From contig NZ_CP009520.1 in assembly GCF_000969905.1 (NCBI RefSeq), positions 2,356,001 through 2,420,000 of the forward strand: 64,000 bases of DNA. Direction: 5' to 3'. Position numbers and translations under genes: made by a program. This DNA is from Methanosarcina vacuolata Z-761 (GTDB lineage: Archaea; Halobacteriota; Methanosarcinia; Methanosarcinales; Methanosarcinaceae). Positions 1-64,000 of the stretch are shown here, one piece after another. Numbering within the stretch: the stretch's first letter is position 1; each line of letters opens with the position of its first letter. The notes under the pieces are model-generated. The model was not told the origin of the DNA. It saw only the letters and a list, made by a program, of their open reading frames with translations, and made no database searches.

Positions 1-1
1 A

Positions 2-742
2 GGTCTCCTTGAAGAAAAATCAGCCATTCCAATGGTACGTGACCAGATGGCTCTAATTCTTGATGTGCAGACCGATGAATGGTGGGAGAATGTGACAACT
101 CCCATGCTGGAATCTCTTAGACGGCGCCTCCGAAACCTGGTTAAACTCGTAGAAAAACACCACAAAAAGCCGATTTACACTGACTTCAAAGACGAAATTG
201 GCAGCGAAACCGACGTGGAATTACCGGGCTTTGCCGAAGCCGGAGATTTTGAAAAGTTTCGCGCAAAGACCCGTGCCTTCCTCCTGGAACATCAGGACAA
301 TAATGTAATCCACAAGCTCCGGATGAATATCCCACTGGCTGCACCCGATCTTGACGAACTGGAACGGATACTCTCTGAAAGCGGGCTGGGAGGGCCGGAA
401 GAAATTGTCCGTGCCAGAGAGGTGTCAAACGGCCTCGGCCTCTTCGTGCGTTCACTCATAGGGCTTGATAGGGAAGCTGCAAAACAGTCGCTGGCCACAT
501 TCCTTACAGGTAAGACCCTGACTGCAAACCAGATAGAGTTCATAAACCTGATAATTAATCATCTTACCGAACACGGAGCAATGGACGCTGCATTACTTTA
601 CGAGTCGCCATTTACCGACCTTACGCCACAGGGCCCAGATGGGCTTTTCACCTCAACTCAAATTGATGAATTGATAGCTACATTGGAACAGATCACGGCA
701 ACAGCATTAGTGCCCCCATGCTCGCAACAAATTACGGCTTGA
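2..742 (+). CDS. hsdR: Type I restriction enzyme R subunit (HsdR), C-terminal part only
   Basis: The frame is open from the left edge, so this is the 3' end of a longer gene; 246 residues are visible. The helical, charged C-terminus (WWENVTTPMLESLRRRLRNL near the start, then FLTGKTLTANQIEFINLIINH) matches the C-terminal domain of EcoEI-type R subunits, which contacts the modification subunits of the ATP-dependent restriction complex. The helicase and nuclease domains would lie upstream, outside the window, so their integrity cannot be judged. No modification or specificity gene follows. The next gene is on the other strand, so hsdR is probably the last gene of its operon. Confidence 0.8.
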   Translation, partial: GLLEEKSAIPMVRDQMALILDVQTDEWWENVTTPMLESLRRRLRNLVKLVEKHHKKPIYTDFKDEIGSETDVELPGFAEAGDFEKFRAKTRAFLLEHQDNNVIHKLRMNIPLAAPDLDELERILSESGLGGPEEIVRAREVSNGLGLFVRSLIGLDREAAKQSLATFLTGKTLTANQIEFINLIINHLTEHGAMDAALLYESPFTDLTPQGPDGLFTSTQIDELIATLEQITATALVPPCSQQITA

Positions 743-995
743 AAATCTTTTGAGATGCTTTGGATAAGTAAGACTTTCAAACAATGGCAGGGAATTTATT
801 CAATGCCCATTTTGAATGAACGGAAAAGGGTTAAACATAAATCACACAATTAACATTATTTAAAAAAGAGTTTTCGGAGTGAGTCGACCAAATTTTGTAA
901 CTAGCCGACTGAGTTTACTGCCGATTCAATTTAGTAGTTGGTTTTTAGTAAATGTTACGTATTAAGCCCGGAAGCAAGAGCTTTTTACAGGCTTC

Positions 996-1397
996 TTAAG
1001 GCTTCGCGGTGTCAATCAAATCCAGGATTCTCAGAGCAAGATGTGCGCCGTTTGCTCCATTATCGATCCCTACGCTTCCGACAGGCACTCCTGGGGGCAT
1101 CTGGGCAATGGAGAGCAGGGCATCGAGTCCGCCAAGTTTCGCGCTTACCGGGACTCCTACTACAGGTCTTTTTGTCCTGGAAGCTACAACCCCGGGAAGG
1201 GCTGCGGACAAACCTGCAATCGTAATAAAGACCTTTGCATCAGTGCTTGAGACATAATTTTCAAGTTCTTCAGGGTTCCTGTGAGCAGAGATAACCATTA
1301 CTTCGTAAGTGTATTTACTCTTTTCAAGCACGGATACCGCACGGTTGGCGATAGGCCTATCGGATTCGGAACCCATAATTACTGAGATATCAACCAT
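996..1397 (-). CDS. purE: N5-carboxyaminoimidazole ribonucleotide mutase / AIR carboxylase PurE
   Basis: Purine biosynthesis enzyme making 4-carboxy-AIR in the cytoplasm. The N-terminal GSESDRP (residues 9-15) and SAHRNPEE (37-44) are the conserved PurE nucleotide-binding motifs, and [11 protein letters not shown] plus PVVGVPV follow in the expected order. At 133 residues it is a compact PurE of the archaeal type. ATG follows the ribosome-binding site CAGGAGAAG. It is the last gene of a minus-strand run aroK-aroQ-purE, starting about 20 nt after aroQ ends. Whether it uses N5-CAIR (class I) or AIR plus CO2 (class II) cannot be decided without alignment. Confidence 0.93.
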
Positions 1398-1417
1398 TTT
1401 TAGCTTCTCCTGAGCAG

Positions 1418-1705
1418 TCAGGGCAGGCTTCCTTTGCCGCTTAACTCGTTTTGGCGTTCAATACTCATCCTGATAAGAGTCTCAAAAATAGACTTTACAG
1501 ACCCAAGATCAAGGTTGAGCTCGGTTGCGGCATTTAAAGCTCTGTTAATTACAACCTCATTTTGCTTCTGGTCATTTATCGAAGTCCCATTTATTCTTTT
1601 TGATTCAAGTACTCTTTCAGCCAGATTTACTCTTCTATCAATGAGGGCAAGAATTTCCCCATCAATCTCTTCTATTTCTCTGCGGACATCCTCAAGTTCG
1701 CTCAA
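1418..1705 (-). CDS. aroQ: Chorismate mutase, AroQ class (monofunctional)
   Basis: A 95-residue, all-helical chorismate mutase converting chorismate to prephenate for phenylalanine and tyrosine synthesis. The pattern [20 protein letters not shown], then an Arg/Lys-rich second helix and a last helix ending IRMSIERQ, is typical of the AroQ fold. The start is a TTG that overlaps the aroK stop (TTGA arrangement) after a GAGGGG ribosome-binding site, so translation is probably coupled to aroK. No prephenate dehydratase or dehydrogenase domain is fused. Confidence 0.9.
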
Positions 1706-2586
1706 GTGAACCCCTCGTTTTCTAAAGACATTGCGTCTCTGTTATTTATAGAGGTTTCTATAACCCTGCCTTCGATCCCACAGCTTTCCCAGGCCGACCT
1801 GAGTTCTTCAATCTGGTTTTCTTTGACAAGCGCAACATACGCCGGGCCCGACCCGGATAGACTTGCCCCTTTTACACCACATTCCAGGGCTCGAAGAATG
1901 CACTCAGTATCAAAACCAAGAGCGCTGCAGTAGAGAAAACCGTTTAAAGTCATTGCTTTTTCATACTCTCCTGCAAGTGCAAGTTCATATGCCATATCTA
2001 TATACGGAGCAATGAGTTCTGAACGTTTAACATTTGTTTGTGAACTGAACACTTTTCTGTTAGGCGCAAAAATCAGGACTTTGGAATTGTATTCTTCTCT
2101 TTTAATCAGTTTCAATTCCCGGTTATCAGTGATCACAACTCCGCCGAAAAAAGAAGCACATGCGTCATCAAAAGATCCTGTTATGGTTACTTTTGCTTCT
2201 CTTGCAGCTTTTACCCCAAGTTTCACAGCATCAAGAGGAGGCATTGATTCACCTATAGCGTTTAAAGTTGCCAGCACAGTTGCATTGGCGGCTGCACTGC
2301 TGCTCTTAAGTCCACCTGCAAGAGGAATATTGCTGCTTGTTTTTACCTTGCCCCCAAGTTTAATCTCAAAGTGTTCAAGCACAAGTTCAACACACCTTTC
2401 AATAAGAAAAGTGTCTGCTTCAGGCATTCCCTCAATCGATCCGTGGACTTTTTTCTCGCGATCCGAGAGTTCCACCTCTGAATATGTTTTTAAACCAGTT
2501 CCAAATGCCGCACCTTTCCAGGTTGCAAATGCCGCGATAATGGTTCCTGCTCCTGATGCGCAGGCGTGCCCTTCAAGTATCATCAT
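1702..2586 (-). CDS. aroK: Shikimate kinase, archaeal GHMP-kinase type
   Basis: Phosphorylates shikimate in aromatic amino acid synthesis. It belongs to the GHMP superfamily, not the P-loop family of bacterial AroK: the ATP-binding loop IPLAGGLKSSSAAANA and the C-terminal GASLSGSGPAYVAL motif are visible. I place the start at the tandem ATG ATG (2586/2583) preceding ILEGHACASGAG, which gives 294 residues, the usual family length. The frame stays open 36 codons further to a GTG at 2694, but that extension has no obvious family counterpart and neither start has a strong ribosome-binding site. The gene heads aroK-aroQ-purE. A TATA-like sequence lies around 2722-2730, shared back-to-back with the AbrB-PhoU gene. 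Confidence 0.9.
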   Translation of the reverse strand: MMILEGHACASGAGTIIAAFATWKGAAFGTGLKTYSEVELSDREKKVHGSIEGMPEADTFLIERCVELVLEHFEIKLGGKVKTSSNIPLAGGLKSSSAAANATVLATLNAIGESMPPLDAVKLGVKAAREAKVTITGSFDDACASFFGGVVITDNRELKLIKREEYNSKVLIFAPNRKVFSSQTNVKRSELIAPYIDMAYELALAGEYEKAMTLNGFLYCSALGFDTECILRALECGVKGASLSGSGPAYVALVKENQIEELRSAWESCGIEGRVIETSINNRDAMSLENEGFT

Positions 2587-2721
2587 GCTGAGAATGCGCT
2601 GTTCTTTAATATTTTTTACTGCGTTCTTCACAGGACCCAGGTCTCCTGAAACGCAGAGCTCTGCAACATATTCATAAAAAAAGCGGAAATCCACAAATAT
2701 AAATAGTAAAGTTAAATCACG

Positions 2722-2730
2722 TATATAAAA
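2722..2730. promoter_or_regulatory. TATA-like element in the divergent aroK / AbrB-PhoU intergenic region
   Basis: TATATAAAA reads as a TATA box on plus (start point expected near 2750, about 70 nt before the PhoU reading frame) and its complement TTTTATATA also sits suitably for aroK on minus. Assignment to one or both genes is inference. Confidence 0.4.
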
Positions 2731-2821
2731 AGAGACTTCTAACTATTATTAGAAAGTTATATTTGAATCAGGAATAAACATTTCTAATTCCAGGTCTAGC
2801 AGATTAAATCAAAAACGGGGA

Positions 2822-3823
2822 ATTATTATCGAAACCAGGAAAGTACAGCAGACAGGTGGATCTACTTACATTATTTCTCTCCCTAAACAATGGGCTGAAA
2901 AAGTTGGGATCAAAACAGGCACTAGAGTCTCCATTCAACCCCAGCCTGACGGAAAATTACTGATAAATCCCATTCTTGAAGAGCGGTCAATCAAAACAAA
3001 AAAGATTGATGTTACAGGCTGTGGAGCAAAAGCACTTGAGCGAGATATTATCGCTGCATATCTCCATGGATATGACAGGATTGAACTTTTCTCGGAAAGG
3101 ATACTCGTCGAACAGAAGCAAACAATTAGGAAGGTATGCTACAAACTCATAGGTCCTGAAATTATTGAAGAAACCTCAAACTGCGTGATTATCCAGGATC
3201 TCCTTAACCCGAATGAACTTCCGATCAAAAAAAGTGTACAGAGGATGTTCCTTATTGCGGCGTCCATGCAAAAGGATGCGGTAAGAGCCTTTAAAACTAT
3301 TGATTATGACCTTGCACTTGACGTAAGTCAGAGAGATGACGAGGTTGACAGGTTATATCTCCTGATCTCCAAGCAGTTTCGCTCGATTCTCTGTGAAGGA
3401 GGAATGCCGGGCACTACAGAAACAGGTATAGAGGAATACCACGAGTTCAGAATGGCGGCAAGCCCGATAGAAAGGATAGCCGACCACGCACAGAAAATAG
3501 CAAATACCGCCTCAAAGATGCAAGAGATCGTTGATGATAAGGTAATGGAAGAAGTCGATAAACTCAATGCTGCTTATATGGAACTTGTAAAACAGTCAGT
3601 TGAGGCCCTATTTGAAGCGAATACTTCTCTTGCAAATCAGGTAATAGACAACGTTGACAACATGCGCGCATGGGTAGAAGAACTGCATGAATCTATTCTG
3701 AAATTGGAATCCAATGAGATTATGATTTCACTCGGGACAGTCGTAGACAGTTTATCCAGAATAGGAGACCTTAGCTCCAATATAGCCGAAATTGCTATAA
3801 ACATGGCAATTCGGGATAGATAA
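2822..3823 (+). CDS. AbrB/SpoVT-PhoU fusion regulator (phosphate uptake regulator family)
   Basis: About 333 residues. An N-terminal swapped-hairpin AbrB-like DNA-binding segment (RKVQQTGGSTYIISLP, residues ~6-21, then KQWAEKVGIKTGTRVSI) is followed by a PhoU-like helical region from about residue 120, including EYHEFRMAASPIERIADHA. Archaeal proteins of this build are annotated as phosphate-signalling regulators; the effector is not known here. The gene stands alone, with no Pst transporter beside it. The start is a problem. After the in-frame stop at 2750 there is no ATG, GTG or TTG until GTG 3185, which would remove the whole AbrB domain. The conserved N-terminus therefore probably begins at one of the ATT ATT ATC codons (2822-2830), just after an ACGGGG sequence. 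Confidence 0.75.
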   Translation: MIIETRKVQQTGGSTYIISLPKQWAEKVGIKTGTRVSIQPQPDGKLLINPILEERSIKTKKIDVTGCGAKALERDIIAAYLHGYDRIELFSERILVEQKQTIRKVCYKLIGPEIIEETSNCVIIQDLLNPNELPIKKSVQRMFLIAASMQKDAVRAFKTIDYDLALDVSQRDDEVDRLYLLISKQFRSILCEGGMPGTTETGIEEYHEFRMAASPIERIADHAQKIANTASKMQEIVDDKVMEEVDKLNAAYMELVKQSVEALFEANTSLANQVIDNVDNMRAWVEELHESILKLESNEIMISLGTVVDSLSRIGDLSSNIAEIAINMAIRDR

Positions 3824-4597
3824 GCAAAATCCTATCTGAGAAATCAGAAACTCTTTCCAACTTGAAAATGTAAAGGTAAATAATAGATATTTCCAGGTAA
3901 AATTTCTATGTGTTTCCAGGTAAAAGCTCTCAAAAGTAATAAAAAAGTTAAATATATAACTAAGGTCTGAAATCGAAATAATAGGCTTAGCTTTCAATGC
4001 TCTGAGTTGCTCAAAAAATATATTTGAATTTATAAAACGATCTCAGAGTTTCTAAAAGATATATTGAAATATATAGAGGAAAAATGAGCTGTAAAAATTA
4101 TAAAAAGAATTAAGTGAGAAAGACACTAGAAAAAATATTCTCATAAAAACGATTTATATTTTTAAGGTTGAATGAATAAAAATCGGAAAAAATATAAAGG
4201 AAAGTGCAGAACATCACTGCACATATAAAAATTTAGTACTAACAAAAAGAGTTCGTGAGAGCTCAAAGTCTTCTGGATAACAAGTTTTTTATCTCTGGAT
4301 AAAAAGCTTTTTTATGAATGTGGTGAGGGAATCAGGCGATAGAAAGCAATTTATATTCTGGTGTTATTTCCACGGAGGCACTTTCTATTCTACCGTAGAA
4401 AGGGTCTTGAATTTCCTATTTATTCCCAGGCATACTGGAGAAGAAGAATATCTACAATTTCCCCCAATCCCCTCAGTACGATAAATAGAAGTTACTTAAG
4501 TGCATGGATCAATAGATTAAAAATTTAAGTACCAATGCGTAAAGGAAAGCAATCCGAGAAATCCTTAGGTACTATGCTTTTCCCAAGGAGGGAAGCC
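3824..4597. other. Gene-free AT-rich intergenic region
   Basis: About 770 bases without a credible coding frame. A short direct repeat, TTTCCAGGTAAAA, occurs twice near 3890-3925, and the rest is AT-rich. It probably contains the promoter of the GTPase operon, but I see no unambiguous element and no RNA gene. Confidence 0.4.
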
Positions 4598-5239
4598 ATG
4601 AATATGTTAGAACGATTTAAGGTAAGCTTTTCAAAAATGTTCAATAAACTGTTCAAGAAAAAAGGAGCATGCATAGGAATCTACGGCCCCCCCAATGCCG
4701 GTAAGACGACCCTTAGCAACCGGATCCTCAAAGATTGGGTCGGAGCCGAAGAAACAATGGGTTCTGTTTCTCATATCGCTCACGAAACCCGGCATGCCAA
4801 GAGAAGGAACGCAGTAAGTATTGAGTCCAATGGACATACAATCAGCCTTGATATTGTAGATACGCCCGGGCTTGCCACAAAAATCGATTTCCATGACTTC
4901 ATGGAGCAGGGAATGAGTGACTCCGAATCCAAGAAACGGTCCAAAGAAGCAACAGAAGGCGTAATCGAAGCTGTCAAATGGCTGGATGACCTTGATGGTG
5001 TCATACTTGTTATGGATTCCACCGAAAATCCCTATACTCAGGTCAACGTAACAGTAATAGGGAATATGGAAGCCAGAAACCTTCCGCTCCTCATAGTAGC
5101 AAACAAGGTAGACCTTCCTGATGCCGATCCAGCTGTCATAAAGGAAGCTTTCCCCCAGCATCCTATGGTGCCAGTTTCTGCTCTTGAAGGAGTGGGAATG
5201 GACTCGTTTTATGAAGCTCTGGCAAAACAGTTCGGGTGA
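4598..5239 (+). CDS. Era-like small GTP-binding protein
   Basis: A 213-residue GTPase of the Era/TrmE-like class found in methanogens. G1 is GPPNAGKT (residues 30-37), G3 DTPG (88-91), G4 NKVD (169-172), and G5 resembles VSALEG (193-198). A short basic amphipathic N-terminus (LERFKVSFSKMFNKLFKKK) precedes the G domain and could bind membrane or RNA. There is no KH domain, so it is not Era itself. The start ATG at 4598 follows AAGGAGGG; an in-frame ATG at 4535 has no ribosome-binding site. It overlaps the next gene by 4 nt, as expected for a conserved pair with a DUF2073 protein. Cellular role unknown. Confidence 0.88.
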   Translation: MNMLERFKVSFSKMFNKLFKKKGACIGIYGPPNAGKTTLSNRILKDWVGAEETMGSVSHIAHETRHAKRRNAVSIESNGHTISLDIVDTPGLATKIDFHDFMEQGMSDSESKKRSKEATEGVIEAVKWLDDLDGVILVMDSTENPYTQVNVTVIGNMEARNLPLLIVANKVDLPDADPAVIKEAFPQHPMVPVSALEGVGMDSFYEALAKQFG

Positions 5240-5604
5240 TCTACATGCAGGGAATTCAGCTTGATTTGATATCCGAAGCCAGAATCTCTCAGATGGCTTC
5301 AATGGAAAAAGTCCGATACATAATCGATGAGGTACGGAAAGGTAAAATTCTTGTGCTTGAAAAGGGCCTGAACCCGATGGAGGAAGCAAAGCTTATAGAA
5401 ATGACAATGTCAGCGATCCAGCCTGATGTTTTTTCGGGCATAGAGATGCAGAGCTATCCTGCAAATACGGATGGTTCATTACTTGGTAAAATTTTCAAAA
5501 AGCAGAGCAATAAGAGACTTACGGTAATAGGGCCTGCAAACCAGCTAAAAACCCTTAAAAAAGATCGGAATCTCATAAGTGCACTTGTCTCTGCAAGTAA
5601 GTAA
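5236..5604 (+). CDS. DUF2073 family protein
   Basis: A 122-residue cytoplasmic protein that matches, from memory, the DUF2073 family of methanogens, which sits directly after this type of GTPase. GTG overlaps the GTPase stop (GTGA), implying coupled translation. The segment KILVLEKGLNPMEEAKLIE and the basic stretch KIFKKQSNKRLTVIGPANQL are its most distinctive parts. No catalytic motif is visible. From the strict linkage it could be an effector or regulator of the GTPase; no function is established. Confidence 0.75.
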   Translation: MIYMQGIQLDLISEARISQMASMEKVRYIIDEVRKGKILVLEKGLNPMEEAKLIEMTMSAIQPDVFSGIEMQSYPANTDGSLLGKIFKKQSNKRLTVIGPANQLKTLKKDRNLISALVSASK

Positions 5605-5618
5605 ACGAAGTGGAAGCA

Positions 5619-6131
5619 ATGTGTGCCCAAAAGACCCAAGACGAGGAAGCTATAATATACCCTCCCCAGTCTCTAGGTTCCTTTGAGATGGGCAGGAATG
5701 ATGTTAACTTAGTCTGCACTTACGGGAAAATTGCCGTATGGTTTGGACGGAAAGTTCCTGATTATATTATAGCGCAGATACTAATCGGAATTTCAAAAGT
5801 TGACCAGTCTACGGTTCATGAGTTTGAAATTGTCTGCAGTTTTGATGATATTACAGAATATGAGAGTAAAGGGTACACACTCGTGTCCTACGGAAAAACG
5901 GCCGGTGGTTATCGCGTAAATTATAGTATTCCTTTTTCCAATAAAAAAGCCCTTTTTCACTTATCAAAATTTATACTTGAAGAGCTCCAAAAAGGAGAAA
6001 CACGTAAAGACTTTTATTGGAATGGGAATGACTGTGATATCCAGAGACTCTATCACGAATTTAAAAATAATATTGAAAACTGGGAACTGAAAACTATTAA
6101 TTATAAAACTGAGTCGCAAACAAGCAGGTAA
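5619..6131 (+). CDS. Hypothetical protein, third gene of the GTPase operon
   Basis: About 170 residues; I do not recognise the family. It starts 14 nt after the DUF2073 gene, with ATG 5619 behind GTGGAAG (a GTG at 5610 is an alternative). There is no signal peptide or membrane segment. It has a mixed beta composition with many aromatic residues (YGKIAVWFGRKVPDYIIAQI, FYWNGNDCDIQRLYHEFK) and a helical C-terminus, and reads as an intact globular soluble protein. Operon membership with the GTPase is the only functional hint. Confidence 0.6.
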   Translation: MCAQKTQDEEAIIYPPQSLGSFEMGRNDVNLVCTYGKIAVWFGRKVPDYIIAQILIGISKVDQSTVHEFEIVCSFDDITEYESKGYTLVSYGKTAGGYRVNYSIPFSNKKALFHLSKFILEELQKGETRKDFYWNGNDCDIQRLYHEFKNNIENWELKTINYKTESQTSR

Positions 6132-6391
6132 TACCTGAACTGCTTGCATTGCGGCAAGGTGGAAAGAAAGCTTCCGAAACTTGCTCTGAAATCTGACTGT
6201 AAATATGAAGAAGGGTTTTGGTAAAAGTATTTCAGGGGCGTTTTTATCATTAACACAGGCAGGTAACTATTATTAACAGAGACAGATAAATATCATTAAC
6301 AATAAGCAGGTAAATAAAATTTAATCAATTAATTATTATAGAATTAAGCATTTAACCAGGCACTTAACTCAATGTTTTTCGGAGAACTCAT

Positions 6392-7006
6392 ATGGAAAAA
6401 GTTCAGGTAAACGACTGCGAAGACGTACTATTATCAATGAGAATGATTTCAGTAAACCTAAGTGAAATAATCGATAAACTTGACAGAAAAGCAATAAAAT
6501 CGATGATTCAGAAAATTCTGGAAGGCGAAAGAATCTTTTTGATGGGGGCTGGAAGGTCAGGGCTTGTTGCCAAAGCTTTTGCAATGAGGCTTATGCACCT
6601 GGGATTCAGCGTGTATGTGGTTGGTGAAACTACAACGCCTGCTGTCCGGCCAGAGGATGTAGTGATTGCTATTTCAGGGTCAGGAGAAACACACTCTATA
6701 GCTGACCTCGGAAAAATAGTAAAAGACATTGGCTCAACTCTCATAACGGTTACATCTAAAAAAGAATCTACATTAGGTAGAATCTCAGATGTTGCTATGA
6801 TCCTTCCAAGCAAGACTAAAAATGACCCTGACGCAGGCGGCTACCTTGAAAGAAACATGCGGGGAGGTTACAAAACCATGCCTCCGCTGGGTACATCTTT
6901 CGAAATTACATCGCTTATTTTCCTTGATTCGATAATCTCTCAGCTTATTACGCTTACAGGTGCCTCTGAAGCCGAACTGAAGTCGAGACATACGAATATC
7001 GAATGA
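6392..7006 (+). CDS. hxlB: 6-phospho-3-hexuloisomerase (SIS domain)
   Basis: A 204-residue SIS-fold isomerase interconverting 3-hexulose 6-phosphate and fructose 6-phosphate. In methanogens it is part of the reverse ribulose-monophosphate route that supplies ribose phosphate and handles formaldehyde. GAGRSG (52-57) and ISGSGET (94-100) are the two phosphosugar-binding loops. ATG follows GGAGAACTCAT. The hexulose-phosphate synthase partner is not adjacent; in many methanogens it is fused to Fae elsewhere. An aminotransferase follows after about 70 nt on the same strand. Confidence 0.9.
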   Translation: MEKVQVNDCEDVLLSMRMISVNLSEIIDKLDRKAIKSMIQKILEGERIFLMGAGRSGLVAKAFAMRLMHLGFSVYVVGETTTPAVRPEDVVIAISGSGETHSIADLGKIVKDIGSTLITVTSKKESTLGRISDVAMILPSKTKNDPDAGGYLERNMRGGYKTMPPLGTSFEITSLIFLDSIISQLITLTGASEAELKSRHTNIE

Positions 7007-7076
7007 AAGCTAATCGCCAGAAAGCAGAAGGTAAATCTAAAAATAATTAATTTATAGGGATACAGGAGAGCCTAAT

Positions 7077-8189
7077 TTGAAGGAAATAAAGTTTTCAGAG
7101 AACGTAGCCCGAATAGATACCTCAGGTATCAGGAAGATTTTTGAAGCCGCGGGCTCGGACGCTATTAACCTCGGGCTGGGGCAGCCTGATTTTGACACTC
7201 CAGAGCATATAAAGGCCGCGGCAATAAAAGCTATAAACGAAGGCTTTACGGGTTATACGGTTGGTCCGGGAATTCCGGAGTTAAGAGCGGTCCTGAGTTC
7301 CAAGTTCAAGGAAGAGAACGAGTTCTCGGTTTCCCCTGAGGAAATAATTGTAACTTCTGGAGCATCAGAAGCTCTTGCAATTGCCCTTGCAGCTCTTTTA
7401 AACCATGGGGATGAAGTCCTTATTTCAAACCCTGGCTTCGTTTCCTACAATGCGCTGACCGAAATCCTGAGTGGAAAAGCCGTAGGTGTTCCCCTTGCCG
7501 AAGACCTTACCATGAAGCCTGAGGCTGTGCTTGAGAAAATCACTCCGAAAACTCGAGTCATCGTTCTTAATTCTCCTTCAAATCCCACAGGCACAGTTGC
7601 AAGCAGGGCAGATATAAAAGCCCTGGCCGAGATTGCAGACGACCACAATATAACCATTATTTCCGATGAAGTCTATGAGTACTTCGTTTACGAAGGAGAA
7701 CACGTAAGCCCTGCCAGCTATTCGGACAATGTGATTACTGTAAATGCGACCTCAAAGAGCTATGCAATGACCGGATGGAGACTAGGGTACGTGGCAGCCA
7801 GAAAAGACTACATAAGCCAGATGCTTAAGGTGCACCAGTACTTCCAGGCCTGCGCTAACTCAATCGCTCAGAAAGCCGCTTATGCCGCGGTGACAGGACC
7901 CAAAGACTCTATCAAAGCCATGCGAGAAGAGTTCAGAAAGCGCAGGGACGTGCTTGTAAAAGGGCTGAATGATCTAGGAATGGAATGTGCTCTTCCAAAA
8001 GGAGCTTTCTACGCTTTCCCGAAAGTCCAGAATTCCGCAGAGGTCGCCTCGAAATTTATCTCAAACGGTGTTGTTGTTACTCCCGGAACAGCCTTCGGAA
8101 GTGAAGGGGACGGACATATTAGAATTTCCTACGCGGCTTCAATGAAAGATATCGAAAAAGCCTTAGGCATCATGGAAAAAGTACTCTGA
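7077..8189 (+). CDS. PLP-dependent aminotransferase, fold type I (aspartate aminotransferase family)
   Basis: A 370-residue class I/II aminotransferase. Key motifs are SGASEALA (phosphate loop), NSPSNPTG (165-172), SDEVYEYF and SKSYAMTGWRLGY with the PLP lysine at 227; HIRISYA near the C-terminus supplies the substrate carboxylate arginine. Full length. The start is TTG 7077 behind a GGAGAG ribosome-binding site, chosen because the first residues KEIKFSENVARI match the family N-terminus. Aspartate, aromatic or alanine specificity cannot be told apart by eye. Confidence 0.88.
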   Translation: MKEIKFSENVARIDTSGIRKIFEAAGSDAINLGLGQPDFDTPEHIKAAAIKAINEGFTGYTVGPGIPELRAVLSSKFKEENEFSVSPEEIIVTSGASEALAIALAALLNHGDEVLISNPGFVSYNALTEILSGKAVGVPLAEDLTMKPEAVLEKITPKTRVIVLNSPSNPTGTVASRADIKALAEIADDHNITIISDEVYEYFVYEGEHVSPASYSDNVITVNATSKSYAMTGWRLGYVAARKDYISQMLKVHQYFQACANSIAQKAAYAAVTGPKDSIKAMREEFRKRRDVLVKGLNDLGMECALPKGAFYAFPKVQNSAEVASKFISNGVVVTPGTAFGSEGDGHIRISYAASMKDIEKALGIMEKVL

Positions 8190-8283
8190 AAATTCAGAGA
8201 TACTGCTCTAATAAAATATTCTTAGAGGATAGCTTAAGGAATATTAAAAATAATCTGAAGAATCTTCAATAATTTGGAGAATC

Positions 8284-8424
8284 TTCAGATAACTTTCAGA
8301 TAACTTTCAGATAACCTTCAGATAATTTTCAGATAACTTTCAGACAACTTTCAGATAATTTTCAGATAACTTTCAGACAACTTTCAGATAACTTTCAGAT
8401 AACTTTCAGATAACTTTCAGATAA
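8284..8424. repeat. 11-bp minisatellite, about 13 units
   Basis: The unit TTCAGATAACT (with a few C/T variants) repeats in phase every 11 bp between the aminotransferase stop and the small element at 8546. It is non-coding and the unit is not a multiple of three. Confidence 0.95.
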
Positions 8425-8545
8425 AAAGAATATTTTTCTAGGATTTTTCTTTCTATATCTTTCTCTTCTTCCCATGTTTCTGCTGTCTTTTTCTTTTCCG
8501 GCTGTTTTTTTGGTGCGTTTTAGTTTTCCCTAAACTTAAATTATA

Positions 8546-8647
8546 GGCTCTTCGTTGTTTTGTGTGGATATCCTCATAATTTTCTCATAAAAACCAATGC
8601 GGGCTTGAGTTGAAAATCATCTTATCCATACGGAATAGCGAAGAGCC
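8546..8647. mobile_element. MITE-like element, family 1 (102 bp, 8-bp target duplication)
   Basis: The ends are GGCTCTTCG and CGAAGAGCC; the inverted similarity extends to about 25 bp with five mismatches. Identical 8-bp AAATTATA sequences flank it (8538-8545 and 8648-8655), the signature of transposition. There is no coding capacity. A second, damaged copy in opposite orientation is at 44519. The parent insertion sequence is not in the window. Confidence 0.85.
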
Positions 8648-8690
8648 AAATTATATAATGGTTACCGTGAATGATCGCTTTAGTTTACAC

Positions 8691-9869
8691 TTAATGTTTA
8701 CGCGTTTTCCATGATATAATTAAACCTGCAATTATTACCGCTAGAAGTGATGGTATATGACTCTGGAATAACAGTTCTTGAGCTGAGTCGCTTTCTTGAG
8801 CTGAGTCGCTTCCTTGAGCTGAGTCGCTTTCTTGAGGCAAAACAGCGTTTATCATATTATTTTCTGGATCTACAACGTGAATATTCTTTTTACCATTCGA
8901 ATCTGCGATATTGCCAGTCAATATGTTTCCCGTGCTGGAATTATTTAGATTTATGCCGTGATATGAATTATTTGAGGCATTATTGTAATCTAACCTGTTG
9001 TTGTTTGATTTTATCAAGAAAATTCCATTATTCTTGTTAAAATTTGCAGTATTATTGCACAGGGTATTACTGTTACTTTCTTGAAAATCTATACCATTCC
9101 AGTTATTTGAATTTGCTACATTATTAATGAGAGAATTCAGTTTTGATCCGGTAAGTAAAACTCCTGAATTGCTATTTAATACTGTATTACTGGTAAGATT
9201 ATTATTATCAGATAAAGATAGAGCAACCCCACTTCCGGAATATGTAAAATTCACAGTGTTATTATTCAACTCATTATTATTGCTTAATTCATATAGATAT
9301 ATACCCTCATGATTAGTTGTGTTTATGTAATTATTGTACAGCCTGTTATAGCTGGAATTCCACAAAAAAATGCCGCCGATGCCACTCATATATGCACTAT
9401 TATCTGTAAGTGTATTGTTGTACGAGTCATGTAGAAAAATGCCATAACCATTTGAATAGACATTATTTTCCGTTATGATACCGTTATTGGCCCCTTCAAA
9501 ATAAATCCCGGCTTTATCATCTCCGTATTGATCTATTCCAGCGCCTGTTATGCTAAACCCGCGAATAGTTACGTTATCTGACACAATAGTAAAAACATCA
9601 TTTTTAGAGTTAGCAGCCTTAACAACCGTATCAAGCGGATTCCCAGAAAGAGAACTGATTATTAATTCTTTGTCAACATATACATTTTCCGTATAGTTTC
9701 CCGGAAAAACAAGAACTGTATAGCCAGCAGTTGCATTCTTGATAGCATCCTGTATACTAGCGTAATCTGCTCCTTCACTATCAGTGCCTACTGTGATTGT
9801 ATCTGCTGATGCACCTGAAATATTTGCCACTACGAAAAACACTATTAAAAAAACAGGTACTTTTTTCAT
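8691..9869 (-). CDS. Secreted, membrane-anchored NosD-like parallel beta-helix protein
   Basis: About 392 residues, start ATG 9869 behind AAAAGAGGT (an upstream in-frame start at 9950 would bury the signal peptide). Signal peptide KKVPVFLIVFFVVANISGASA, then a SIQDAIKNATAGYTVLVFPG motif typical of periplasmic copper-binding/NosD and pectin-lyase-like surface proteins. About ten Asn-rich right-handed beta-helix coils follow (NGIFL, NNNRL, NNTL patterns). Before the C-terminal hydrophobic anchor lies a low-complexity stalk of SDSAQE repeats (18 bp, ~3 units, 8777-8836), and the protein ends with a basic KTRKH tail. Probably an exported envelope protein; its ligand is unknown. The function of NosD in nitrous oxide reductase assembly should not be transferred. 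Confidence 0.82.
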   Translation of the reverse strand: MKKVPVFLIVFFVVANISGASADTITVGTDSEGADYASIQDAIKNATAGYTVLVFPGNYTENVYVDKELIISSLSGNPLDTVVKAANSKNDVFTIVSDNVTIRGFSITGAGIDQYGDDKAGIYFEGANNGIITENNVYSNGYGIFLHDSYNNTLTDNSAYMSGIGGIFLWNSSYNRLYNNYINTTNHEGIYLYELSNNNELNNNTVNFTYSGSGVALSLSDNNNLTSNTVLNSNSGVLLTGSKLNSLINNVANSNNWNGIDFQESNSNTLCNNTANFNKNNGIFLIKSNNNRLDYNNASNNSYHGINLNNSSTGNILTGNIADSNGKKNIHVVDPENNMINAVLPQESDSAQGSDSAQESDSAQELLFQSHIPSLLAVIIAGLIISWKTRKH

Positions 9870-10442
9870 GTATACCTCTTTTAGTTGATTTATGGTTAAT
9901 CCGTTGATAAAGGTCTTTTTTGGAATGGTATTACTCCGTTGAACTTTCATAGCTTTCCTATACTTTTTTGCCGGGAAAAGTCACTTAATTCTTGATTAAT
10001 TCTTGATTAATTCTGGATTATATCATCCTGCGTGGTAAGTGTGGTAAGTGTGTCTCAGCCGTTTCAAAGCTAGAACCTATTAGAATATACTAAACTCATA
10101 ATTTAATTAGAAGAGTTTTAATTTATATTTAATCCTGGTTAGCTCAGATAGACTATTATAAATAGATAATATCTCAACAAAATTAATATACAGATACACA
10201 AATTAAAACTAAAAGTATGAACACTGATTAGTAAAATCGAAAGAAATAATTGTTATCAATACATAATTTTTTTACTATAAAAGAGGAAAATTAAAGAATG
10301 AAAACTCGATCTGGATATACAGGTCTCTCCTTCCATAAGAAAAGACCTTAAAACAAGTAAAAATCTGAATTTCAGTAGAGATTATGTGTCTATTGGTCCC
10401 GGATGTTTAAAATCACTTAATAAAATAGTTCTGGAAAAATAT
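9870..10442. other. Divergent intergenic region
   Basis: About 570 AT-rich bases between the divergent NosD-like and CcdA-like genes. Tandem TTCTTGATTAA-like direct repeats occur near 9990-10015. Promoters for both genes must lie here, but several A/T runs could serve as TATA boxes and I cannot single one out. Confidence 0.4.
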
Positions 10443-11381
10443 ATGAACAAGAAAAATGTGCCTAAGTTGTTTGTACACAAAGGAATTTTTGCGCTGGTCT
10501 GCATTTTTTTGTTGCTGACTCCTGCGTCCATCGCTTCAGCAACGGTATCGGGAGGCCGGTTGACAAGTGGTTTTTATGAAATGTATATAAGCACAGCCAG
10601 TTTTTTTCTGACGGAAACCCAGATACCTTCTACGCTTCTTGCCGAGAATCTTTCGCTCCCCATGACAGGTACTCGAGACGGAAAAAACAAGCACCTTGAA
10701 AAAATCAGCCCCTTCTTACTTCTGGCAGCAGGCATTCTTGCGGGTTTTAATCCCTGCCTCCTTGCGGTAATGGCTTTTCTTGCTTCAGTTACCCTTGTCA
10801 AGCATGGAAAAAGAGAGGACATGCTCAAAATCACACTTGGTTTTTCGGCAGGAATCTTTGCCATGTATATGATTGCTGGAATGAGCATCCTCAGTGTTGT
10901 TAATTTCCTGCCTGAAATCCAGGAAAGTTTTATAGGAGCTTCAATTCTGATAATTGCCCTGCTCGGCTTCTGGCATATTTTTGATGGCTACTGGCTGAAA
11001 AAGCATGCGAGAACCACTTTCCGGACTCCCAAACCATTAAAAAACTTTATGGGCAAAATGGACCAGAACAGCCTTGTGTCGCTGTCCTTCCTTTCAGGAA
11101 GTATGTTTTCTCTGGTCAAAGCACCCTGCGTAGGAGCGATTTTTCTCTCACTCCTTAGCATCCTGGCAACAAAAACCGACATTGTCAAAGGAACGTTATA
11201 CATTGGCATTTACCATATAGGGCTTCTGATTCCCGTAATAGCTCTTGGTCTCCTACTTGCTTTCGGACTCAGCCCGAATAAAGTCACCGAATTCAGGGAA
11301 AGATGGAGAGTGGAAATAAGGCTGACGACAGGAATCATACTGATATCCGTCGCCTGGCTCATGCAGCTTGGAGTAATTTAA
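10443..11381 (+). CDS. CcdA/DsbD-like membrane protein (thiol-disulfide electron transfer)
   Basis: About 312 residues (ATG 10443; an upstream in-frame GTG at 10386 lacks a signal). A cleavable-looking signal sequence (ALVCIFLLLTPASIASA) and a short extracytoplasmic stretch precede six hydrophobic segments. The two CcdA cysteines are present in GFNPCLLAV and KAPCVGAIF, the paired intramembrane cysteines that relay reductant across the membrane. The extra N-terminal ectodomain of about 60 residues is longer than in minimal CcdA. No cytochrome c or thioredoxin gene adjoins it, but a secreted thioredoxin-domain protein is encoded at 52402 and could be a client (inference). Confidence 0.8.
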   Translation: MNKKNVPKLFVHKGIFALVCIFLLLTPASIASATVSGGRLTSGFYEMYISTASFFLTETQIPSTLLAENLSLPMTGTRDGKNKHLEKISPFLLLAAGILAGFNPCLLAVMAFLASVTLVKHGKREDMLKITLGFSAGIFAMYMIAGMSILSVVNFLPEIQESFIGASILIIALLGFWHIFDGYWLKKHARTTFRTPKPLKNFMGKMDQNSLVSLSFLSGSMFSLVKAPCVGAIFLSLLSILATKTDIVKGTLYIGIYHIGLLIPVIALGLLLAFGLSPNKVTEFRERWRVEIRLTTGIILISVAWLMQLGVI

Positions 11382-11395
11382 CTAGCTTGACCACG

Positions 11396-11418
11396 CCGGC
11401 CATGTTGCCGGGGTTTTT
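11396..11418 (+). terminator. GC hairpin followed by T-run after the CcdA-like gene
   Basis: CCGGC (11396-11400) pairs with GCCGG (11407-11411), followed by GGTTTTT, 15 nt after the stop codon. The arrangement fits intrinsic termination. Confidence 0.5.
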
Positions 11419-11475
11419 GCTCAAGCAGCTTTTTAAAAGGCTTGATTCTCAAATACAGTTTGTCACTTGCTTCCA

Positions 11476-11532
11476 CTGAATAAGAAGCTACTGAATAAGA
11501 AGCAACTGAATAAGAAGCAACTGAATAAGAAG
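11476..11532. repeat. 15-bp minisatellite, 4 units
   Basis: CTGAATAAGAAGCAA-type units start at 11476, 11491, 11506 and 11521. They lie in the convergent gap just beyond the pepD stop codon. Confidence 0.9.
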
Positions 11533-11538
11533 CCTTTT

Positions 11539-13059
11539 TCAGCAATAAGTTTTAAACAGGTTTTCCAGGAATATCCAGACTTTCTCAATCGAAGGAATGA
11601 AGATTCTTTCCGAAGGAGAATGTGCATCTTTGATAGTAGGCCCAAATGAAATCATTTCCATACCTTCATACGCCGAACCTATTATTCCGCACTCAAGCCC
11701 TGCGTGAATCACTTCAATCTCAGGCTCTTTCCCAAATGTTTCGGTATAGACTTGCTTGCATTTCAAGAGCAGTTCGGATTTCAGGTCGGGCTCCCAGGCA
11801 GGATATCCGGGCTCATGTTCAACCCATGCGCCTGCAAGCTTTGCAACTGCTTCCACTTTTCCGCTAATTTCAGCCAGCCTGGGATTGTTTGAACTGCGCT
11901 GGCTTGATACAATCATTACTTTGTTTCCAGCCGTCCGCACTGTTGCAAGATTATTAGAGGTTTCAACAAGCCCCTGAATAACGTCCGACATCCTATAAAC
12001 TCCATGCGGCAGCCCCAGGATCATTTTTATAAGTTTGTCTTCAGTCTCTGGCGAAAAAACCCAAACATGAGATACTTCCCCTCTGGGGACCTTATCGTCT
12101 GCAACTTCAAAGATTATTTCTCTGCTAATTTCCTCAAGATTCAAAATAAGTCCAGGATCAGTTTTTGCATATTCAGCTTTAAATGCATGTCTGAGATCTG
12201 ATATGGTTTCGTCGGCTTTTTCGAGTTTTTCCCTGTGGAGTACAATAAAGGCTTCTGCAGTACTGGGAATTGCATTATGGACACTGCCACCGTTAAGCAG
12301 GACAAGCCTTACATTTTCTGCCCCAAGCTTTTCCCTTAGTTTGGCCAATGCCAGAAAGAGTAGCTGTATCCCGTTTGCGCGCTGTTTGTTGATTTCAACC
12401 CCGGAATGACCGCCTTCCAGTCCCTCAACCGAGAGTCTGAAAAATTTGAATAAATTTTCTCTTTTAAAGTCAGGTTTTTCCCACTCAACAGGAAGTGTGA
12501 TCAGCGAATTCTGCCCGCCTGCACACCCTATTACAAAAACGCCTTCATCCTCGGAGTCAAGGTTCAGAAGCCTTTTTCCTTCAAAAAAGCCAGTCTCAAG
12601 TCCTCTCGCTCCTGTCAAGCCTGTTTCCTCGTCCACCGTAAAAAGCAGCTCAAGTTGTGGATGCCCGATTTCTCCGTTCTTCCCCGCTTCTGCCAGTACC
12701 AGTGCAAGTGCAAGGGCAATCCCATCGTCCGCACCTATGGAAGTCCCATCTCCTTGCATCCAATCTCCGTCGCAAATGCTTCTTATAGGGTCTCTGGAAA
12801 AATCGTGCCCGGAATCCTTACATTTCTCGCAGACCATATCCATATGCCCCTGCAGAATAAATGTGGGAGAATTCTCAAATCCAACCGTTGCAGGGACTTT
12901 GATGAGCACATTGTTTAAGGAATCGGCTTTTACCTCAAAACCTCTGGATCGGCCCCATTCCTGCAGCCAGGTTGAAATCTGTTCTTCATGCTTTGAACGT
13001 CTCGGGATTTTATTGATTTCTTGGAAGACTTCGAGGATCTGTTGAGTTTTGGGGTGCAT
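11539..13059 (-). CDS. pepD: Aminoacyl-histidine dipeptidase (Xaa-His dipeptidase), M20C family
   Basis: About 506 residues, the normal length for PepD. A zinc metallopeptidase of the cytoplasm that hydrolyses carnosine-like and other dipeptides. Metal-site motifs in order: QGHMDMVCEK (His72, Asp74), GADDGIA (Asp111), VDEETGLTGA (Glu144/145), GHSGVEI, and HAGLECG near the C-terminus. I chose ATG 13059 (HPKTQQILEVFQEI); TTG 13068 is an alternative. No clear ribosome-binding site is present, so the message may be nearly leaderless. Convergent with the CcdA-like gene. Confidence 0.92.
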   Translation of the reverse strand: MHPKTQQILEVFQEINKIPRRSKHEEQISTWLQEWGRSRGFEVKADSLNNVLIKVPATVGFENSPTFILQGHMDMVCEKCKDSGHDFSRDPIRSICDGDWMQGDGTSIGADDGIALALALVLAEAGKNGEIGHPQLELLFTVDEETGLTGARGLETGFFEGKRLLNLDSEDEGVFVIGCAGGQNSLITLPVEWEKPDFKRENLFKFFRLSVEGLEGGHSGVEINKQRANGIQLLFLALAKLREKLGAENVRLVLLNGGSVHNAIPSTAEAFIVLHREKLEKADETISDLRHAFKAEYAKTDPGLILNLEEISREIIFEVADDKVPRGEVSHVWVFSPETEDKLIKMILGLPHGVYRMSDVIQGLVETSNNLATVRTAGNKVMIVSSQRSSNNPRLAEISGKVEAVAKLAGAWVEHEPGYPAWEPDLKSELLLKCKQVYTETFGKEPEIEVIHAGLECGIIGSAYEGMEMISFGPTIKDAHSPSERIFIPSIEKVWIFLENLFKTYC

Positions 13060-13099
13060 AGGAATCAATTTTTTATTTTTTTACATGAGTTATTTTTAG

Positions 13100-13243
13100 G
13101 GTAATTTCTAGGGTAATTTCCAAGGTAATTTCCAGGGTAATTTCTAGGGTAATTTCTAGGGTAATTTCTAGGGTAATTTCTAGGGTAATTTCTAGGATAA
13201 TTTCTAGGGTAATTTCTAGGATAATTTCTAGGGTAATTTCTAG
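13100..13243. repeat. 12-bp minisatellite, 12 units, upstream of pepD
   Basis: GGTAATTTCTAG repeats in phase with a few single-base variants, beginning about 40 bp before the pepD start codon on the promoter side. Confidence 0.95.
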
Positions 13244-13749
13244 GGTTGTCTTTAGGAGTTATTGATGTTATCAGAGTTATTATTAGGTTGCTATTAAAGT
13301 GTTATTTGTTTAGTTTACGGATTCACATATTTTTATAATTTATTGAAAACTGTCATGTAGTTTGAATAAGTTTGCATAATATACCCAAATTATATATTCA
13401 GTTCGAGTTTTCAGGATTATGTGATTTATTGCTTTGTAATTTAAGGCAAAAATTCAAAATTCTAAGACCTGATGAGTATAACATAGTAATACCAATGTTT
13501 CGATACAAAAATGTAAACAACAAAAATGAGATAAGGCGATAGACGTTTTAAGTTTGCTTAAAATCAGTTAAAGAACTGGATTATTGCGTAAAATCAGATA
13601 AGGAACTGGATTGGGAGTCAGTTTCAAAATTTATATAAAAAGGTAATTCTCAAATCTGAATAAAATTACTTTCACCATTTTTATCCAGATTTGATCGATG
13701 ATCCTCACGATCCTTTAGTTTTTACTTTTTTCTCATTTTTATTTAAGGT
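13244..13749. other. Gene-free AT-rich spacer between pepD and the YVTN gene
   Basis: About 500 bases without a coding frame. A short direct repeat (AAAATCAGTTAAAGAACTGG and a variant) lies near 13560-13605. The part next to 13750 resembles the segment downstream of the second YVTN gene (15730-15797), so it belongs to the duplicated unit. Confidence 0.45.
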
Positions 13750-15294
13750 TTATTGATTTTCAGCGTATATTCCAGGTCTGGTATTTGTTGTCACTGTTAT
13801 GTAATTTGTCTTCGTTACAGTACTGCCGCCTGCCACATTGCTTACTGTAAGTGTAACCTTATATTTTCCTTCCTGTAAATACTCATGTTCTGGATTCTGT
13901 TCCCTTGAAATTGTCCCGTCTCCAAAACTCCATTTCCACTTGGTCGGTATTCCTGTACTTTTATCAGTAAATTTAACGGCTAATGGTGCTTTTCCTGAGG
14001 TAGGTGTTGCAGAGAATGAAGCAACAGGTTTTGTTACCACATTTATATAGCCTGTTTTTGTTGCTGTGTTACTGCCTTTATCATTTGTTGCTGTAAGTTT
14101 AACAGTATAACTCCCTACTTTGGAATACTTATGCGTTGGATTCTGCCTGGTTGAAGTTGTTCCGTCTCCAAAATCCCATTTCCATTTAGTCGGATCTCCT
14201 GTGCTAGTGTCAGTAAAAGAAACAGTTAACGGAGCTTTTCCTTCAGTAGGATTGGCAGAAAAGTTTGCTACAGGAGCTAGTGAGAGATGACCTATAAACA
14301 GCCCGAAAGCAGATGGATTGCTTCCTACAGGAACAGTAGCTATAACAGTATTGGTTGCTGCGTCAATTACAGAGATAGTACTATCCCACTGATTCACCAC
14401 ATATACCTTTGTTCCATCCGGTGTGACTGCAACTCCACAAGGAGTGCACCCTACAGGAACAGTGGCTGTAACAGTATTTGTAGCTGCGTCAATTACAGAG
14501 AGCTTTCCACTATAGTCGGAGTTCGTCACATATACCTTTGTTCCATCTGGACTAACTGCAATCCCAAAAGACCATCCTCCTGCAGGCACAGTAGCTGTAA
14601 CAGTGTCTGTTGCTGTGTCAATTACAGAGACAGTCCCATCATAGTCGGAGTTCGCCACATATACCTTTTTTCCATCCGGGCTAACTGCAACTCCCGAAGG
14701 TCCATTTCCTACATCTACCGTAGCTATAACAGTATTGGTTTCGGCATCAATTACAGAAACAGTGTTGCTGCCCCTGTTTGCCACATATACCTTTGCTCCG
14801 TCCTGGTTGACTGCAATTCCCTGTGGATAACTCCCTACAGGCACCGTGGCTGTAACAGTATTTGTAGCTGCGTCAATTACAGAGACAGTGTTACTGTCGA
14901 AGTTCCCCACATATACCTTTGTTCCATCCGGGTTAACAGCAACTCCCCACGGATTGGACCCTACAGGTATACTGGCTGTAACAGTATTAGTAGCTGCGTC
15001 AATTACAGAGACAGTATCACTGTCGAAGTTCGCTACCCATATCTTTGTTCCATCCGGGCTAACTGCATTTCCATAAGGACCTCCTTCTACAGGTACAATG
15101 GTTGTAACAGTGTTTGTTGCTGTGTCAATTACAGAGACAGTGTTATCCCCACTGTTCGTAATATATGCATACGTCCCTGCAGACGAAGCGCCTTGCTCAG
15201 TAGTTGCGGATGCCGCAGATGAAACAAAAATTAAACATAAAATCAGAACTGCTGATGCTAAGGCGGCTGATTGCAATTTTTTGTTAGTTTTCAT
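13750..15294 (-). CDS. Secreted YVTN beta-propeller protein with two PKD domains (copy 1)
   Basis: 514 residues. Signal peptide KKLQSAALASAVLILCLIF ending SSAASA, then about seven YVTN propeller blades (YVTNSD, NTVSVIDAATNTV, VAVSPDGTKVYV motifs, about 42 residues each) to about residue 330, then two PKD domains with WKWDFGDGT and WKWSFGDGT. ATG follows GGAGGAG. No membrane anchor is visible; the C-terminus is NTRPGIYAENQ. Such proteins coat Methanosarcina cells as surface-layer-associated or adhesive proteins (family knowledge). It is a tandem paralogue of the gene at 15798, with near-identical PKD ends. The leader is long: a TATA-like TTTATATAA lies about 160 nt upstream. Confidence 0.88.
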   Translation of the reverse strand: MKTNKKLQSAALASAVLILCLIFVSSAASATTEQGASSAGTYAYITNSGDNTVSVIDTATNTVTTIVPVEGGPYGNAVSPDGTKIWVANFDSDTVSVIDAATNTVTASIPVGSNPWGVAVNPDGTKVYVGNFDSNTVSVIDAATNTVTATVPVGSYPQGIAVNQDGAKVYVANRGSNTVSVIDAETNTVIATVDVGNGPSGVAVSPDGKKVYVANSDYDGTVSVIDTATDTVTATVPAGGWSFGIAVSPDGTKVYVTNSDYSGKLSVIDAATNTVTATVPVGCTPCGVAVTPDGTKVYVVNQWDSTISVIDAATNTVIATVPVGSNPSAFGLFIGHLSLAPVANFSANPTEGKAPLTVSFTDTSTGDPTKWKWDFGDGTTSTRQNPTHKYSKVGSYTVKLTATNDKGSNTATKTGYINVVTKPVASFSATPTSGKAPLAVKFTDKSTGIPTKWKWSFGDGTISREQNPEHEYLQEGKYKVTLTVSNVAGGSTVTKTNYITVTTNTRPGIYAENQ

Positions 15295-15797
15295 TTATCC
15301 TACTCCTCCATTCTTCGTTATTCTAACATTTTTCATGCCGCAATTGTTTCTTCAAAATATAGCATTGATTTCGTTAGTAGTCTATTGCAAAAATCTCTTT
15401 ACAATAGTGTATAAATTTACAAAATTTATTAAAAAACTTATATCTTGTCCTTTATATAAAGCACTTTCCAAAATTATTATATTTATATTATTAATTATTT
15501 GATTTGTTGAAACGAAGTACGCAATTTAATTAACATTTCATTATTAAAACAGTTGAAGGCTTTTTGTTGCTGTTTTTCAGCTGAATTGTAGATACGAGTT
15601 AAGAACACTTCAATCATAAGTACTAATTGAGAATTTCAAACACTTACAAAGAGTTAATAAATTAAAAGAAAGACCAATCACTCAAAATCGAAAAGAGGAG
15701 AATATAAACTAAGGCTAAAAGGGTTGGTTTTTTCATATCTGATTGATGATCATACATACCCTTTAGCCTTGATCTTTTTATCGTTTCAATTTATAAT
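15295..15797. other. Promoter and leader of YVTN copy 1, and downstream hairpin of copy 2
   Basis: On minus, TTTATATAA around 15455-15465 is a good TATA box; with a start about 25 nt downstream the leader would exceed 130 nt. The stretch 15440-15590 is clearly similar to 17565-17705 upstream of copy 2, including the shared CAGTTGAAGGCTTT segment, so the duplication carried its promoter. Confidence 0.6.
15711..15770 (-). terminator. Imperfect hairpin downstream of YVTN copy 2
   Basis: AAGGCTAAAAGGG (15711-15723) is complementary, with one bulge, to CCCTTTAGCCTT (15759-15770), about 30 nt past the stop of the minus-strand gene. The loop is long, so it may be a processing or stability structure instead of a terminator. 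Confidence 0.35.
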
Positions 15798-17417
15798 TTA
15801 TTTATTTTCAGCGTATATGCCAGGTCTGGTATTTGTTGTCACTGTTATGTAATTTGTTTTAGTTACAGTACTACTGCCTGCCACATTGCTTACTGTAAGT
15901 GTAACCTTATATTTTCCTTCCTGTAAATACTCATGTTCTGGATTCTGTTCCCTTGAAATTGTTCCGTCTCCAAAACTCCATTTCCATTTGGTCGGTATTC
16001 CTGTACTTTTGTCAGTAAATTTAACGGCTAATGGTGCTTTTCCGGAGGTAGGTGTCGCAGAGAATGAAGCAACCGGTTTTGTTACTACTTTTATATAATC
16101 TGTTTTTGTTGCCGTGTTACTGCCTTTAGCATTTGTTGCTGTAAGTTTAACAGTATAACTTCCTACTTTGGAATACTTATGCGTTGGATTCTGCTTGGTT
16201 GAAGTTGTTCCGTCTCCGAAATCCCATTTCCATTTAGTCGGGGATCTTATGCTTTTGTCAGTAAATGCAACCGTTAATGGTGCTTTTCCTTCGGTGGGTG
16301 CTGCAGAAAAGTTTGTGAAAGGAGCCAGTGAGATAGGACCTATAAACTGCCCGAAAGCAACCGGACCATTTCCTACAGGCACGGTGGCTGTAACAGTATT
16401 AGTTGCTGCGTCAATTACAGATATAGTGTTGCTGTAATAGTTCGCCGCATATATCTTTGTTCCATCCGGTGTGACTGAAACTCCAAAAGGATGATCGCCT
16501 ACCTCCACCGTAGCTATAACGGTGTTTGTTGCTGTATCAATTACAGAAATGATGTTGCTTTCTTCATTTGCCACATATACCTTTTTTCCATCTGGACTAA
16601 CTGCAACTCCTAAAGGCCATTCTCCTACAGGCACGGTGGCTGTGACAGTGTTTGTTGCTGTGTCAATTACAGAGACAGTGTAGCCGGCATTCGTCACATA
16701 TGCCTTTGTTCCATCTGGAGCAACTGCAATTCCAAAAGGAGTGTATTCCACATGTACTGTAGCTGTAACAGTATTTGTAGCTGCATCAATTACAGAGACA
16801 GTATTAGTGTTAAGGCCCGTTACATATACCTTTTTTCCATCCGGTGTGACTGCAATTCCATTGGCATTTTCTACAGGTATAGTGGCTGTAACAGTATTTG
16901 TAGCTGTGTCAATTACAGAAACAGTGCTGCTACCCCGATTTGCCACATATACTTTTGTTTCTTCCGGGTTTACTGCAACTCCAATTGGATAACTTCCTAC
17001 AGGCACAGTGGCTATAAGGGTGTTTGTTGCTGTGTCAATTACGGAGACAGTTCCTCCATCAGTTTCTACCTGTTCCGTTGTTATTTTTGAGGATTTTGAT
17101 TTCGCGTCAACTGATAGTGAAAGGGTATTTTCATAGTCCTCCCCATAAAAGTTCGCCACATATACTTTTGTCCCAGATGGGTTGACTGCAACTCCAGCAG
17201 GTTCGTATCCTGCAGGCACGGTGGCTGTAACAGTGTTTGTTGCTGTGTCAATTACAGAGACAGTACTGCTGAACTCATTTGTAATATATGCATATATACC
17301 TGCAGACGAAACGCCTTGGTCAGTATCTGCGGATGCCGCAGATGAAACGAGAATTAAAAATAAAATCAGAGCTGCTGGTATTAAAGCTGCAGATTGCAAC
17401 TTTTTGTTAATTTTCAT
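15798..17417 (-). CDS. Secreted YVTN beta-propeller protein with two PKD domains (copy 2)
   Basis: About 539 residues; ATG 17417 follows GGAGTAGGATCA (an upstream in-frame start at 17477 is before the signal peptide). Same plan as copy 1: a KKLQSAALIPAALILFLIL signal, about seven propeller blades, then two PKD domains. The C-terminal ~160 residues are nearly identical to copy 1, ending GIYAENK. One blade carries an insertion of about 30 residues around residue 85 (ENTLSLSVDAKSKSSKITTE), absent from copy 1. The blades have diverged more than the PKD domains, which suggests recent duplication plus gene conversion at the 3' end. Exported surface protein. Confidence 0.88.
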   Translation of the reverse strand: MKINKKLQSAALIPAALILFLILVSSAASADTDQGVSSAGIYAYITNEFSSTVSVIDTATNTVTATVPAGYEPAGVAVNPSGTKVYVANFYGEDYENTLSLSVDAKSKSSKITTEQVETDGGTVSVIDTATNTLIATVPVGSYPIGVAVNPEETKVYVANRGSSTVSVIDTATNTVTATIPVENANGIAVTPDGKKVYVTGLNTNTVSVIDAATNTVTATVHVEYTPFGIAVAPDGTKAYVTNAGYTVSVIDTATNTVTATVPVGEWPLGVAVSPDGKKVYVANEESNIISVIDTATNTVIATVEVGDHPFGVSVTPDGTKIYAANYYSNTISVIDAATNTVTATVPVGNGPVAFGQFIGPISLAPFTNFSAAPTEGKAPLTVAFTDKSIRSPTKWKWDFGDGTTSTKQNPTHKYSKVGSYTVKLTATNAKGSNTATKTDYIKVVTKPVASFSATPTSGKAPLAVKFTDKSTGIPTKWKWSFGDGTISREQNPEHEYLQEGKYKVTLTVSNVAGSSTVTKTNYITVTTNTRPGIYAENK

Positions 17418-17971
17418 TGATCCTACTCCATTATTTTTCTTTTCTTTAATATTTTTAATGTAAACTGGTCTCTTCAAAATCTAGTACTGATTTTGCTGAT
17501 CGTTTGCTGTAAAAATTTCTTTTCATAAAAGCAAAAAATCTGCAACATTATCTATAAATAGTGATGGCTTGTCCTTATATAAAGCACTTTCTAAACTTAT
17601 TATATCTTTGTTAATATTTATTTTATATGTAATGCCAAACATACAATTTAATTAACAGTTTATTGTTAAAACAGTTGAAGGCTTTCTGTTGCTGTTTTTC
17701 CAGTTGACGAATTAATCCCAAAACTTAATATTTGCTTCCTGGGCCTTGTATTTTGAATAATCAATCAAGCTCATGATCATGAAAACAATTCTGAGAATTC
17801 CTAACGGACTTAAAAAGAGTTAATAAATAAAATCAGGATATCGTCTCCTGAAATTATTTAGCAGATTAAAAACTCTATGAAAGTTTAATGTTTAATACCT
17901 TATACAAGAGCAGGCAACACATAAGTTAAATTTTGTTAAATTTTGAGTGAGTTCCAACTTAATTTTAGTAG
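17418..17971. other. Promoter region of YVTN copy 2
   Basis: TATA-like TTATATAA on minus near 17575-17585 gives an expected leader of about 130 nt. The stretch is homologous to the region upstream of copy 1. The remainder to 17971 has no credible gene. Confidence 0.5.
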
Positions 17972-18018
17972 CGAATCTTTGATCAATTCCGAAAAAGCAA
18001 GTGCATTCATTTTATTTG
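17972..18018. repeat. Fragment related to the family 3 MITE-like element
   Basis: GATCAATTCCGAAAAAGC and its flanks match the internal part of the element at 62255-62371, but without inverted ends. This is probably a decayed remnant upstream of the MoxR operon. Confidence 0.5.
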
Positions 18019-18220
18019 GTAAAATCAAACTGTGCCGGATCACTTACTGTTTTTATTCCGGGAATCTGGACTTCTGCTCCCGCAAACTATCACTTTTTTC
18101 GGATTTTTTACATCTATCGGATTCTTTCCATTGTTCTAAATGCCAAAAATTATTGGAAAAGTATTTTAGTAACATCTACAATATATTTAGCGTGAAATTC
18201 CAATAATGGGAAGGATTTAC

Positions 18221-19075
18221 ATGTTTTTTGAGCCCGTGCTGATAAAATATAAAACTTATTTGAAGCGCTATTACGGGTTTTTGCGGCTCTTAATAATAGC
18301 TGAGAGATTTACCTTTCTTTTCCTGCTTATGATTTTATTCAATGCCTACGAGTTTGCTTATTTTCTTCCCGGAATGGCTACATTTTCTAAAACCCAGAAC
18401 TACATTGACCCCTACAGGTTCAATATTATTTTAATGGCTGTGGGAGCGGTTATAATCACTTTTTTCGCAGTTGTCTGCGATAAATTGCTCAGGAAAAAAG
18501 GGGAATTTAACCTCATAAGCTTGCTTGAAAGGAACTTTCCGGGGCTCAGGACAAAGCTAGGTACGGCCTGCGATAACAACCAAAATTTTAACATAGTTAC
18601 AAATAAACTTTTTCTTGATGTTCTCAAAGAATTAATCGGCATTGATATCAAAAAAATTGCTCCACTCAGACAGATTCTCCGCACATTTGTGATATTTTTG
18701 CTATTTAGCGGATTGATTGTTTTCTGTGTAGCTGAAGATTTTAGCTTTGACATTTCTCCAAGCCAGTTGAAAGAGAAAATTCCGGATTTACCGGCAGGAA
18801 AGGCAGCAGGCGATGTGGAAAATGAAACTGTTGATGATACCGAGTATGGTGTAGAGACTGTCATAATAAAAAACGGAGAACAGATTGAAATGGAGATCAA
18901 CCCGAGCCTGGGACTTGGATTTACAAACCAGGTCGATTCAGAGACCGCAAATGAATTAAATGGAAGCTCAAACGGCTCTAAAAAAGGATTCAGGTACAGC
19001 CAGTCCTATAGTGAAGAACTGCCTGAAGAATATGAACCGCTGATAAAGCAGTACTTTGAAAAGCTCTCATCTTGA
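18221..19075 (+). CDS. Membrane protein, first gene of the MoxR/VWA operon
   Basis: About 284 residues; family not recognised. Start ATG 18221 behind GGGAAGGATT. Three hydrophobic segments: residues ~25-45 (LLIIAERFTFLFLLMILF), ~68-88 (IILMAVGAVIITFFAVV) and ~160-178 (FVIFLLFSGLIVFCVA). The C-terminal ~110 residues are acidic, carry VETVIIKNGEQIEMEINPSL and end QYFEKLSS. It ends 16 nt before moxR, so it belongs to the operon. By position it corresponds to the poorly conserved membrane partner often found with MoxR ATPases; a scaffold role is inference. Confidence 0.65.
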   Translation: MFFEPVLIKYKTYLKRYYGFLRLLIIAERFTFLFLLMILFNAYEFAYFLPGMATFSKTQNYIDPYRFNIILMAVGAVIITFFAVVCDKLLRKKGEFNLISLLERNFPGLRTKLGTACDNNQNFNIVTNKLFLDVLKELIGIDIKKIAPLRQILRTFVIFLLFSGLIVFCVAEDFSFDISPSQLKEKIPDLPAGKAAGDVENETVDDTEYGVETVIIKNGEQIEMEINPSLGLGFTNQVDSETANELNGSSNGSKKGFRYSQSYSEELPEEYEPLIKQYFEKLSS

Positions 19076-19091
19076 AAAAAGAGGAGTTCCA

Positions 19092-20111
19092 ATGCGAGAA
19101 ATACAGGAAGTCCAGCTTGAAGATTCGGAACTTAATTTAAAACCAACCTATGAAAAAGCATCTGAAATTTTCGAGGTTATTTTTAAAGAGATAGGCAATG
19201 CCATAGTCGGCCAGAAAGAAATGATAAGGCAGATCCTTATAGCCATGCTGTGTGAAGGGCACGTGCTGGTAGAAAGCAACCCCGGTCTGGGTAAAACCCT
19301 GACCATATCCACAATTTCCCAGATTATGAACATGAAATTCAGCAGGATACAGTGTACTCCTGACCTCATGCCTGCGGATATCACAGGCACTGACATAATC
19401 GAAGATGACGAGAAAGGCTCCAAACGCTTCAAGTTTAAACAGGGCCCGGTTTTTGCAAATATTGTCCTTGCCGATGAGATCAACCGCGCCTCGCCAAAAA
19501 CCCAGTCTGCGCTGCTTGAGGCTATGCAGGAAAAGCAGGTTACAGTGGCAAATACTACATATCTGCTTGACAAACCCTTTTTTATACTCGCTACCCAGAA
19601 CCCGATTGAGATGGAAGGAACCTATGCCCTGCCCGAAGCCCAGCTTGACAGGTTTTTGCTGAAAATCCAGCTACAATATCCGGACAAAGAAGAGGAGTTT
19701 GAAATTGTAAACCGGTATGCTGAGGCATTCAGACCTGCTGTCAGACGGTGCATAGACAAAGAGACCTTCCTTGAACTCCAGCAGATCACCCGGAGAATTC
19801 CAATTTCCAACAAACTAAAAAGGTACGCAATCGAGATCGTAAACCAGACCCGAAATCTGCCTGAACTGATAGAAGCCGGTGCATCCCCGCGTGCTTCAAT
19901 AGCCCTTATTCTCTGTGCAAAAGCAAATGCATTTCTTGACAACCGGGGATACGTCGAAAAAGAAGACGTAGACGCTATGGTACTCCCTGTCCTTCGCCAC
20001 AGGATTATTCTCTCATTTGAGGCTGCACGGAACAATACTACCAGCGATAAAATTATACAAAAAATCCTCGAGGATAAAAAACAACTGTATAACGAACGAG
20101 AGCGTGGCTGA
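19092..20111 (+). CDS. moxR: MoxR-type AAA+ ATPase
   Basis: 339 residues. Start ATG 19092 behind GAGGAGTTCCA. Walker A is ESNPGLGKT, Walker B is VLADEINRASPKTQSALLEA, and the sensor region is FILATQNPIEMEGTYALPEAQ with the MoxR signature AQLDRFLLKIQL. MoxR ATPases act as chaperones that mature or insert metal into partner complexes together with VWA-domain proteins; the client here is unknown. The last codons and the stop lie inside the first unit of a 22-bp tandem repeat that fills the gap to the DUF58 gene. Confidence 0.92.
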   Translation: MREIQEVQLEDSELNLKPTYEKASEIFEVIFKEIGNAIVGQKEMIRQILIAMLCEGHVLVESNPGLGKTLTISTISQIMNMKFSRIQCTPDLMPADITGTDIIEDDEKGSKRFKFKQGPVFANIVLADEINRASPKTQSALLEAMQEKQVTVANTTYLLDKPFFILATQNPIEMEGTYALPEAQLDRFLLKIQLQYPDKEEEFEIVNRYAEAFRPAVRRCIDKETFLELQQITRRIPISNKLKRYAIEIVNQTRNLPELIEAGASPRASIALILCAKANAFLDNRGYVEKEDVDAMVLPVLRHRIILSFEAARNNTTSDKIIQKILEDKKQLYNERERG

Positions 20112-20193
20112 AATTGGAGATAAGCACGGCTGAAATTGGAGATAAGCACGGCTGAAATTGGAGATAAGCGCGGCTGAAACTGGCAGTAAATCT
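20106..20193. repeat. 22-bp minisatellite, 4 units, spanning the moxR stop codon
   Basis: Units of 22 bp beginning GGCTGAAATTGGAGATAAGC start at 20106, 20128, 20150 and 20172. The first contains the moxR TGA stop. The fourth is diverged. Confidence 0.93.
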
Positions 20194-20313
20194 GTCAGGA
20201 GGCCGGGATAGATATGGTCGGGTGTAATAGAAAATGGCAGGGAGTCGGGATAAGTATGGCTGGAAGTGTAATAGTAAGTGGCTGGAAGTATTGGACGGAG
20301 GCAGAGACAGGAT

Positions 20314-21195
20314 ATGGACGGTAAAAAACATAGGATAGATACTTCATTCCTGACTCAGCTCGACAGGTATGCACTCCCGATCAGGAACAGAGTAGCAGCC
20401 ATTCACTCAGGCAGCCATCTCTCAACAAAGAAGGGATCCGGGCTTGACATTGTAGACCACAGAAAATACAACCAGGGAGATTCATTAAAGAAAATTGACT
20501 GGAACCTCTATGCCCGTACTGAAAAGCTGTATATACGCAGGTTCGAAGAGGACAAAAACCTGAACATGGTAATACTGCTTGATGCCAGCACCAGCATGCT
20601 CATTCCTGAAAATAACCCTAACAAATTCGAATACGCATCAACTGTAGCTATAGGAATTTCTTACATCGTAATGCGATACAACGACCAGTATATGATTGCA
20701 ACCTTTGCAGAGAATGTAGATTATACTAAAGCCCTCAAAGGAAGAGATGAATTTCTTCGGACCATTGACAACCTCTCCCGAATCTCAGTCAATGGAAAAA
20801 CAAAGCTTGCAGACTGTGCAGATTCCATATACCCCAGAATAAAGTCAAAATCAATGGTCTTAGTAATTTCAGATTTTCTGGATGATCCTGACTCTATCCG
20901 ATATGCTGTCCACAGATTGTGCAGGCATGAACTCGTGCTTATACATCTCTATGACGAAACCGAGATCAACCTGCCTGAAACCGTAGACGGCACAGTCAAA
21001 TTTATTGACAGTGAAACAAACGAAGAGTTCAGCATCTCAGTGGGTCAGGAATTCAGGAAGGAATATGCAGCCGAATTTGGAAAGCATATGGCTGAGCTGG
21101 ATAAAATCGCACACGATTTCAAGATCCCCTATTTCAAAATCAGTATTGATAATCGGCCTATTGACACCGTGCTCACGGTCATAGGTAAAGGGTGA
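20314..21195 (+). CDS. DUF58 domain protein with VWA-like fold, MoxR partner
   Basis: About 293 residues. Start ATG 20314 (GTG 20278 possible). It contains the DUF58 signature GLDIVDHRKYNQGDSLKKID, then WNLYARTEKLYIRRFEED and the VWA-like metal-site motif LLDASTSM, so the domain order is that of MoxR-associated DUF58 proteins. Soluble, no transmembrane segments. The stop overlaps the next gene's GTG start by 3 bases. By family knowledge DUF58/VWA proteins present substrates to MoxR. Confidence 0.85.
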   Translation: MDGKKHRIDTSFLTQLDRYALPIRNRVAAIHSGSHLSTKKGSGLDIVDHRKYNQGDSLKKIDWNLYARTEKLYIRRFEEDKNLNMVILLDASTSMLIPENNPNKFEYASTVAIGISYIVMRYNDQYMIATFAENVDYTKALKGRDEFLRTIDNLSRISVNGKTKLADCADSIYPRIKSKSMVLVISDFLDDPDSIRYAVHRLCRHELVLIHLYDETEINLPETVDGTVKFIDSETNEEFSISVGQEFRKEYAAEFGKHMAELDKIAHDFKIPYFKISIDNRPIDTVLTVIGKG

Positions 21196-23180
21196 CTCTG
21201 CCTATGGATTATGAATTTCCCCTGGGTCTGGCTGCGCTTGCAGGTGTAATTCCCCTGATTATTGTTTACTTACTTAAACCCCGCCCAAAACTGATAATCC
21301 TGCCTTCTTTGATGTTTGTCCGGAAAATCAGCAGGAATGCATTCGACTCCAGGCGTAAGCTCAGTAAAAAAATAACAGATCCGCTCTTCTTTTTACAATT
21401 ACTTGCATTGATCCTCCTGGCGTTTGCCATTGCAGGTCCTCTACTTGAGAATCTTACGAAGGAGTCGGAAAGAGTTGTGGTTATTATAGACTCGTCTGCC
21501 AGCATGGCTGTGCCTGACAGAATCGAAGCTGCAAAATCCATAGCAATAGAAAGCCTGGGCAAGGAAAACACGATTATCGCTGCCGAAAGCATGCCTGTGG
21601 TACTTGGAAAAGCGATAGAAGCCACTGATGCTGAAGAGCTAATCAATAGTCTGGAAGTAAGGGATACTTCTGGCGAGATTCCTGAAGCTATTCTGACCGT
21701 TATAAACGACGAGGGAAATCAAAAAGCAAAAATTGTAGTCATCTCCGACTTTGAAAACTGGGCAGGCAAAGCCCCTGAAACATATATCAAAATCGCCAGG
21801 GCGAAAGATATGGAGCTGGAGTTCAGGCAGGTCGGCAAAGCAGCTTCCAATTATGCAATTATAAGCGGATATCTCAAAGACCAAAATGACGGGACCTATG
21901 AGTACACCTGTACTGTCAAAAATTTTAATAATGAAAGTGTGAAGCTCGATGTGCAGCTGGAAAGCAAATCAGGCCTGATTTCCACCCAAAAAATAAGCGA
22001 GCCTGTATCGCTTGGGGAATTCGGGACCCAGCAGATAAAATTTTCCAGTATTCCTCAGGGGATATCCACCGTGAAAATTCTCAATAAGGATGCAGTACCC
22101 TGTGATAATATTGCCTGGATTTCTATCCCTGAAATCAAGCCGAAACAAATGCTGATATTAACAGACCTTGAAACAACCCTTGACACAATAAACCCTGACA
22201 CAACAGACCTTGACCCGGCAATAAGCAAATCTCCTGTGATTACGGCCTTGTCCCTTATGCCTGGCCTTTCGGTCGATGTACAGCACGACCTTCCACACGA
22301 ACTTCTAGCAGGTGTTGAAAAATATGATACTATTGAAAAATATGATACTATTGAAAAATATGATACTATTCTCATAGATTGTGAGCATAAACCCCTTCCA
22401 GCTTCCACCATAAAGAAAGTCGTTTCTTACGCGCAAAGCGGGAAAGACCTGATAGTTATAGGAAACGGATGCCTGTATAATTCTTCAGAGATGCACGAGT
22501 TATATCCTGTCCTTCCTGTAGAGATCAACTCAATTGAAGAAGACTCCAGCCATACGATTGAGACCGCAGGGAGCGGTACAAAGGTTTTTGAGGGAATTTC
22601 ATTTAACGAAGTGTATACTCGAAAATACCTGGCTGCGGTTCCGCGTGAAAATTCCCTGGTGCTTGCCGGACTCAAAGGAGCGGGGCCTGTAGTCTGTACC
22701 TGGAAGATTAACAACGGGACAGCAACTTATGTGGGGATTAGCGATACTACTGGAAATGATGCGTGGAACAATTTCCCTACGGTTCCCACGTATCCGGTAT
22801 TCTGGGTAAAGCTTCTCAAATACTTATGGGGAGTCGGGGACATCAGTGAAACAAATGTAAATACAGGTGGATACGAGGCGTTTGACCAGAATGTCAGAGT
22901 CAAAACCCCCGGGGAAACGATCAGCAATAAATTCGTTTACTACGATAAATGCGGGCTTTATGAGCTGAACCAGAAAACCGTTGCAGCTAACCTCTATGAT
23001 TCCACGGAGTCAAATACCTTTACTGAGAATCGATTAAATCTGACAGGTGAGAGCAAAGATATACAGAAAGAAGACCTGTATACGAAATCACCTGACAAAC
23101 TCCGAAAATACCTTATTTACGCCCTTCTGCTCCTTCTTGTTCTTGAGAACGTGCTCATGTTCAGGAGGAGAATAATATGA
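21192..23180 (+). CDS. BatA-like membrane protein with VWA domain
   Basis: 662 residues. N-terminal BatA region with two hydrophobic segments (LAALAGVIPLIIVYLL, residues ~12-27; FFLQLLALILLAFAIAGPLL, ~66-85) separated by basic RPKLIILPSLMFVRK, then an extracytoplasmic VWA domain with VVIIDSSASMAVPDR (metal site DSSAS). The middle resembles a glutamine-amidotransferase-like fold, and a C-terminal hydrophobic anchor (YLIYALLLLLVLENVLMF) ends in RRRII. Residues EKYDTI repeat three times (18-bp unit, 22317-22370). The GTG start overlaps the DUF58 stop and the stop overlaps the next ATG, so translation is tightly coupled. Confidence 0.85.
   Translation: MTLPMDYEFPLGLAALAGVIPLIIVYLLKPRPKLIILPSLMFVRKISRNAFDSRRKLSKKITDPLFFLQLLALILLAFAIAGPLLENLTKESERVVVIIDSSASMAVPDRIEAAKSIAIESLGKENTIIAAESMPVVLGKAIEATDAEELINSLEVRDTSGEIPEAILTVINDEGNQKAKIVVISDFENWAGKAPETYIKIARAKDMELEFRQVGKAASNYAIISGYLKDQNDGTYEYTCTVKNFNNESVKLDVQLESKSGLISTQKISEPVSLGEFGTQQIKFSSIPQGISTVKILNKDAVPCDNIAWISIPEIKPKQMLILTDLETTLDTINPDTTDLDPAISKSPVITALSLMPGLSVDVQHDLPHELLAGVEKYDTIEKYDTIEKYDTILIDCEHKPLPASTIKKVVSYAQSGKDLIVIGNGCLYNSSEMHELYPVLPVEINSIEEDSSHTIETAGSGTKVFEGISFNEVYTRKYLAAVPRENSLVLAGLKGAGPVVCTWKINNGTATYVGISDTTGNDAWNNFPTVPTYPVFWVKLLKYLWGVGDISETNVNTGGYEAFDQNVRVKTPGETISNKFVYYDKCGLYELNQKTVAANLYDSTESNTFTENRLNLTGESKDIQKEDLYTKSPDKLRKYLIYALLLLLVLENVLMFRRRII
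22317..22370 (+). repeat. In-frame 18-bp tandem repeat, 3 units (EKYDTI)
   Basis: GAAAAATATGATACTATT occurs three times exactly in tandem inside the BatA-like gene; the length is a multiple of three, so the frame is kept. Confidence 0.97.
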
Positions 23181-23251
23181 GCTTTGATTTTATGAGTTTT
23201 GATTTTATGAGCTTTGATTTTATGAGTTTTGATTTTATGAGTTTTGGTTTT
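23177..23251 (+). repeat. 15-bp tandem repeat at the translation start, 5 units
   Basis: Units beginning ATGAGYTTTGATTTT start at 23177, 23192, 23207, 23222 and 23237. Each contains the potential start codon, and the first also overlaps the upstream stop codon. Confidence 0.97.
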
Positions 23252-25825
23252 CTATATAAATCCGAGTTGCTTCTCCTCCTGCCTCTTGCGGTTTTCCTGC
23301 TTTTCGGACTGGGAAAAAAAGCCAGTAAAAAACATCTGTTTTTTCATGTACTTGTTGCATTCCTCCTGATCCTGGCACTCGCAGCTCCGTATTCCGCAGA
23401 GATAACTTCCCCAAAGACCAATCAATCCAGGATAACCATAATTTCGGATGAAACCGCAAGTATGGAACTGCTTCAGAAGGGAGTTCCGCAGGATATATTA
23501 GAGAAACTTAGCGGCAAAGTTCCTGTTACGGTTACAAGCATTTCAGGCTCGCAGACTTCGCTTGGGGATACTATTCTGCAGCAGGCATCACCTGAAAATT
23601 ATGTGCTTATAGTTTCTGACGGGCAGAGCAACTCAGGTACTTCAATTGAAGACGCACTTTCCTACTGCTACAAAAATGGCTTTCCTGTAGCTGCACTTAT
23701 TCCTGATGCGGTTAAAGAAGACCTCAGCGTAGAGATTGAAGGAGAAAACGAACTTGTAATCGAAAATGAGGCTCCTTTCAAGGTTCATGTCCGTAAGTCA
23801 ACTGAAAATGAAATGAAGTATGAGCTGAGAGTTACGGTTGACCGTAAGCAGGTGATGGAAAAGAAGGTTACCCAGACCGGGAGGATAGAAAGTTTTGATT
23901 TCAACCATACATTCGATACACTGGGACCGCATACGATAAAAGCAACACTTCATCCCGCAAGCATAAACGTTAAAGGTCTTGATTATTTTGAGAATAATAA
24001 CCAGTACATGAAAGGTGTATATGTAACGCCAAAACCGAAAGTACTTTTTGTGACCGATGAACCTGATTCGCCTCTGGCAGCTATACTTAATGAGGTTTAT
24101 GAAGTACATACTGCACGGTCATCTGGCTCCCTTTCATCTGGTTCCCTTTCATCTGATTCTCTTAACGGCATGGATGCAGTTATAATCGACAATCAGGCAG
24201 TATCGACAATTTCAAGTTCGGAAGTTGAAGTCCTCAGGAAGTATATCATTAATGGCGGCGGCATGGTAGTGGTCGGAGGAGATGCTTCTTTCGATTATCC
24301 TGCCGAAAATACATATCAAAATACGCAATTCGAGGAACTTCTGCCTGTTACATCCAGCCCTTCAAACTGGAGAGGCGGCAGGAATATTGTCCTGATGCTT
24401 GATGTCTCGCCGAGCACTCTGCAAAGTAACAAAATTGGAGGGCGTGTTTTAGATGACATACTTTCCAATGCTATTGTGCTTCTTGAAAACGAGCACCTGA
24501 AAGATGCGAGAGTGGATGTTATCACATTCGGGAGCAAAGGACAGGACATTACAGACGGGTTTGTGGACATGTCCAAAGAATCGAATAGAGTGTGGCTTGA
24601 AGGCGAGATCAGCAAAATCACCCCTTCAGGAGACTCGACATCACTTGAACGAGGAATGTTAACTGCACGCAGCCTGCTTAGAGGACAGAACAGCAGTTCA
24701 GATGCTGAAATTATAATCGTTTCTGATGGTGGGATAGGCAATAAATACGAGGGTGATGAAACGTTTGAACAGGCGGTAAGCTGTGCGGATTCGCTTCGGG
24801 AAGAGGAAATTGGCATCCATTTTGTCCATATCCACTCTCCAAGCACTGAGCGCCAGGTCAATCCCAATGGCAATTATTACGCTTACCTCCTGATGAATAA
24901 AATCGGTTTATCGAAAAATTATAACAGGATTGAACCGGGACAGCGGGTAAATGTCAGTTTTTCTGCGAGATCGGATGAGTCTGAGGAGATAGAAGACGAT
25001 TATTCCAGTGGTGCACTGATTGTCTATGACCCCAGGCATTTCATTACAAAGGAAATCTCCGAAATTCCCTGTGATCTTCTGGGCTACAATGAAGTAAGCC
25101 CAAAGCCGGAAGCAAACCGTCTTGTAACAACCAGGCTGGGAAAACCCGTAATCACAGTCTGGAGACTTGGCCTTGGCCGGGTTGCAGCTATTACAACTGA
25201 CAATGGATACGGTAATGGAATTCCTTGGGCTCATGCGCTGTACTCCGGAAACGACAGTCTTGTGATTACAAGAACCCTGAACTGGGCAGTTGCGGATATC
25301 GAGATGTACGAGAGCCTCCAGTTAAAAATTCCTGACCTTAAAATAAACCAGCAGGGCAGGGTCCTTATTACAACCAGGGAAGAAGGAATTCCTGAGCTTT
25401 ATTTTGACAAAAAGCCTATGGAAATAACACCTCTCGGAAACAATATGTACGAATCATATGTCACCCCAACCACCTTTGGACTCCATAAAATATCCGAAAA
25501 GCCTGCTGGCGTAAATCATACTGAGGAATTTATACCTGAAAGCTTCGGCATCGAAGATATTTCATGGAGACCTGCCTCTGCGAACTGCCCTGATGAGTAT
25601 ATGCATGTAGGCGAAAACCCATTATTCCGAACAGCCCTGCTCGAAAACGGCGGAAAAATTTATACAGCAGCCGATATTTATTCCCGGATAACAACCGATT
25701 CCATGACCCGTACCGAAAAGAAAGCCGTGGCAAAAATAATGTATACTAAATATATCCTTGTGCTTGCCTTTCTCATATATCTGATATATACGGTATATCA
25801 CACCTATAACACCCGTATGAAGTAA
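23177..25825 (+). CDS. Large membrane-anchored VWA protein, last gene of the MoxR operon
   Basis: 882 residues. It begins with five tandem 15-bp units encoding MSFDF (x4) and MSFGF, so every unit offers an ATG. Two N-terminal hydrophobic segments follow (LLLLLPLAVFLLFGLG, residues ~30-46; HVLVAFLLILALAAPYSAE, ~56-74), then a degenerate VWA-like segment (IISDETAS), a second VWA domain at ~405-590 with NIVLMLDVSPSTLQSNK and SGDSTSLERGML, a beta-rich region, and a C-terminal anchor (YILVLAFLIYLIYTVYHT). A glutamine-amidotransferase-like portion (KVLFVTDE..., INGGGMVVVGGD) lies between. SSGSL repeats three times at 24119-24163. The start ATG overlaps the previous stop (ATGA). Confidence 0.82.
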   Translation: MSFDFMSFDFMSFDFMSFDFMSFGFLYKSELLLLLPLAVFLLFGLGKKASKKHLFFHVLVAFLLILALAAPYSAEITSPKTNQSRITIISDETASMELLQKGVPQDILEKLSGKVPVTVTSISGSQTSLGDTILQQASPENYVLIVSDGQSNSGTSIEDALSYCYKNGFPVAALIPDAVKEDLSVEIEGENELVIENEAPFKVHVRKSTENEMKYELRVTVDRKQVMEKKVTQTGRIESFDFNHTFDTLGPHTIKATLHPASINVKGLDYFENNNQYMKGVYVTPKPKVLFVTDEPDSPLAAILNEVYEVHTARSSGSLSSGSLSSDSLNGMDAVIIDNQAVSTISSSEVEVLRKYIINGGGMVVVGGDASFDYPAENTYQNTQFEELLPVTSSPSNWRGGRNIVLMLDVSPSTLQSNKIGGRVLDDILSNAIVLLENEHLKDARVDVITFGSKGQDITDGFVDMSKESNRVWLEGEISKITPSGDSTSLERGMLTARSLLRGQNSSSDAEIIIVSDGGIGNKYEGDETFEQAVSCADSLREEEIGIHFVHIHSPSTERQVNPNGNYYAYLLMNKIGLSKNYNRIEPGQRVNVSFSARSDESEEIEDDYSSGALIVYDPRHFITKEISEIPCDLLGYNEVSPKPEANRLVTTRLGKPVITVWRLGLGRVAAITTDNGYGNGIPWAHALYSGNDSLVITRTLNWAVADIEMYESLQLKIPDLKINQQGRVLITTREEGIPELYFDKKPMEITPLGNNMYESYVTPTTFGLHKISEKPAGVNHTEEFIPESFGIEDISWRPASANCPDEYMHVGENPLFRTALLENGGKIYTAADIYSRITTDSMTRTEKKAVAKIMYTKYILVLAFLIYLIYTVYHTYNTRMK

Positions 25826-26599
25826 GCTGTATTCCAGGTTGATTTTCATCTGCATAAGGCCAATTTCATCTGCAATTACTTTACCTGTATTCTTTTATTC
25901 TGGAACTTTCTTTCAGAGACTTTTTAATATCGTCTGGGACCGTCAAAATATAACATGGATTCCGATAACAGTTGACCGTCATCTTTCAAAAAACAAGAAA
26001 ACAATAAAAAATCTTGAAAATAATAAAAAGTCTCTTCTTTAATTCTGAAATAATATTCTCTTATATCTTACTAAAAATTTTGAGTTGTTTCAGAGCGTAG
26101 TTTACAAGATTGTACGATCATTAAATTAATGAAACAAGCGTTTGTTTAATGAACTAAAGTTAGCAAGATACACAAAAAAAGAGAAATAAAATAAGGTTAA
26201 CTGTTAAAAATATTATATACAATAACTGTGTAGTATAAATTGCGTTCTCATCTCTTTAACACCCCACTAGCAAAGAGCACCTACTCCAGAACATTACTCC
26301 ACAATAAGGGATATAGAAAGAGAAATTCGCAACGATGAGTCAAGTACCTCAATACCTCTTCCCCAACTATAATAAAGTGAGTCTCTTGAATACCGTTCGG
26401 AACTCCCAGGTTTTTTCGGATGAGAACGCTACCTCATTTTATAAAAAATTTTTAAGAACGTTACAAGTACCTTTTATCTGGGCGACATCCGAGTCCTTCG
26501 CTCGCTTTCCGTCATCCGAGTTCGTTATTTGAGCATTGTATGCCAGTTCAAATTAATTATTCCTGGCAACAATACTTTGATATTGTACTTGAATCATTC
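25826..26599. other. Gene-free intergenic region
   Basis: About 770 bases. Short frames exist (for example 26335-26532) but none has a ribosome-binding site or recognisable composition. The region separates convergent genes, so it needs no promoters. I see no RNA gene. Confidence 0.4.
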
Positions 26600-28063
26600 T
26601 TAAGTATATCCGGCATCAATGCAAGGAGAGTTTGGCTCCAAACGATAATCGTGTATACTCTGGTTTACAAAGAGAGGATCTGCATAGATGTCTGTACTTG
26701 ATGTGCAGTTTCGGTAGTTACCTGCAGAGTTATTGTACAAACAGTTATTTTCCAACACAAAAGTGTGTGTTTCAGGTAGATAATTGATTACTGCATATCC
26801 GGTTCCCTCAGGGTCTGTTTTGCACTTCTGAGTATTTACGATTATGTTGTTACGAACAACTGTTGTGTATTTTGTGCCTATGGATGAAAGACTGAGACGA
26901 GCTTCATAGGTAGGAGAAACGTGGGATCCTGTAGGTAACATATGAATAATTGCCGCATTATACACCCCGTCAAAGATATTGTTTTCGATGAGAGTATCGT
27001 AAAACCCACTTGTTATTATACCTCCTACCAGGTCAATATTTGGGTTCATGCCAGTATTATAAAAGATATTATTAAAAATATGGACATTCTGGGCTTCTTC
27101 CCTGGGATAAGAATCTAACCAACCTATTAACCAGATTCCAGACCCATAAGTATCATGGATAGTATTGTTATATATTTCTACATCGTTAACGACACCTGTT
27201 GTTTTTTCAACCATAATGCCAGAACCACCTGCACTCCAGTGATAAAAGGAATCGATTACGTTATCATGAAACTTCACATGATTTGAATTTAAAACTCTAA
27301 GACCACAATCCGTTCTGATGGTTATTTTATTGTCCCATGTCTCTAAATTCTGACAATCTTCTGCAAAAAAAGCATTGTGGCCCGTTTTATACACAGAGTT
27401 ATTGTAAAATTGAACCTTGGAACTGTGGTCTATTTTCAATCCGTCTCCGTGTCCATCGTGCATGTACATATCATGAACTTGAATGTCCGTGGAATTGCAG
27501 AACTGGATCATATTGTAAAATCCATATCCATTCGTTTTATCTAGATTATTGTCATGGTTTCCGTCTATTTCAAACCCTTTTATAGTTACTCCATTTATTT
27601 TGTTACTGTCCATCTGAGTTATCAGTGGCTTATCAACTGCCCAGCCCGCGTTGTCTATAAGTTTAATTACAGCTGTAGGATCGCCTTCCAGGGTCGTGTT
27701 ATTTCCAATAAAAATACTATCCGAGATGACGTATGTATATGGGCCTTTTAAATGAACAGTTGTAAACTGAGGATCTTCCGCAACATATTTAAGAGCTTGA
27801 TTTATCTCGACCTGATCATCAATTCCATCGCAGTTGAAGTCTCCACTTCCATCTCCAGTTACAGACACCGTCTTATTCTGTATGAGGTTACCATAGCATA
27901 GATTATCCAAATATAATGGATTGTATGTGGTATTATTTTCCGTCATTGTAGCCGTACTATTTTGTTCAGTAACTGCAGATGTCGTAGATGAAAAGAAAAT
28001 TAGGAATAAAATCAGAATTGACGACATTAAGTTTACTGAAAAATACTTGTCCACCCGTTTCAT
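26600..28063 (-). CDS. Secreted right-handed parallel beta-helix protein
   Basis: 487 residues. Signal peptide SSILILFLIFFSSTTSA, then an N-terminal segment with DFNCDGIDDQVEINQALKYV, the pectate-lyase-like entry motif in which a calcium-like NCDGIDD loop precedes an INQAL helix. Many beta-helix coils follow (VQFYNNSVYKTGHNAFF, VEIYNNTIHDTYGSGIWL, NNIFYNT). It ends abruptly at RLEPNSPCIDAGYT, the conserved end of such helices, without the PKD or anchor modules that often follow in Methanosarcina homologues, so it may be a short form or 3'-truncated. Exported; polysaccharide binding or cleavage is possible but no catalytic residues can be assigned. Confidence 0.82.
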   Translation of the reverse strand: MKRVDKYFSVNLMSSILILFLIFFSSTTSAVTEQNSTATMTENNTTYNPLYLDNLCYGNLIQNKTVSVTGDGSGDFNCDGIDDQVEINQALKYVAEDPQFTTVHLKGPYTYVISDSIFIGNNTTLEGDPTAVIKLIDNAGWAVDKPLITQMDSNKINGVTIKGFEIDGNHDNNLDKTNGYGFYNMIQFCNSTDIQVHDMYMHDGHGDGLKIDHSSKVQFYNNSVYKTGHNAFFAEDCQNLETWDNKITIRTDCGLRVLNSNHVKFHDNVIDSFYHWSAGGSGIMVEKTTGVVNDVEIYNNTIHDTYGSGIWLIGWLDSYPREEAQNVHIFNNIFYNTGMNPNIDLVGGIITSGFYDTLIENNIFDGVYNAAIIHMLPTGSHVSPTYEARLSLSSIGTKYTTVVRNNIIVNTQKCKTDPEGTGYAVINYLPETHTFVLENNCLYNNSAGNYRNCTSSTDIYADPLFVNQSIHDYRLEPNSPCIDAGYT

Positions 28064-28474
28064 TATTATATGCCCTGATCATTTATTCTTTATTAAAAAA
28101 TATTGATATTATTTTGGAAAATTATATAGTTAAACTTTTCCATTAAAGAACAGTATTTTAATATTAATATAATTTAAGAGAATTTATAGTATTGTTTTAA
28201 ATTTGCTGTAAAATAAAAGTCAATATTTTGTATGCTGAAGGATAAACACATCTTTTGATATTGAATTCTCCAAACAATAACTTTTGAGATTTATAGTTTT
28301 CAAAAAGTCGGCACATTATGAAATACCACACTACTGAATTCTTTATGGTGGCAAAAGGCTCTGTCCTTCTAAAGTGCAACTCTCGCTGTCCTCCCGAAGC
28401 TAAATTAGTTTCTTTATCTAGAAATTACCCCTCTTGAGCGAACGAAGTGAGCGAAAAGGGCACCGTCCTCCCGA
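28064..28474. other. Intergenic region upstream of the beta-helix and aldo-keto reductase genes
   Basis: About 400 AT-rich bases serving as the divergent promoter region. Near 28430-28460 a GC-richer segment contains GAGCGAACGAAGTGAGCG, a local direct repeat of GAGCG. No gene is recognised. Confidence 0.35.
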
Positions 28475-28558
28475 GACGGAACTCGGGTGACGGAACTCGG
28501 GTGACGGAACTCGGGTGACGGAACTCGGGTGACGGAACTCGGGTGACGGAACTCGGGT
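28475..28558. repeat. 14-bp minisatellite, 6 exact units, upstream of the aldo-keto reductase
   Basis: GACGGAACTCGGGT occurs at 28475, 28489, 28503, 28517, 28531 and 28545, with a seventh degenerate unit. It is GC-rich against an AT-rich background and ends about 60 bp before the start codon. Confidence 0.96.
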
Positions 28559-28621
28559 GACGAAACGCAATTCGGATGTAGAAACCCTTAAAATAGTGTA
28601 AAAGCTTAAAACAGAAGGGTA

Positions 28622-29824
28622 ATGGAAATGCTTTACCGAAAAGTACCAGAGAACGGAGATGAACTTTCTATACTTGGGTTTGGGTGCATGCGCCTTGCGG
28701 TCAGGGACGGAAAGATAGATGAAGAAAGAGCTACCCGGCAAGTTAGATACGCAATCGATCACGGAATAAACTATATCGACACGGCCTGGCCGTATCATAT
28801 GGGAGAAAGCGAGCCTTTCCTTGGCCGGGCCCTTGCAGATGGATACCGAGAAAAAATTAAACTTGCTACAAAGCTTCCCTCCTGGACAATAAAAAGTAGG
28901 GAGGATATGGACAGGATCCTGAATGCCCAGCTTGAAAGGCTCAGGACTGACCATATCGATTATTATCTTGTGCATGGACTTGTTGGGCTTTTATGGGACA
29001 AAATGGAAAAACTTGGAGTGCTGGATTTTCTTGACAGAGCAAAAGCTGACGGCCGAATTATAAATGCAGGTTTCTCCTTCCACGGATCTGCAGGGGATTT
29101 CAAACGGATTGTGGATGCATATCCCTGGACTTTCTGTCAGATCCAGTATAACTTTCTGGATGAAAAAAACCAGGCAGGAACGAAAGGGCTTGAGTATGCT
29201 GCTTCAAAAAACCTGAGTATTATTATCATGGAACCCTTGCGCGGAGGCAAGCTGACAAATCCTGTACCTCCTGAAGTGCAGAAGATCTGGAATGAAGCTC
29301 CTGTAAGGCGCACTCCAGCCGAATGGGCCTTTCGATGGATCTGGAACAGACCCGAGGTTACGGTTGTGCTTTCAGGCATGAATGAGGAATCCCATATTGA
29401 AGAAAACCTGAAAATCGCATCTGAAGCCTATCCGAACTCCCTGACCGACGCCGAACTGCAGCTTGTAAGAAAAGTGGAACAAAAATACAGGAAACTTATG
29501 AAAACCGGTTGCACAGGCTGTAGATATTGTTTGCCCTGCCCTTCAGGCGTGGACATTCCTGGCTGTTTTGAAATCTTCGATAACTTTTACCTGTCAGGCA
29601 ATGAAAGGGAAGCAAAACTTATGTATGCATCAAAACCCGGAGGAATAATAAGAGGCGACGTGCCAGGGTATGCTTCCCAGTGCGTCCAGTGTGAACAATG
29701 CATTGAAAAATGCCCACAGCACCTGGATGTTCCTTCCCTTCTCGAAGCCGTGAAGGAAAAATTTGAGGGAAAAGACCTAAGAGGATGGAAGATTTTCGCG
29801 AAAAAGACGTTTAGGAAGGAATAA
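28622..29824 (+). CDS. Aldo/keto reductase with C-terminal 2[4Fe-4S] ferredoxin-like domain
   Basis: 400 residues. TIM-barrel aldo/keto reductase with GFGCMRLAV at the N-terminus, the Asp/Tyr of NYIDTAWPYHMGESE, the Lys of LATKLPSW and the His of YYLVHGL (catalytic tetrad). The C-terminal third carries CTGCRYCLPCPSG and CVQCEQCIEKCPQ, eight cysteines for two [4Fe-4S] clusters. Such iron-sulfur AKRs are common in anaerobes; the electron partner is probably ferredoxin and the substrate is unknown. Two near ATGs (28622, 28628) are possible; AAGGG is better spaced for 28628. Confidence 0.9.
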   Translation: MEMLYRKVPENGDELSILGFGCMRLAVRDGKIDEERATRQVRYAIDHGINYIDTAWPYHMGESEPFLGRALADGYREKIKLATKLPSWTIKSREDMDRILNAQLERLRTDHIDYYLVHGLVGLLWDKMEKLGVLDFLDRAKADGRIINAGFSFHGSAGDFKRIVDAYPWTFCQIQYNFLDEKNQAGTKGLEYAASKNLSIIIMEPLRGGKLTNPVPPEVQKIWNEAPVRRTPAEWAFRWIWNRPEVTVVLSGMNEESHIEENLKIASEAYPNSLTDAELQLVRKVEQKYRKLMKTGCTGCRYCLPCPSGVDIPGCFEIFDNFYLSGNEREAKLMYASKPGGIIRGDVPGYASQCVQCEQCIEKCPQHLDVPSLLEAVKEKFEGKDLRGWKIFAKKTFRKE

Positions 29825-29924
29825 AAAAGAATTTGAAATGCATAATTTTTGTTACTTTCAATTACTTTACTTTATTTTACTTTACTTTTTAGTTTTTGAT
29901 GTTGCGTTTTCGTTCAACACTCCT

Positions 29925-30368
29925 TGTCTATCTAAAAAGCTTTTCCAAGATTACACCCGAAGCCATAATATTTTTCATTCCCTGGGTTATATAATAATAG
30001 GCTTGATTTTCTCAATATCGGTTTTTCCTTTTTCATCGAAAAAGGATTCATCGGCTTTGATATCCAGGCACCGACTTTGATATCCAGGAGTTCTCTTGCA
30101 GGGTATGGAGCCCTATATCAAAGTTATGCAGAAGCTTGCGCTCCAGGACAACAGGAAATTCACCCACATAAGGGGCAGGCACAAGCTTGCTTCTTACCGG
30201 CGTCAGGCAAAACTTATCTTCATCCCTTCCACCTGCGGTTCCAAAGTTATCGGTCTGTTTTAAATAAGCTTCTGATGTGGTACTGATTGTAAATGCCCTA
30301 TTTTCCATGATGCCCGCATAGCTGTAAGTCGCTTTTCTTAAAGATACGCTAACGCATGGAGGGGGTCG
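29925..30368 (-). pseudogene. Decayed flavoredoxin / flavin reductase-like gene
   Basis: Minus-strand translation gives PPCVSVSLRKATYSYAGI followed by MENRAFTIS, then EAYLKQTDNFGTAGGRDEDK and LLHNFDIGLHT, all recognisable as the central flavoredoxin/FlaRed fold. After about 30099 the frame shifts at a small local duplication of GGATATCAAAG, then LDIKADESFFDEKGKTDIEK and KYYGFGCNLGKAF continue in another frame with stops. The N-terminal ~45 residues are absent. Intact homologues of about 190 residues are FMN proteins. Confidence 0.72.
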
Positions 30369-30844
30369 AAACGATAGCAAGAAAATTATTCATTTTAAGA
30401 GAACATCTGCGGAAAGACAGGTGTACAGGTGATCCATTATTTAACTCCAACTTCGAATTTGTTTCATATTACATAATCGTCCCACAGTACCAAGATGAAA
30501 TTGGAATTTACTCAACGTTTAACCTTTTGCGTCGTCTGTAGTTGTATTAGACATTAAACTTTCAACTAATTTTGAGTTTAAAATCTCATTTCAGGATACA
30601 ACACGAAAAATGAAGTATTTAAGGGCCGAAGTATTTAAGAGTCCTTATAAGTATTAATCAGTAGATTTAAAAGATTCTGGCGGAATCTAAAGTTCAAAAA
30701 AATTATTCGTTAAATTAAATTTCTATAATTTTTTCTGTTTCTGAAAGTAAGCTTATATTTAATCCAGTAACTTCAGGACTGTCAACAGGAAACAGCGCTG
30801 AGACAAAAAGAGCAGGAAAACATGGTAATTAACGGAGGCAATCT
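30369..30844. other. Gene-free stretch upstream of the secreted coiled-coil gene
   Basis: About 475 bases; AAGTATTTAAG occurs twice near 30610-30640. The promoter for 30845 lies here. No RNA gene seen. Confidence 0.35.
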
Positions 30845-31675
30845 ATGATAGTAAAAACATTAAAGTTGATTTCCCGTTTTGCGATGGTGCTGATTATATT
30901 GAGTATTGTCCCTACAGGGTCTTTTGCTTCAGAAAACGCAACCCTGGAAAACTCGACGGATCTGATTTATGGTCCGGGATCTTGTCCTTCTTGTCCTGCA
31001 GGCAATATAAGCGAAGAAAATTACACTGAAGTTCAGGCAGACATGTTGGACTCAATCAGTAAGAGAATTACTGAACTTCAAAATCTTTATATTGAGATAA
31101 GTAAGGTTTCAAATGCATCCGACTTCCAGACGGTTTTGTCTAGAAAAAGGCAGGCAAATGAGGGTATGGAAAATGACGGAAGGAATGTGGAACCTGATGA
31201 AATGCAAACAGAGACTGACGAAGGGCATGAATTTTGTCATATCCTGCTTGAAAACATAACTGATGAAAATTTCACTGATGTTCAGGCTGTTATCCTTGAT
31301 TCCCTCCAGAATATGACTGAAAGAGCCGAAGCCGCTCAAACCAGGCTTACGGAAGCCGGCGATAGCAGCAAAGCTGAAGAGCTCAACGAGAAGATTACTG
31401 AGATTCAAGACCTGTATACCGAGGTGAGTGAAGCCTCTACTGCAGCAGAACTCAAAGAAGTCCTGTTAACCCATGAACAGGCAAAGGCACTTGATTCCGT
31501 TGAGGAGAAAATAGAGCTTCTTAAAGCCAGAGTGAACGAAAGCGAAAACGCGAGTGATGAACAGCTCAACAGCAGTATTACTGAACTTACGGCCCTGATG
31601 AAAGATATCAAAGGAGCCGAGTCTTTTGACGAACTGAAGAAAATAATGCACTCATCCAGGGATTCCGCCGTGTAA
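30845..31675 (+). CDS. Secreted helical (coiled-coil) protein with internal duplication
   Basis: 276 residues, strong ribosome-binding site ACGGAGGC. Signal peptide (TLKLISRFAMVLIILSIV ending GSFASE). The mature part is acidic and helical and contains two related units: ENYTEVQADMLDSISKRITE (residues ~60-100) and ENFTDVQAVILDSLQNMTER (~140-205), each followed by a helix ending LYxEVS/ISK.A...L. A CPSCPAG motif near the mature N-terminus could be disulfide-bonded or bind metal. Family not recognised; no membrane anchor. An extracellular or pseudoperiplasmic location is likely. Confidence 0.65.
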   Translation: MIVKTLKLISRFAMVLIILSIVPTGSFASENATLENSTDLIYGPGSCPSCPAGNISEENYTEVQADMLDSISKRITELQNLYIEISKVSNASDFQTVLSRKRQANEGMENDGRNVEPDEMQTETDEGHEFCHILLENITDENFTDVQAVILDSLQNMTERAEAAQTRLTEAGDSSKAEELNEKITEIQDLYTEVSEASTAAELKEVLLTHEQAKALDSVEEKIELLKARVNESENASDEQLNSSITELTALMKDIKGAESFDELKKIMHSSRDSAV

Positions 31676-31943
31676 AAACAGAAAACGTATATCGACGATT
31701 CTGTGCAACAAAAGTCTTCGGCCCTATTTGCCTCCCTGGCCGAATTCAGGATACCTCAACTGAAAGTAACGCAAACGTCAGCATTGGAATCTAACGCAAA
31801 AGTCCCAACCGATTAAAGAACCATAACCTGCCGAAAAGAGAAATATCCCCCCTGAACGTAACTCTGAGAAATTCACCCTCCTGATAGAACTTCAGCACCT
31901 TTGTCTCAAGATCAGCCTGTTTGACCCGCAACCGTTGACCCGC

Positions 31944-32035
31944 AACCGTTGCGCCGGTTTATCACAAACCGTTGCGCCGGTTTATCACAAACCGTTGCGC
32001 CGGTTTATCACAAACCGTTGCGCCGGTTTATCACG
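31944..32035. repeat. 23-bp tandem repeat with internal palindrome, 4 units
   Basis: Each unit contains AAACCGTTGCGCCGGTTT, a 6-bp inverted repeat (AAACCG/CGGTTT) around TTGCGC, so each could fold as a hairpin in either transcript. It lies between two convergent genes. Confidence 0.92.
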
Positions 32036-32091
32036 CCGATAGGGTTTGGGGATAAGGTTATCAGACTCAAACGGTTCTTGGGGTTTTCGGT

Positions 32092-32168
32092 CAAGCCTTT
32101 TTTGAAAAGGGTTGCGGGCAAGCCTTTTTTGAAAAGGGTTGCGGGCAAGCCTTTTTTGAAAAGGGTTG
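32092..32168. repeat. 27-bp tandem repeat, about 3 units
   Basis: Units begin with CAAGCCTTTTTTGAAAAGGG at 32092, 32119 and 32146. The third is followed by AAAAAGGCTTG, complementary to the unit start, giving a hairpin next to T-runs that could terminate either convergent transcript. Confidence 0.9.
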
Positions 32169-32223
32169 TTTTAAAAAGGCTTGTTACCATGTAGACAGCC
32201 TTTTCCGGGAAAAGCGGTGGGTT

Positions 32224-33864
32224 TTAATATTTCAGCTTCAACTTCATCCCGCAGAAAGGACAGAAGTTGGGAGCAGTGGTGAGATTCAGGCTTCTGGAGC
32301 AATATGGGCAGGTCAACCCGATTCCATTTTTCTTCTCGTTAATTGCGTTTTGGTGGGCTCTGGACTCCTTTGTTTCTTCAACAGAAATTGAAAGTTCAAG
32401 CTCTTTAAGAGAATTCATATTGCAGATATCACCTGAGAGAGTTGAAGTTTCAGTCCGAACTTCAGAATCATCATCTGTCAAGCGGCTCCTAATAACAGGC
32501 TTTGTTCCAGGATTTTCGGTCTCATCAGGAGTGGGTGCAGGTGAGGAATTTGTTTTATTAATTTTTTCAAGAGCTTTCAATGCAGCCCTTCGCACGCAGG
32601 CATCTGTACTTTCAGTAGCTCTGATAAGCCCTGCAACTGCCTCTGGGGTTCCGATTTTCTCAAGTGAGCAGATAGCGGCTTTTTGCATTGGGCTATCAGG
32701 TTTTTCAAGGATTTCCACCAATTTAGGAACAGCTTGCTGCGCTTTGAGATCCCCAAGCGCAGAAGCCGCAGCTTCTCTCACTGCTGCCTTAGTGTCATCC
32801 AGAGCTCTTAAAAGGCCTGAAATGGCTTCATTAGTGCCTGATCTTCCAAGGCCCAGAACTGCTGATTCCCTTACCGAATTATCAGGGTCATTAAGAGCTT
32901 TAACCAGTCCTTCTATGGCTTCAGGGGCTCCGCTTTTTCCAAGAGCACAGGTAATCGCCTTCCTGACGGAGTTTTCATATATATCAAAAGCTTTAACCAG
33001 TCCCCGAACCGCTTCCGGAGAACCTATATCTCCCAGGGCATCTGCAGCGCGGCTCCTCAGATACCAGTCAGGGTCATCCAGGGCTCTCAAAAGCCCTGCA
33101 ACTGCTTCAGGCGTTCTGATTTTCCAAAGAGTTTCAATTGAAACTTTTCTTATATCCCTGCTCGAAGCTCCGAGAGCCTTGACCAGCACAGGCACTGAAG
33201 TTGACACACTTACAATTTTGCAAAGCGTTTCGGATGCAGTTTCCTGCACAGGTTGTCTTGGGTCCCTGAGGATTTCCATTAGCTCATCAAGCACATCCGA
33301 CTTACCCCTTTTTCCCAGGGTTTCGGCAGCTTGCTGCCTTGTTTTGTTATCCGAGTTTTCAATTGCCTTTACCAGGCAGAGAGCAGCTTCATAAGTGTCG
33401 ATTTTTCCAAGGGCTATTATTGAAATCCTTCTCAGCGAATAATCCGGATAAGATAGGGATTTCTCAAGGGCGTAAATTGCATCTCTTGAGCCTATCCTCA
33501 TCAAGGATTTCACCGCTTCCTTCTGGACAAACCTGTCCCTGTCCTCGAACCCTTTCACAATGCCTGAGATAGCTTCAGGTGTGCTAATTTTTTCAAGAGA
33601 AGCAATTGCAGTCTTTTTAACCGGACTATCAGAATCATTAAGAGCATTTATAAGACCAGGGATAGCTTCCGGCATGTTGAGTTTTCCCAGGGCTTCTGCA
33701 GCAGCAGCTCTTACTTTCGGATTTGAGTCATCCAGCGCTCCAATCAGCGCGGTTAAAGCACAAGGATCCCCTAGATCACCAAGTTTTTCGGCAGCAGTTG
33801 CCCGGTTTCCTGCAAAGACCGAGCGTTCCAATTTCTTAATAAGATTTTTGATATCGTCGTCCAT
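32224..33864 (-). CDS. HEAT-repeat (PBS lyase-like) protein with C-terminal zinc ribbon
   Basis: About 546 residues. Start ATG 33864 behind AGAAGGA (an upstream ATG at 33882 is not preceded by a good site). About thirteen HEAT-like repeats of ~31 residues (ALxxALxDxxxxVRxxAAxALGKIGxPEAI pattern) fill residues ~15-440. A linker rich in Glu/Ser/Thr follows, then LTCPYCSRSLNLTTAPNFCP and CGMKLKLKY, a four-cysteine zinc ribbon. No lyase catalytic data support phycobilisome chemistry; the family name is historical. It is a likely protein-protein scaffold. No neighbours on the same strand. Confidence 0.88.
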   Translation of the reverse strand: MDDDIKNLIKKLERSVFAGNRATAAEKLGDLGDPCALTALIGALDDSNPKVRAAAAEALGKLNMPEAIPGLINALNDSDSPVKKTAIASLEKISTPEAISGIVKGFEDRDRFVQKEAVKSLMRIGSRDAIYALEKSLSYPDYSLRRISIIALGKIDTYEAALCLVKAIENSDNKTRQQAAETLGKRGKSDVLDELMEILRDPRQPVQETASETLCKIVSVSTSVPVLVKALGASSRDIRKVSIETLWKIRTPEAVAGLLRALDDPDWYLRSRAADALGDIGSPEAVRGLVKAFDIYENSVRKAITCALGKSGAPEAIEGLVKALNDPDNSVRESAVLGLGRSGTNEAISGLLRALDDTKAAVREAAASALGDLKAQQAVPKLVEILEKPDSPMQKAAICSLEKIGTPEAVAGLIRATESTDACVRRAALKALEKINKTNSSPAPTPDETENPGTKPVIRSRLTDDDSEVRTETSTLSGDICNMNSLKELELSISVEETKESRAHQNAINEKKNGIGLTCPYCSRSLNLTTAPNFCPFCGMKLKLKY

Positions 33865-34245
33865 TTTCCTTCTATCCCCCATTGGTGTAAAGCTTATCAG
33901 GAACCTCTAAAATATAAAAAATATTTTAAAGTATGCAGCCCGTTATACTGAAAATAAATAGGATGTCTTTCAGTCTTTTAATTCTAAAATTGGCACTTTC
34001 AATTCCTGTTTTTCCAGAGCCTTATGCGTATCTAATTTTTACATAGATGGCAACGTCTATTTAAGCGAGACTGAAATATTGCAAATGACCCTCTTCTTTA
34101 TACCATTAAACTCAGCTCTTAATCTCCCTTAACATTCTACATTTTTTAATATATTACATTCTATGATATATGAACTTTTAGATTGTTTTTATAAATAATA
34201 TGTATATTCGATTGCCTGTGTTTTCTCCTAAAATTATTTCGTTTT
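33865..34245. other. Gene-free AT-rich region
   Basis: Promoter region for the HEAT gene on minus. No coding frame or structured element is recognised. Confidence 0.35.
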
Positions 34246-35012
34246 TTGAATATTTGTAAATCCATTATTGGGGGAATTAGAATCACTTCTGAAATCGATT
34301 TTTCACAATTTTTTTGCTGGAACAAAGATTGTCCTGATTATGGAATTAATAATCAAGGAAATATAGTCCTTAAAGAAAGATATGGTAAAAGGAAAAATAT
34401 GGTAAAAACAACCATGCGCTTCTTAAATGTAAAACTTGTAAAAAATGTTTTAGTGAAACGAGAGATACAGTATTTTTCCAACTTAACACTCCTGAAAAAG
34501 AAATTCTAAAAACAATATATCTGATTCCCGAGAAAGGAGGAATTCGTGGACTTGCGAGAGCTACTGGACATAGTAACAGAAGATTTCTCCTTTTCCACCA
34601 CGAAGGAAAACGTAGTAAAGAAAAAGATAAAAAATTATGTAGTTGAAAATATTCAACGTATTATTTTTGGAGATCCTAAAAAAATATCTGAAATGCTTGG
34701 AGCTAATTCGGATGATTACATTGGTACTTCATATGTAGAAAGGATAAAGCTTACTATCAGGACATCTCTTGTAAGATTTGTAAGAAAAAAGGTGAATTTC
34801 AGTAAAATAATGAAGAAGCATACGAAAACATTTGATTTATTCCAAGCATGGATAACTTTATAAAACCTCACGACTCTCTAAAATTAAGAATAGACTCTGA
34901 AATAGAAAATGGTTACAAAGAACTCCAGCAATTGCAGAAGGAATAACAGATCGCATAACAGATCATATATGGAGTTTAAAGGAATTACTAATGTTTAGAG
35001 TTCCTGTTCAAT
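34246..35012 (+). pseudogene. Degenerate transposase (IS1-like, helix-turn-helix plus DDE remnant)
   Basis: The N-terminal zinc-finger-like part FFCWNKDCPDYGINNQGNIV is in one frame. After a short local duplication of ATATGGTAAAA the next frame carries LLKCKTCKKCFSETRDTVFF followed by GGIRGLARATGH. Further shifts separate the C-terminal TSYVERIKLTIRTSL, KKHTKTFDLFQAW and FIKPHDSLKLRI. At least three frameshifts, and the catalytic middle is missing. From memory the arrangement fits transposases annotated IS1-like in Methanosarcina. No intact terminal repeats were found. Confidence 0.7.
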
Positions 35013-35236
35013 AACTAAGGGACACAACCCTGTTGTTATCTTATTTTTTTGTTTTATCTTACTTTTTTGTTATTATTCTATTGTTGTTATAAAGTTTAAC
35101 TTTGAATACTTATTGAGTTAGTTGCCAAAAGAAAATTCACAGCTACGTCCTTATAAGTTTAAGAGTTCGCGTGTAAAGGCAAACTACACAATAAAATATG
35201 GATAAGAGGTAGAGGTCTAAGCTATCCTCAAACGAT

Positions 35237-35620
35237 TTAGGAACCTTTACTGGGAGTTACCTTGATTACTCTACCTCCACTGGTATTATTTCCAGCTTGA
35301 ATGTTCTCCAGAATACGTTCCTTCTTTCTTTGGGTACTACTTATACGCTTAGTTACGTTTTCTGTTTCAGTTACATTTTCTGCTTCAGTAACTGCTTCAG
35401 CCGGAGTTACTTCTGTAACAGGAGTTTCTTCTACAGCCTCAGTTGCGGTTACAGCTTCCTGAACCGGAGTTACAGCTTCAGCTCCGGTTACTGCTTCAGC
35501 CTCGGTTACGGCCTGTTCTGGAGTTCCTGTTTCATTTGGAGCCCCACCTTCCTCACCAGCGCATCCTATAGCCAGGAATACACCGAACAAGACTATCAGA
35601 ATAATCAATGCATTTTTCAT
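35237..35620 (-). CDS. Small putative lipoprotein with Ala/Val/Thr/Glu-rich tail
   Basis: 127 residues. N-terminal lipoprotein-type signal (NALIILIVLFGVFLAIGCAG) with a lipobox-like AIGC; Cys20 would be the lipid anchor. The mature part is low complexity (repeats of EAVT, TPEQAVTEAEAVT) and ends basic, GGRVIKVTPSKGS. ATG follows a GGGGG run, with TATATAATTATATA just upstream. Probably an exported surface-anchored protein; function unknown. Confidence 0.65.
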   Translation of the reverse strand: MKNALIILIVLFGVFLAIGCAGEEGGAPNETGTPEQAVTEAEAVTGAEAVTPVQEAVTATEAVEETPVTEVTPAEAVTEAENVTETENVTKRISSTQRKKERILENIQAGNNTSGGRVIKVTPSKGS

Positions 35621-35886
35621 TATTTTCCCCCATATATAATTATATACGTTATTAATTGATACTTTATAATTGATATCTGGATTTTATAACAATTCCTACT
35701 AGATTCTGAACATAATTCATCACATGAGATTAAAAATGGCTATATGCCAGGATATTTCCACTTTATTGTGTTTTTTGAATGTAGTAAGATCCGGATTCTT
35801 TATATTCCATTCAATTTCCTTAAGTTATAATACTGGGAATTCCAATATTGTTAAATGATTTTTTAATGACTTTTTGGGGGGAAGTC

Positions 35887-37251
35887 ATGAGAATAAAATC
35901 CATTAATCCTTACACTGAAGAAGTAAACTGGACATACGATTCTTTTTCTTTTGAAGAATGCGAGTCCATGATTGAAAATTCCAGGACTGCGTTTTCCGGG
36001 TGGAGTTCGTTGTCTGTTGAGGAAAGAACAAAATACTTTTCAAGGGTTGGGAAGGTCCTCAGGCAGAATGCCGAAATTTATGCCGAAATTATCACGAAAG
36101 AAATGGGAAAACCTATCAGGCAGTCAAGGGACGAGATTGAAAAATGCGCCTGGATCTGCGATTATTATGCAGAAAACGCGGCCGAATTCCTGAAAGATGA
36201 AGTTGTGGATATCGGAGCTGAGAAAAGCTACGTAACCTTTGAGCCTCTGGGAGTAATTTTCGGCATAATACCCTGGAGTTTCCCGTTCGAGCATGTTTTC
36301 AGGTTTGCAGTACCTTCAATGTGTGCAGGAAATGTGTGCATAATCAAACATGCTTCAAATGTGCCTGCTTCGGCCCTTGAAATTGAAAAAATCTTTCTTG
36401 AGGCAGGATTTCCTGAAAATGTTTTCAATACCCTGTTAATTGACTCAAAAACTGCAATGGAAATTATTGAAGAAGAACTGGTAGATGGGATTTCACTTAC
36501 TGGCAACATAGACGGAGGCTCGGAGATAGGTGAACTTGCAGGAAGCCTGGTAAAGCCTCTCGTACTTGAGCTGGGAAGTTCGGACCCTTTCATAGTACTC
36601 GAAGACGCTGATCTCGAAAGAGCTACGCAGGTTGCTGCAAAGTCCAGTTTTCTAAATACCGGACAGAGCCATATTGCTGCCAAGCGATTTATTGTCCTGG
36701 AAACGATTGCTGTGGACTTTATTGAGGCATTTGAGCTTGAAATGCAGGAACTGAAAATCGGGGACCCTATGGATGAGGAAACCGATATTGGTCCTCTTGC
36801 AAAGAAAGAATTTCTTGATAGTCTTGAAAGAGTCCTTAAAGACGCAAAAAAGAAAGGTGCAGAACCTCACGTTTACGGAGAGGATCATAGTAAAGGTTTT
36901 TTCTTCAGGCCAACCCTCATTCCTGCAGCCAGTACCGATATGAAGGTTTGTAATGTAGAGGTTTTCGGGCCCATTGCCCCGGTAATCACAGTAAAAAACG
37001 AAGATGAAGCCGTCAAAGTCGCAAACGCCACAGAATTCGGGCTTGGGGCTGAAATATGGTCCCGAGACCTTGAAAGGGCTCAGAGGCTGGCAAAAAGAAT
37101 AAAATTCGGATTAGTTGCCATTAATGGAATGGTTAAATCCGACCCGAGGTTGCCTTTTGGAGGAGTTAAAAAATCAGGAATCGGGCGAGAGCTTTCTCAT
37201 TATGGGCTCAAGGAATTTGTGAACATAAAGACGGTTGTGGTCAACAAGTGA
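35887..37251 (+). CDS. Aldehyde dehydrogenase superfamily protein with catalytic Cys replaced by His
   Basis: 454 residues, start ATG 35887 behind GGGGGGAAGTC. Full-length NAD(P)-dependent aldehyde dehydrogenase fold, closest in pattern to lactaldehyde/succinate-semialdehyde dehydrogenases: IIPWSFPFEHVFRFAVPSM, LELGSSDPFIVLEDADLE (general-base Glu kept) and EVFGPIAPVI. The active-site motif normally reads GQSC; here it is NTGQSHIAAKRF, with His262 (codon CAT at 36670-36672) in place of the nucleophilic cysteine. An ordinary thiohemiacetal mechanism is therefore unlikely. It lies 194 nt upstream of an acetolactate-synthase-like gene on the same strand. Confidence 0.9.
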   Translation: MRIKSINPYTEEVNWTYDSFSFEECESMIENSRTAFSGWSSLSVEERTKYFSRVGKVLRQNAEIYAEIITKEMGKPIRQSRDEIEKCAWICDYYAENAAEFLKDEVVDIGAEKSYVTFEPLGVIFGIIPWSFPFEHVFRFAVPSMCAGNVCIIKHASNVPASALEIEKIFLEAGFPENVFNTLLIDSKTAMEIIEEELVDGISLTGNIDGGSEIGELAGSLVKPLVLELGSSDPFIVLEDADLERATQVAAKSSFLNTGQSHIAAKRFIVLETIAVDFIEAFELEMQELKIGDPMDEETDIGPLAKKEFLDSLERVLKDAKKKGAEPHVYGEDHSKGFFFRPTLIPAASTDMKVCNVEVFGPIAPVITVKNEDEAVKVANATEFGLGAEIWSRDLERAQRLAKRIKFGLVAINGMVKSDPRLPFGGVKKSGIGRELSHYGLKEFVNIKTVVVNK

Positions 37252-37445
37252 GTCTAAAGGACTGAGAATTGATTGAAGTTTTTATTGAATAAACCTTGTC
37301 CAGAATTAATTATGAGAATTTGTTTAATCCTAAATAGTAAACTCAATTAAGGTTAACAAATAACTTAACCAAGGCTTATAAACAAACCTTATTTAAGGAA
37401 AATTCGGCTTAAATAAAAGCCATATAGCTATATTGGAGTTTTTTC

Positions 37446-39080
37446 ATGAAAGCTTCGGATCTTTTTGTTGCCCAGCTTGAAGAAGAAGGCGTTGAGTATA
37501 TTTTCGGACTGCCAGGTGAAGAAAACCTTGACCTGCTTGAGTCCCTGAGGACTTCCAGAATCAAACTGATCATAACAAGACACGAACAGGCTGCGGCTTT
37601 TATGGCTGCAACATATGGGAGGTTGACCGGAAAGCCAGGAGTCTGCTTTTCAACACTTGGACCCGGAGCCACAAATCTTGTTACAGGCGTTGCCCAAGCA
37701 CAGCTTATAGGAGCACCTCTTATTTCTATATCCGGACAGAAGTCTCTGACTGACAACTGGCAGGCCCGTTTCCAGCTTGTAAACACTGTCAGAATGATGG
37801 AGCCTCTCTGCAAAAAGGCTGTATCCATTACCGATCCGGGAATGATCCCTACAGTGATCCGTAATGCCTTCAAACATGCCGAAGCTGACAGGCCGGGAGC
37901 TATACATATTGAGCTTCCGGAAGACGTAGCTGAAGAAGAAACTGAGGCCACGGTGCAGAAGCGAAGTGAAATTAAAATTCCTTACCCCGATCCTGAGGCT
38001 GTAAAAAGAGCTGCGACTATGATCTGTGAGGCTAAAAATCCCCTGATAATAGTTTCATCAGGAGCAAACCGAAAAGCTATCACTGGGGAGCTCGAAAATT
38101 TTGTCGAGCAAACAGGCATCTACCTGGTGCATACCCAGATGGGGAAAGGAGTCGTTCCTGATGATTGCAGCTACAGTCTCTTTGCCACAGGAATTCATGC
38201 AAGGGACTATGTTAACTGCGGAATTGACGGGGCTGACCTTATTATCACTATTGGTTATGATATAGTCGAATATCCTCCTTACCTGTGGAACGGTACACTG
38301 GACAAACAGATCATAAATATTGATTTTGTGGAATCCGTGCCTGATAGGTACTTTAACCCCACAGTAGAAGTCATAGGGAATATTGCTTCTTCAATCCGGG
38401 AACTTGCTGCAAGTATTCCGGAGAAAAGGGAGTTTCCTATCTTTGAACACACCAGGAATTTCATTGAAGAAAAAATAAATGCTGTTGCCAGGAAAAGCTA
38501 CCCTCCTGTTCCACAGGCTGTAGTTAAGAGTGTCAGAAAGGCGCTGGGGAGAGAAGATATAATTACACTGGACAATGGAATTTATAAACTCTGGTTCGCT
38601 CGCCTTTACAAGACCTATGCTCCCAATACTGTGCTCCTTGATAATGCTCTTGCAACCATGGGTGCAGGTCTCCCTTCAGGGATTACTGCTAAGCTTCTTC
38701 ATCCGGAGCGCCGTGTGCTTGCAATCTGTGGGGACGGAGGTTTTATGATGAACTGCCAGGAACTTGAGACCGCAATCCGCTATGGAATTCCTGTTGTTGT
38801 CCTTATCCTCAATGACAATGGTTTCGGCTTTATTAAGTGGAAGCAGAAAAAAATGCATTTTGAGGATTTCGGGCTGGATTATGGAAATCCTGATTTTTCT
38901 CTCTTTGCCAGGAGCTTCGGGGCTATGGGTGTCAGGATTAAGGAAGACGACGACCTTGCAGAAGTTCTGGAGAAAGCTTTTGCCTTGAATAAGGTGGCAG
39001 TTATTGAGTGCCCGATTGACTATTCCGTAAACTATGAAACTTTCTCGATAGAATTGGGAAAGCTTACATGTAAGTTCTGA
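37446..39080 (+). CDS. Thiamine-diphosphate enzyme, acetolactate synthase large-subunit-like
   Basis: 544 residues, start ATG 37446 behind TTGGAG. Three-domain TPP enzyme: N-terminal FGLPGEENLDLLESL and RHEQAAAFMA with catalytic Glu47, a central FAD/NAD-like domain (PLIIVSSGANRK), and a C-terminal GDGGFMMNCQELETA-to-NDNGFG TPP-binding motif. It resembles catabolic AlsS-type acetolactate synthases more than IlvB, and no small regulatory subunit gene follows. Two pyruvate condensing to acetolactate is the default reaction; specificity is not provable by eye. The preceding ALDH-like gene may form a functional pair. Confidence 0.88.
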   Translation: MKASDLFVAQLEEEGVEYIFGLPGEENLDLLESLRTSRIKLIITRHEQAAAFMAATYGRLTGKPGVCFSTLGPGATNLVTGVAQAQLIGAPLISISGQKSLTDNWQARFQLVNTVRMMEPLCKKAVSITDPGMIPTVIRNAFKHAEADRPGAIHIELPEDVAEEETEATVQKRSEIKIPYPDPEAVKRAATMICEAKNPLIIVSSGANRKAITGELENFVEQTGIYLVHTQMGKGVVPDDCSYSLFATGIHARDYVNCGIDGADLIITIGYDIVEYPPYLWNGTLDKQIINIDFVESVPDRYFNPTVEVIGNIASSIRELAASIPEKREFPIFEHTRNFIEEKINAVARKSYPPVPQAVVKSVRKALGREDIITLDNGIYKLWFARLYKTYAPNTVLLDNALATMGAGLPSGITAKLLHPERRVLAICGDGGFMMNCQELETAIRYGIPVVVLILNDNGFGFIKWKQKKMHFEDFGLDYGNPDFSLFARSFGAMGVRIKEDDDLAEVLEKAFALNKVAVIECPIDYSVNYETFSIELGKLTCKF

Positions 39081-39529
39081 TTGGAAACCGATTAAAGGGA
39101 CATTCCCTACGGGAGACTGAAATTCCGACAAATACTTGTTCTGGCTTGATAAATAAGGAAAAAAGCGTTAAAACAAATAAAGCGTTAAAATGAATTAAAA
39201 GCGCTTAAATTGGGTTAAAAGTTATTGATTAATAACTAAGTTCATGGCAGTAACGCCAGGAAAATGAACGGGAGAAGTTTTTCCCACATTATTTACAGGT
39301 TGATTGATTATAAGTTGACTATGGGATTATTAACTAAAAAATTTTAGTTATACCGCCTCGGGACCAATCAATTTGAATTTCAGACATTTAATAGTAAAAT
39401 TTAAGCGGTTCTTAAGCTTGTGGTTTCATGTCCTGATTTTAAACCTGACTTCCAAAGCAAGAGGTTGCCACAGGTTAGTTGAATCGCAGATTAAAGTTAC
39501 TATAAGTGAATAAAGTGTTTCAGGCATCC
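39081..39529. other. Gene-free region between the TPP enzyme and aIF1A
   Basis: About 450 bases in a convergent gap. A near-palindrome TAACTAAAAA/ATTTTAGTTA lies at 39331-39350 and may help end either transcript. Several AAGCGTTAAAA-like repeats lie near 39160-39215. No gene seen. Confidence 0.4.
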
Positions 39530-39877
39530 TCAGTTAAGGTATCCTTTTCTTTCAAGCCATTCAATCTGAGGCCTTGTATATTTCCAGGTAACATCGGCTT
39601 TGGAGTCCTGAATTTCCCATGGGTTCGCTATGACTATATCGCCTTCGCGAATCCACATTCTCTTGTTTTTGGACCCGGGAATTCGTCCCATTCGGACCAC
39701 ACCGTCCATACACTGTAGTGTGACTCTTTTAGAACCGAGTAAACTTAATACTGTTGCCAGAACTTCGTTTCTGTCCTTTCGAGGAGTGCGTACTCTTGTT
39801 ACTTCATGAGTATCTCCTGCAACCGATTTTTTTGATCCTGAGTTTTTCTGTCGGATAATGCTTCTATAATTAGCCAA
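39530..39877 (-). CDS. Translation initiation factor aIF1A, copy 1
   Basis: 115 residues. OB-fold initiation factor that binds the 30S A site. Signature [20 protein letters not shown], then [20 protein letters not shown] and the C-terminal [10 protein letters not shown]. The start is TTG 39877 behind a strong GGAGGAATTAAT site, giving [11 protein letters not shown] paralogue at 42195 has the same layout but a CTG start. Having two aIF1A genes in one cluster, interleaved with small RGG/zinc proteins, is notable. Confidence 0.93.
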
Positions 39878-40234
39878 ATTAATTCCTCCAATACTGGTTT
39901 TGTTTCAACTGCTTTAATTTAAAATAAGCTTTCTCTGATTTTAGTCTCAGTTCGGCTTGTTTTTCCGTCTTTCCGGATATCTTTATAGATTTATACCATA
40001 GAGATCTTAACATTTTTAGGGATACTTGGTTAGATTCTCTGATTAAATTGTTATTTTTTGTTCTGTTTTTATTTTCCAAGAAATCTCCCAAATAAAAGGT
40101 AAAAACAAAGAGAATAGTCAGTGAAAGTGAATTGAGTATCAATTCGGACTATATCTTAAACTGGCTCAGCTTTGATATAGATGCGCAGATATTAGTATAT
40201 TTGAGACCTTCAGTGATTACAAAGTTCTTATTTG

Positions 40235-40437
40235 TCAATAAACCGACCTTCCTATGGTCTGTTTGAATGGAACTTCGGTCTCAACCCTGTATTCAAGTAG
40301 CCAGAACAGATAAACTTGTGAATTTCGCTCGGGTTGCCGTTACCGCCTCTGAAACCTTCTCGGTGAATTTTTCGGTTGCCGACAAGGTAAGAATTTCCTC
40401 TCATAAAAACCCATTTTCCTCTGTCATAAAAACCCAT
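40235..40437 (-). pseudogene. Broken RGG/CxxC-x17-CxxC small zinc protein
   Basis: The start region (GAGGTGAAACAATA ATG GGT TTT) and leader match the intact copies at 41135, 43068 and 43991. An internal duplication of about 23 bp alters the Arg/Gly N-terminus. After HKFICSG an insertion of about 12 bp and a frame change destroy the first CxxC. The old second half is still readable in another frame (FKQTIGRSVY) but ends at TGA where the third cysteine codon TGC should be. Confidence 0.78.
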
Positions 40438-40540
40438 TATTGTTTCACCTCCGTTTATAGCGGATACATATATTCGATAAAAACATGATCGGATATCATC
40501 GATAAAACAAAAATGGAGCTATTAATAACAGATTATATAT
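40438..40540 (-). promoter_or_regulatory. Conserved leader and promoter of the broken CxxC copy (SD-hairpin family)
   Basis: A shared promoter-like motif (GATTATAT on plus, 40531-40538; CATATAATC-type on minus) lies ~100 nt before the start. The arms at 40451-40463 read CCGCU-loop-AACGG in the RNA, with one mismatched pair, directly before AGGTG. The mismatch fits relaxed selection on a dead copy. Confidence 0.6.
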
Positions 40541-41134
40541 CTCTTTATTTTCAACCGCTTCTACGTAGTTATTTACTTATATAAATTTTCCTGTGAACAA
40601 ATGGCCAGAAAAGTCCAAAAATTCAAAGTAAATTAAAAGAAATAAAGATCTTTTTCAAGAAATAAGCATCAATATACTTGAAATAAACATCAATATACTT
40701 GAAATAAACATCAATATACTTGAAATAAACATCAATATACGTGGGAACTTGTTGGCTTAATTTAAATAATTACAAAAGAAGACTCAGTACCAACATATAG
40801 TGATAAAAGTAAAATTCAAAATCACTAGATTTTGTAAATGGTTATCATCCGTGTAATAAAACTTAGTTATTCAAGTCTTTAGATAGCGAATGTCGATTTT
40901 GATAAAAACTGGATTCTTCTTGCTAATTCAGGTTTTTTATCAAAAATGCAAAAATCACTGGATTTTGGAACAGAGTCCAAAAGAATCTAAAATACATAAA
41001 TCAATTAGAAGAATATTATTATCGTTCAAATAAAAATATTATTCAATACAATATATAAAAGAAGAGAGTCCGTTTTGCTGCTCAAACTAAACGGACATAA
41101 TTTGTAAAATAGAATATTTTGAGTGAACCTAGAA
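40541..41134. other. Spacer holding a 21-bp minisatellite
   Basis: Four tandem 21-bp units containing CATCAATATACTTGAAATAA start at 40667, 40688, 40709 and 40730. The rest is AT-rich with no credible gene. Confidence 0.7.
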
Positions 41135-41338
41135 TTAATATCTGTTCTCTCTGGGTTTCCTATGTTTAGGAAGACACTCTCTGCAGTAGACTGGTCTGTC
41201 AGGGTCAGGCTTGAAAGGAACCTGAGTTTCAGCGCCGCAGTCAGAACAGATCGCGGTGTACATTTCCCTGGGACCTCCGAAACCTCCACGGTTGCTGTCT
41301 CTTCCCCTGAAGGAATTTCCTCTGTCATTAAAAGCCAT
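41135..41338 (-). CDS. Small RGG-rich CxxC-x17-CxxC zinc protein (copy A)
   Basis: 67 residues. N-terminal Arg/Gly/Asn segment (FNDRGNSFRGRDSNRGGFGG), then the zinc-ribbon-like CSDC and CREC pairs spaced 17 residues apart with the conserved VPFKPDPDRPVYC between, and a basic C-terminal tail (LPKHRKPRENRY) longer than in its paralogues. The motif is the CxxC-x17-CxxC domain known from Methanosarcina. RGG-type tails commonly bind RNA; RNA binding is inference. ATG follows AGCGGAGGTGAAAAGAAA. Stand-alone gene with its own conserved leader. Confidence 0.85.
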   Translation of the reverse strand: MAFNDRGNSFRGRDSNRGGFGGPREMYTAICSDCGAETQVPFKPDPDRPVYCRECLPKHRKPRENRY

Positions 41339-41445
41339 TTTCTTTTCACCTCCGCTTACAGCGGATAGTCCATAGTTTAAAAATAAGGTTGTATATTACT
41401 CTTTGATTAAAAACAGAAACTAGTTTTTAATAACAGATTATACAT
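41339..41445 (-). promoter_or_regulatory. Conserved leader of CxxC copy A with SD-proximal hairpin
   Basis: GATTATAC at 41436-41443 (plus) is the shared promoter motif. RNA hairpin CCGCU-GUA-AGCGG at 41352-41364, with the 3' arm running directly into AGGTGA of the ribosome-binding site; all five base pairs are Watson-Crick. Confidence 0.65.
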
Positions 41446-42194
41446 CTCTTTATTTTTAATGTTCTTAGTATACGGTCAAATTATATAAGTTTTACTCATA
41501 AAAATCAAAATCACGCCGAAATTTTTGCTGCTTTAGAGTTGCTTCTGCTTATTAAAAAACTCTGACCATATAGTTTCTTACGGACAGAGACACAGTTGCA
41601 AGTTGAATTCCACTATCCAGATGAGAAAAACTAAGAGGATGAACTACTCATTCCTAAACTCCTTGAATTTCTCAGAGTTTTGAGGGAGAAACTTACAGGA
41701 CGCAAAGCCCAAAAAGAATACTTAGTATTCTTCTCTTAGTGTTCTTCTCGTTCCATTCTCCCGCCTATTGGCGACGAGTCTACAGGGCCTACTCCACATT
41801 TTGCAGGTGAAGGAATATCAAAATGTAAAATATACAAGCGTGATAATACTTGAGATGCTATTAAGCTTCCGGCTTTCATTTCATCTATCACTTGTTGGCT
41901 CTCGCAGAAAATTGTTGAGTACGGGGAACTTCCCGCCCTGGAGTTAAAAACTAAGTTAGTGAAACTGAGTAAGTGAGTGAGTCAGCTAAATAAATTAAAG
42001 GCTGTGGAGTGAATTATAAACAAGTTATAAAAGTTGAAGTTGAGTTAAAAAGAATAAAGGTAAGGTGAAGAGATTAAAGGCAAGAGCTTGAAGAGGGAAT
42101 ATGTAAGTGGGAAGAAGTTAACCGCAAACTGTTAAAACTGGAGTATAATCAGAGTAAGCTGGTTTTATCAAGTTTTACGGTACTATTTCGGTAC
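41446..42194. other. Long spacer; possible decayed coding fragment on minus
   Basis: About 750 bases. On minus, 41736-41920 keeps a protein-like frame (ESQQVIDEMKAGSLIASQVL, then FDIPSPAKCGVGPVDSSPIG) without a start. It may be the end of a lost mobile-element gene, but I cannot name the family. The remainder is repetitive AT-rich DNA. Confidence 0.3.
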
Positions 42195-42539
42195 TTATTT
42201 GAGGTACCCTTTTCTCTCGAGCCACTCGACCTGGGGCCTTGTGTACTTCCAGATCACATCGGCTTTAGAATCCTGAATGTCCCACGGAGCGACGATTACT
42301 ACGTCCCCCTCATGTATCCACATTTTCTTGTTTTTGGACCCGGGAATCCGGCCCATTCGGACTATACCGTCCATACATTGCAGCGTAACTCTTTTTGAAC
42401 CAAGTAAACTTGATACTGTTGCCAGAACTTCGTGATTTTCCCTACGCGGTGTGCGTACTCTTGTTACTTCCTGAGTAGCGGGCACTGAACTTCCAGTTCC
42501 TGCTTTTCTTTTTCTTATATTGCTTCTATAGTTCGCCAG
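42195..42539 (-). CDS. Translation initiation factor aIF1A, copy 2, with CTG start
   Basis: 114 residues; about three quarters identical to copy 1 by eye ([31 protein letters not shown]). The N-terminus homologous to MANYRSIIR of copy 1 is encoded as CTG GCG AAC TAT AGA AGC, with CTG at 42537-42539 placed after GAGGAATTAAC exactly as TTG is in copy 1. The next canonical start (GTG 42485) would delete 18 conserved residues and has no ribosome-binding site. I therefore call CTG the initiation codon. Confidence 0.88.
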
Positions 42540-42620
42540 GTTAATTCCTCTTATTATTAGTTTGTTATGTCAAATTTATTACGATCTGCTTTTTATTACT
42601 CTGCTTTTATTATGTCATAT

Positions 42621-42839
42621 TTATGATGTCAGATTTTTCAAAGCTTCTGTATCTACGGATGCATCATGTACTTTGATGTTAAGGTTCATAAATGGATAGG
42701 GATTAAAGAACCCTTTAAGATCTGAAATCCCGGAAAAAACCTGAATCTCAGGAAGCGTTCTCATTTCAAAGATTCTTAAAGACCCTTTAATTGTTCTTAG
42801 TGTTATTTTTCGTTTATACTGAGAGTTTGCTTCAAACAC
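42621..42839 (-). CDS. Hypothetical small protein
   Basis: A possible 72-residue protein from GTG 42839, upstream of aIF1A copy 2 on the same strand. Composition is protein-like (KITLRTIKGSLRIFEM, DLKGFFNPYPFMNLNIKVHD), but there is no clear ribosome-binding site and I recognise no family. It could be a remnant. Confidence 0.3.
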   Translation of the reverse strand: MFEANSQYKRKITLRTIKGSLRIFEMRTLPEIQVFSGISDLKGFFNPYPFMNLNIKVHDASVDTEALKNLTS

Positions 42840-43067
42840 TTCATAGCACTTTTACATCATAGCACTTTTATTTCACATACAAATTATAAAAACGCCTGTA
42901 ATAGTACTCAGGCCCCACTCAACAAACAAATTGTAAAGAGTCATTAAATTCAGGGTTCCGATATCCTTCACCAGCTATAAGGTAAAAATATAGCTTAAAA
43001 ATGGAATATGTGTTGAGATTTTTCAAAATCAACACTTTACCTTGAGTTTTACTTAAGAAGCTTTATT

Positions 43068-43274
43068 TTAAAACTTCCTGTGGTTAGGAAGGCAATCCCT
43101 GCAATAAACTGGCCGGCCTTCGGTCGGTTTGAATGGAACCTCAGTTTCAACCCCGCAGTCAGAACAGATAACCTTGTGCATTTCTCTGGGGCCGCTGTTG
43201 CCGCCTCTGAAACCTCCGCGGCCGCTGTTTCGGTTGCCACCACGGTAGGAACTTCCTCTGTCATTAAAACCCAT
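43068..43274 (-). CDS. Small RGG-rich CxxC-x17-CxxC zinc protein (copy B)
   Basis: 68 residues. Arg/Gly-rich N-terminus (YRGGNRNSGRGGFRGG), then ICSDCGVETEVPFKP and VYCRDCLPNHRKF, with four cysteines spaced CxxC-x17-CxxC. ATG follows ATGGAGGTGAACGAAA. The C-terminal half is identical over long stretches to copy C at 43991, while the RG tail varies in length and order. Expected to be a soluble zinc-binding protein, perhaps RNA-associated. Confidence 0.87.
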   Translation of the reverse strand: MGFNDRGSSYRGGNRNSGRGGFRGGNSGPREMHKVICSDCGVETEVPFKPTEGRPVYCRDCLPNHRKF

Positions 43275-43382
43275 TTTCGTTCACCTCCATTTGCAACGGA
43301 TTCATATGCTCGATAAAAACATGATCGGATATAACTTATTATTTAAAAACAAAAATGGAGTTTTTAATAACAGATTATATGT
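43275..43382 (-). promoter_or_regulatory. Conserved leader of CxxC copy B with covarying SD hairpin
   Basis: Shared motif GATTATAT at 43373-43380 (plus). RNA hairpin CCGUU-GCA-AAUGG at 43287-43299, next to AGGTGA. Compared with copies A and C, the fourth pair changed from C-G to U-A on both sides and the third became a G-U wobble, so pairing is preserved while sequence is not. Confidence 0.68.
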
Positions 43383-43479
43383 CTCATTATTTTTACTATA
43401 ATACATAACCACTTCCATGTTATATAAGATTAATCCAAAAATAACTGAAAAAAATAGAAGCGGACTCCTCAAAATCACA

Positions 43480-43629
43480 TTCTGCCCCCCCTCCAAAAAA
43501 TAAGGTGATTTTGCAACAACTAACTAAACTTTTTTGAGTCAGTTGTGAGCACATGCTCAACAAAATCAATGATTTTGGCTTGAATCCCACAATGTTCAAA
43601 AAAATCCAGTTTAAATTTTGAGAATTCAA
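43480..43629 (-). pseudogene. Possible transposase N-terminal fragment
   Basis: Minus-strand frame KFKLDFFEHCGIQAKIIDFV, then EHVLTTDSKKFS, interrupted by a stop and followed by LLQNH. It has the look of the N-terminus of a Methanosarcina transposase, but this is from memory and the rest of the gene is absent. Confidence 0.35.
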
Positions 43630-43802
43630 TAATAATTTCGGCAGATCTAACGATATGTAATGAACATTAACTCATTAATAGGGAATAAAGAGTAAAATTA
43701 GTAATATAATATAATTCAATAATAATTTCGGCAGATCTAACGATATGTAATGAACATTAACTCATTAATAGGGAATAAAGAGTAAAATTAGTAATATACT
43801 AT
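43623..43802. repeat. 90-bp tandem duplication, 2 units
   Basis: 43623-43712 and 43713-43802 are identical except for one base near the end. Non-coding, upstream of the copy B leader and downstream of copy C. Confidence 0.97.
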
Positions 43803-43990
43803 ATAACTAAATAAATTAAGTTGTGTTTTTTGAGAGGGGTCGGAGTGCGAGCTCAAAGAGAAAAGATTCTGTATGAGAATTATATATAAGAATAAAAGAA
43901 GTTTGAAGAATAAAAGGAGTCTGGAAACCTCTGTTACAGAAAGGTTTCCAGTGATAAAATTAAAATAAGAAAATTCTGGAATTTCTGGAT

Positions 43991-44212
43991 TTAGAACTTT
44001 CTGTGATTTGGTAGGCAGTCTCTGCAGTAAACCGGTCTTCCTTCAGTTGGCTTGAATGGAACCTGTGTCTCTACACCACAGTCAGAACAAACGGCGGGAT
44101 ACATTTCTCTGGGACCGCTGTTGCCCCCTCTGTAACCTCCGCGATTGTTGTCCCTATTTCCCCGGTTGCTATCTCTTCCCCTGAAAGAGTTCCCTCTGTC
44201 ATTAAAACTCAT
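43991..44212 (-). CDS. Small RGG-rich CxxC-x17-CxxC zinc protein (copy C)
   Basis: 73 residues from ATG 44212 (an in-frame ATG at 44233 lies inside the regulatory hairpin and is unlikely to be used). N-terminus FNDRGNSFRGRDSNRGNRDN with RG repeats, then VCSDCGVETQVPFKP and VYCRDCLPNHRKF. The strong GGAGGTGA site is 7 nt from the start. Longest RG tail of the family. Last of the cluster on the upstream side. Confidence 0.87.
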   Translation of the reverse strand: MSFNDRGNSFRGRDSNRGNRDNNRGGYRGGNSGPREMYPAVCSDCGVETQVPFKPTEGRPVYCRDCLPNHRKF

Positions 44213-44323
44213 TTTCGTTTCACCTCCGCTCATAGCGGATATAGTCTAGGTTGCTATAAAAATAAGATCTATACATTCTTTTATTAAAAACAAAAATGAA
44301 GTTTTTAATAACAGATTATATGA
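44213..44323 (-). promoter_or_regulatory. Conserved leader of CxxC copy C with SD-proximal hairpin
   Basis: Shared motif GATTATAT at 44314-44321 (plus). RNA hairpin CCGCU-AUG-AGCGG at 44226-44238, whose 3' arm overlaps the start of the GGAGGTGA ribosome-binding site. Confidence 0.67.
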
Positions 44324-44411
44324 CTCTTTATTTTTACTGCCAATATTTCCCAAGCTCTTATCGTATATAAACATATCTGCGAAGACAGTAGTTTAATCTT
44401 TAGAATCTCAA

Positions 44412-44487
44412 GTTAGCTTTTAAAATATCTAATCTAATTCGATACTGTTTTTAGCTTTTAAAATCTCTAGTCTAATTCGATACTGTT
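44412..44487. repeat. 38-bp tandem repeat, 2 units
   Basis: The segment beginning TTAGCTTTTAAAAT and ending CTAATTCGATACTGTTTT is duplicated with two to three changes. Confidence 0.85.
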
Positions 44488-44518
44488 TTATCCCAAAATT
44501 ATTTCTCATTTTAAATAT

Positions 44519-44620
44519 GGCTCTTCGTCATTTCCTGTGGATAAGATGATTTTCAATTCAAGACCGAATTGGTTTTTAAGAGAATATTATGAGGATATCC
44601 ACACAAAAAATTGGAAACGA
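44519..44620. mobile_element. MITE-like element, family 1, second copy (right end decayed)
   Basis: Starts GGCTCTTCG and follows the reverse complement of the 8546 element through GATAAGATGATTTTCAA and GAGGATATCCACACAAAA, after which the terminal repeat is lost. No target duplication is visible. Confidence 0.7.
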
Positions 44621-45053
44621 TGGGAAAATAAATATTATCTTAAAAAAATTCTGTTTTATTTTTACGTTAGGGGGTCGAGATGTAAAAAACTTTATACGAG
44701 TTGCAATCTACGTTTTAGCCATAGCAAGTAGTATGTTAAGAAGATAATCTACGTTTTTGGTGATTTTCACCACATCAACTGTTAACTATAAATACTATTT
44801 TTCTCTCTATGATACTCTACAAATGTAAGCCAGAACTCAAATGTAAGCCAGAACTCAAATGTAAAAACATAAATCATAAATTATATAATATAATTTCAAT
44901 ACATTCCGGAAGTAAAATAATTTTTATAGTTTTAACATATTTTGTTCAATCCTTCCACTAATATAGAATTCTATTGTGAGTTGAGAGAAATAAGGTGCAT
45001 ACTGCATTTGACTATAACTTAATTCACTGGAAAAAATTGAGGTAGTTTAGGGT
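44621..45053. other. AT-rich promoter region of the desaturase-like gene
   Basis: Contains two and a half tandem 18-bp units of AAATGTAAGCCAGAACTC (44821-44862). No gene is recognised. Confidence 0.6.
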
Positions 45054-46508
45054 ATGAAAAGATACGATGTAATTGTTGTTGGGGCGGGCATAAGTGGACT
45101 TCTTGCAGCGCTTACGCTTTCAAAGCATGGAAAAAAAGTCCTTGTTCTTGAAAAAAGACGACATTTGGGCGGGAACTGCAACAGCTACATGGTAGATGGC
45201 TATCAGGTAGATACAGGAGCACATGCAATTACCCATCTTATTGAAGGCCCTCTGAAGAGGTTGATGGACAACTATTTCGATTTTTTACCTGTGTTTGAAG
45301 ACTATGGACATTACTATGTTCGAACTGAAAATGCTTTTGTCAAAATTCCTTCCAACCTGAAAGATTTCGTGACTTTTGATGTGCTTCCAAGAAAAGACAG
45401 GGTATTGCTTTCCCAGACCCTTACAAAAGCCTTTACCCTTTCATCATTCGGAATAGATCTGTCCAACCAGTCAGTATATGATTTCCTGCCGAAAAGTCTT
45501 TCAAAGGAAACTTACGACTTTGTGGATACCATATCAGCTTTTCTCTCTGGCAGGTCAATGAAGGAAACTTCTGCCCAGCGTGTTCTGTCTGGAAGCAGTT
45601 TTGTCAGAGACAGCATCACCCAGGAACAATTTGATGCAATGATCGGAAGACTGGAACAGAAAAAATCCCAATCTACAGAGTCTATCCTTGCCTCAATCCT
45701 TCCATATCACCTCCACGCTTCTCTTCAAGCCAGGATGACAAGGGTCACCCAGCCTTTTACCTCTCTTGAAAGGCTTGCAACAAATAATGTAAATTATTCT
45801 CAGGGCTATCCCAGAAAAGGCTTAAAAGCCCTGCTTAACGCCATTCTTTACTCTCTGCCGGAAACTGTTGAAATCAAAAATGAATGTGAAGTTAAATCCA
45901 TCCTTGTACAGGATGGAAAAGTTTCAGGCGTAGAAGCCGATGAAATATATAACTCTGACCTTGTTATCTACACAGGTTTTGCAACCGAGCTTCCCAGACT
46001 CATAAAAGATCTCCCTGAAGAATATATGGAAAATCTCAGAGGTATCGTCCATAGTAAAAGCCTGACCATCTGGCTTGGACTGGAAAAAGATTTTCCCGAT
46101 TTTAATTACACGGGCTCAGAGATCTGGTTCAAGGATTTTGCCTACTGGGCAACTCCTATCAGTAACTATGACCCTTCGCTTGCCCCAAAGGACAAGCAGC
46201 TTATTGGATTTTCCTTCGTGATTGATGAAAATAAAAACGAAGAACAGGAGACAGAAAAAGCCTACGAGACGATTTTCCGGGCTCACCCAAACATTGAGAA
46301 ATATATCGATATGCAGCATGAACAGATAATGGTCCCGGAAAAAGCCGCAGTTACGATTGACGGGAAATTTGCAGATATTCGAACCCCTGTTCGCAACCTC
46401 TATGTAGCGGGCACTGATACTGACAAACGCAGCATGGGAATTACCCGGGCTTCATATTCGATTATTGAGCTCCTAAAGATTCTTAATGAAGATGGGAATC
46501 TTCATTAA
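45054..46508 (+). CDS. Phytoene desaturase-like FAD-dependent oxidoreductase
   Basis: 484 residues; ATG behind GAGGTAG. N-terminal FAD dinucleotide-binding motif VVGAGISGLLAALTLSKHGK (8-27), then EKRRHLGGNCNSY and GAHAITH. The C-terminal FAD-binding signature is RNLYVAGTDTDKRSMGITRA. The CrtI/amine-oxidase-like fold places it among carotenoid-desaturase homologues. In Methanosarcina acetivorans a protein of this class is reported to hydrate archaeal lipids to hydroxyarchaeol, which makes lipid hydration or saturation a plausible role. Direct orthology is inference. Confidence 0.8.
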   Translation: MKRYDVIVVGAGISGLLAALTLSKHGKKVLVLEKRRHLGGNCNSYMVDGYQVDTGAHAITHLIEGPLKRLMDNYFDFLPVFEDYGHYYVRTENAFVKIPSNLKDFVTFDVLPRKDRVLLSQTLTKAFTLSSFGIDLSNQSVYDFLPKSLSKETYDFVDTISAFLSGRSMKETSAQRVLSGSSFVRDSITQEQFDAMIGRLEQKKSQSTESILASILPYHLHASLQARMTRVTQPFTSLERLATNNVNYSQGYPRKGLKALLNAILYSLPETVEIKNECEVKSILVQDGKVSGVEADEIYNSDLVIYTGFATELPRLIKDLPEEYMENLRGIVHSKSLTIWLGLEKDFPDFNYTGSEIWFKDFAYWATPISNYDPSLAPKDKQLIGFSFVIDENKNEEQETEKAYETIFRAHPNIEKYIDMQHEQIMVPEKAAVTIDGKFADIRTPVRNLYVAGTDTDKRSMGITRASYSIIELLKILNEDGNLH

Positions 46509-46603
46509 AGTATCTGTTTTATGTTAGAGCAGGAAAAAATAATATTCTGACTAATACTTAAGGACAGATCAATGTTTTATCATAATTTTTATAAATTGGA
46601 ATA

Positions 46604-46716
46604 GGACTTACGCACTTGAGCAACAGAATCAATTACGAAAAAGACTGTGGATTAAAGTCGTGGTTTAGACAGTTGGTAGTCGGTTGCTGTTGATTTTCAG
46701 TTCAACTACGTAAGTC
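46604..46716. mobile_element. MITE-like element, family 2, copy 1
   Basis: Left end GGACTTACGCACTTGAG; right end CAACTACGTAAGTC. It matches the reverse complement of 55171-55287 along most of its length. The right terminal repeat has two changes. Confidence 0.72.
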
Positions 46717-47030
46717 ATGGAAAAAGTTAGTGATATTTCAAATTTTAAAGGAATATTAAACTTTAAAAGAAATATTATGCCTTATATTTGGGCCAACAGG
46801 TATAATTTTCTCTTTTTTCAGATGACTGTGAATTTAATCGAAAGTTTTTCATTTTTAAATAGTTTTTTTCTTTTATATAGAAATTTTTCATTTCTGCTTC
46901 AACTTTTTTTATTATTATAGTGAGATTCTCTTGCTTTTTTTCAAAAAAATCAATCAAAATATATTTATAGTATTTATTGTTGCCCGCATATCATCTAACA
47001 CAAAATATATATACCATCTACGTTGAGGCA
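46717..47030. other. AT-rich spacer upstream of the mtmC promoter
   Basis: About 310 bases, very AT-rich with T-runs; no convincing gene. Confidence 0.35.
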
Positions 47031-47045
47031 AAAGATATATATATA
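47031..47045 (+). promoter_or_regulatory. Candidate TATA box of mtmC-mtmB
   Basis: AAAGATATATATATAG lies about 90-105 nt before the mtmC start. A second A/T-rich candidate (CAAAATATATATACC) lies at 47001-47015. The leader would be some 65-100 nt. Confidence 0.45.
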
Positions 47046-47135
47046 GATAAGAGGTAATGAGATTCCGTTATCCGGCAAGTGGAAAACTAATTCCTGACCG
47101 GCCAAACGTGAAAAACAAAAAGAAGTGATAATGGG

Positions 47136-47789
47136 ATGACAAATACTGAAATCTTTGATAAGTTACGCGACGCAATCGTAAATCAAAACGTCGCAGGTAC
47201 TCCAGAGCTATGCAAGGAAGCTCTGGCTTCAGGAATTCCGGCACTTGACATTATTACAAAGGGCCTTTCCGTTGGAATGAAAATTGTCGGTGACAAGTTC
47301 GAAGCCGCCGAGATTTTTTTGCCTCAAATTATGATGTCCGGAAAAGCAATGAGCAATGCAATGGAAGTCCTTACCCCTGAACTTGAAAAGAACAAGAAAG
47401 AGGGAGAAGAAGCAGGACTTGCCATCACCTTTGTTGCAGAAGGGGATATTCACGACATTGGTCACAGGCTTGTTACCACAATGCTCGGAGCAAATGGGTT
47501 CCAAATCTTTGACCTTGGAGTTGATGTGCTTAATGAAACCGTTGTAGAAGAGGCTGCAAAGCACAAGGGAAAAAAAGTCCTCTTGGTAGGCTCTGCCCTT
47601 ATGACCACCTCCATGCTTGGCCAGAAAGACCTTATGGACAGGCTCAGAGAAGAAAACCTGAGGGACGATGTAAAGTGCATGTTCGGAGGAGCCCCTGTGT
47701 CTGATAAATGGATTACCGAGATTGGAGCGGATGCAACTGCAGAAAACGCTGCTGAAGCTGCAAAAGTTGCACTTGAGGTAATGAAATAA
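47136..47789 (+). CDS. mtmC: Monomethylamine corrinoid protein MtmC
   Basis: 217 residues. Cobalamin-binding methyl carrier that receives the methyl group from MtmB and passes it to MtbA for coenzyme M methylation in methanogenesis. N-terminal four-helix domain (FLPQIMMSGKAMSNAM), then a Rossmann-like domain with the B12 motif GDIHDIGHR (Asp104, His106, Gly109) and GSALMTTSM. Start ATG 47136; a preceding ATG at 47131 is out of frame. It is followed 19 nt later by mtmB. Confidence 0.93.
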   Translation: MTNTEIFDKLRDAIVNQNVAGTPELCKEALASGIPALDIITKGLSVGMKIVGDKFEAAEIFLPQIMMSGKAMSNAMEVLTPELEKNKKEGEEAGLAITFVAEGDIHDIGHRLVTTMLGANGFQIFDLGVDVLNETVVEEAAKHKGKKVLLVGSALMTTSMLGQKDLMDRLREENLRDDVKCMFGGAPVSDKWITEIGADATAENAAEAAKVALEVMK

Positions 47790-47808
47790 TCCTGGGAGGC
47801 AAAAGAAA

Positions 47809-49185
47809 ATGACATTTAGAAAGTCCTTTGATTGCTATGATTTCTACGACAGGGCAAAAGTAGGAGAAAAGTGTACTCTGGACGACTGGGACCTCATGAA
47901 GATCCCTATGAAAGCAATGGAACTCAAGCAGAAGTACGGGCTTGACTTCAAGGGAGAGTTTATCCCAACAGACAAGGATATGATGGAAAAACTCTTCAAG
48001 GCCGGCTTTGAGATGCTCCTTGAGTGCGGAATTTACTGTACCGATACCCACAGGATCGTAAAGTACACTGAAGACGAAATCTGGGATGCGATCAACAATG
48101 TCCAGAAGGAATTCGTGCTCGGTACAGGCAGGGAAGCAGTAAATGTCAGGAAGAGAAGTGTTGGGGATAAGAGAAAGCCAATTGTACAGGGTGGACCTAC
48201 CGGCTCTCCAATATCGGAAGACGTGTTTATGCCTGTTCACATGAGCTATGCTCTGGAAAAGGAAGTAGACACCATCGTTAACGGTGTAATGACTACAGTG
48301 CGTGGAAAAGCGCCTATTCCAAAAAGTCCATACGAGGTCCTTGCCGCAAAAACTGAAACAAGGCTGATTAAGAATGCTTGCGCCATGGCCGGTAGGCCTG
48401 GGATGGCTGTTTAGGGCCCAGAGACCTCCCTGTCCGCTCAGGGAAACATTTCCGCTGACTGTGCCGGCGGAATGACCTGTACGGACAGCCACGAGGTCTC
48501 GCAACTCTGTGAACTCAAGATCGATCTCGATGCAATTTCAGTTATTGCTCACTACACTGCAAACAGCGACATCATTATGGACGAGCAGATGCCGATCTTT
48601 GGCGGGTACGCTGGCGGCATTGAAGAAACAACTATAGTCAACATTGCAACCCACATCAACTCAGTTGTCATGAGCAACGCAAGCTGGCATCTGGATGGGC
48701 CTGTCCACATCCGCTGGGGTTCAACCAACACCAGAGAGACACTGATGATTGCAGGCTGGGCATGTGCAACAATTTCTGAATTTACGGATATACTGTCAGG
48801 TAACCAGTACTACCCATGCGCAGGCCCATGTACTGAGATGTGTCTGCTCGAGGCTTCAGCCCAATCCATTACCGACACGGCTTCAGGCAGAGAAATTCTC
48901 TCAGGAGTAGCCTCAGCAAAGGGTGTCGTTACCGATAAGACCACAGGTATGGAAGCCAGGATGATGGGAGAAGTAGCAAGGGCAACGGCAGGCGTAGAAA
49001 TCTCCGAAGTAAATGTAATCCTTGACAAGCTTGTAGCCCTCTATGAGAAGAATTATGCAAGCGCACCAGCAGGAAAGACCTTCCAGGAATGTTACGACGT
49101 AAAGACCGTAACACCAACTGACGAGTACATGCAGGTCTACGACGGAGCAAGGAAGAAGCTCGAAGACCTGGGACTTGTATTTTAA
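47809..49185 (+). CDS. mtmB: Monomethylamine methyltransferase MtmB (pyrrolysine protein)
   Basis: 458 residues read through a single in-frame TAG at 48412-48414 (residue 202, pyrrolysine). The frame continues without another stop from GPETSLSAQGNISADCAGG to the natural end at 49185, matching the known length and Pyl202 of MtmB. It demethylates monomethylamine and methylates the Co(I) of MtmC. ATG follows GGGAGG. Reading TAG as Pyl needs PylT/PylS/PylBCD, not present in this window. Cut at TAG, the 201-residue piece would lack the active site, so annotators may wrongly split the gene. Confidence 0.96.
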
Positions 49186-49240
49186 AATAAAAATAAACAT
49201 AGTTTATTAAAAATGAAAACTGCTTTCAAAATAGAATTCA

Positions 49241-49290
49241 GTTGAGAAGTTGCTTAATTCTTCAACTGTGTCTGGACTTTTAGTCCAGAC
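49241..49290 (+). terminator. Tandem hairpins downstream of mtmB
   Basis: GTCTGGACT-TTT-AGTCCAGAC (49270-49290) is a perfect 9-bp stem; just before it AGTTGAGAA and TTCTTCAACT form a second, imperfect stem (49241-49267). Both lie 55-105 nt past the stop. Confidence 0.55.
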
Positions 49291-49939
49291 TTCCATACTT
49301 TTGAGGTACTTTCTGAATACTTTGAATACTTTCTGAATCCTTATTGAGTGCTTTTTTTCTATACTCCTCTTCACTGTCGGTATATATTTAGCATGAAAAG
49401 GTACCATCTGCAAGCAGTTTCATTGGTTGTGCATGTTATTCAAAGAATGTCATGTTCGTTTTTCTGTGGAAGTAACATCCTTTTTGAGTGCATCTATTCT
49501 TTCAGGCGCAGGTACATAATCCAAACTGGTTGATTTTGATAAGAGGAAGGCATTAATTGACTCAAACAAAGTTGTACAAATGAGTTTCCTGCAATAGGTA
49601 CCGCACTCTGAATATCAGATTTGTAAAAAAATAGAATAGCTGCTTGCGAGAAAACGGTTAGAGACGGACAAGAAGAAGGGAATGAAACTTATCCTTCATA
49701 ATAATCGTTTTGGTCGTGGTGTGTGAAATGAGGCTTTAAGATCTACCCGCAAGCAACCGGATTCTTATTACCTATAAGTGATATTTATATTTTTCGATGA
49801 GTGCTATTTCATAATAACAATTTCCAGTTTATTCCGACCTTCAAGTGACGAAACATTTCTCAACAGTGCTTTTTCCATGACAAAGCTCATATTCTCACAT
49901 ATCCATACTTACTTGAGAGAGAACCTGGGGGCATGAAGG
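49291..49939. other. Gene-free region after mtmB
   Basis: About 650 bases with no credible frame and no recognised RNA gene. It should contain the promoter for the first helical-repeat gene. Confidence 0.35.
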
Positions 49940-49969
49940 ATTATTCTACCGCTCGATGAAAACGAAGCT

Positions 49970-50821
49970 TTGGAACTGGGACTTACTCTGGTTAATGAAA
50001 GAAATGAAACCGAAATCAAAGAAGTCCTTAGCTACCTCTTCGAGCTTGCACTGAAATACGCAAAAGAAGGACAGGAAAACGACACAAAAAGATTGATTGA
50101 ATATATCAAAAATATAGGAAAAGCGGCAGCTATTGCAAGGCTTGAACCGATTGTTGTCAATACGCTTCTGCTTTTTCCCCAAGTTGCCACAGAGGCATGC
50201 AAGCAGAATATGCAAAATGCTCTTGTGAGCATAGCACTCGCATTCGGAGAGATTGGAAAGGCCGCAGCAGGACAAAAAATGGAGGTTTCCGCAAGGATCG
50301 CGTCTTCCTGCCTTGGCGAGATGGGAAACACTGCAGCTTCGCGAGGAGCTAAAAAGGAAACAATTGCAGTTATTTTCGCTCTTGGGGAGATTGGAAAAAG
50401 CGTTACATGGCAAAAGCTTGGTGATGTTGCAAGCAGCACAGTTGTCCTTCTCGGGGAAACCGGAAAGGCTGCTGCAAGCCAGAAGTTTGAGGACGCGGTA
50501 TTAAACGCCGAGCTGTTGCTACAGGAGATCGGGACAGGGGCGATTGAAAAAAACCTGAAAGAAACTGCAGACATGAGTGTGCGTTCTATCCAGGATATAG
50601 GAAAAACTGCAGATATCCAGGGTCTTGATAAGGCTTTGCTTCAGGCAGCCTATTCACTCGAAGCAATTAAATTTAATGCCGAAGACCGCTATCTGATGAG
50701 TGCATCCATAATTGCCGAAGTAGCTCTCCTGCACTTTGAAAGATTGAAAATTGAGAGACTGGAAGATAAGCTGAATAAAATTTCCAGGGGAAAGAAAAGA
50801 TCACCAGGTACAGGTTTATGA
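49970..50821 (+). CDS. Helical-repeat protein of unknown function (paralogue 1)
   Basis: At least 283 residues from TTG 49970. Homology to paralogue 3 (EAVEVSLSAVDEGDE against EALELGLTLVNERNE) shows that about ten further residues are encoded upstream (ATT ATT CTA CCG CTC GAT GAA AAC, from 49940), with no ATG/GTG/TTG available there. The body is about seven ~33-residue helical repeats with the core ALGEIGKAAAxQKxE, resembling HEAT/ARM solenoids but not matching one I can name. No signal or membrane segment; a lysine-rich end (KISRGKKRSPG). A scaffolding role is inference. Confidence 0.62.
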   Translation: MELGLTLVNERNETEIKEVLSYLFELALKYAKEGQENDTKRLIEYIKNIGKAAAIARLEPIVVNTLLLFPQVATEACKQNMQNALVSIALAFGEIGKAAAGQKMEVSARIASSCLGEMGNTAASRGAKKETIAVIFALGEIGKSVTWQKLGDVASSTVVLLGETGKAAASQKFEDAVLNAELLLQEIGTGAIEKNLKETADMSVRSIQDIGKTADIQGLDKALLQAAYSLEAIKFNAEDRYLMSASIIAEVALLHFERLKIERLEDKLNKISRGKKRSPGTGL

Positions 50822-50854
50822 ACTGTTACACTCAGTTTAACGATTATTCATATT

Positions 50855-50924
50855 GAGTTAATCAGTTTGAGTTAATCAGTTTGAGTTAATCAGTTTGAGT
50901 TAATCAGTTTGAGTTAATCAGTTT
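50855..50924. repeat. 14-bp minisatellite, 5 units
   Basis: GAGTTAATCAGTTT starts at 50855, 50869, 50883, 50897 and 50911, between helical-repeat paralogues 1 and 2. Confidence 0.96.
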
Positions 50925-51038
50925 GAGATTAAATCGCAACTCCCGCCTTCTTTACAGGGAAAAGAGTGCAGGAAGGATTATCTGGTCTTAAGGTGCCTTT
51001 TCCCAATATAAACTTTTAGTGGGGTGTTCTGAACGTCT

Positions 51039-51869
51039 ATTTCAAACGAAACAGGGGCAACGGATCTCGGGCTAACTTCAGTTAAGGAAAATGATGAGCT
51101 TGGAGTATTACGGTCCATAGATTTCCTTACGGAACGAGGAACCGAATATATAAATAGAAAACTTGAGCCCGACGCAAAAAAGGCTGTTATCTGTATAAGG
51201 GACATAGGTAGCGCGGCTGTCTTTCAAAAAATGGAAATTGGAGTATTTTTATCACTTTTTTCGCTTGGAAAGATGGCTGAAATTGCAAGAGAGCAGAAAA
51301 TGACTGATACCGGTTTAAGCATCCTTTACTCTCTCTGCGCAATTGGTAAAGCAGCGGTTGGGCAAAACATGGAGTCTGCGGTCAGGATTGCAGTCGCATA
51401 TCTTGGAGAAATTGCGAACTCTGCCTCACTTCAGAAGACGGAGAGAGAGGTGCTTGCAGCAGCTCTTGCTATAGGGTCCATAGGAAAGGAAACCTTCGGG
51501 CAGCAGAGTATCCGGGTTCCGGAAAACGGAGGATTTCTTCCTCCAAAGTCATGTATCCTTTTATCTCAACCTCCTGGAAAAGAGGCTATTCTCTTCTCTA
51601 GAGAATTTCCGGGTATTTTTAGCCTGCTTGTTCAACAGGGAGGAGAAGCTGATTCTCTTCAGGATATTCCTGTCCTTTTGGAGAGCGAATCTTCTTATAC
51701 GGGTTTTACCGAGTTTGAGAATCTAATCATAAGAACTGCTAATTCTCTAGGAACAATGATTTTTGAAGTTAAAGATAAATTTTTAATAAGCCACATGCTT
51801 ATGACAAAACTTGCCCTTGACACTCTCAATGGATCTGAATATATACACGAAGCCGAATCTCTTGATTGA
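51039..51869 (+). CDS. Helical-repeat protein of unknown function (paralogue 2), start uncertain
   Basis: Homology with paralogue 3 runs back to the codons ATT TCA AAC GAA at 51039, just after an in-frame TGA at 51030, giving 276 residues. The first canonical start is ATG 51231, which would delete the first 64 residues, including SVKENDELGVLRSIDFL. Either ATT (or the preceding ACG) initiates, or the gene is damaged. Repeats SLGKMAEIAREQKM, AIGKAAVGQNMES and YLGEIANSASLQK match the family. The C-terminal third (GFLPPKSCILLSQPPGK...) is an insertion absent from paralogues 1 and 3. Confidence 0.5.
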   Translation: MSNETGATDLGLTSVKENDELGVLRSIDFLTERGTEYINRKLEPDAKKAVICIRDIGSAAVFQKMEIGVFLSLFSLGKMAEIAREQKMTDTGLSILYSLCAIGKAAVGQNMESAVRIAVAYLGEIANSASLQKTEREVLAAALAIGSIGKETFGQQSIRVPENGGFLPPKSCILLSQPPGKEAILFSREFPGIFSLLVQQGGEADSLQDIPVLLESESSYTGFTEFENLIIRTANSLGTMIFEVKDKFLISHMLMTKLALDTLNGSEYIHEAESLD

Positions 51870-52401
51870 AAACTTATAAAATTTTAAAATGCCGTTTTAT
51901 CCGAATAGCTTTGATTCTGATTGTGTTCCTGGGAATCACCAGATTTCATGGGAACTGTAAAACTGGGAATCAACATAATTGAGTTCATGCGTCTTCTGTT
52001 AAGTGAGAAATTGTGACAAACTGTGTCCATTTACACAATGCTTGCTAAATATTTTATCAAGTTATAAGCTGAACCAGAGTATCGATTTCACGTAAATAGG
52101 CCAAAATTGAAAGCGCTGGTTTCTAATGCAAAATCGATACTTTCTGGCAAGAAAATTCCTTAACCGATGACCAATATAATTGAGTTAAGTGGCTGCATTG
52201 GTAGAGTACTGAAAACGGTTCTAATTCTAGCTACTGTTGAGTGGTTTGAGAAATGCGGGAAACTTTAACATTTAAGGTATATTTTTCAGAATATATATTT
52301 CATAATGATTTTTATTCCCATTATTCCTCTTACAAGTTGTTATAAAATCAAGATTTCTTTTTTGCCAGGTTAATTTTAGTAATTTTAGGGGTCGTTGGTT
52401 C
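51870..52401. other. Gene-free region
   Basis: About 530 bases, AT-rich, without a coding frame or obvious structured RNA. Promoter for the NosD-thioredoxin gene expected. Confidence 0.35.
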
Positions 52402-53934
52402 ATGGAAAGGAAATTCACTCAGGCTATTCTCATAATTTCCCTATTTATACCTTGGACAGTAATTACTCAAGCTGAGGCTGCGGTTGTAATTGTAAATAAC
52501 AGTGGAGATAATAACAGTGGAGCTGGAAATTATACTTCGATCCAGGAAGCTATCAATAATGCACATGACGGGGATACAGTCCTTGTTAGCCCTGGTGTAT
52601 ACAGTGAAAATATAATAGTCAACAAGAAACTTACAATTCTCTCCCATGCCATGCTCTCAGGCAGCCAGACTAACCGCACTTATATTATAAGTACAGCTTC
52701 TGACAATGCGGTCTTCAGTATCAGCTCAGATAATGTGACGATAAACGGTTTTCATATTGCAGGAGGTCCTTTCGAAAAGAATACATCTCAGGAGGTTGGA
52801 CTTTACCTTGAAGGTGTAAGAAACTGTTCTTTAAAGAACAATACGCTGATACTAACTGATAAGGGGATTGTTCTCAAGAATTCTCAGGACAACTACCTTA
52901 ATGGAAACCTTGTAAGCTTCGGGAATGAGGGAGTTGTGCTTGATAATTCAGAGGAGAATGTACTGTCAAACAATTGGGTAATGAAAAATAATCAGGGAAT
53001 TTCGCTGAATAATTCCTTTAACAATACTCTTGTTAACAACACAGCAGGTTCAAACGGAGTGGGCATTCTCCTTCAAACATCTCAGGGAAATAAGCTTGCT
53101 TATAACCTCATTTTGAAAAATGAATATGGGGTTCTCGGCCAGAAAGCATGGTCCAATATTTTAACCAATAACAATCTTTACCTTAATGACATTGGTGTGG
53201 ACCTCAGGAGTTCATCAAATAATTCGTTCTATGAAAATGAATTTATTAACTTTCTGAATGCCGTAGACGAAGGAAATAATATATGGAACAGTAGCTCGGC
53301 AGGTAATTTCTGGAATGATCATACAGGGATAGATTCCGATGGAAATGGTGTAATTGATAATCAGTACGTCATTAACCATATCATCGGAGCAATTGACTAT
53401 ATGCCTATGGTAAATATGCCTATGGTAAATAGGATTTCTTCAGGCAATAGCTCCAGAGCTTTGGGAGCTAATGGCAACATTTTGTTGTCGCTATTTGAAA
53501 AAAAATACCCCGAAAACTCAGCGAGTAACCGCAAAAAAGGAGTTGTTATCGAAACAACCGAACTTGGACAGATAAACAAATTCCTTGAGAGAGGCCCGGT
53601 CTTTTTGAAACTTGGAGCTGAATGGTGTGGAGCCTGCCAATCTATGAAACCTATTATCGATGAGCTGGCTTCCAGGTACGGAGATAGAGCAACAATAATG
53701 TCCATAAATATAAACAAAAATCCTCAACTTGCAACTTATTTTGATGTCGGCTATATTCCAGACTCTTCCATGATTATGGGTATTGAAAATGGAACATATG
53801 TTTACATGCAGCTAGATGGGAATATTACCACAGATAGAGTAAAGGCAAGAATTGTTGGACTGAAAGACAAAGAAGTGTACGAAAAAGTTCTGGGAAACGC
53901 CCTTGCCTATAAAGAAAAAGACAAATCGGGATGA
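52402..53934 (+). CDS. Secreted NosD-like beta-helix protein fused to a thioredoxin domain
   Basis: 510 residues. Signal peptide (ILIISLFIPWTVITQAEA), then YTSIQEAINNAHDGDTVLVS and Asn-rich beta-helix coils to about residue 310 (NNTLILT, NNQGISLNNSFNNTL), a short linker with a doubled MPMVN (15-bp repeat at 53401), and a C-terminal thioredoxin domain with GAEWCGAC (Cys409, Cys412) and the cis-proline segment YIPDSSMI. Export plus a redox-active CxxC implies an extracytoplasmic disulfide role. Helical-repeat paralogues flank it on the same strand. The CcdA-like protein at 10443 could supply electrons (inference). Confidence 0.85.
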   Translation: MERKFTQAILIISLFIPWTVITQAEAAVVIVNNSGDNNSGAGNYTSIQEAINNAHDGDTVLVSPGVYSENIIVNKKLTILSHAMLSGSQTNRTYIISTASDNAVFSISSDNVTINGFHIAGGPFEKNTSQEVGLYLEGVRNCSLKNNTLILTDKGIVLKNSQDNYLNGNLVSFGNEGVVLDNSEENVLSNNWVMKNNQGISLNNSFNNTLVNNTAGSNGVGILLQTSQGNKLAYNLILKNEYGVLGQKAWSNILTNNNLYLNDIGVDLRSSSNNSFYENEFINFLNAVDEGNNIWNSSSAGNFWNDHTGIDSDGNGVIDNQYVINHIIGAIDYMPMVNMPMVNRISSGNSSRALGANGNILLSLFEKKYPENSASNRKKGVVIETTELGQINKFLERGPVFLKLGAEWCGACQSMKPIIDELASRYGDRATIMSININKNPQLATYFDVGYIPDSSMIMGIENGTYVYMQLDGNITTDRVKARIVGLKDKEVYEKVLGNALAYKEKDKSG

Positions 53935-54250
53935 AAGAGTCCATTGGTACGTAATTTCAACTGAATTCAAAACATACTTTCTGAAAAAACGGAAACTCTT
54001 TTTTGAATGAACTGCTTCGGTTACAAAATAGTAACACTAATAACCTCGTAACTTCATAGAGTAAGCCAGACTCTATTTCCTGCGCAGCCCGTATATCTTA
54101 CGCAATAATCTGAAGTCGAAAATAGTGATGAAACATACAGGCAAGAATTATAAAACCTGCGGGATAAAAGTTGAAGCTTAATGTGTTCTATCAATAATAA
54201 AGGACGCTAAAAATGAAGAGGGATACTAACAATAGAGAGGGGCAAAAAGA
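53935..54250. other. Gene-free spacer
   Basis: About 315 bases before paralogue 3; nothing recognised apart from the GAGAGGGGC ribosome-binding site next to 54251. Confidence 0.35.
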
Positions 54251-55135
54251 ATGATTACATTAAATGAGGCAGAGGCAGTTGAAGTAAGTTTATCTGCAGT
54301 TGACGAGGGAGATGAGAGCAGAGCTTTCCAGGCCCTTGACTCCCTTACAGGAATTGCGGCAGATTTCCTTTCAGAGAATGAAGAGGCAGATGCCGAGAGA
54401 GTTATCCTATCGATTGAGAGTGGCGCACAGGCAGCTGCAGAGAGAGAGATGGAGCTCGTTACGATCAATTCTATCCTGTCCCTCGGGAAACTGGCAAGGA
54501 AAGCAGCAGACAAGGGATTTGAGTCTGCCCTGGGCAGGGCTTTCATAGCAATCGGAAAACTTGGAAAAACTGCAGCCGCACATTCCCTTGAAGCCGGTTC
54601 AAAGGTCGCTGCTACAACCCTGATGGAGATCTGGAACTTCTTCCCAGAAAAGTGGGATCAGGAAAAAGTAATTGCCTTTTCTTTGCTCTTTAAAGAGATC
54701 GGAATCTCTGCTGCTATAAATGGTATGGAGGACGTTGTACTCAGTGCAGTAACGGGCCTGGGAGAGATCGGGAAAAAGGTTGCAGCAAAAAGCCTTGAAC
54801 TTGAAACTATAAGCAGCATGCTTTTGCTTGAGGAAATAGGTAAGATTGCAGCTGAGAATTATTTTGATGAAGCTCTGAGTTCAACAGCGCTTTCCATAGA
54901 AGAGATAGGAAAACTATCTGTAAAGAAGGAGCTTAATGACGCCGTTTTGCAGTGCCAGTGGACACTTGAGACTCTGAGAGTCCAGGCTGAAGAAAAGGCT
55001 CTAAATAACTCCTCAATTGTGGCGGAAGTATCTCTGGATAACTTTAAAGATATCAGTTGTACGGATTCCGAAGAAAAAATGGAGAAGTTCCAGGAAATAA
55101 AAGTTCTTCAGAAAAAAATCCAATCTACTCTGTAA
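54251..55135 (+). CDS. Helical-repeat protein of unknown function (paralogue 3)
   Basis: 294 residues with an orthodox ATG behind GAGAGGGGC. The repeats are the same as in paralogues 1 and 2: SLGKLARKAADKGFESALG, AIGKLGKTAAAHSLE, GLGEIGKKVAAKSLELE, LEEIGKIAAENYFDEA, SIEEIGKLSVKKELNDA. Soluble, acidic N-terminus, basic C-terminus (VLQKKIQSTL). Because its start is clear, it is the reference for the N-termini of the other two copies. Confidence 0.72.
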   Translation: MITLNEAEAVEVSLSAVDEGDESRAFQALDSLTGIAADFLSENEEADAERVILSIESGAQAAAEREMELVTINSILSLGKLARKAADKGFESALGRAFIAIGKLGKTAAAHSLEAGSKVAATTLMEIWNFFPEKWDQEKVIAFSLLFKEIGISAAINGMEDVVLSAVTGLGEIGKKVAAKSLELETISSMLLLEEIGKIAAENYFDEALSSTALSIEEIGKLSVKKELNDAVLQCQWTLETLRVQAEEKALNNSSIVAEVSLDNFKDISCTDSEEKMEKFQEIKVLQKKIQSTL

Positions 55136-55170
55136 ATTCAGGGAAGAGAAATTTTCTAACTCATCTATTT

Positions 55171-55287
55171 AGGACTTACGCAGTTGAACTGAAAAATCAA
55201 CCACAGCAAACCGTTAACTGTTTAAAACGGGACTTTAATCCACAGTTTTTACCGTAATTGATTCTGTTTCTCAAGTGCGTAAGTCCT
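55171..55287. mobile_element. MITE-like element, family 2, copy 2 (117 bp)
   Basis: Perfect 12-bp terminal inverted repeats AGGACTTACGCA and TGCGTAAGTCCT. If the outer A/T pair is taken as target, a TA dinucleotide flanks both sides. No coding capacity. Inverted relative to the copy at 46604. Confidence 0.85.
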
Positions 55288-55311
55288 ATATTGATATGAC
55301 AAAGCGTAAAA

Positions 55312-55332
55312 CCCCTGAGTTTAACTCAGGGG
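55312..55332. other. Perfect 10-bp-stem hairpin, possible IS200/IS605-type end remnant
   Basis: CCCCTGAGTT and AACTCAGGGG flank a single T. Just downstream, a short frame ending VCMRCGKTKIVSEPKNE (to ~55462) has no start and looks like half a zinc finger. The mobile-element interpretation is a guess. Confidence 0.35.
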
Positions 55333-55775
55333 ACATGGATAACTCAGGAAGCCCATAAGTCTTTTACTTAGGGGTAGTCCATGCTTCAAATGTAAGAGAA
55401 AAGTATTTCGTATGTATGCGCTGCGGGAAAACAAAAATAGTTTCTGAACCAAAAAACGAATAAGATTCCAGAAAAACTTAAAAAACCTGATCTTTACCTG
55501 TTGATCTGATTCTTACTTATAATTGGGTCACACTTGCCCAATTATTTATATGTTTCTATGAATTTTTTTTAATCCCATTAAATTGATACCTTAATTACGC
55601 AGGTGTTTATAGAAAAACGCTCTCTGCTAATGAAAATTTTAAGTTCATGAGCATTCAAGAATCTCCTTTATTTTTGTAAATTTTCTAGTTTTATGTTTTC
55701 AGATAATTGCTGGATGAAAGACTTATTAGCGCCAGAAAAACTATATAGTTTCATCTCACAAATTATTTTGATAAC
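55333..55775. other. Gene-free region before the AAA ATPase
   Basis: About 440 bases; apart from the half zinc-finger frame noted at 55312 nothing is recognised. Confidence 0.35.
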
Positions 55776-57080
55776 ATGCAAAATTTTGACAACAGACAAA
55801 AATTGGAGCCCCTCCCCATGATCTGCAGTCACCACAATTTTTTTCAAAATGCCCCGGATTTAATCCCCAGAGAGATCTTCCCTTGCTGTTCCGTGGAAGG
55901 CAGTGAAATTAAACTCATCTCTGGACCCACTCATGCAGGTAAAACCACTTTCATGAGCCAGGTTGCCAGTAATATGGTTGGAGTAAAAATTTATATTGAT
56001 TTTGAAGATAGGCAGATACCGGAGCCGGTATCTGGAGATTTACAGGCTATTGAGGAGACTGCAGCCGAAATCCGCAAAAAAGAAACTGAAGACGGAGAAG
56101 GGCGAATTTTCTACTTTTTTGATGAAATCCAGAATCTTCAGGGTTGGGAGAACTGGGTTGACAGGCTTCACAGGCAGGGGGCAGAAATTTATCTAACTTC
56201 ATCGAGATCAAAATTAATAAATGAGTTTTCTTCCAGGTTTTCAGGTAGATGTAAAATTTTAAGGCTTTTTCCTTTCTCTTTCAGGGAATACCTGCAGATT
56301 AAAGGTAACAGAATAGCAGAGCCTAATTTTCTAACGCCATCAAGCAGTGATGAGCTATTATGCATGTTTTTGCAGTATTTCGAAAACGGTGGTTTTCCGG
56401 ATGTAATCAAAAAAGATGACATCAGTCTTTCCCGTAAATATTTTGAAGAAGAGTTGAAAAAAGGCGCTGCAGCCGGATATGATGTCCAGAAGTTAAAAAA
56501 GCTTGTCATATTTCTAATTTCGAACATGGCTTCGGAATATTCCCCCGACACCCTGAAAAAAATTAGTGGAATCGAAAGCGGGGAACTCATAAACACCTAT
56601 CTGGACTATCTAGAAGACATTTTCTTACTTTACAGGGTCCCAAAACTCAACAGCCTCCAGGAAAGCGGGAAGGAAAAAGACGTTCCCTGTAAGATTTATG
56701 CAGGCGATACCGGCCTTTTCAAAGCAGTATATCCCGGTTACCCCGACAGCCTTGGACTGAGATTTGAAAACCTTGTGTTCCTTGAACTGCTGAGAAGGGA
56801 AAAACAGGTATTCTACTTCCGGAACCAAAGAGAATGTGATTTTATCATTAAGGAAAAAGACAGCCAGAAAGTTTCGGCTGCAATTCAGATTTCGGTTTGC
56901 TTCGGAAACCCTGCAGTAATGGAAAGAGAAATTCTGGGGCTTACGGAAGCTATGGACGAGTACGGCCTTGAAGAGGGGCTTATTCTGACAATGGACGAAG
57001 AAGAGACCATTAGAGTTAATGGCAAAAACGGAAAAAAAATAGTCATGGTTAAATCAGTGTGGAAATGGATGCTGGAATAA
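55776..57080 (+). CDS. AAA ATPase with DUF4143 domain
   Basis: 434 residues. N-terminal P-loop ATPase with Walker A GPTHAGKTT (50-58) and Walker B IFYFFDEIQN, the AAA_14 pattern, then a helical winged region and a C-terminal DUF4143 domain with a restriction-nuclease-like core (LRFENLVFLELLRREKQVFY and NQRECDFI). Such ATPases are widespread stand-alone genes in archaea with no settled function; some families behave as accessory or mobile genes. There is little ribosome-binding sequence before ATG 55776; the message may be leaderless. Confidence 0.8.
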   Translation: MQNFDNRQKLEPLPMICSHHNFFQNAPDLIPREIFPCCSVEGSEIKLISGPTHAGKTTFMSQVASNMVGVKIYIDFEDRQIPEPVSGDLQAIEETAAEIRKKETEDGEGRIFYFFDEIQNLQGWENWVDRLHRQGAEIYLTSSRSKLINEFSSRFSGRCKILRLFPFSFREYLQIKGNRIAEPNFLTPSSSDELLCMFLQYFENGGFPDVIKKDDISLSRKYFEEELKKGAAAGYDVQKLKKLVIFLISNMASEYSPDTLKKISGIESGELINTYLDYLEDIFLLYRVPKLNSLQESGKEKDVPCKIYAGDTGLFKAVYPGYPDSLGLRFENLVFLELLRREKQVFYFRNQRECDFIIKEKDSQKVSAAIQISVCFGNPAVMEREILGLTEAMDEYGLEEGLILTMDEEETIRVNGKNGKKIVMVKSVWKWMLE

Positions 57081-57324
57081 AGAAAATAAAGAGCAAAAAG
57101 GCGACATTCATGTAAAATGTTATAATAACTCCCGAACCTGTGCTGAAATACGTAACAGAAGGTAAAAATGAAAAAAAACCGGAACGTGAATATTCCAAAC
57201 TTAATTTTCTATTCGGGACTTTTCCCGAAATCAGAAAGTCTTAAGGGAATAGTTCAGGTTCCTTTTATTCTGAGATCTCTGTTTGTATTTCGCTACTTTG
57301 ATTCTTGTTTTATACTTAAGTTTC

Positions 57325-58839
57325 TTACACTGAAATTTCACCAAGAATGACATCTTTTTCCGCAGCTTTTCCTTCTTTTGCTTCTCTCTGGGAATAAAAC
57401 CAGAGTGGGATGTAGAGACAAAGCACGAAAAAACCTACCCCTGTAGTAGCCCAGCCTAGTTCAAGGCTGTTGAGGTAAATTATCCCTACAAGAAAGAAGG
57501 GAACATTCAAAATTGCCGTTGCCAGTGCTACGTTTTTCCAGCCGCGTGGGGCTTTAAAGGGTCTTTCTAACCTTGAGAACTCAGGGTCATTCCTTACTTT
57601 GAAATACGTATAGAGACTGATTCCGTTAGCACACATATACCCGATTGCAGAAGCTGCAAGAATTGCAGTAGGATTTCCCAAAAGAATTAAACACATATTG
57701 AACATGGCATCTGCAGCCATTGCATTCATCGGGTGTCCGTGAGAGTTCAGTTTGCTTAGAAATGCGGGAAGATTGCCTTGAATTGACATTGAATAAATTG
57801 ACCTTGCCGAGGAGAGAAATGCAGTTTGGATAATCAGTAGCATGGCTCCGATAAGCATTATTATCGAGATGGAAGCCCCAAGAGAACCTAGAGAGATATT
57901 TGCAAGAGGAAGCATAGGAGACACAGGCTGGGCAATTACTTGATCAACTCCAAGAGTGCCTATTACAGATGTCTGAACCAGTATATAAAGCACAAGACAA
58001 ATTCCTCCGCAGACTAGTAGTGCTTTTGGAGTATCAGTATTAGGGTTCTTGTATTCTGGCCCGTAAATTGCTGCTGTTTCCCAGGCACAAGCACTCCATT
58101 CTGCCATTGCGAAAAGCCCGAAAATGATGAGTACATGTTGCAGGTCCCAGGTCCAGTCAACAGGGAACCAAGAGCCTGTGATATTAGCAATATGAAAGTC
58201 CCCTGTGAGGAATGGAGCAAGTGTAATAACCATAAGAGGAATCAAAGAGACTACCGCTAAGACGTACCCTGCTCTTGCTCCATTCTTGAGTCCTTTTGAA
58301 TTTATAACTGCAAGGGAGCCAAAAATAAATCCACCTACCAATAAGGAAAGGAAAGTCTTGGGGATTACGGCAAGGGCTGGTATCAAGCCCTGAAAGTAGT
58401 CCCCTATCAGGATCGCATAAATTGCAAGCACAGGACTCCAGCCGAACCAGTAACTCCAGGCGCTGAAACCACCTATGAATTTACCAAACTTAAATTTTCC
58501 TTGATTAATTTTATTCGAATTTGAGCCAAAAACGGTTTGGGTATAACCTGGCAAACCCGATGCCTTAGGAAAAACCGTTGCAAGCTCTCCGAATGCGAGG
58601 TTCTGGATAAAGCCGAGTAAAATAGTCAGGCCCCATAATATTATTGAAAAAGCCCAGACATAGCCTGTAAAGTAACCTATCGACGGTAGGATTAACAAAG
58701 GAACGCCAAGAGCTATTGCAAGCCCTTGCTTCCAGTCAATACTTCTTTCAAGCTCCTTTGGCTCGCAGTGTGCCCTGCTGCAATCTCCTGCTGGATTCAG
58801 GTCAGTTTGAGGATGGGAAGGATAATGGTCACTGCTCAT
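57325..58839 (-). CDS. APC-superfamily permease in the dimethylamine operon (probable methylamine permease)
   Basis: About 504 residues, start ATG 58839 behind AAAGGTGAT (the upstream ATG 58857 lacks a site). Twelve-odd hydrophobic segments, beginning GLAIALGVPLLILPSIGYFTG after a soluble N-terminus of about 45 residues. It has the AFGELATVFPKASGLPGYTQ motif of amino-acid/polyamine permeases. It directly follows mtbC-mtbB (23 nt gap after mtbB), and methylamine operons of Methanosarcina typically contain such a permease, so dimethylamine uptake is the likely role. Substrate is inference. Confidence 0.85.
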   Translation of the reverse strand: MSSDHYPSHPQTDLNPAGDCSRAHCEPKELERSIDWKQGLAIALGVPLLILPSIGYFTGYVWAFSIILWGLTILLGFIQNLAFGELATVFPKASGLPGYTQTVFGSNSNKINQGKFKFGKFIGGFSAWSYWFGWSPVLAIYAILIGDYFQGLIPALAVIPKTFLSLLVGGFIFGSLAVINSKGLKNGARAGYVLAVVSLIPLMVITLAPFLTGDFHIANITGSWFPVDWTWDLQHVLIIFGLFAMAEWSACAWETAAIYGPEYKNPNTDTPKALLVCGGICLVLYILVQTSVIGTLGVDQVIAQPVSPMLPLANISLGSLGASISIIMLIGAMLLIIQTAFLSSARSIYSMSIQGNLPAFLSKLNSHGHPMNAMAADAMFNMCLILLGNPTAILAASAIGYMCANGISLYTYFKVRNDPEFSRLERPFKAPRGWKNVALATAILNVPFFLVGIIYLNSLELGWATTGVGFFVLCLYIPLWFYSQREAKEGKAAEKDVILGEISV

Positions 58840-58862
58840 AAAATCACCTTTATTCAAATTTT

Positions 58863-60266
58863 TCAGGCAATCTGCTTTCTGAATAGGTTGCAGGAATTAA
58901 TTTTAATGTCGAGCAACTTTTCAATGTTCATTTTTGCAGCAATACCTTTTGCAGCGCCTGGTACTGACGTTATAACTCCGATATCTAGTTCCTCACGCAG
59001 CTCGCGCATAACGTGCTCGTCCACAAGGTCCATCTTGGCGACCCCGAGTTTTTTTGCGACGTACTCTTTTGCCTCGCCTATGCGCATATTTTTTGAGAAC
59101 TCCATCCTTGCAACAAGGTCACCTGCAGCCCTAATTCCAGTCATACCTGAAGCCATTATGTGGGAAATCGGCATACCCATCGGGTCGCCGACTCCTATCT
59201 ATATGCCGTCGACGCCTGCAATTTCGACCATCGCCTTGCTTGCTCTGGTAACCGCATCAATCGGAGGAGTTTCAAGCATTGGAATTCCGCCAACTCCCAT
59301 TCCCATATTTACGTGACAGGGGATCGGAGACGCTTCGACTGCAGCTTTGATGAAAGTAACTGCACGAGCAAGGTTCCAGGCTGAGGTCTTACTGGTATTG
59401 GTGTTGCATACTGGTCCGAAAACATTTGCTCCGGCTTTTGCAATAAGCGGAGCCTGTTCATGCGGCCATAAACCTGCGAGCCGCATTCCATCATACTCCA
59501 GTTCTCCGTGCATACCTAGCACCATCTCGCCAGCCATGCCTGCTTCAATGTACATATCAGGGAACTCTTTTCTAAGGGCCTGGATTGCATAAAGTGTGCC
59601 GTACATATCTCCATCGCCTGCCGCGCCGGTTGTATCAAAGTTAACGCCGTCAGCCCCGGAGGCAAAAAGTTTCTGCATGACCCAGACCGTGTCTCTGGTA
59701 AGGTGTTCGGCAGCGTGTTCCATGGATTCTTTTGCCTTATCAATCTTGAATAGCTTCATAAGGTCGCCAGGGTTCTCAAAAGGCCCATCAGGGGTGTAAT
59801 AAAGTCCCATATTGGGCATCGCCCCATAAAACAACGGAATGATCATGTTTTGCTGACAGACTTCCATTGCTTGACACTCGTTTGATACAACAGGTTTTAC
59901 CGGCTTGAAACTGTAATCAATGTGCCCGAGTTCCATCGTGTCGGCACCAAAAGCACGCTCGTGCATCATGCAGCCAACTAAACGGCTGGAAGGAATGCCA
60001 ACTCCACTGTTGCCCTGATCACCATCAAGCCTGATAGTACCAATGTCGTGTGTTACAGGAATTTCCATACCCTGTTCGACGCTCACAGCCTTGCCGGGCA
60101 TGGTAAGGATCTCTGCAAGCTTGTCCATTTCATTGGCGCTCAGGGTAGGGATCTCGCCAAGGTCGGCAGCGTTTGCAGTACCGGCTTCGATTTCCTCCAT
60201 TATTTTTTCTTTGGTAAGGAAGACACGTTTCCCGTCTCCCATTCTCAAAGCGTATTCGGTTGCCAT
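58863..60266 (-). CDS. mtbB: Dimethylamine methyltransferase MtbB (pyrrolysine protein)
   Basis: 467 residues with one in-frame amber codon at 59199-59201 (residue 356, pyrrolysine), between EIAGVDGI and IGVGDPMG. Length and Pyl356 match MtbB. It transfers a methyl group from dimethylamine to the Co(I) of MtbC. N-terminus [20 protein letters not shown] and [20 protein letters not shown] are family-typical. ATG follows AAAGGAGAATC. It lies between mtbC and the permease on minus. A naive call would split it into 355- and ~105-residue proteins. Confidence 0.96.
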
Positions 60267-60329
60267 TTTTATGATTCTCCTTTTGACAAACTTAGTTTAG
60301 ATGATATCGATTTTATTGAGAGTTGAGGC

Positions 60330-60974
60330 TCATAGCAGCAGTTCTTTTGCTTTTGCCACGGCTTCGCTTGCGTTTTCAGCATAGCAGTCTGCACCGATTT
60401 TGTCAGCCCAGGACTGGGTTGCAGGGGCTCCGCCTACCATAACCTTTACTTTGCCTCTGAGCCCTTCTTCCTTGAGGAGTTCAATTACCTCCCTCTGCCC
60501 CTGAAGGGTCGTCGTCATAAGGGCGGAAATGCCGATCATATCAGCATTGACTTCCTTTGCCTTTTCTACGAAATTCCTTGTAGGCACATCCCTGCCAAGA
60601 TCATAAACTTCAAAACCTGAGGACTGGAGCATAGTAGAGACTATTGACTTGCCGATATCGTGGACGTCGCCCTCGACAGTTCCGTTTACGATAACCCCCA
60701 GTTTCTTTTCCTGTGTGCCTGCTGGCAAATCTTCTTCAAGCAGCTTTACCCCGGCAGTCATTGCGTCGGCTGCCATCATCACATGGGGCAGGAAAAGTTT
60801 CCCTCTCTCAAAAAGAGTTCCTACCTGGTTCATGCCTGACGAGAGCCCTTTTTCTATGATCTCTTCTGGGGGGAGCTTTAACTTCGCTTTTCCTACCGTT
60901 TCGATTACTTTTTCCTTTTTACAGGAGATTACCGCATCAGCAATCTCGAGGAGTAATCCTTCTGTATCTGCCAT
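60330..60974 (-). CDS. mtbC: Dimethylamine corrinoid protein MtbC
   Basis: 214 residues from ATG 60974 (ADTEGLLLEIADAV), the usual start; an in-frame ATG at 60989 adds five residues. Helical domain FLPHVMMAADAMTAGV, then the B12 motif GDVHDIGKS (Asp103, His105, Gly108) and ISALMTTTLQGQREV. First gene of mtbC-mtbB-permease. Paralogous to MtmC at 47136. A candidate TATA box lies at 61060-61074. Confidence 0.94.
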   Translation of the reverse strand: MADTEGLLLEIADAVISCKKEKVIETVGKAKLKLPPEEIIEKGLSSGMNQVGTLFERGKLFLPHVMMAADAMTAGVKLLEEDLPAGTQEKKLGVIVNGTVEGDVHDIGKSIVSTMLQSSGFEVYDLGRDVPTRNFVEKAKEVNADMIGISALMTTTLQGQREVIELLKEEGLRGKVKVMVGGAPATQSWADKIGADCYAENASEAVAKAKELLL

Positions 60975-61059
60975 TTTTTTCGGTCCCATTTTTATTTGGA
61001 AGTAGTTGACGTTTTTCTTTATGATTATTCGGAAGACGGTAAGTTAGTTCCTACTAATG

Positions 61060-61074
61060 TTATATATATTTTTC
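61060..61074 (-). promoter_or_regulatory. Candidate TATA box of the mtbC-mtbB-permease operon
   Basis: AAAATATATATAACA on minus, about 85-100 nt before mtbC ATG 60974, giving an expected leader of about 60 nt. Confidence 0.5.
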
Positions 61075-61325
61075 TAAAATTATATAATAAGGTCTTAAAA
61101 ATATAAAGGAGACTATAAAATAACGGCAAATATGAATGTCAAAATTTTTCATAAAGAGTTTAACTTTCTAAAATAAGACAAAGTTCAAAAAAGCTTTGAT
61201 ACTAAAAAATTTTGGAAATTTGTACTGTTAATATATCTTCAGCTTAGCATTCTTCAGTGACATTATCTTTCCAGAGATCAAGTATATATTTCATTATCAA
61301 AAATAGGAGTATTAGGGGGAGTGAA

Positions 61326-61399
61326 GAAAATAGCGTACTATTCTTAAGATAAGGGGACCTGAAGATTCTTTCTGGAAGAGAACAGAATACGCTATTTTT
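61326..61399. other. Inverted repeat with ~50-nt loop in the mtbC upstream region
   Basis: GAAAATAGCGTA (61326-61337) and TACGCTATTTTTC (61388-61400) are complementary with one bulge. It could be a small element or an RNA stem in the divergent promoter region between mtbC and the methyltransferase. Confidence 0.45.
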
Positions 61400-61526
61400 C
61401 TATTTAATAAATTAATTGGAAGTCTCTGCTACTTCATTACAAATTATGTAATTGATAAATAGCATAGTTGTTAAAATATAAATTAAAAATTATATGTAGT
61501 AAAGAATTAGATCAGGGGGAAGAGGC

Positions 61527-62276
61527 ATGGAAGTAGAAAGTAGAAAAAAGATGAAAAAAACACATATGGGGCCAAAGAATACTTGGGAAGGCTTTTTTAA
61601 AGATAAGACACACGGAGGGCACAGATATTCGTCTGAGGAGTTTCTTGCTATGGAAGCCAGGGAAAAACTATTCCACCTCGACGGAGGCAAAACGCTGCTT
61701 GACTTCGGGTGTGGTTCTGCAGAACTCCTGACCTACTATGCTCCTGAATATGACCAGCTTTTAGGAGTAGACTTTTCCCCATCCATGCTTGGAGAAGCAA
61801 GTAAAAGAATCAGTCAAAGAAAATGTAATAATATTGACCTTATACTTGCTGACCATGAGACACTCTGGGAAAACCTTGACTCAAACTTTGATCGAATAAC
61901 TGCAGCCGGAGTGATTCAGTACTTAACGTTTCAAGAAATTGATGACTTTATTGCTAAGGCATCAGAGTATCTCAGTACAGACGGTAAAATAGTATTTTTT
62001 GACATACTGGACCCGCGATTATACCCATTGTGGAAACTAGGAGTATTTGCACCGAATGCAGGGCTTTTAAAAGCTTTGTACCGAGTAGGTTGCGATTTTC
62101 AGAGTTCAATATTGTCGGCCTTAAAAAACCGTCCGAGAAACATTTACGGTTTTACCCACAACCCTTACAAAATCCAGAAAATTGCGAACAAACACGATTT
62201 AGAGATGCGCTATATACAATCAATGTACTATGAATATAAGTATCATGCAATAATGGGTCGTGTCCCCGAATTATAG
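61527..62276 (+). CDS. Class I SAM-dependent methyltransferase, 3' end altered by MITE insertion
   Basis: 249 residues. The Rossmann motif I LLDFGCGSAELL (57-68) is followed by LGVDFSPSMLGEASKRI and VIQYLTFQEIDDFIAKASEY. ATG follows a GGGGGAAGAGGC site. The final residues MGRVPEL and the TAG stop are partly read from the family 3 element inserted at 62255. Without the element the gene would continue ATG TTT CGG ACT TAA, ending IMFRT. The core fold is intact, so the enzyme may still work; substrate unknown. Confidence 0.85.
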   Translation: MEVESRKKMKKTHMGPKNTWEGFFKDKTHGGHRYSSEEFLAMEAREKLFHLDGGKTLLDFGCGSAELLTYYAPEYDQLLGVDFSPSMLGEASKRISQRKCNNIDLILADHETLWENLDSNFDRITAAGVIQYLTFQEIDDFIAKASEYLSTDGKIVFFDILDPRLYPLWKLGVFAPNAGLLKALYRVGCDFQSSILSALKNRPRNIYGFTHNPYKIQKIANKHDLEMRYIQSMYYEYKYHAIMGRVPEL

Positions 62277-62371
62277 ATCAATTCCGAAAAAGCGAGTACA
62301 TCCCACGCATTTAATGAATATATTGAGAGACTCTTGCGCTTTCGGTTTTCAATGATTCAAACCCACGACCC
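62255..62371. mobile_element. MITE-like element, family 3 (117 bp, 6-bp target duplication) inserted in a gene end
   Basis: Ends GGGTCGTG and CACGACCC; flanks AATAAT (62249-62254) and AATAAT (62372-62377). Inverted similarity continues weakly inward (GAATTAT against GAATCAT). Internal sequence with GATCAATTCCGAAAAAGC also occurs at 17978. Non-coding. Confidence 0.85.
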
Positions 62372-62535
62372 AATAATGTTTCGGACTTAAAAGGATGAAC
62401 TGAAAAAGGCAAATGAATTCCTAAAAAGTGGAAGAAACTTTACCTTCTTATTCCAGCTTGCCTGCAGTACCCAGATTTTCCTGATTATGTATTATCTTCG
62501 GTTGTATCTCTTGACTCATGGCGACGACCTCGTTT

Positions 62536-64000
62536 TCAGCTTAAACTTATTCCACCAGCTATTTTTTCTGCTTTCTGTGCTTTTTCTTGGAACTCTTTGA
62601 TTTTTGTCATTGAGTATCCACATAACTCTTCATATACCTTTTCAATATTTTTATTCTCGCTATTTGCTAATGCTTCTGCTTCGCTTTTGCAGTCGCAGAT
62701 TTTCTCAAATACATCATTTGGATTACAGTTTTTCAGGTCATCAATATTTCTTATATCTGCGAAATAATAAAGTTTGAATGCCAGATCTCTGCCCATTCCT
62801 AGTTCTTTGACTAATTCTGATTTCTCATCCATTCCCTTGTATTCTTGTGCCATTTTTACATACATTCTAATGGACTCAATTAAATAAGATTTTTCAGCAG
62901 GAAGATCTGCTCCTTCTAGGTCTCGGATATTACTGTTAAATTTATTAAACAGATACTTAGGATTACAAAATGCAAGTTCATCTATTTTTCGTATTTTCGC
63001 ATTGTACAGCCTATATGCAACCTCTTCGTCAAGTCCCAGTTTTTTGACAAAGTCAGAATTTTTAACCTCATTTTGGATTCTGGATTCAAACTCAATCTTT
63101 TTATCCCCTGGGAGAAACTTTTGAACCCATGCATATATCCATTCTTCTATTGTTTTGGTGAATGCACCAACAATAAAAGAAAATACGAATACAAAAAAAT
63201 GATTTATATCCTTTAGATCTCCTGCCATATTTATATGTAAGAGGTAAATCAACAAGTAAAAACCTATGATCGCTATAAAAGGTGCAATAAGGAATCTCCG
63301 GAGGTACGACCAGACTTTGCTTAATTTTTCGTACTCCGGAATAAGGTAACTGAAATTCTGTTCGATGCTTAAAAGACTGTAAGAGATAATACCAATGAGC
63401 GAGGCAGTTATTATATAGACAGGGAACTTTAAATCCTCAATTCCATTAAAGGTAACATATTGTATTTTATAATAATAAAAATAAACCAGTATGGCAGGCC
63501 ATATAAGTAGGGCGCCAATTATGTTAATACTTCTTGCCTTGAAAAGAAAGTTCTCTTCTATATTTCTATCTAGTTTTGTATCATCCTCTATTTTTGTATA
63601 TTTATTATAAGCAACGTATAATAATAGCAGGTGTATTAATAAAATAGTAACTAAAATTACTAAAATGTATTCGAGTACTAAAATATATTTAGTAAAATTT
63701 GATAACACTATTATAAAATATATTAATAATATCGCATCAAGTAATAAAACAAAATTTAATTTTCTATTTTTAGAGTCTAGTTCTTTGATCTCATAATACA
63801 ACTCGTATAATAAAAGCAGGAGTACTAACGGAATCGATAAAAGTACTAGATTACTTTTGGTAGATCCTATTAATAATATCACAGCTAATAACAATAATAA
63901 CATAAGTAACACAAAACAAGAAGTTAATTCAGGGAAATATCTGCATACCCAGCCTAAAAAAAGAAAACACCCAAAAAAAAGTGGTAATAGAAGAGCCCAT
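62536..64000 (-). CDS. Multi-pass membrane protein with two C-terminal HhH-like repeats (5' end beyond window)
   Basis: The minus-strand frame stays open to the right edge (residues such as LFFGCFLFLGWVCRYFPELT precede the first Met at 63912), so the N-terminus is outside. At least eight hydrophobic segments are followed by a cytoplasmic C-terminus with two copies of a ~35-residue unit: KKLGLDEEVAYRLYNAKIRK then IDELAFCNPKYLF, and KELGMGRDLAFKLYYFADIR then NIDDLKNCNPNDVF. These resemble the DUF4332-like helix-hairpin-helix fold. It ends in a coiled-coil KIKEFQEKAQKAEKIAGG. Function unknown. Confidence 0.7.
   Translation of the reverse strand, partial: WALLLPLFFGCFLFLGWVCRYFPELTSCFVLLMLLLLLAVILLIGSTKSNLVLLSIPLVLLLLLYELYYEIKELDSKNRKLNFVLLLDAILLIYFIIVLSNFTKYILVLEYILVILVTILLIHLLLLYVAYNKYTKIEDDTKLDRNIEENFLFKARSINIIGALLIWPAILVYFYYYKIQYVTFNGIEDLKFPVYIITASLIGIISYSLLSIEQNFSYLIPEYEKLSKVWSYLRRFLIAPFIAIIGFYLLIYLLHINMAGDLKDINHFFVFVFSFIVGAFTKTIEEWIYAWVQKFLPGDKKIEFESRIQNEVKNSDFVKKLGLDEEVAYRLYNAKIRKIDELAFCNPKYLFNKFNSNIRDLEGADLPAEKSYLIESIRMYVKMAQEYKGMDEKSELVKELGMGRDLAFKLYYFADIRNIDDLKNCNPNDVFEKICDCKSEAEALANSENKNIEKVYEELCGYSMTKIKEFQEKAQKAEKIAGGISLS

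Follow-up and report, generated by a model that had tools for sequence, protein, structure and literature searches.

A MITE of the IS1-family type has very probably inserted at the 3' end of a class I SAM-dependent methyltransferase gene and changed the C-terminus that this gene encodes, importing an amber codon that leads, in frame, back to the original gene end. The gene (61527-62276, + strand) lies in the window, that is, the whole stretch of 64,000 nucleotides that was analysed, and its ORF, Pfam match and orthologues define a frame of 249 codons followed by TAG; the product matches Methyltransf_25 (Pfam) at 4e-15, and the orthologues show 79-91% identity. Residues 1-243 are native and residues 244-249 (GRVPEL) are element-derived, the MITE (62256-62370, +; ends GGTCGTG/CACGACC) starting exactly at a codon boundary, right after codon 243 (Met243, ATG, 62253-62255). 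Read from the sequence, the present C-terminus is IMGRVPEL-TAG, and removal of the element together with one duplicate restores IMFRT-TAA, in agreement with an earlier sequence-only reading of this DNA. Remains of the native 3' end (ATA ATG TTT CGG ACT TAA, IMFRT-stop) still stand at 62373-62390 (+) and are identical or near-identical in orthologues. We propose that the last methyltransferase codons recently received a non-autonomous MITE of the IS1-family type, whose transposition would have given an 8-bp target duplication and swapped the C-terminal FRT-TAA for GRVPEL-TAG.

The presence of a small mobile element, already recognised in the sequence-only reading, is borne out by nine near-full copies in the 4.56-Mb genome (E 1e-38 to 1e-76), which is far beyond chance, and by exact 8-bp duplications at eight of these nine (CAATAATG, AAATATTA, AATTTTTA, CAAAAAAG, CAAAAATA, GAGAAAGG, GGATTTTG and TAATTTTA). 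The other copies fix the boundaries and set the length at 115 bp, in place of the 117 bp first given, in which each boundary was one base off; likewise, the true target-site duplication is not the 6-bp AATAAT previously described but the 8-bp CAATAATG, found on the left at 62248-62255 (+) and on the right at 62371-62378 (+), where the empty sites have a single copy of the stretch. The 115 bp hold no transposase frame, and the terminal inverted repeats comprise a perfect 7 bp (GGTCGTG), with matches at 15 of the 22 outer positions. Matches to the MITE were found in 23 of 31 Methanosarcina genomes, the highest number in a single genome being 28; an order-wide search outside Methanosarcina returned a single weak match, which falls in another genus of the same family, and none was found on the plasmids and viral contigs searched. 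One other copy in the same genome is identical to the MITE at all 115 bp; together with the intact duplications and a site that is empty in every other species examined, this makes the insertion look recent, as had been suggested. Two further observations concern the wider family: a 35-bp fragment at 17972-18006 (+) resembles the inner portion of the MITE's left end and is perhaps a decayed relative, and diverged MITE subfamilies at three loci have in common an inner motif like GATCAATTCCGAAAAAGC, with their other halves different.

To describe the site before insertion, we joined the two flanks with one duplication and used the result as an empty-site query. The 12 loci that matched this query best in other species aligned with it right through the junction, most of them gapless; upstream synteny was kept in the closest loci, and the downstream gene also matched in three. 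The orthologues end in IMFRT, IMYRT, IIFRT or IMSRI followed by TAA (IMFRT-TAA in most cases), and a paralogue of the methyltransferase in the same genome ends in TIMFRT. The sequence-only reading had predicted empty sites ending IMFRT in related strains, against orthologues naturally ending GRVPEL, and the comparison came out as it anticipated: such empty sites exist in other species, and no orthologue ends in GRVPEL. The converse view, in which GRVPEL is the native end and the IMFRT beyond the element is there by coincidence, found no support and is refuted by the empty sites, since the GRVPEL ending occurs in no orthologue and the flanks join across the junction at 12 loci of other species; we regard its probability as negligible.

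The ends of the MITE (GGTCGTGTCC), taken with the 8-bp duplications, point to the IS1 family. The genome contains two IS1-family elements of 1198 bp each, identical at all 1198 bases and both flanked by 8-bp duplications, whose second ORF matches DDE_Tnp_IS1 (PF03400) with 30.8 bits against a cut-off of 24.1, the transposase scoring below the NCBIfam IS1 equivalog cut-off and thus lying on a distant branch. The left end of the MITE matches the right end of this IS at 19 of 22 positions and the right end of the MITE matches the left end of the IS at 17 of 22; in 400 kb of the genome, both strands, a background score of 17 was reached once and 18 never. Judged by these ends and the 8-bp duplications, the resident 1198-bp element is likely the transposase source of the MITE. 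In a blastn comparison the two matched along about 25 bp at their ends and nowhere further inside, and no direct parent emerged; because the inner parts do not match, we rejected the MITE as a simple internal deletion of the 1198-bp IS and infer instead that it is cross-mobilised, that is, mobilised in trans by the resident IS1-family transposase. The resident element and the MITE share only ends of about 22 bp, which leaves room for a closer parent that has died out or was not sampled. IS1595 was rejected as the parent family, with PF12762 without a match in the genus, and a closer autonomous parent was also sought and rejected, the inner ends of the MITE being on none of the IS1-type loci. 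ISMhu11 is a subgroup name for archaeal IS1 elements that we do not use here. Elsewhere in the window, 34609-34860 (+) holds a piece of this IS1-family transposase (84 residues at 70% identity). One of the two IS1-family copies (genome 3860301-3861498) is embedded in, or borders, the transposase-like gene of another IS; the overlap between the two ORFs of this copy, near A-runs, is of the +1 type, a relative showing -1.

The claim that the element rewrote the stop codon proved right in part: the stop did change, and the description was incomplete in that the new stop is an ambiguous TAG, beyond which the frame returns to the native end. This amber codon (62274-62276, +) comes from the element and is also present in the identical sister copy; among 53 aligned MITE copies, TAG occupies the position in 14, and TTG in most of the others. 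The element and one duplication together measure 123 bp, or 41 codons, without an in-frame TAA or TGA, so the frame past TAG re-enters the old gene end: the continuation (62277-62390, +) runs for 37 codons, INSEKASTSHAFNEYIERLLRFRFSMIQTHDPIMFRT, to a TAA and regains PIMFRT-TAA. Of this continuation homologues keep only the last residues (IMFRT), the codons in between being element sequence, and a coding stretch past TAG was not found conserved in them. Shuffling leaves a given frame free of TAA and TGA in 21% of cases, and one length in three is a whole number of codons; taken alone, the in-frame return is nothing out of the ordinary.

Several features of the genome bear on how this TAG would be read. 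PylS (pylS) and tRNA-Pyl with anticodon CTA (pylT) are both encoded, and the neighbouring dimethylamine methyltransferase gene mtbB (58863-60266, - strand) carries an in-frame amber pyrrolysine codon at 59199-59201, after 355 codons; the NCBIfam model dimeth_PyL spans residues 1-466 of its product across the TAG (1044 bits), and this amber indicates, close to the methyltransferase gene, that the genome uses TAG as a sense codon. In a 400-kb genome sample used for stop-codon usage, TAG terminated 10 of 233 long ORFs, and in the window 2 of 40, namely mtbB, at its own pyrrolysine codon, and the SAM methyltransferase gene. UAG acts as both stop and sense codon in Methanosarcina (PMC2933860). As side observations, mtbB gets split by a standard ORF caller, with mtbC at 60330-60989 (-), and four of the sampled TAG-ended long ORFs stay open for a further 73-152 codons and are candidate pyrrolysine genes.

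Since TAG is both a stop and a pyrrolysine codon and the 41 codons lack in-frame TAA or TGA, two products are expected from the methyltransferase gene. TAG acting mostly as a stop would yield mainly a 249-residue protein ending in GRVPEL, and the reading of some TAG as pyrrolysine would yield a minor 287-residue protein ending in the original IMFRT. From the codons and the decoding genes, we consider the chances evenly balanced that pyrrolysine readthrough gives this second, longer methyltransferase product. A rival account, which comes close to an even chance in our estimate, has the MITE insertion in common and treats the outcome as plain truncation and replacement, with TAG an ordinary stop, the GRVPEL-ended protein made alone and the open frame due to chance, for which the shuffles just described give the expectation. 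It gains from the fact that some Methanosarcina genes, e.g. pylB, end in TAG as a plain terminator (PMC2933860), and from the retention by GRV of the conserved Arg at the FRT position, which may be enough for the short form to fold adequately. Against it, a reporter amber in M. acetivorans gave 20-30% full-length product (PMC2933860), and pyrrolysine readthrough requires no cis element (PMC8211752). Given PylS, tRNA-Pyl, mtbB, the rarity of TAG stops and these two publications (PMC2933860, PMC8211752), the two-product outcome is the natural expectation. It is possible, though less likely than not, that the TAG-supplying insertion made an ordinary gene a growth-dependent two-product gene, in which pyrrolysine readthrough would yield an extended isoform with the native end regained and the expanded code would buffer transposon damage.

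A frame kept by selection for in-frame fusion with host proteins, in the manner of Rickettsia palindromic elements, would explain the open continuation differently. Of 53 MITE copies, 24 have one particular frame open and 14 more have it interrupted by TAG alone, and third codon positions are slightly more variable than the others (0.171 vs 0.134/0.115); this codon-position effect was not significant (P about 0.06-0.07), so that selection on the open frame was rejected. Eight of the nine own-genome copies are intergenic, as are most copies elsewhere, and the MITE is therefore not a programmed in-frame inserter. No second in-frame insertion was confirmed among the other MITE copies, and the insertion at the methyltransferase gene accordingly looks like a chance event; we hold frame selection to be very improbable.

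The element belongs to a known class, that of IS1-family-type MITEs, and the overlooked amber adds interest to the case. Like MITEAba12, the Sulfolobus MITEs and other prokaryotic MITEs (PMC10969869), it is short, multicopy and without a transposase, with terminal inverted repeats and target duplications, and it is presumed that a related IS mobilises such MITEs in trans (PMC10969869); unlike the prokaryotic MITEs reviewed there, the present element lies within the end of a gene, to which it brings an amber codon. A description of this Methanosarcina MITE family was not found in the literature searched. The 1198-bp candidate partner conforms to the IS1 family in its DDE_Tnp_IS1 match, two overlapping ORFs, 8-bp duplications and related ends, whereas the MITE has only the terminal 22 bp or so in common with it. 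Rickettsia palindromic elements (PMC10969869) are likewise small, lie in frame within genes and add codons, but here only one intragenic in-frame copy was confirmed and frame selection was not significant. Neutral gain of pyrrolysine codons has been described for Thg1 of M. acetivorans and for transposases with an in-frame amber (PMC2933860); as with Thg1, the methyltransferase is a non-methylamine gene, in an archaeon with pyl genes, that came to contain an amber in frame, although this amber arrived with a mobile element, along with about 35 extra codons, and not by point mutation. The locus offers a clean case of a protein end altered by a MITE, with sister species showing the empty sites, and a natural readthrough reporter: two C-terminal peptides are predicted from a single insertion, and the adjacent mtbB is a gene in which TAG should be decoded as pyrrolysine. 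It also raises the question of whether genomes with an ambiguous amber are more tolerant of mobile elements carrying TAG than of elements carrying TAA or TGA.

Structure prediction with AlphaFold gave a mean pLDDT of 48 for the short protein and of 36 for the readthrough form, too poor for use; in the short-form model, at this low confidence, the last strand stops near residue 244. The best NCBIfam resemblance of 61527-62273 (+) was to the corrinoid protein-associated methyltransferase CpaM, far below the cut-off. The methyltransferase gene is divergent from the adjoining mtbC, an arrangement that is kept in close relatives.
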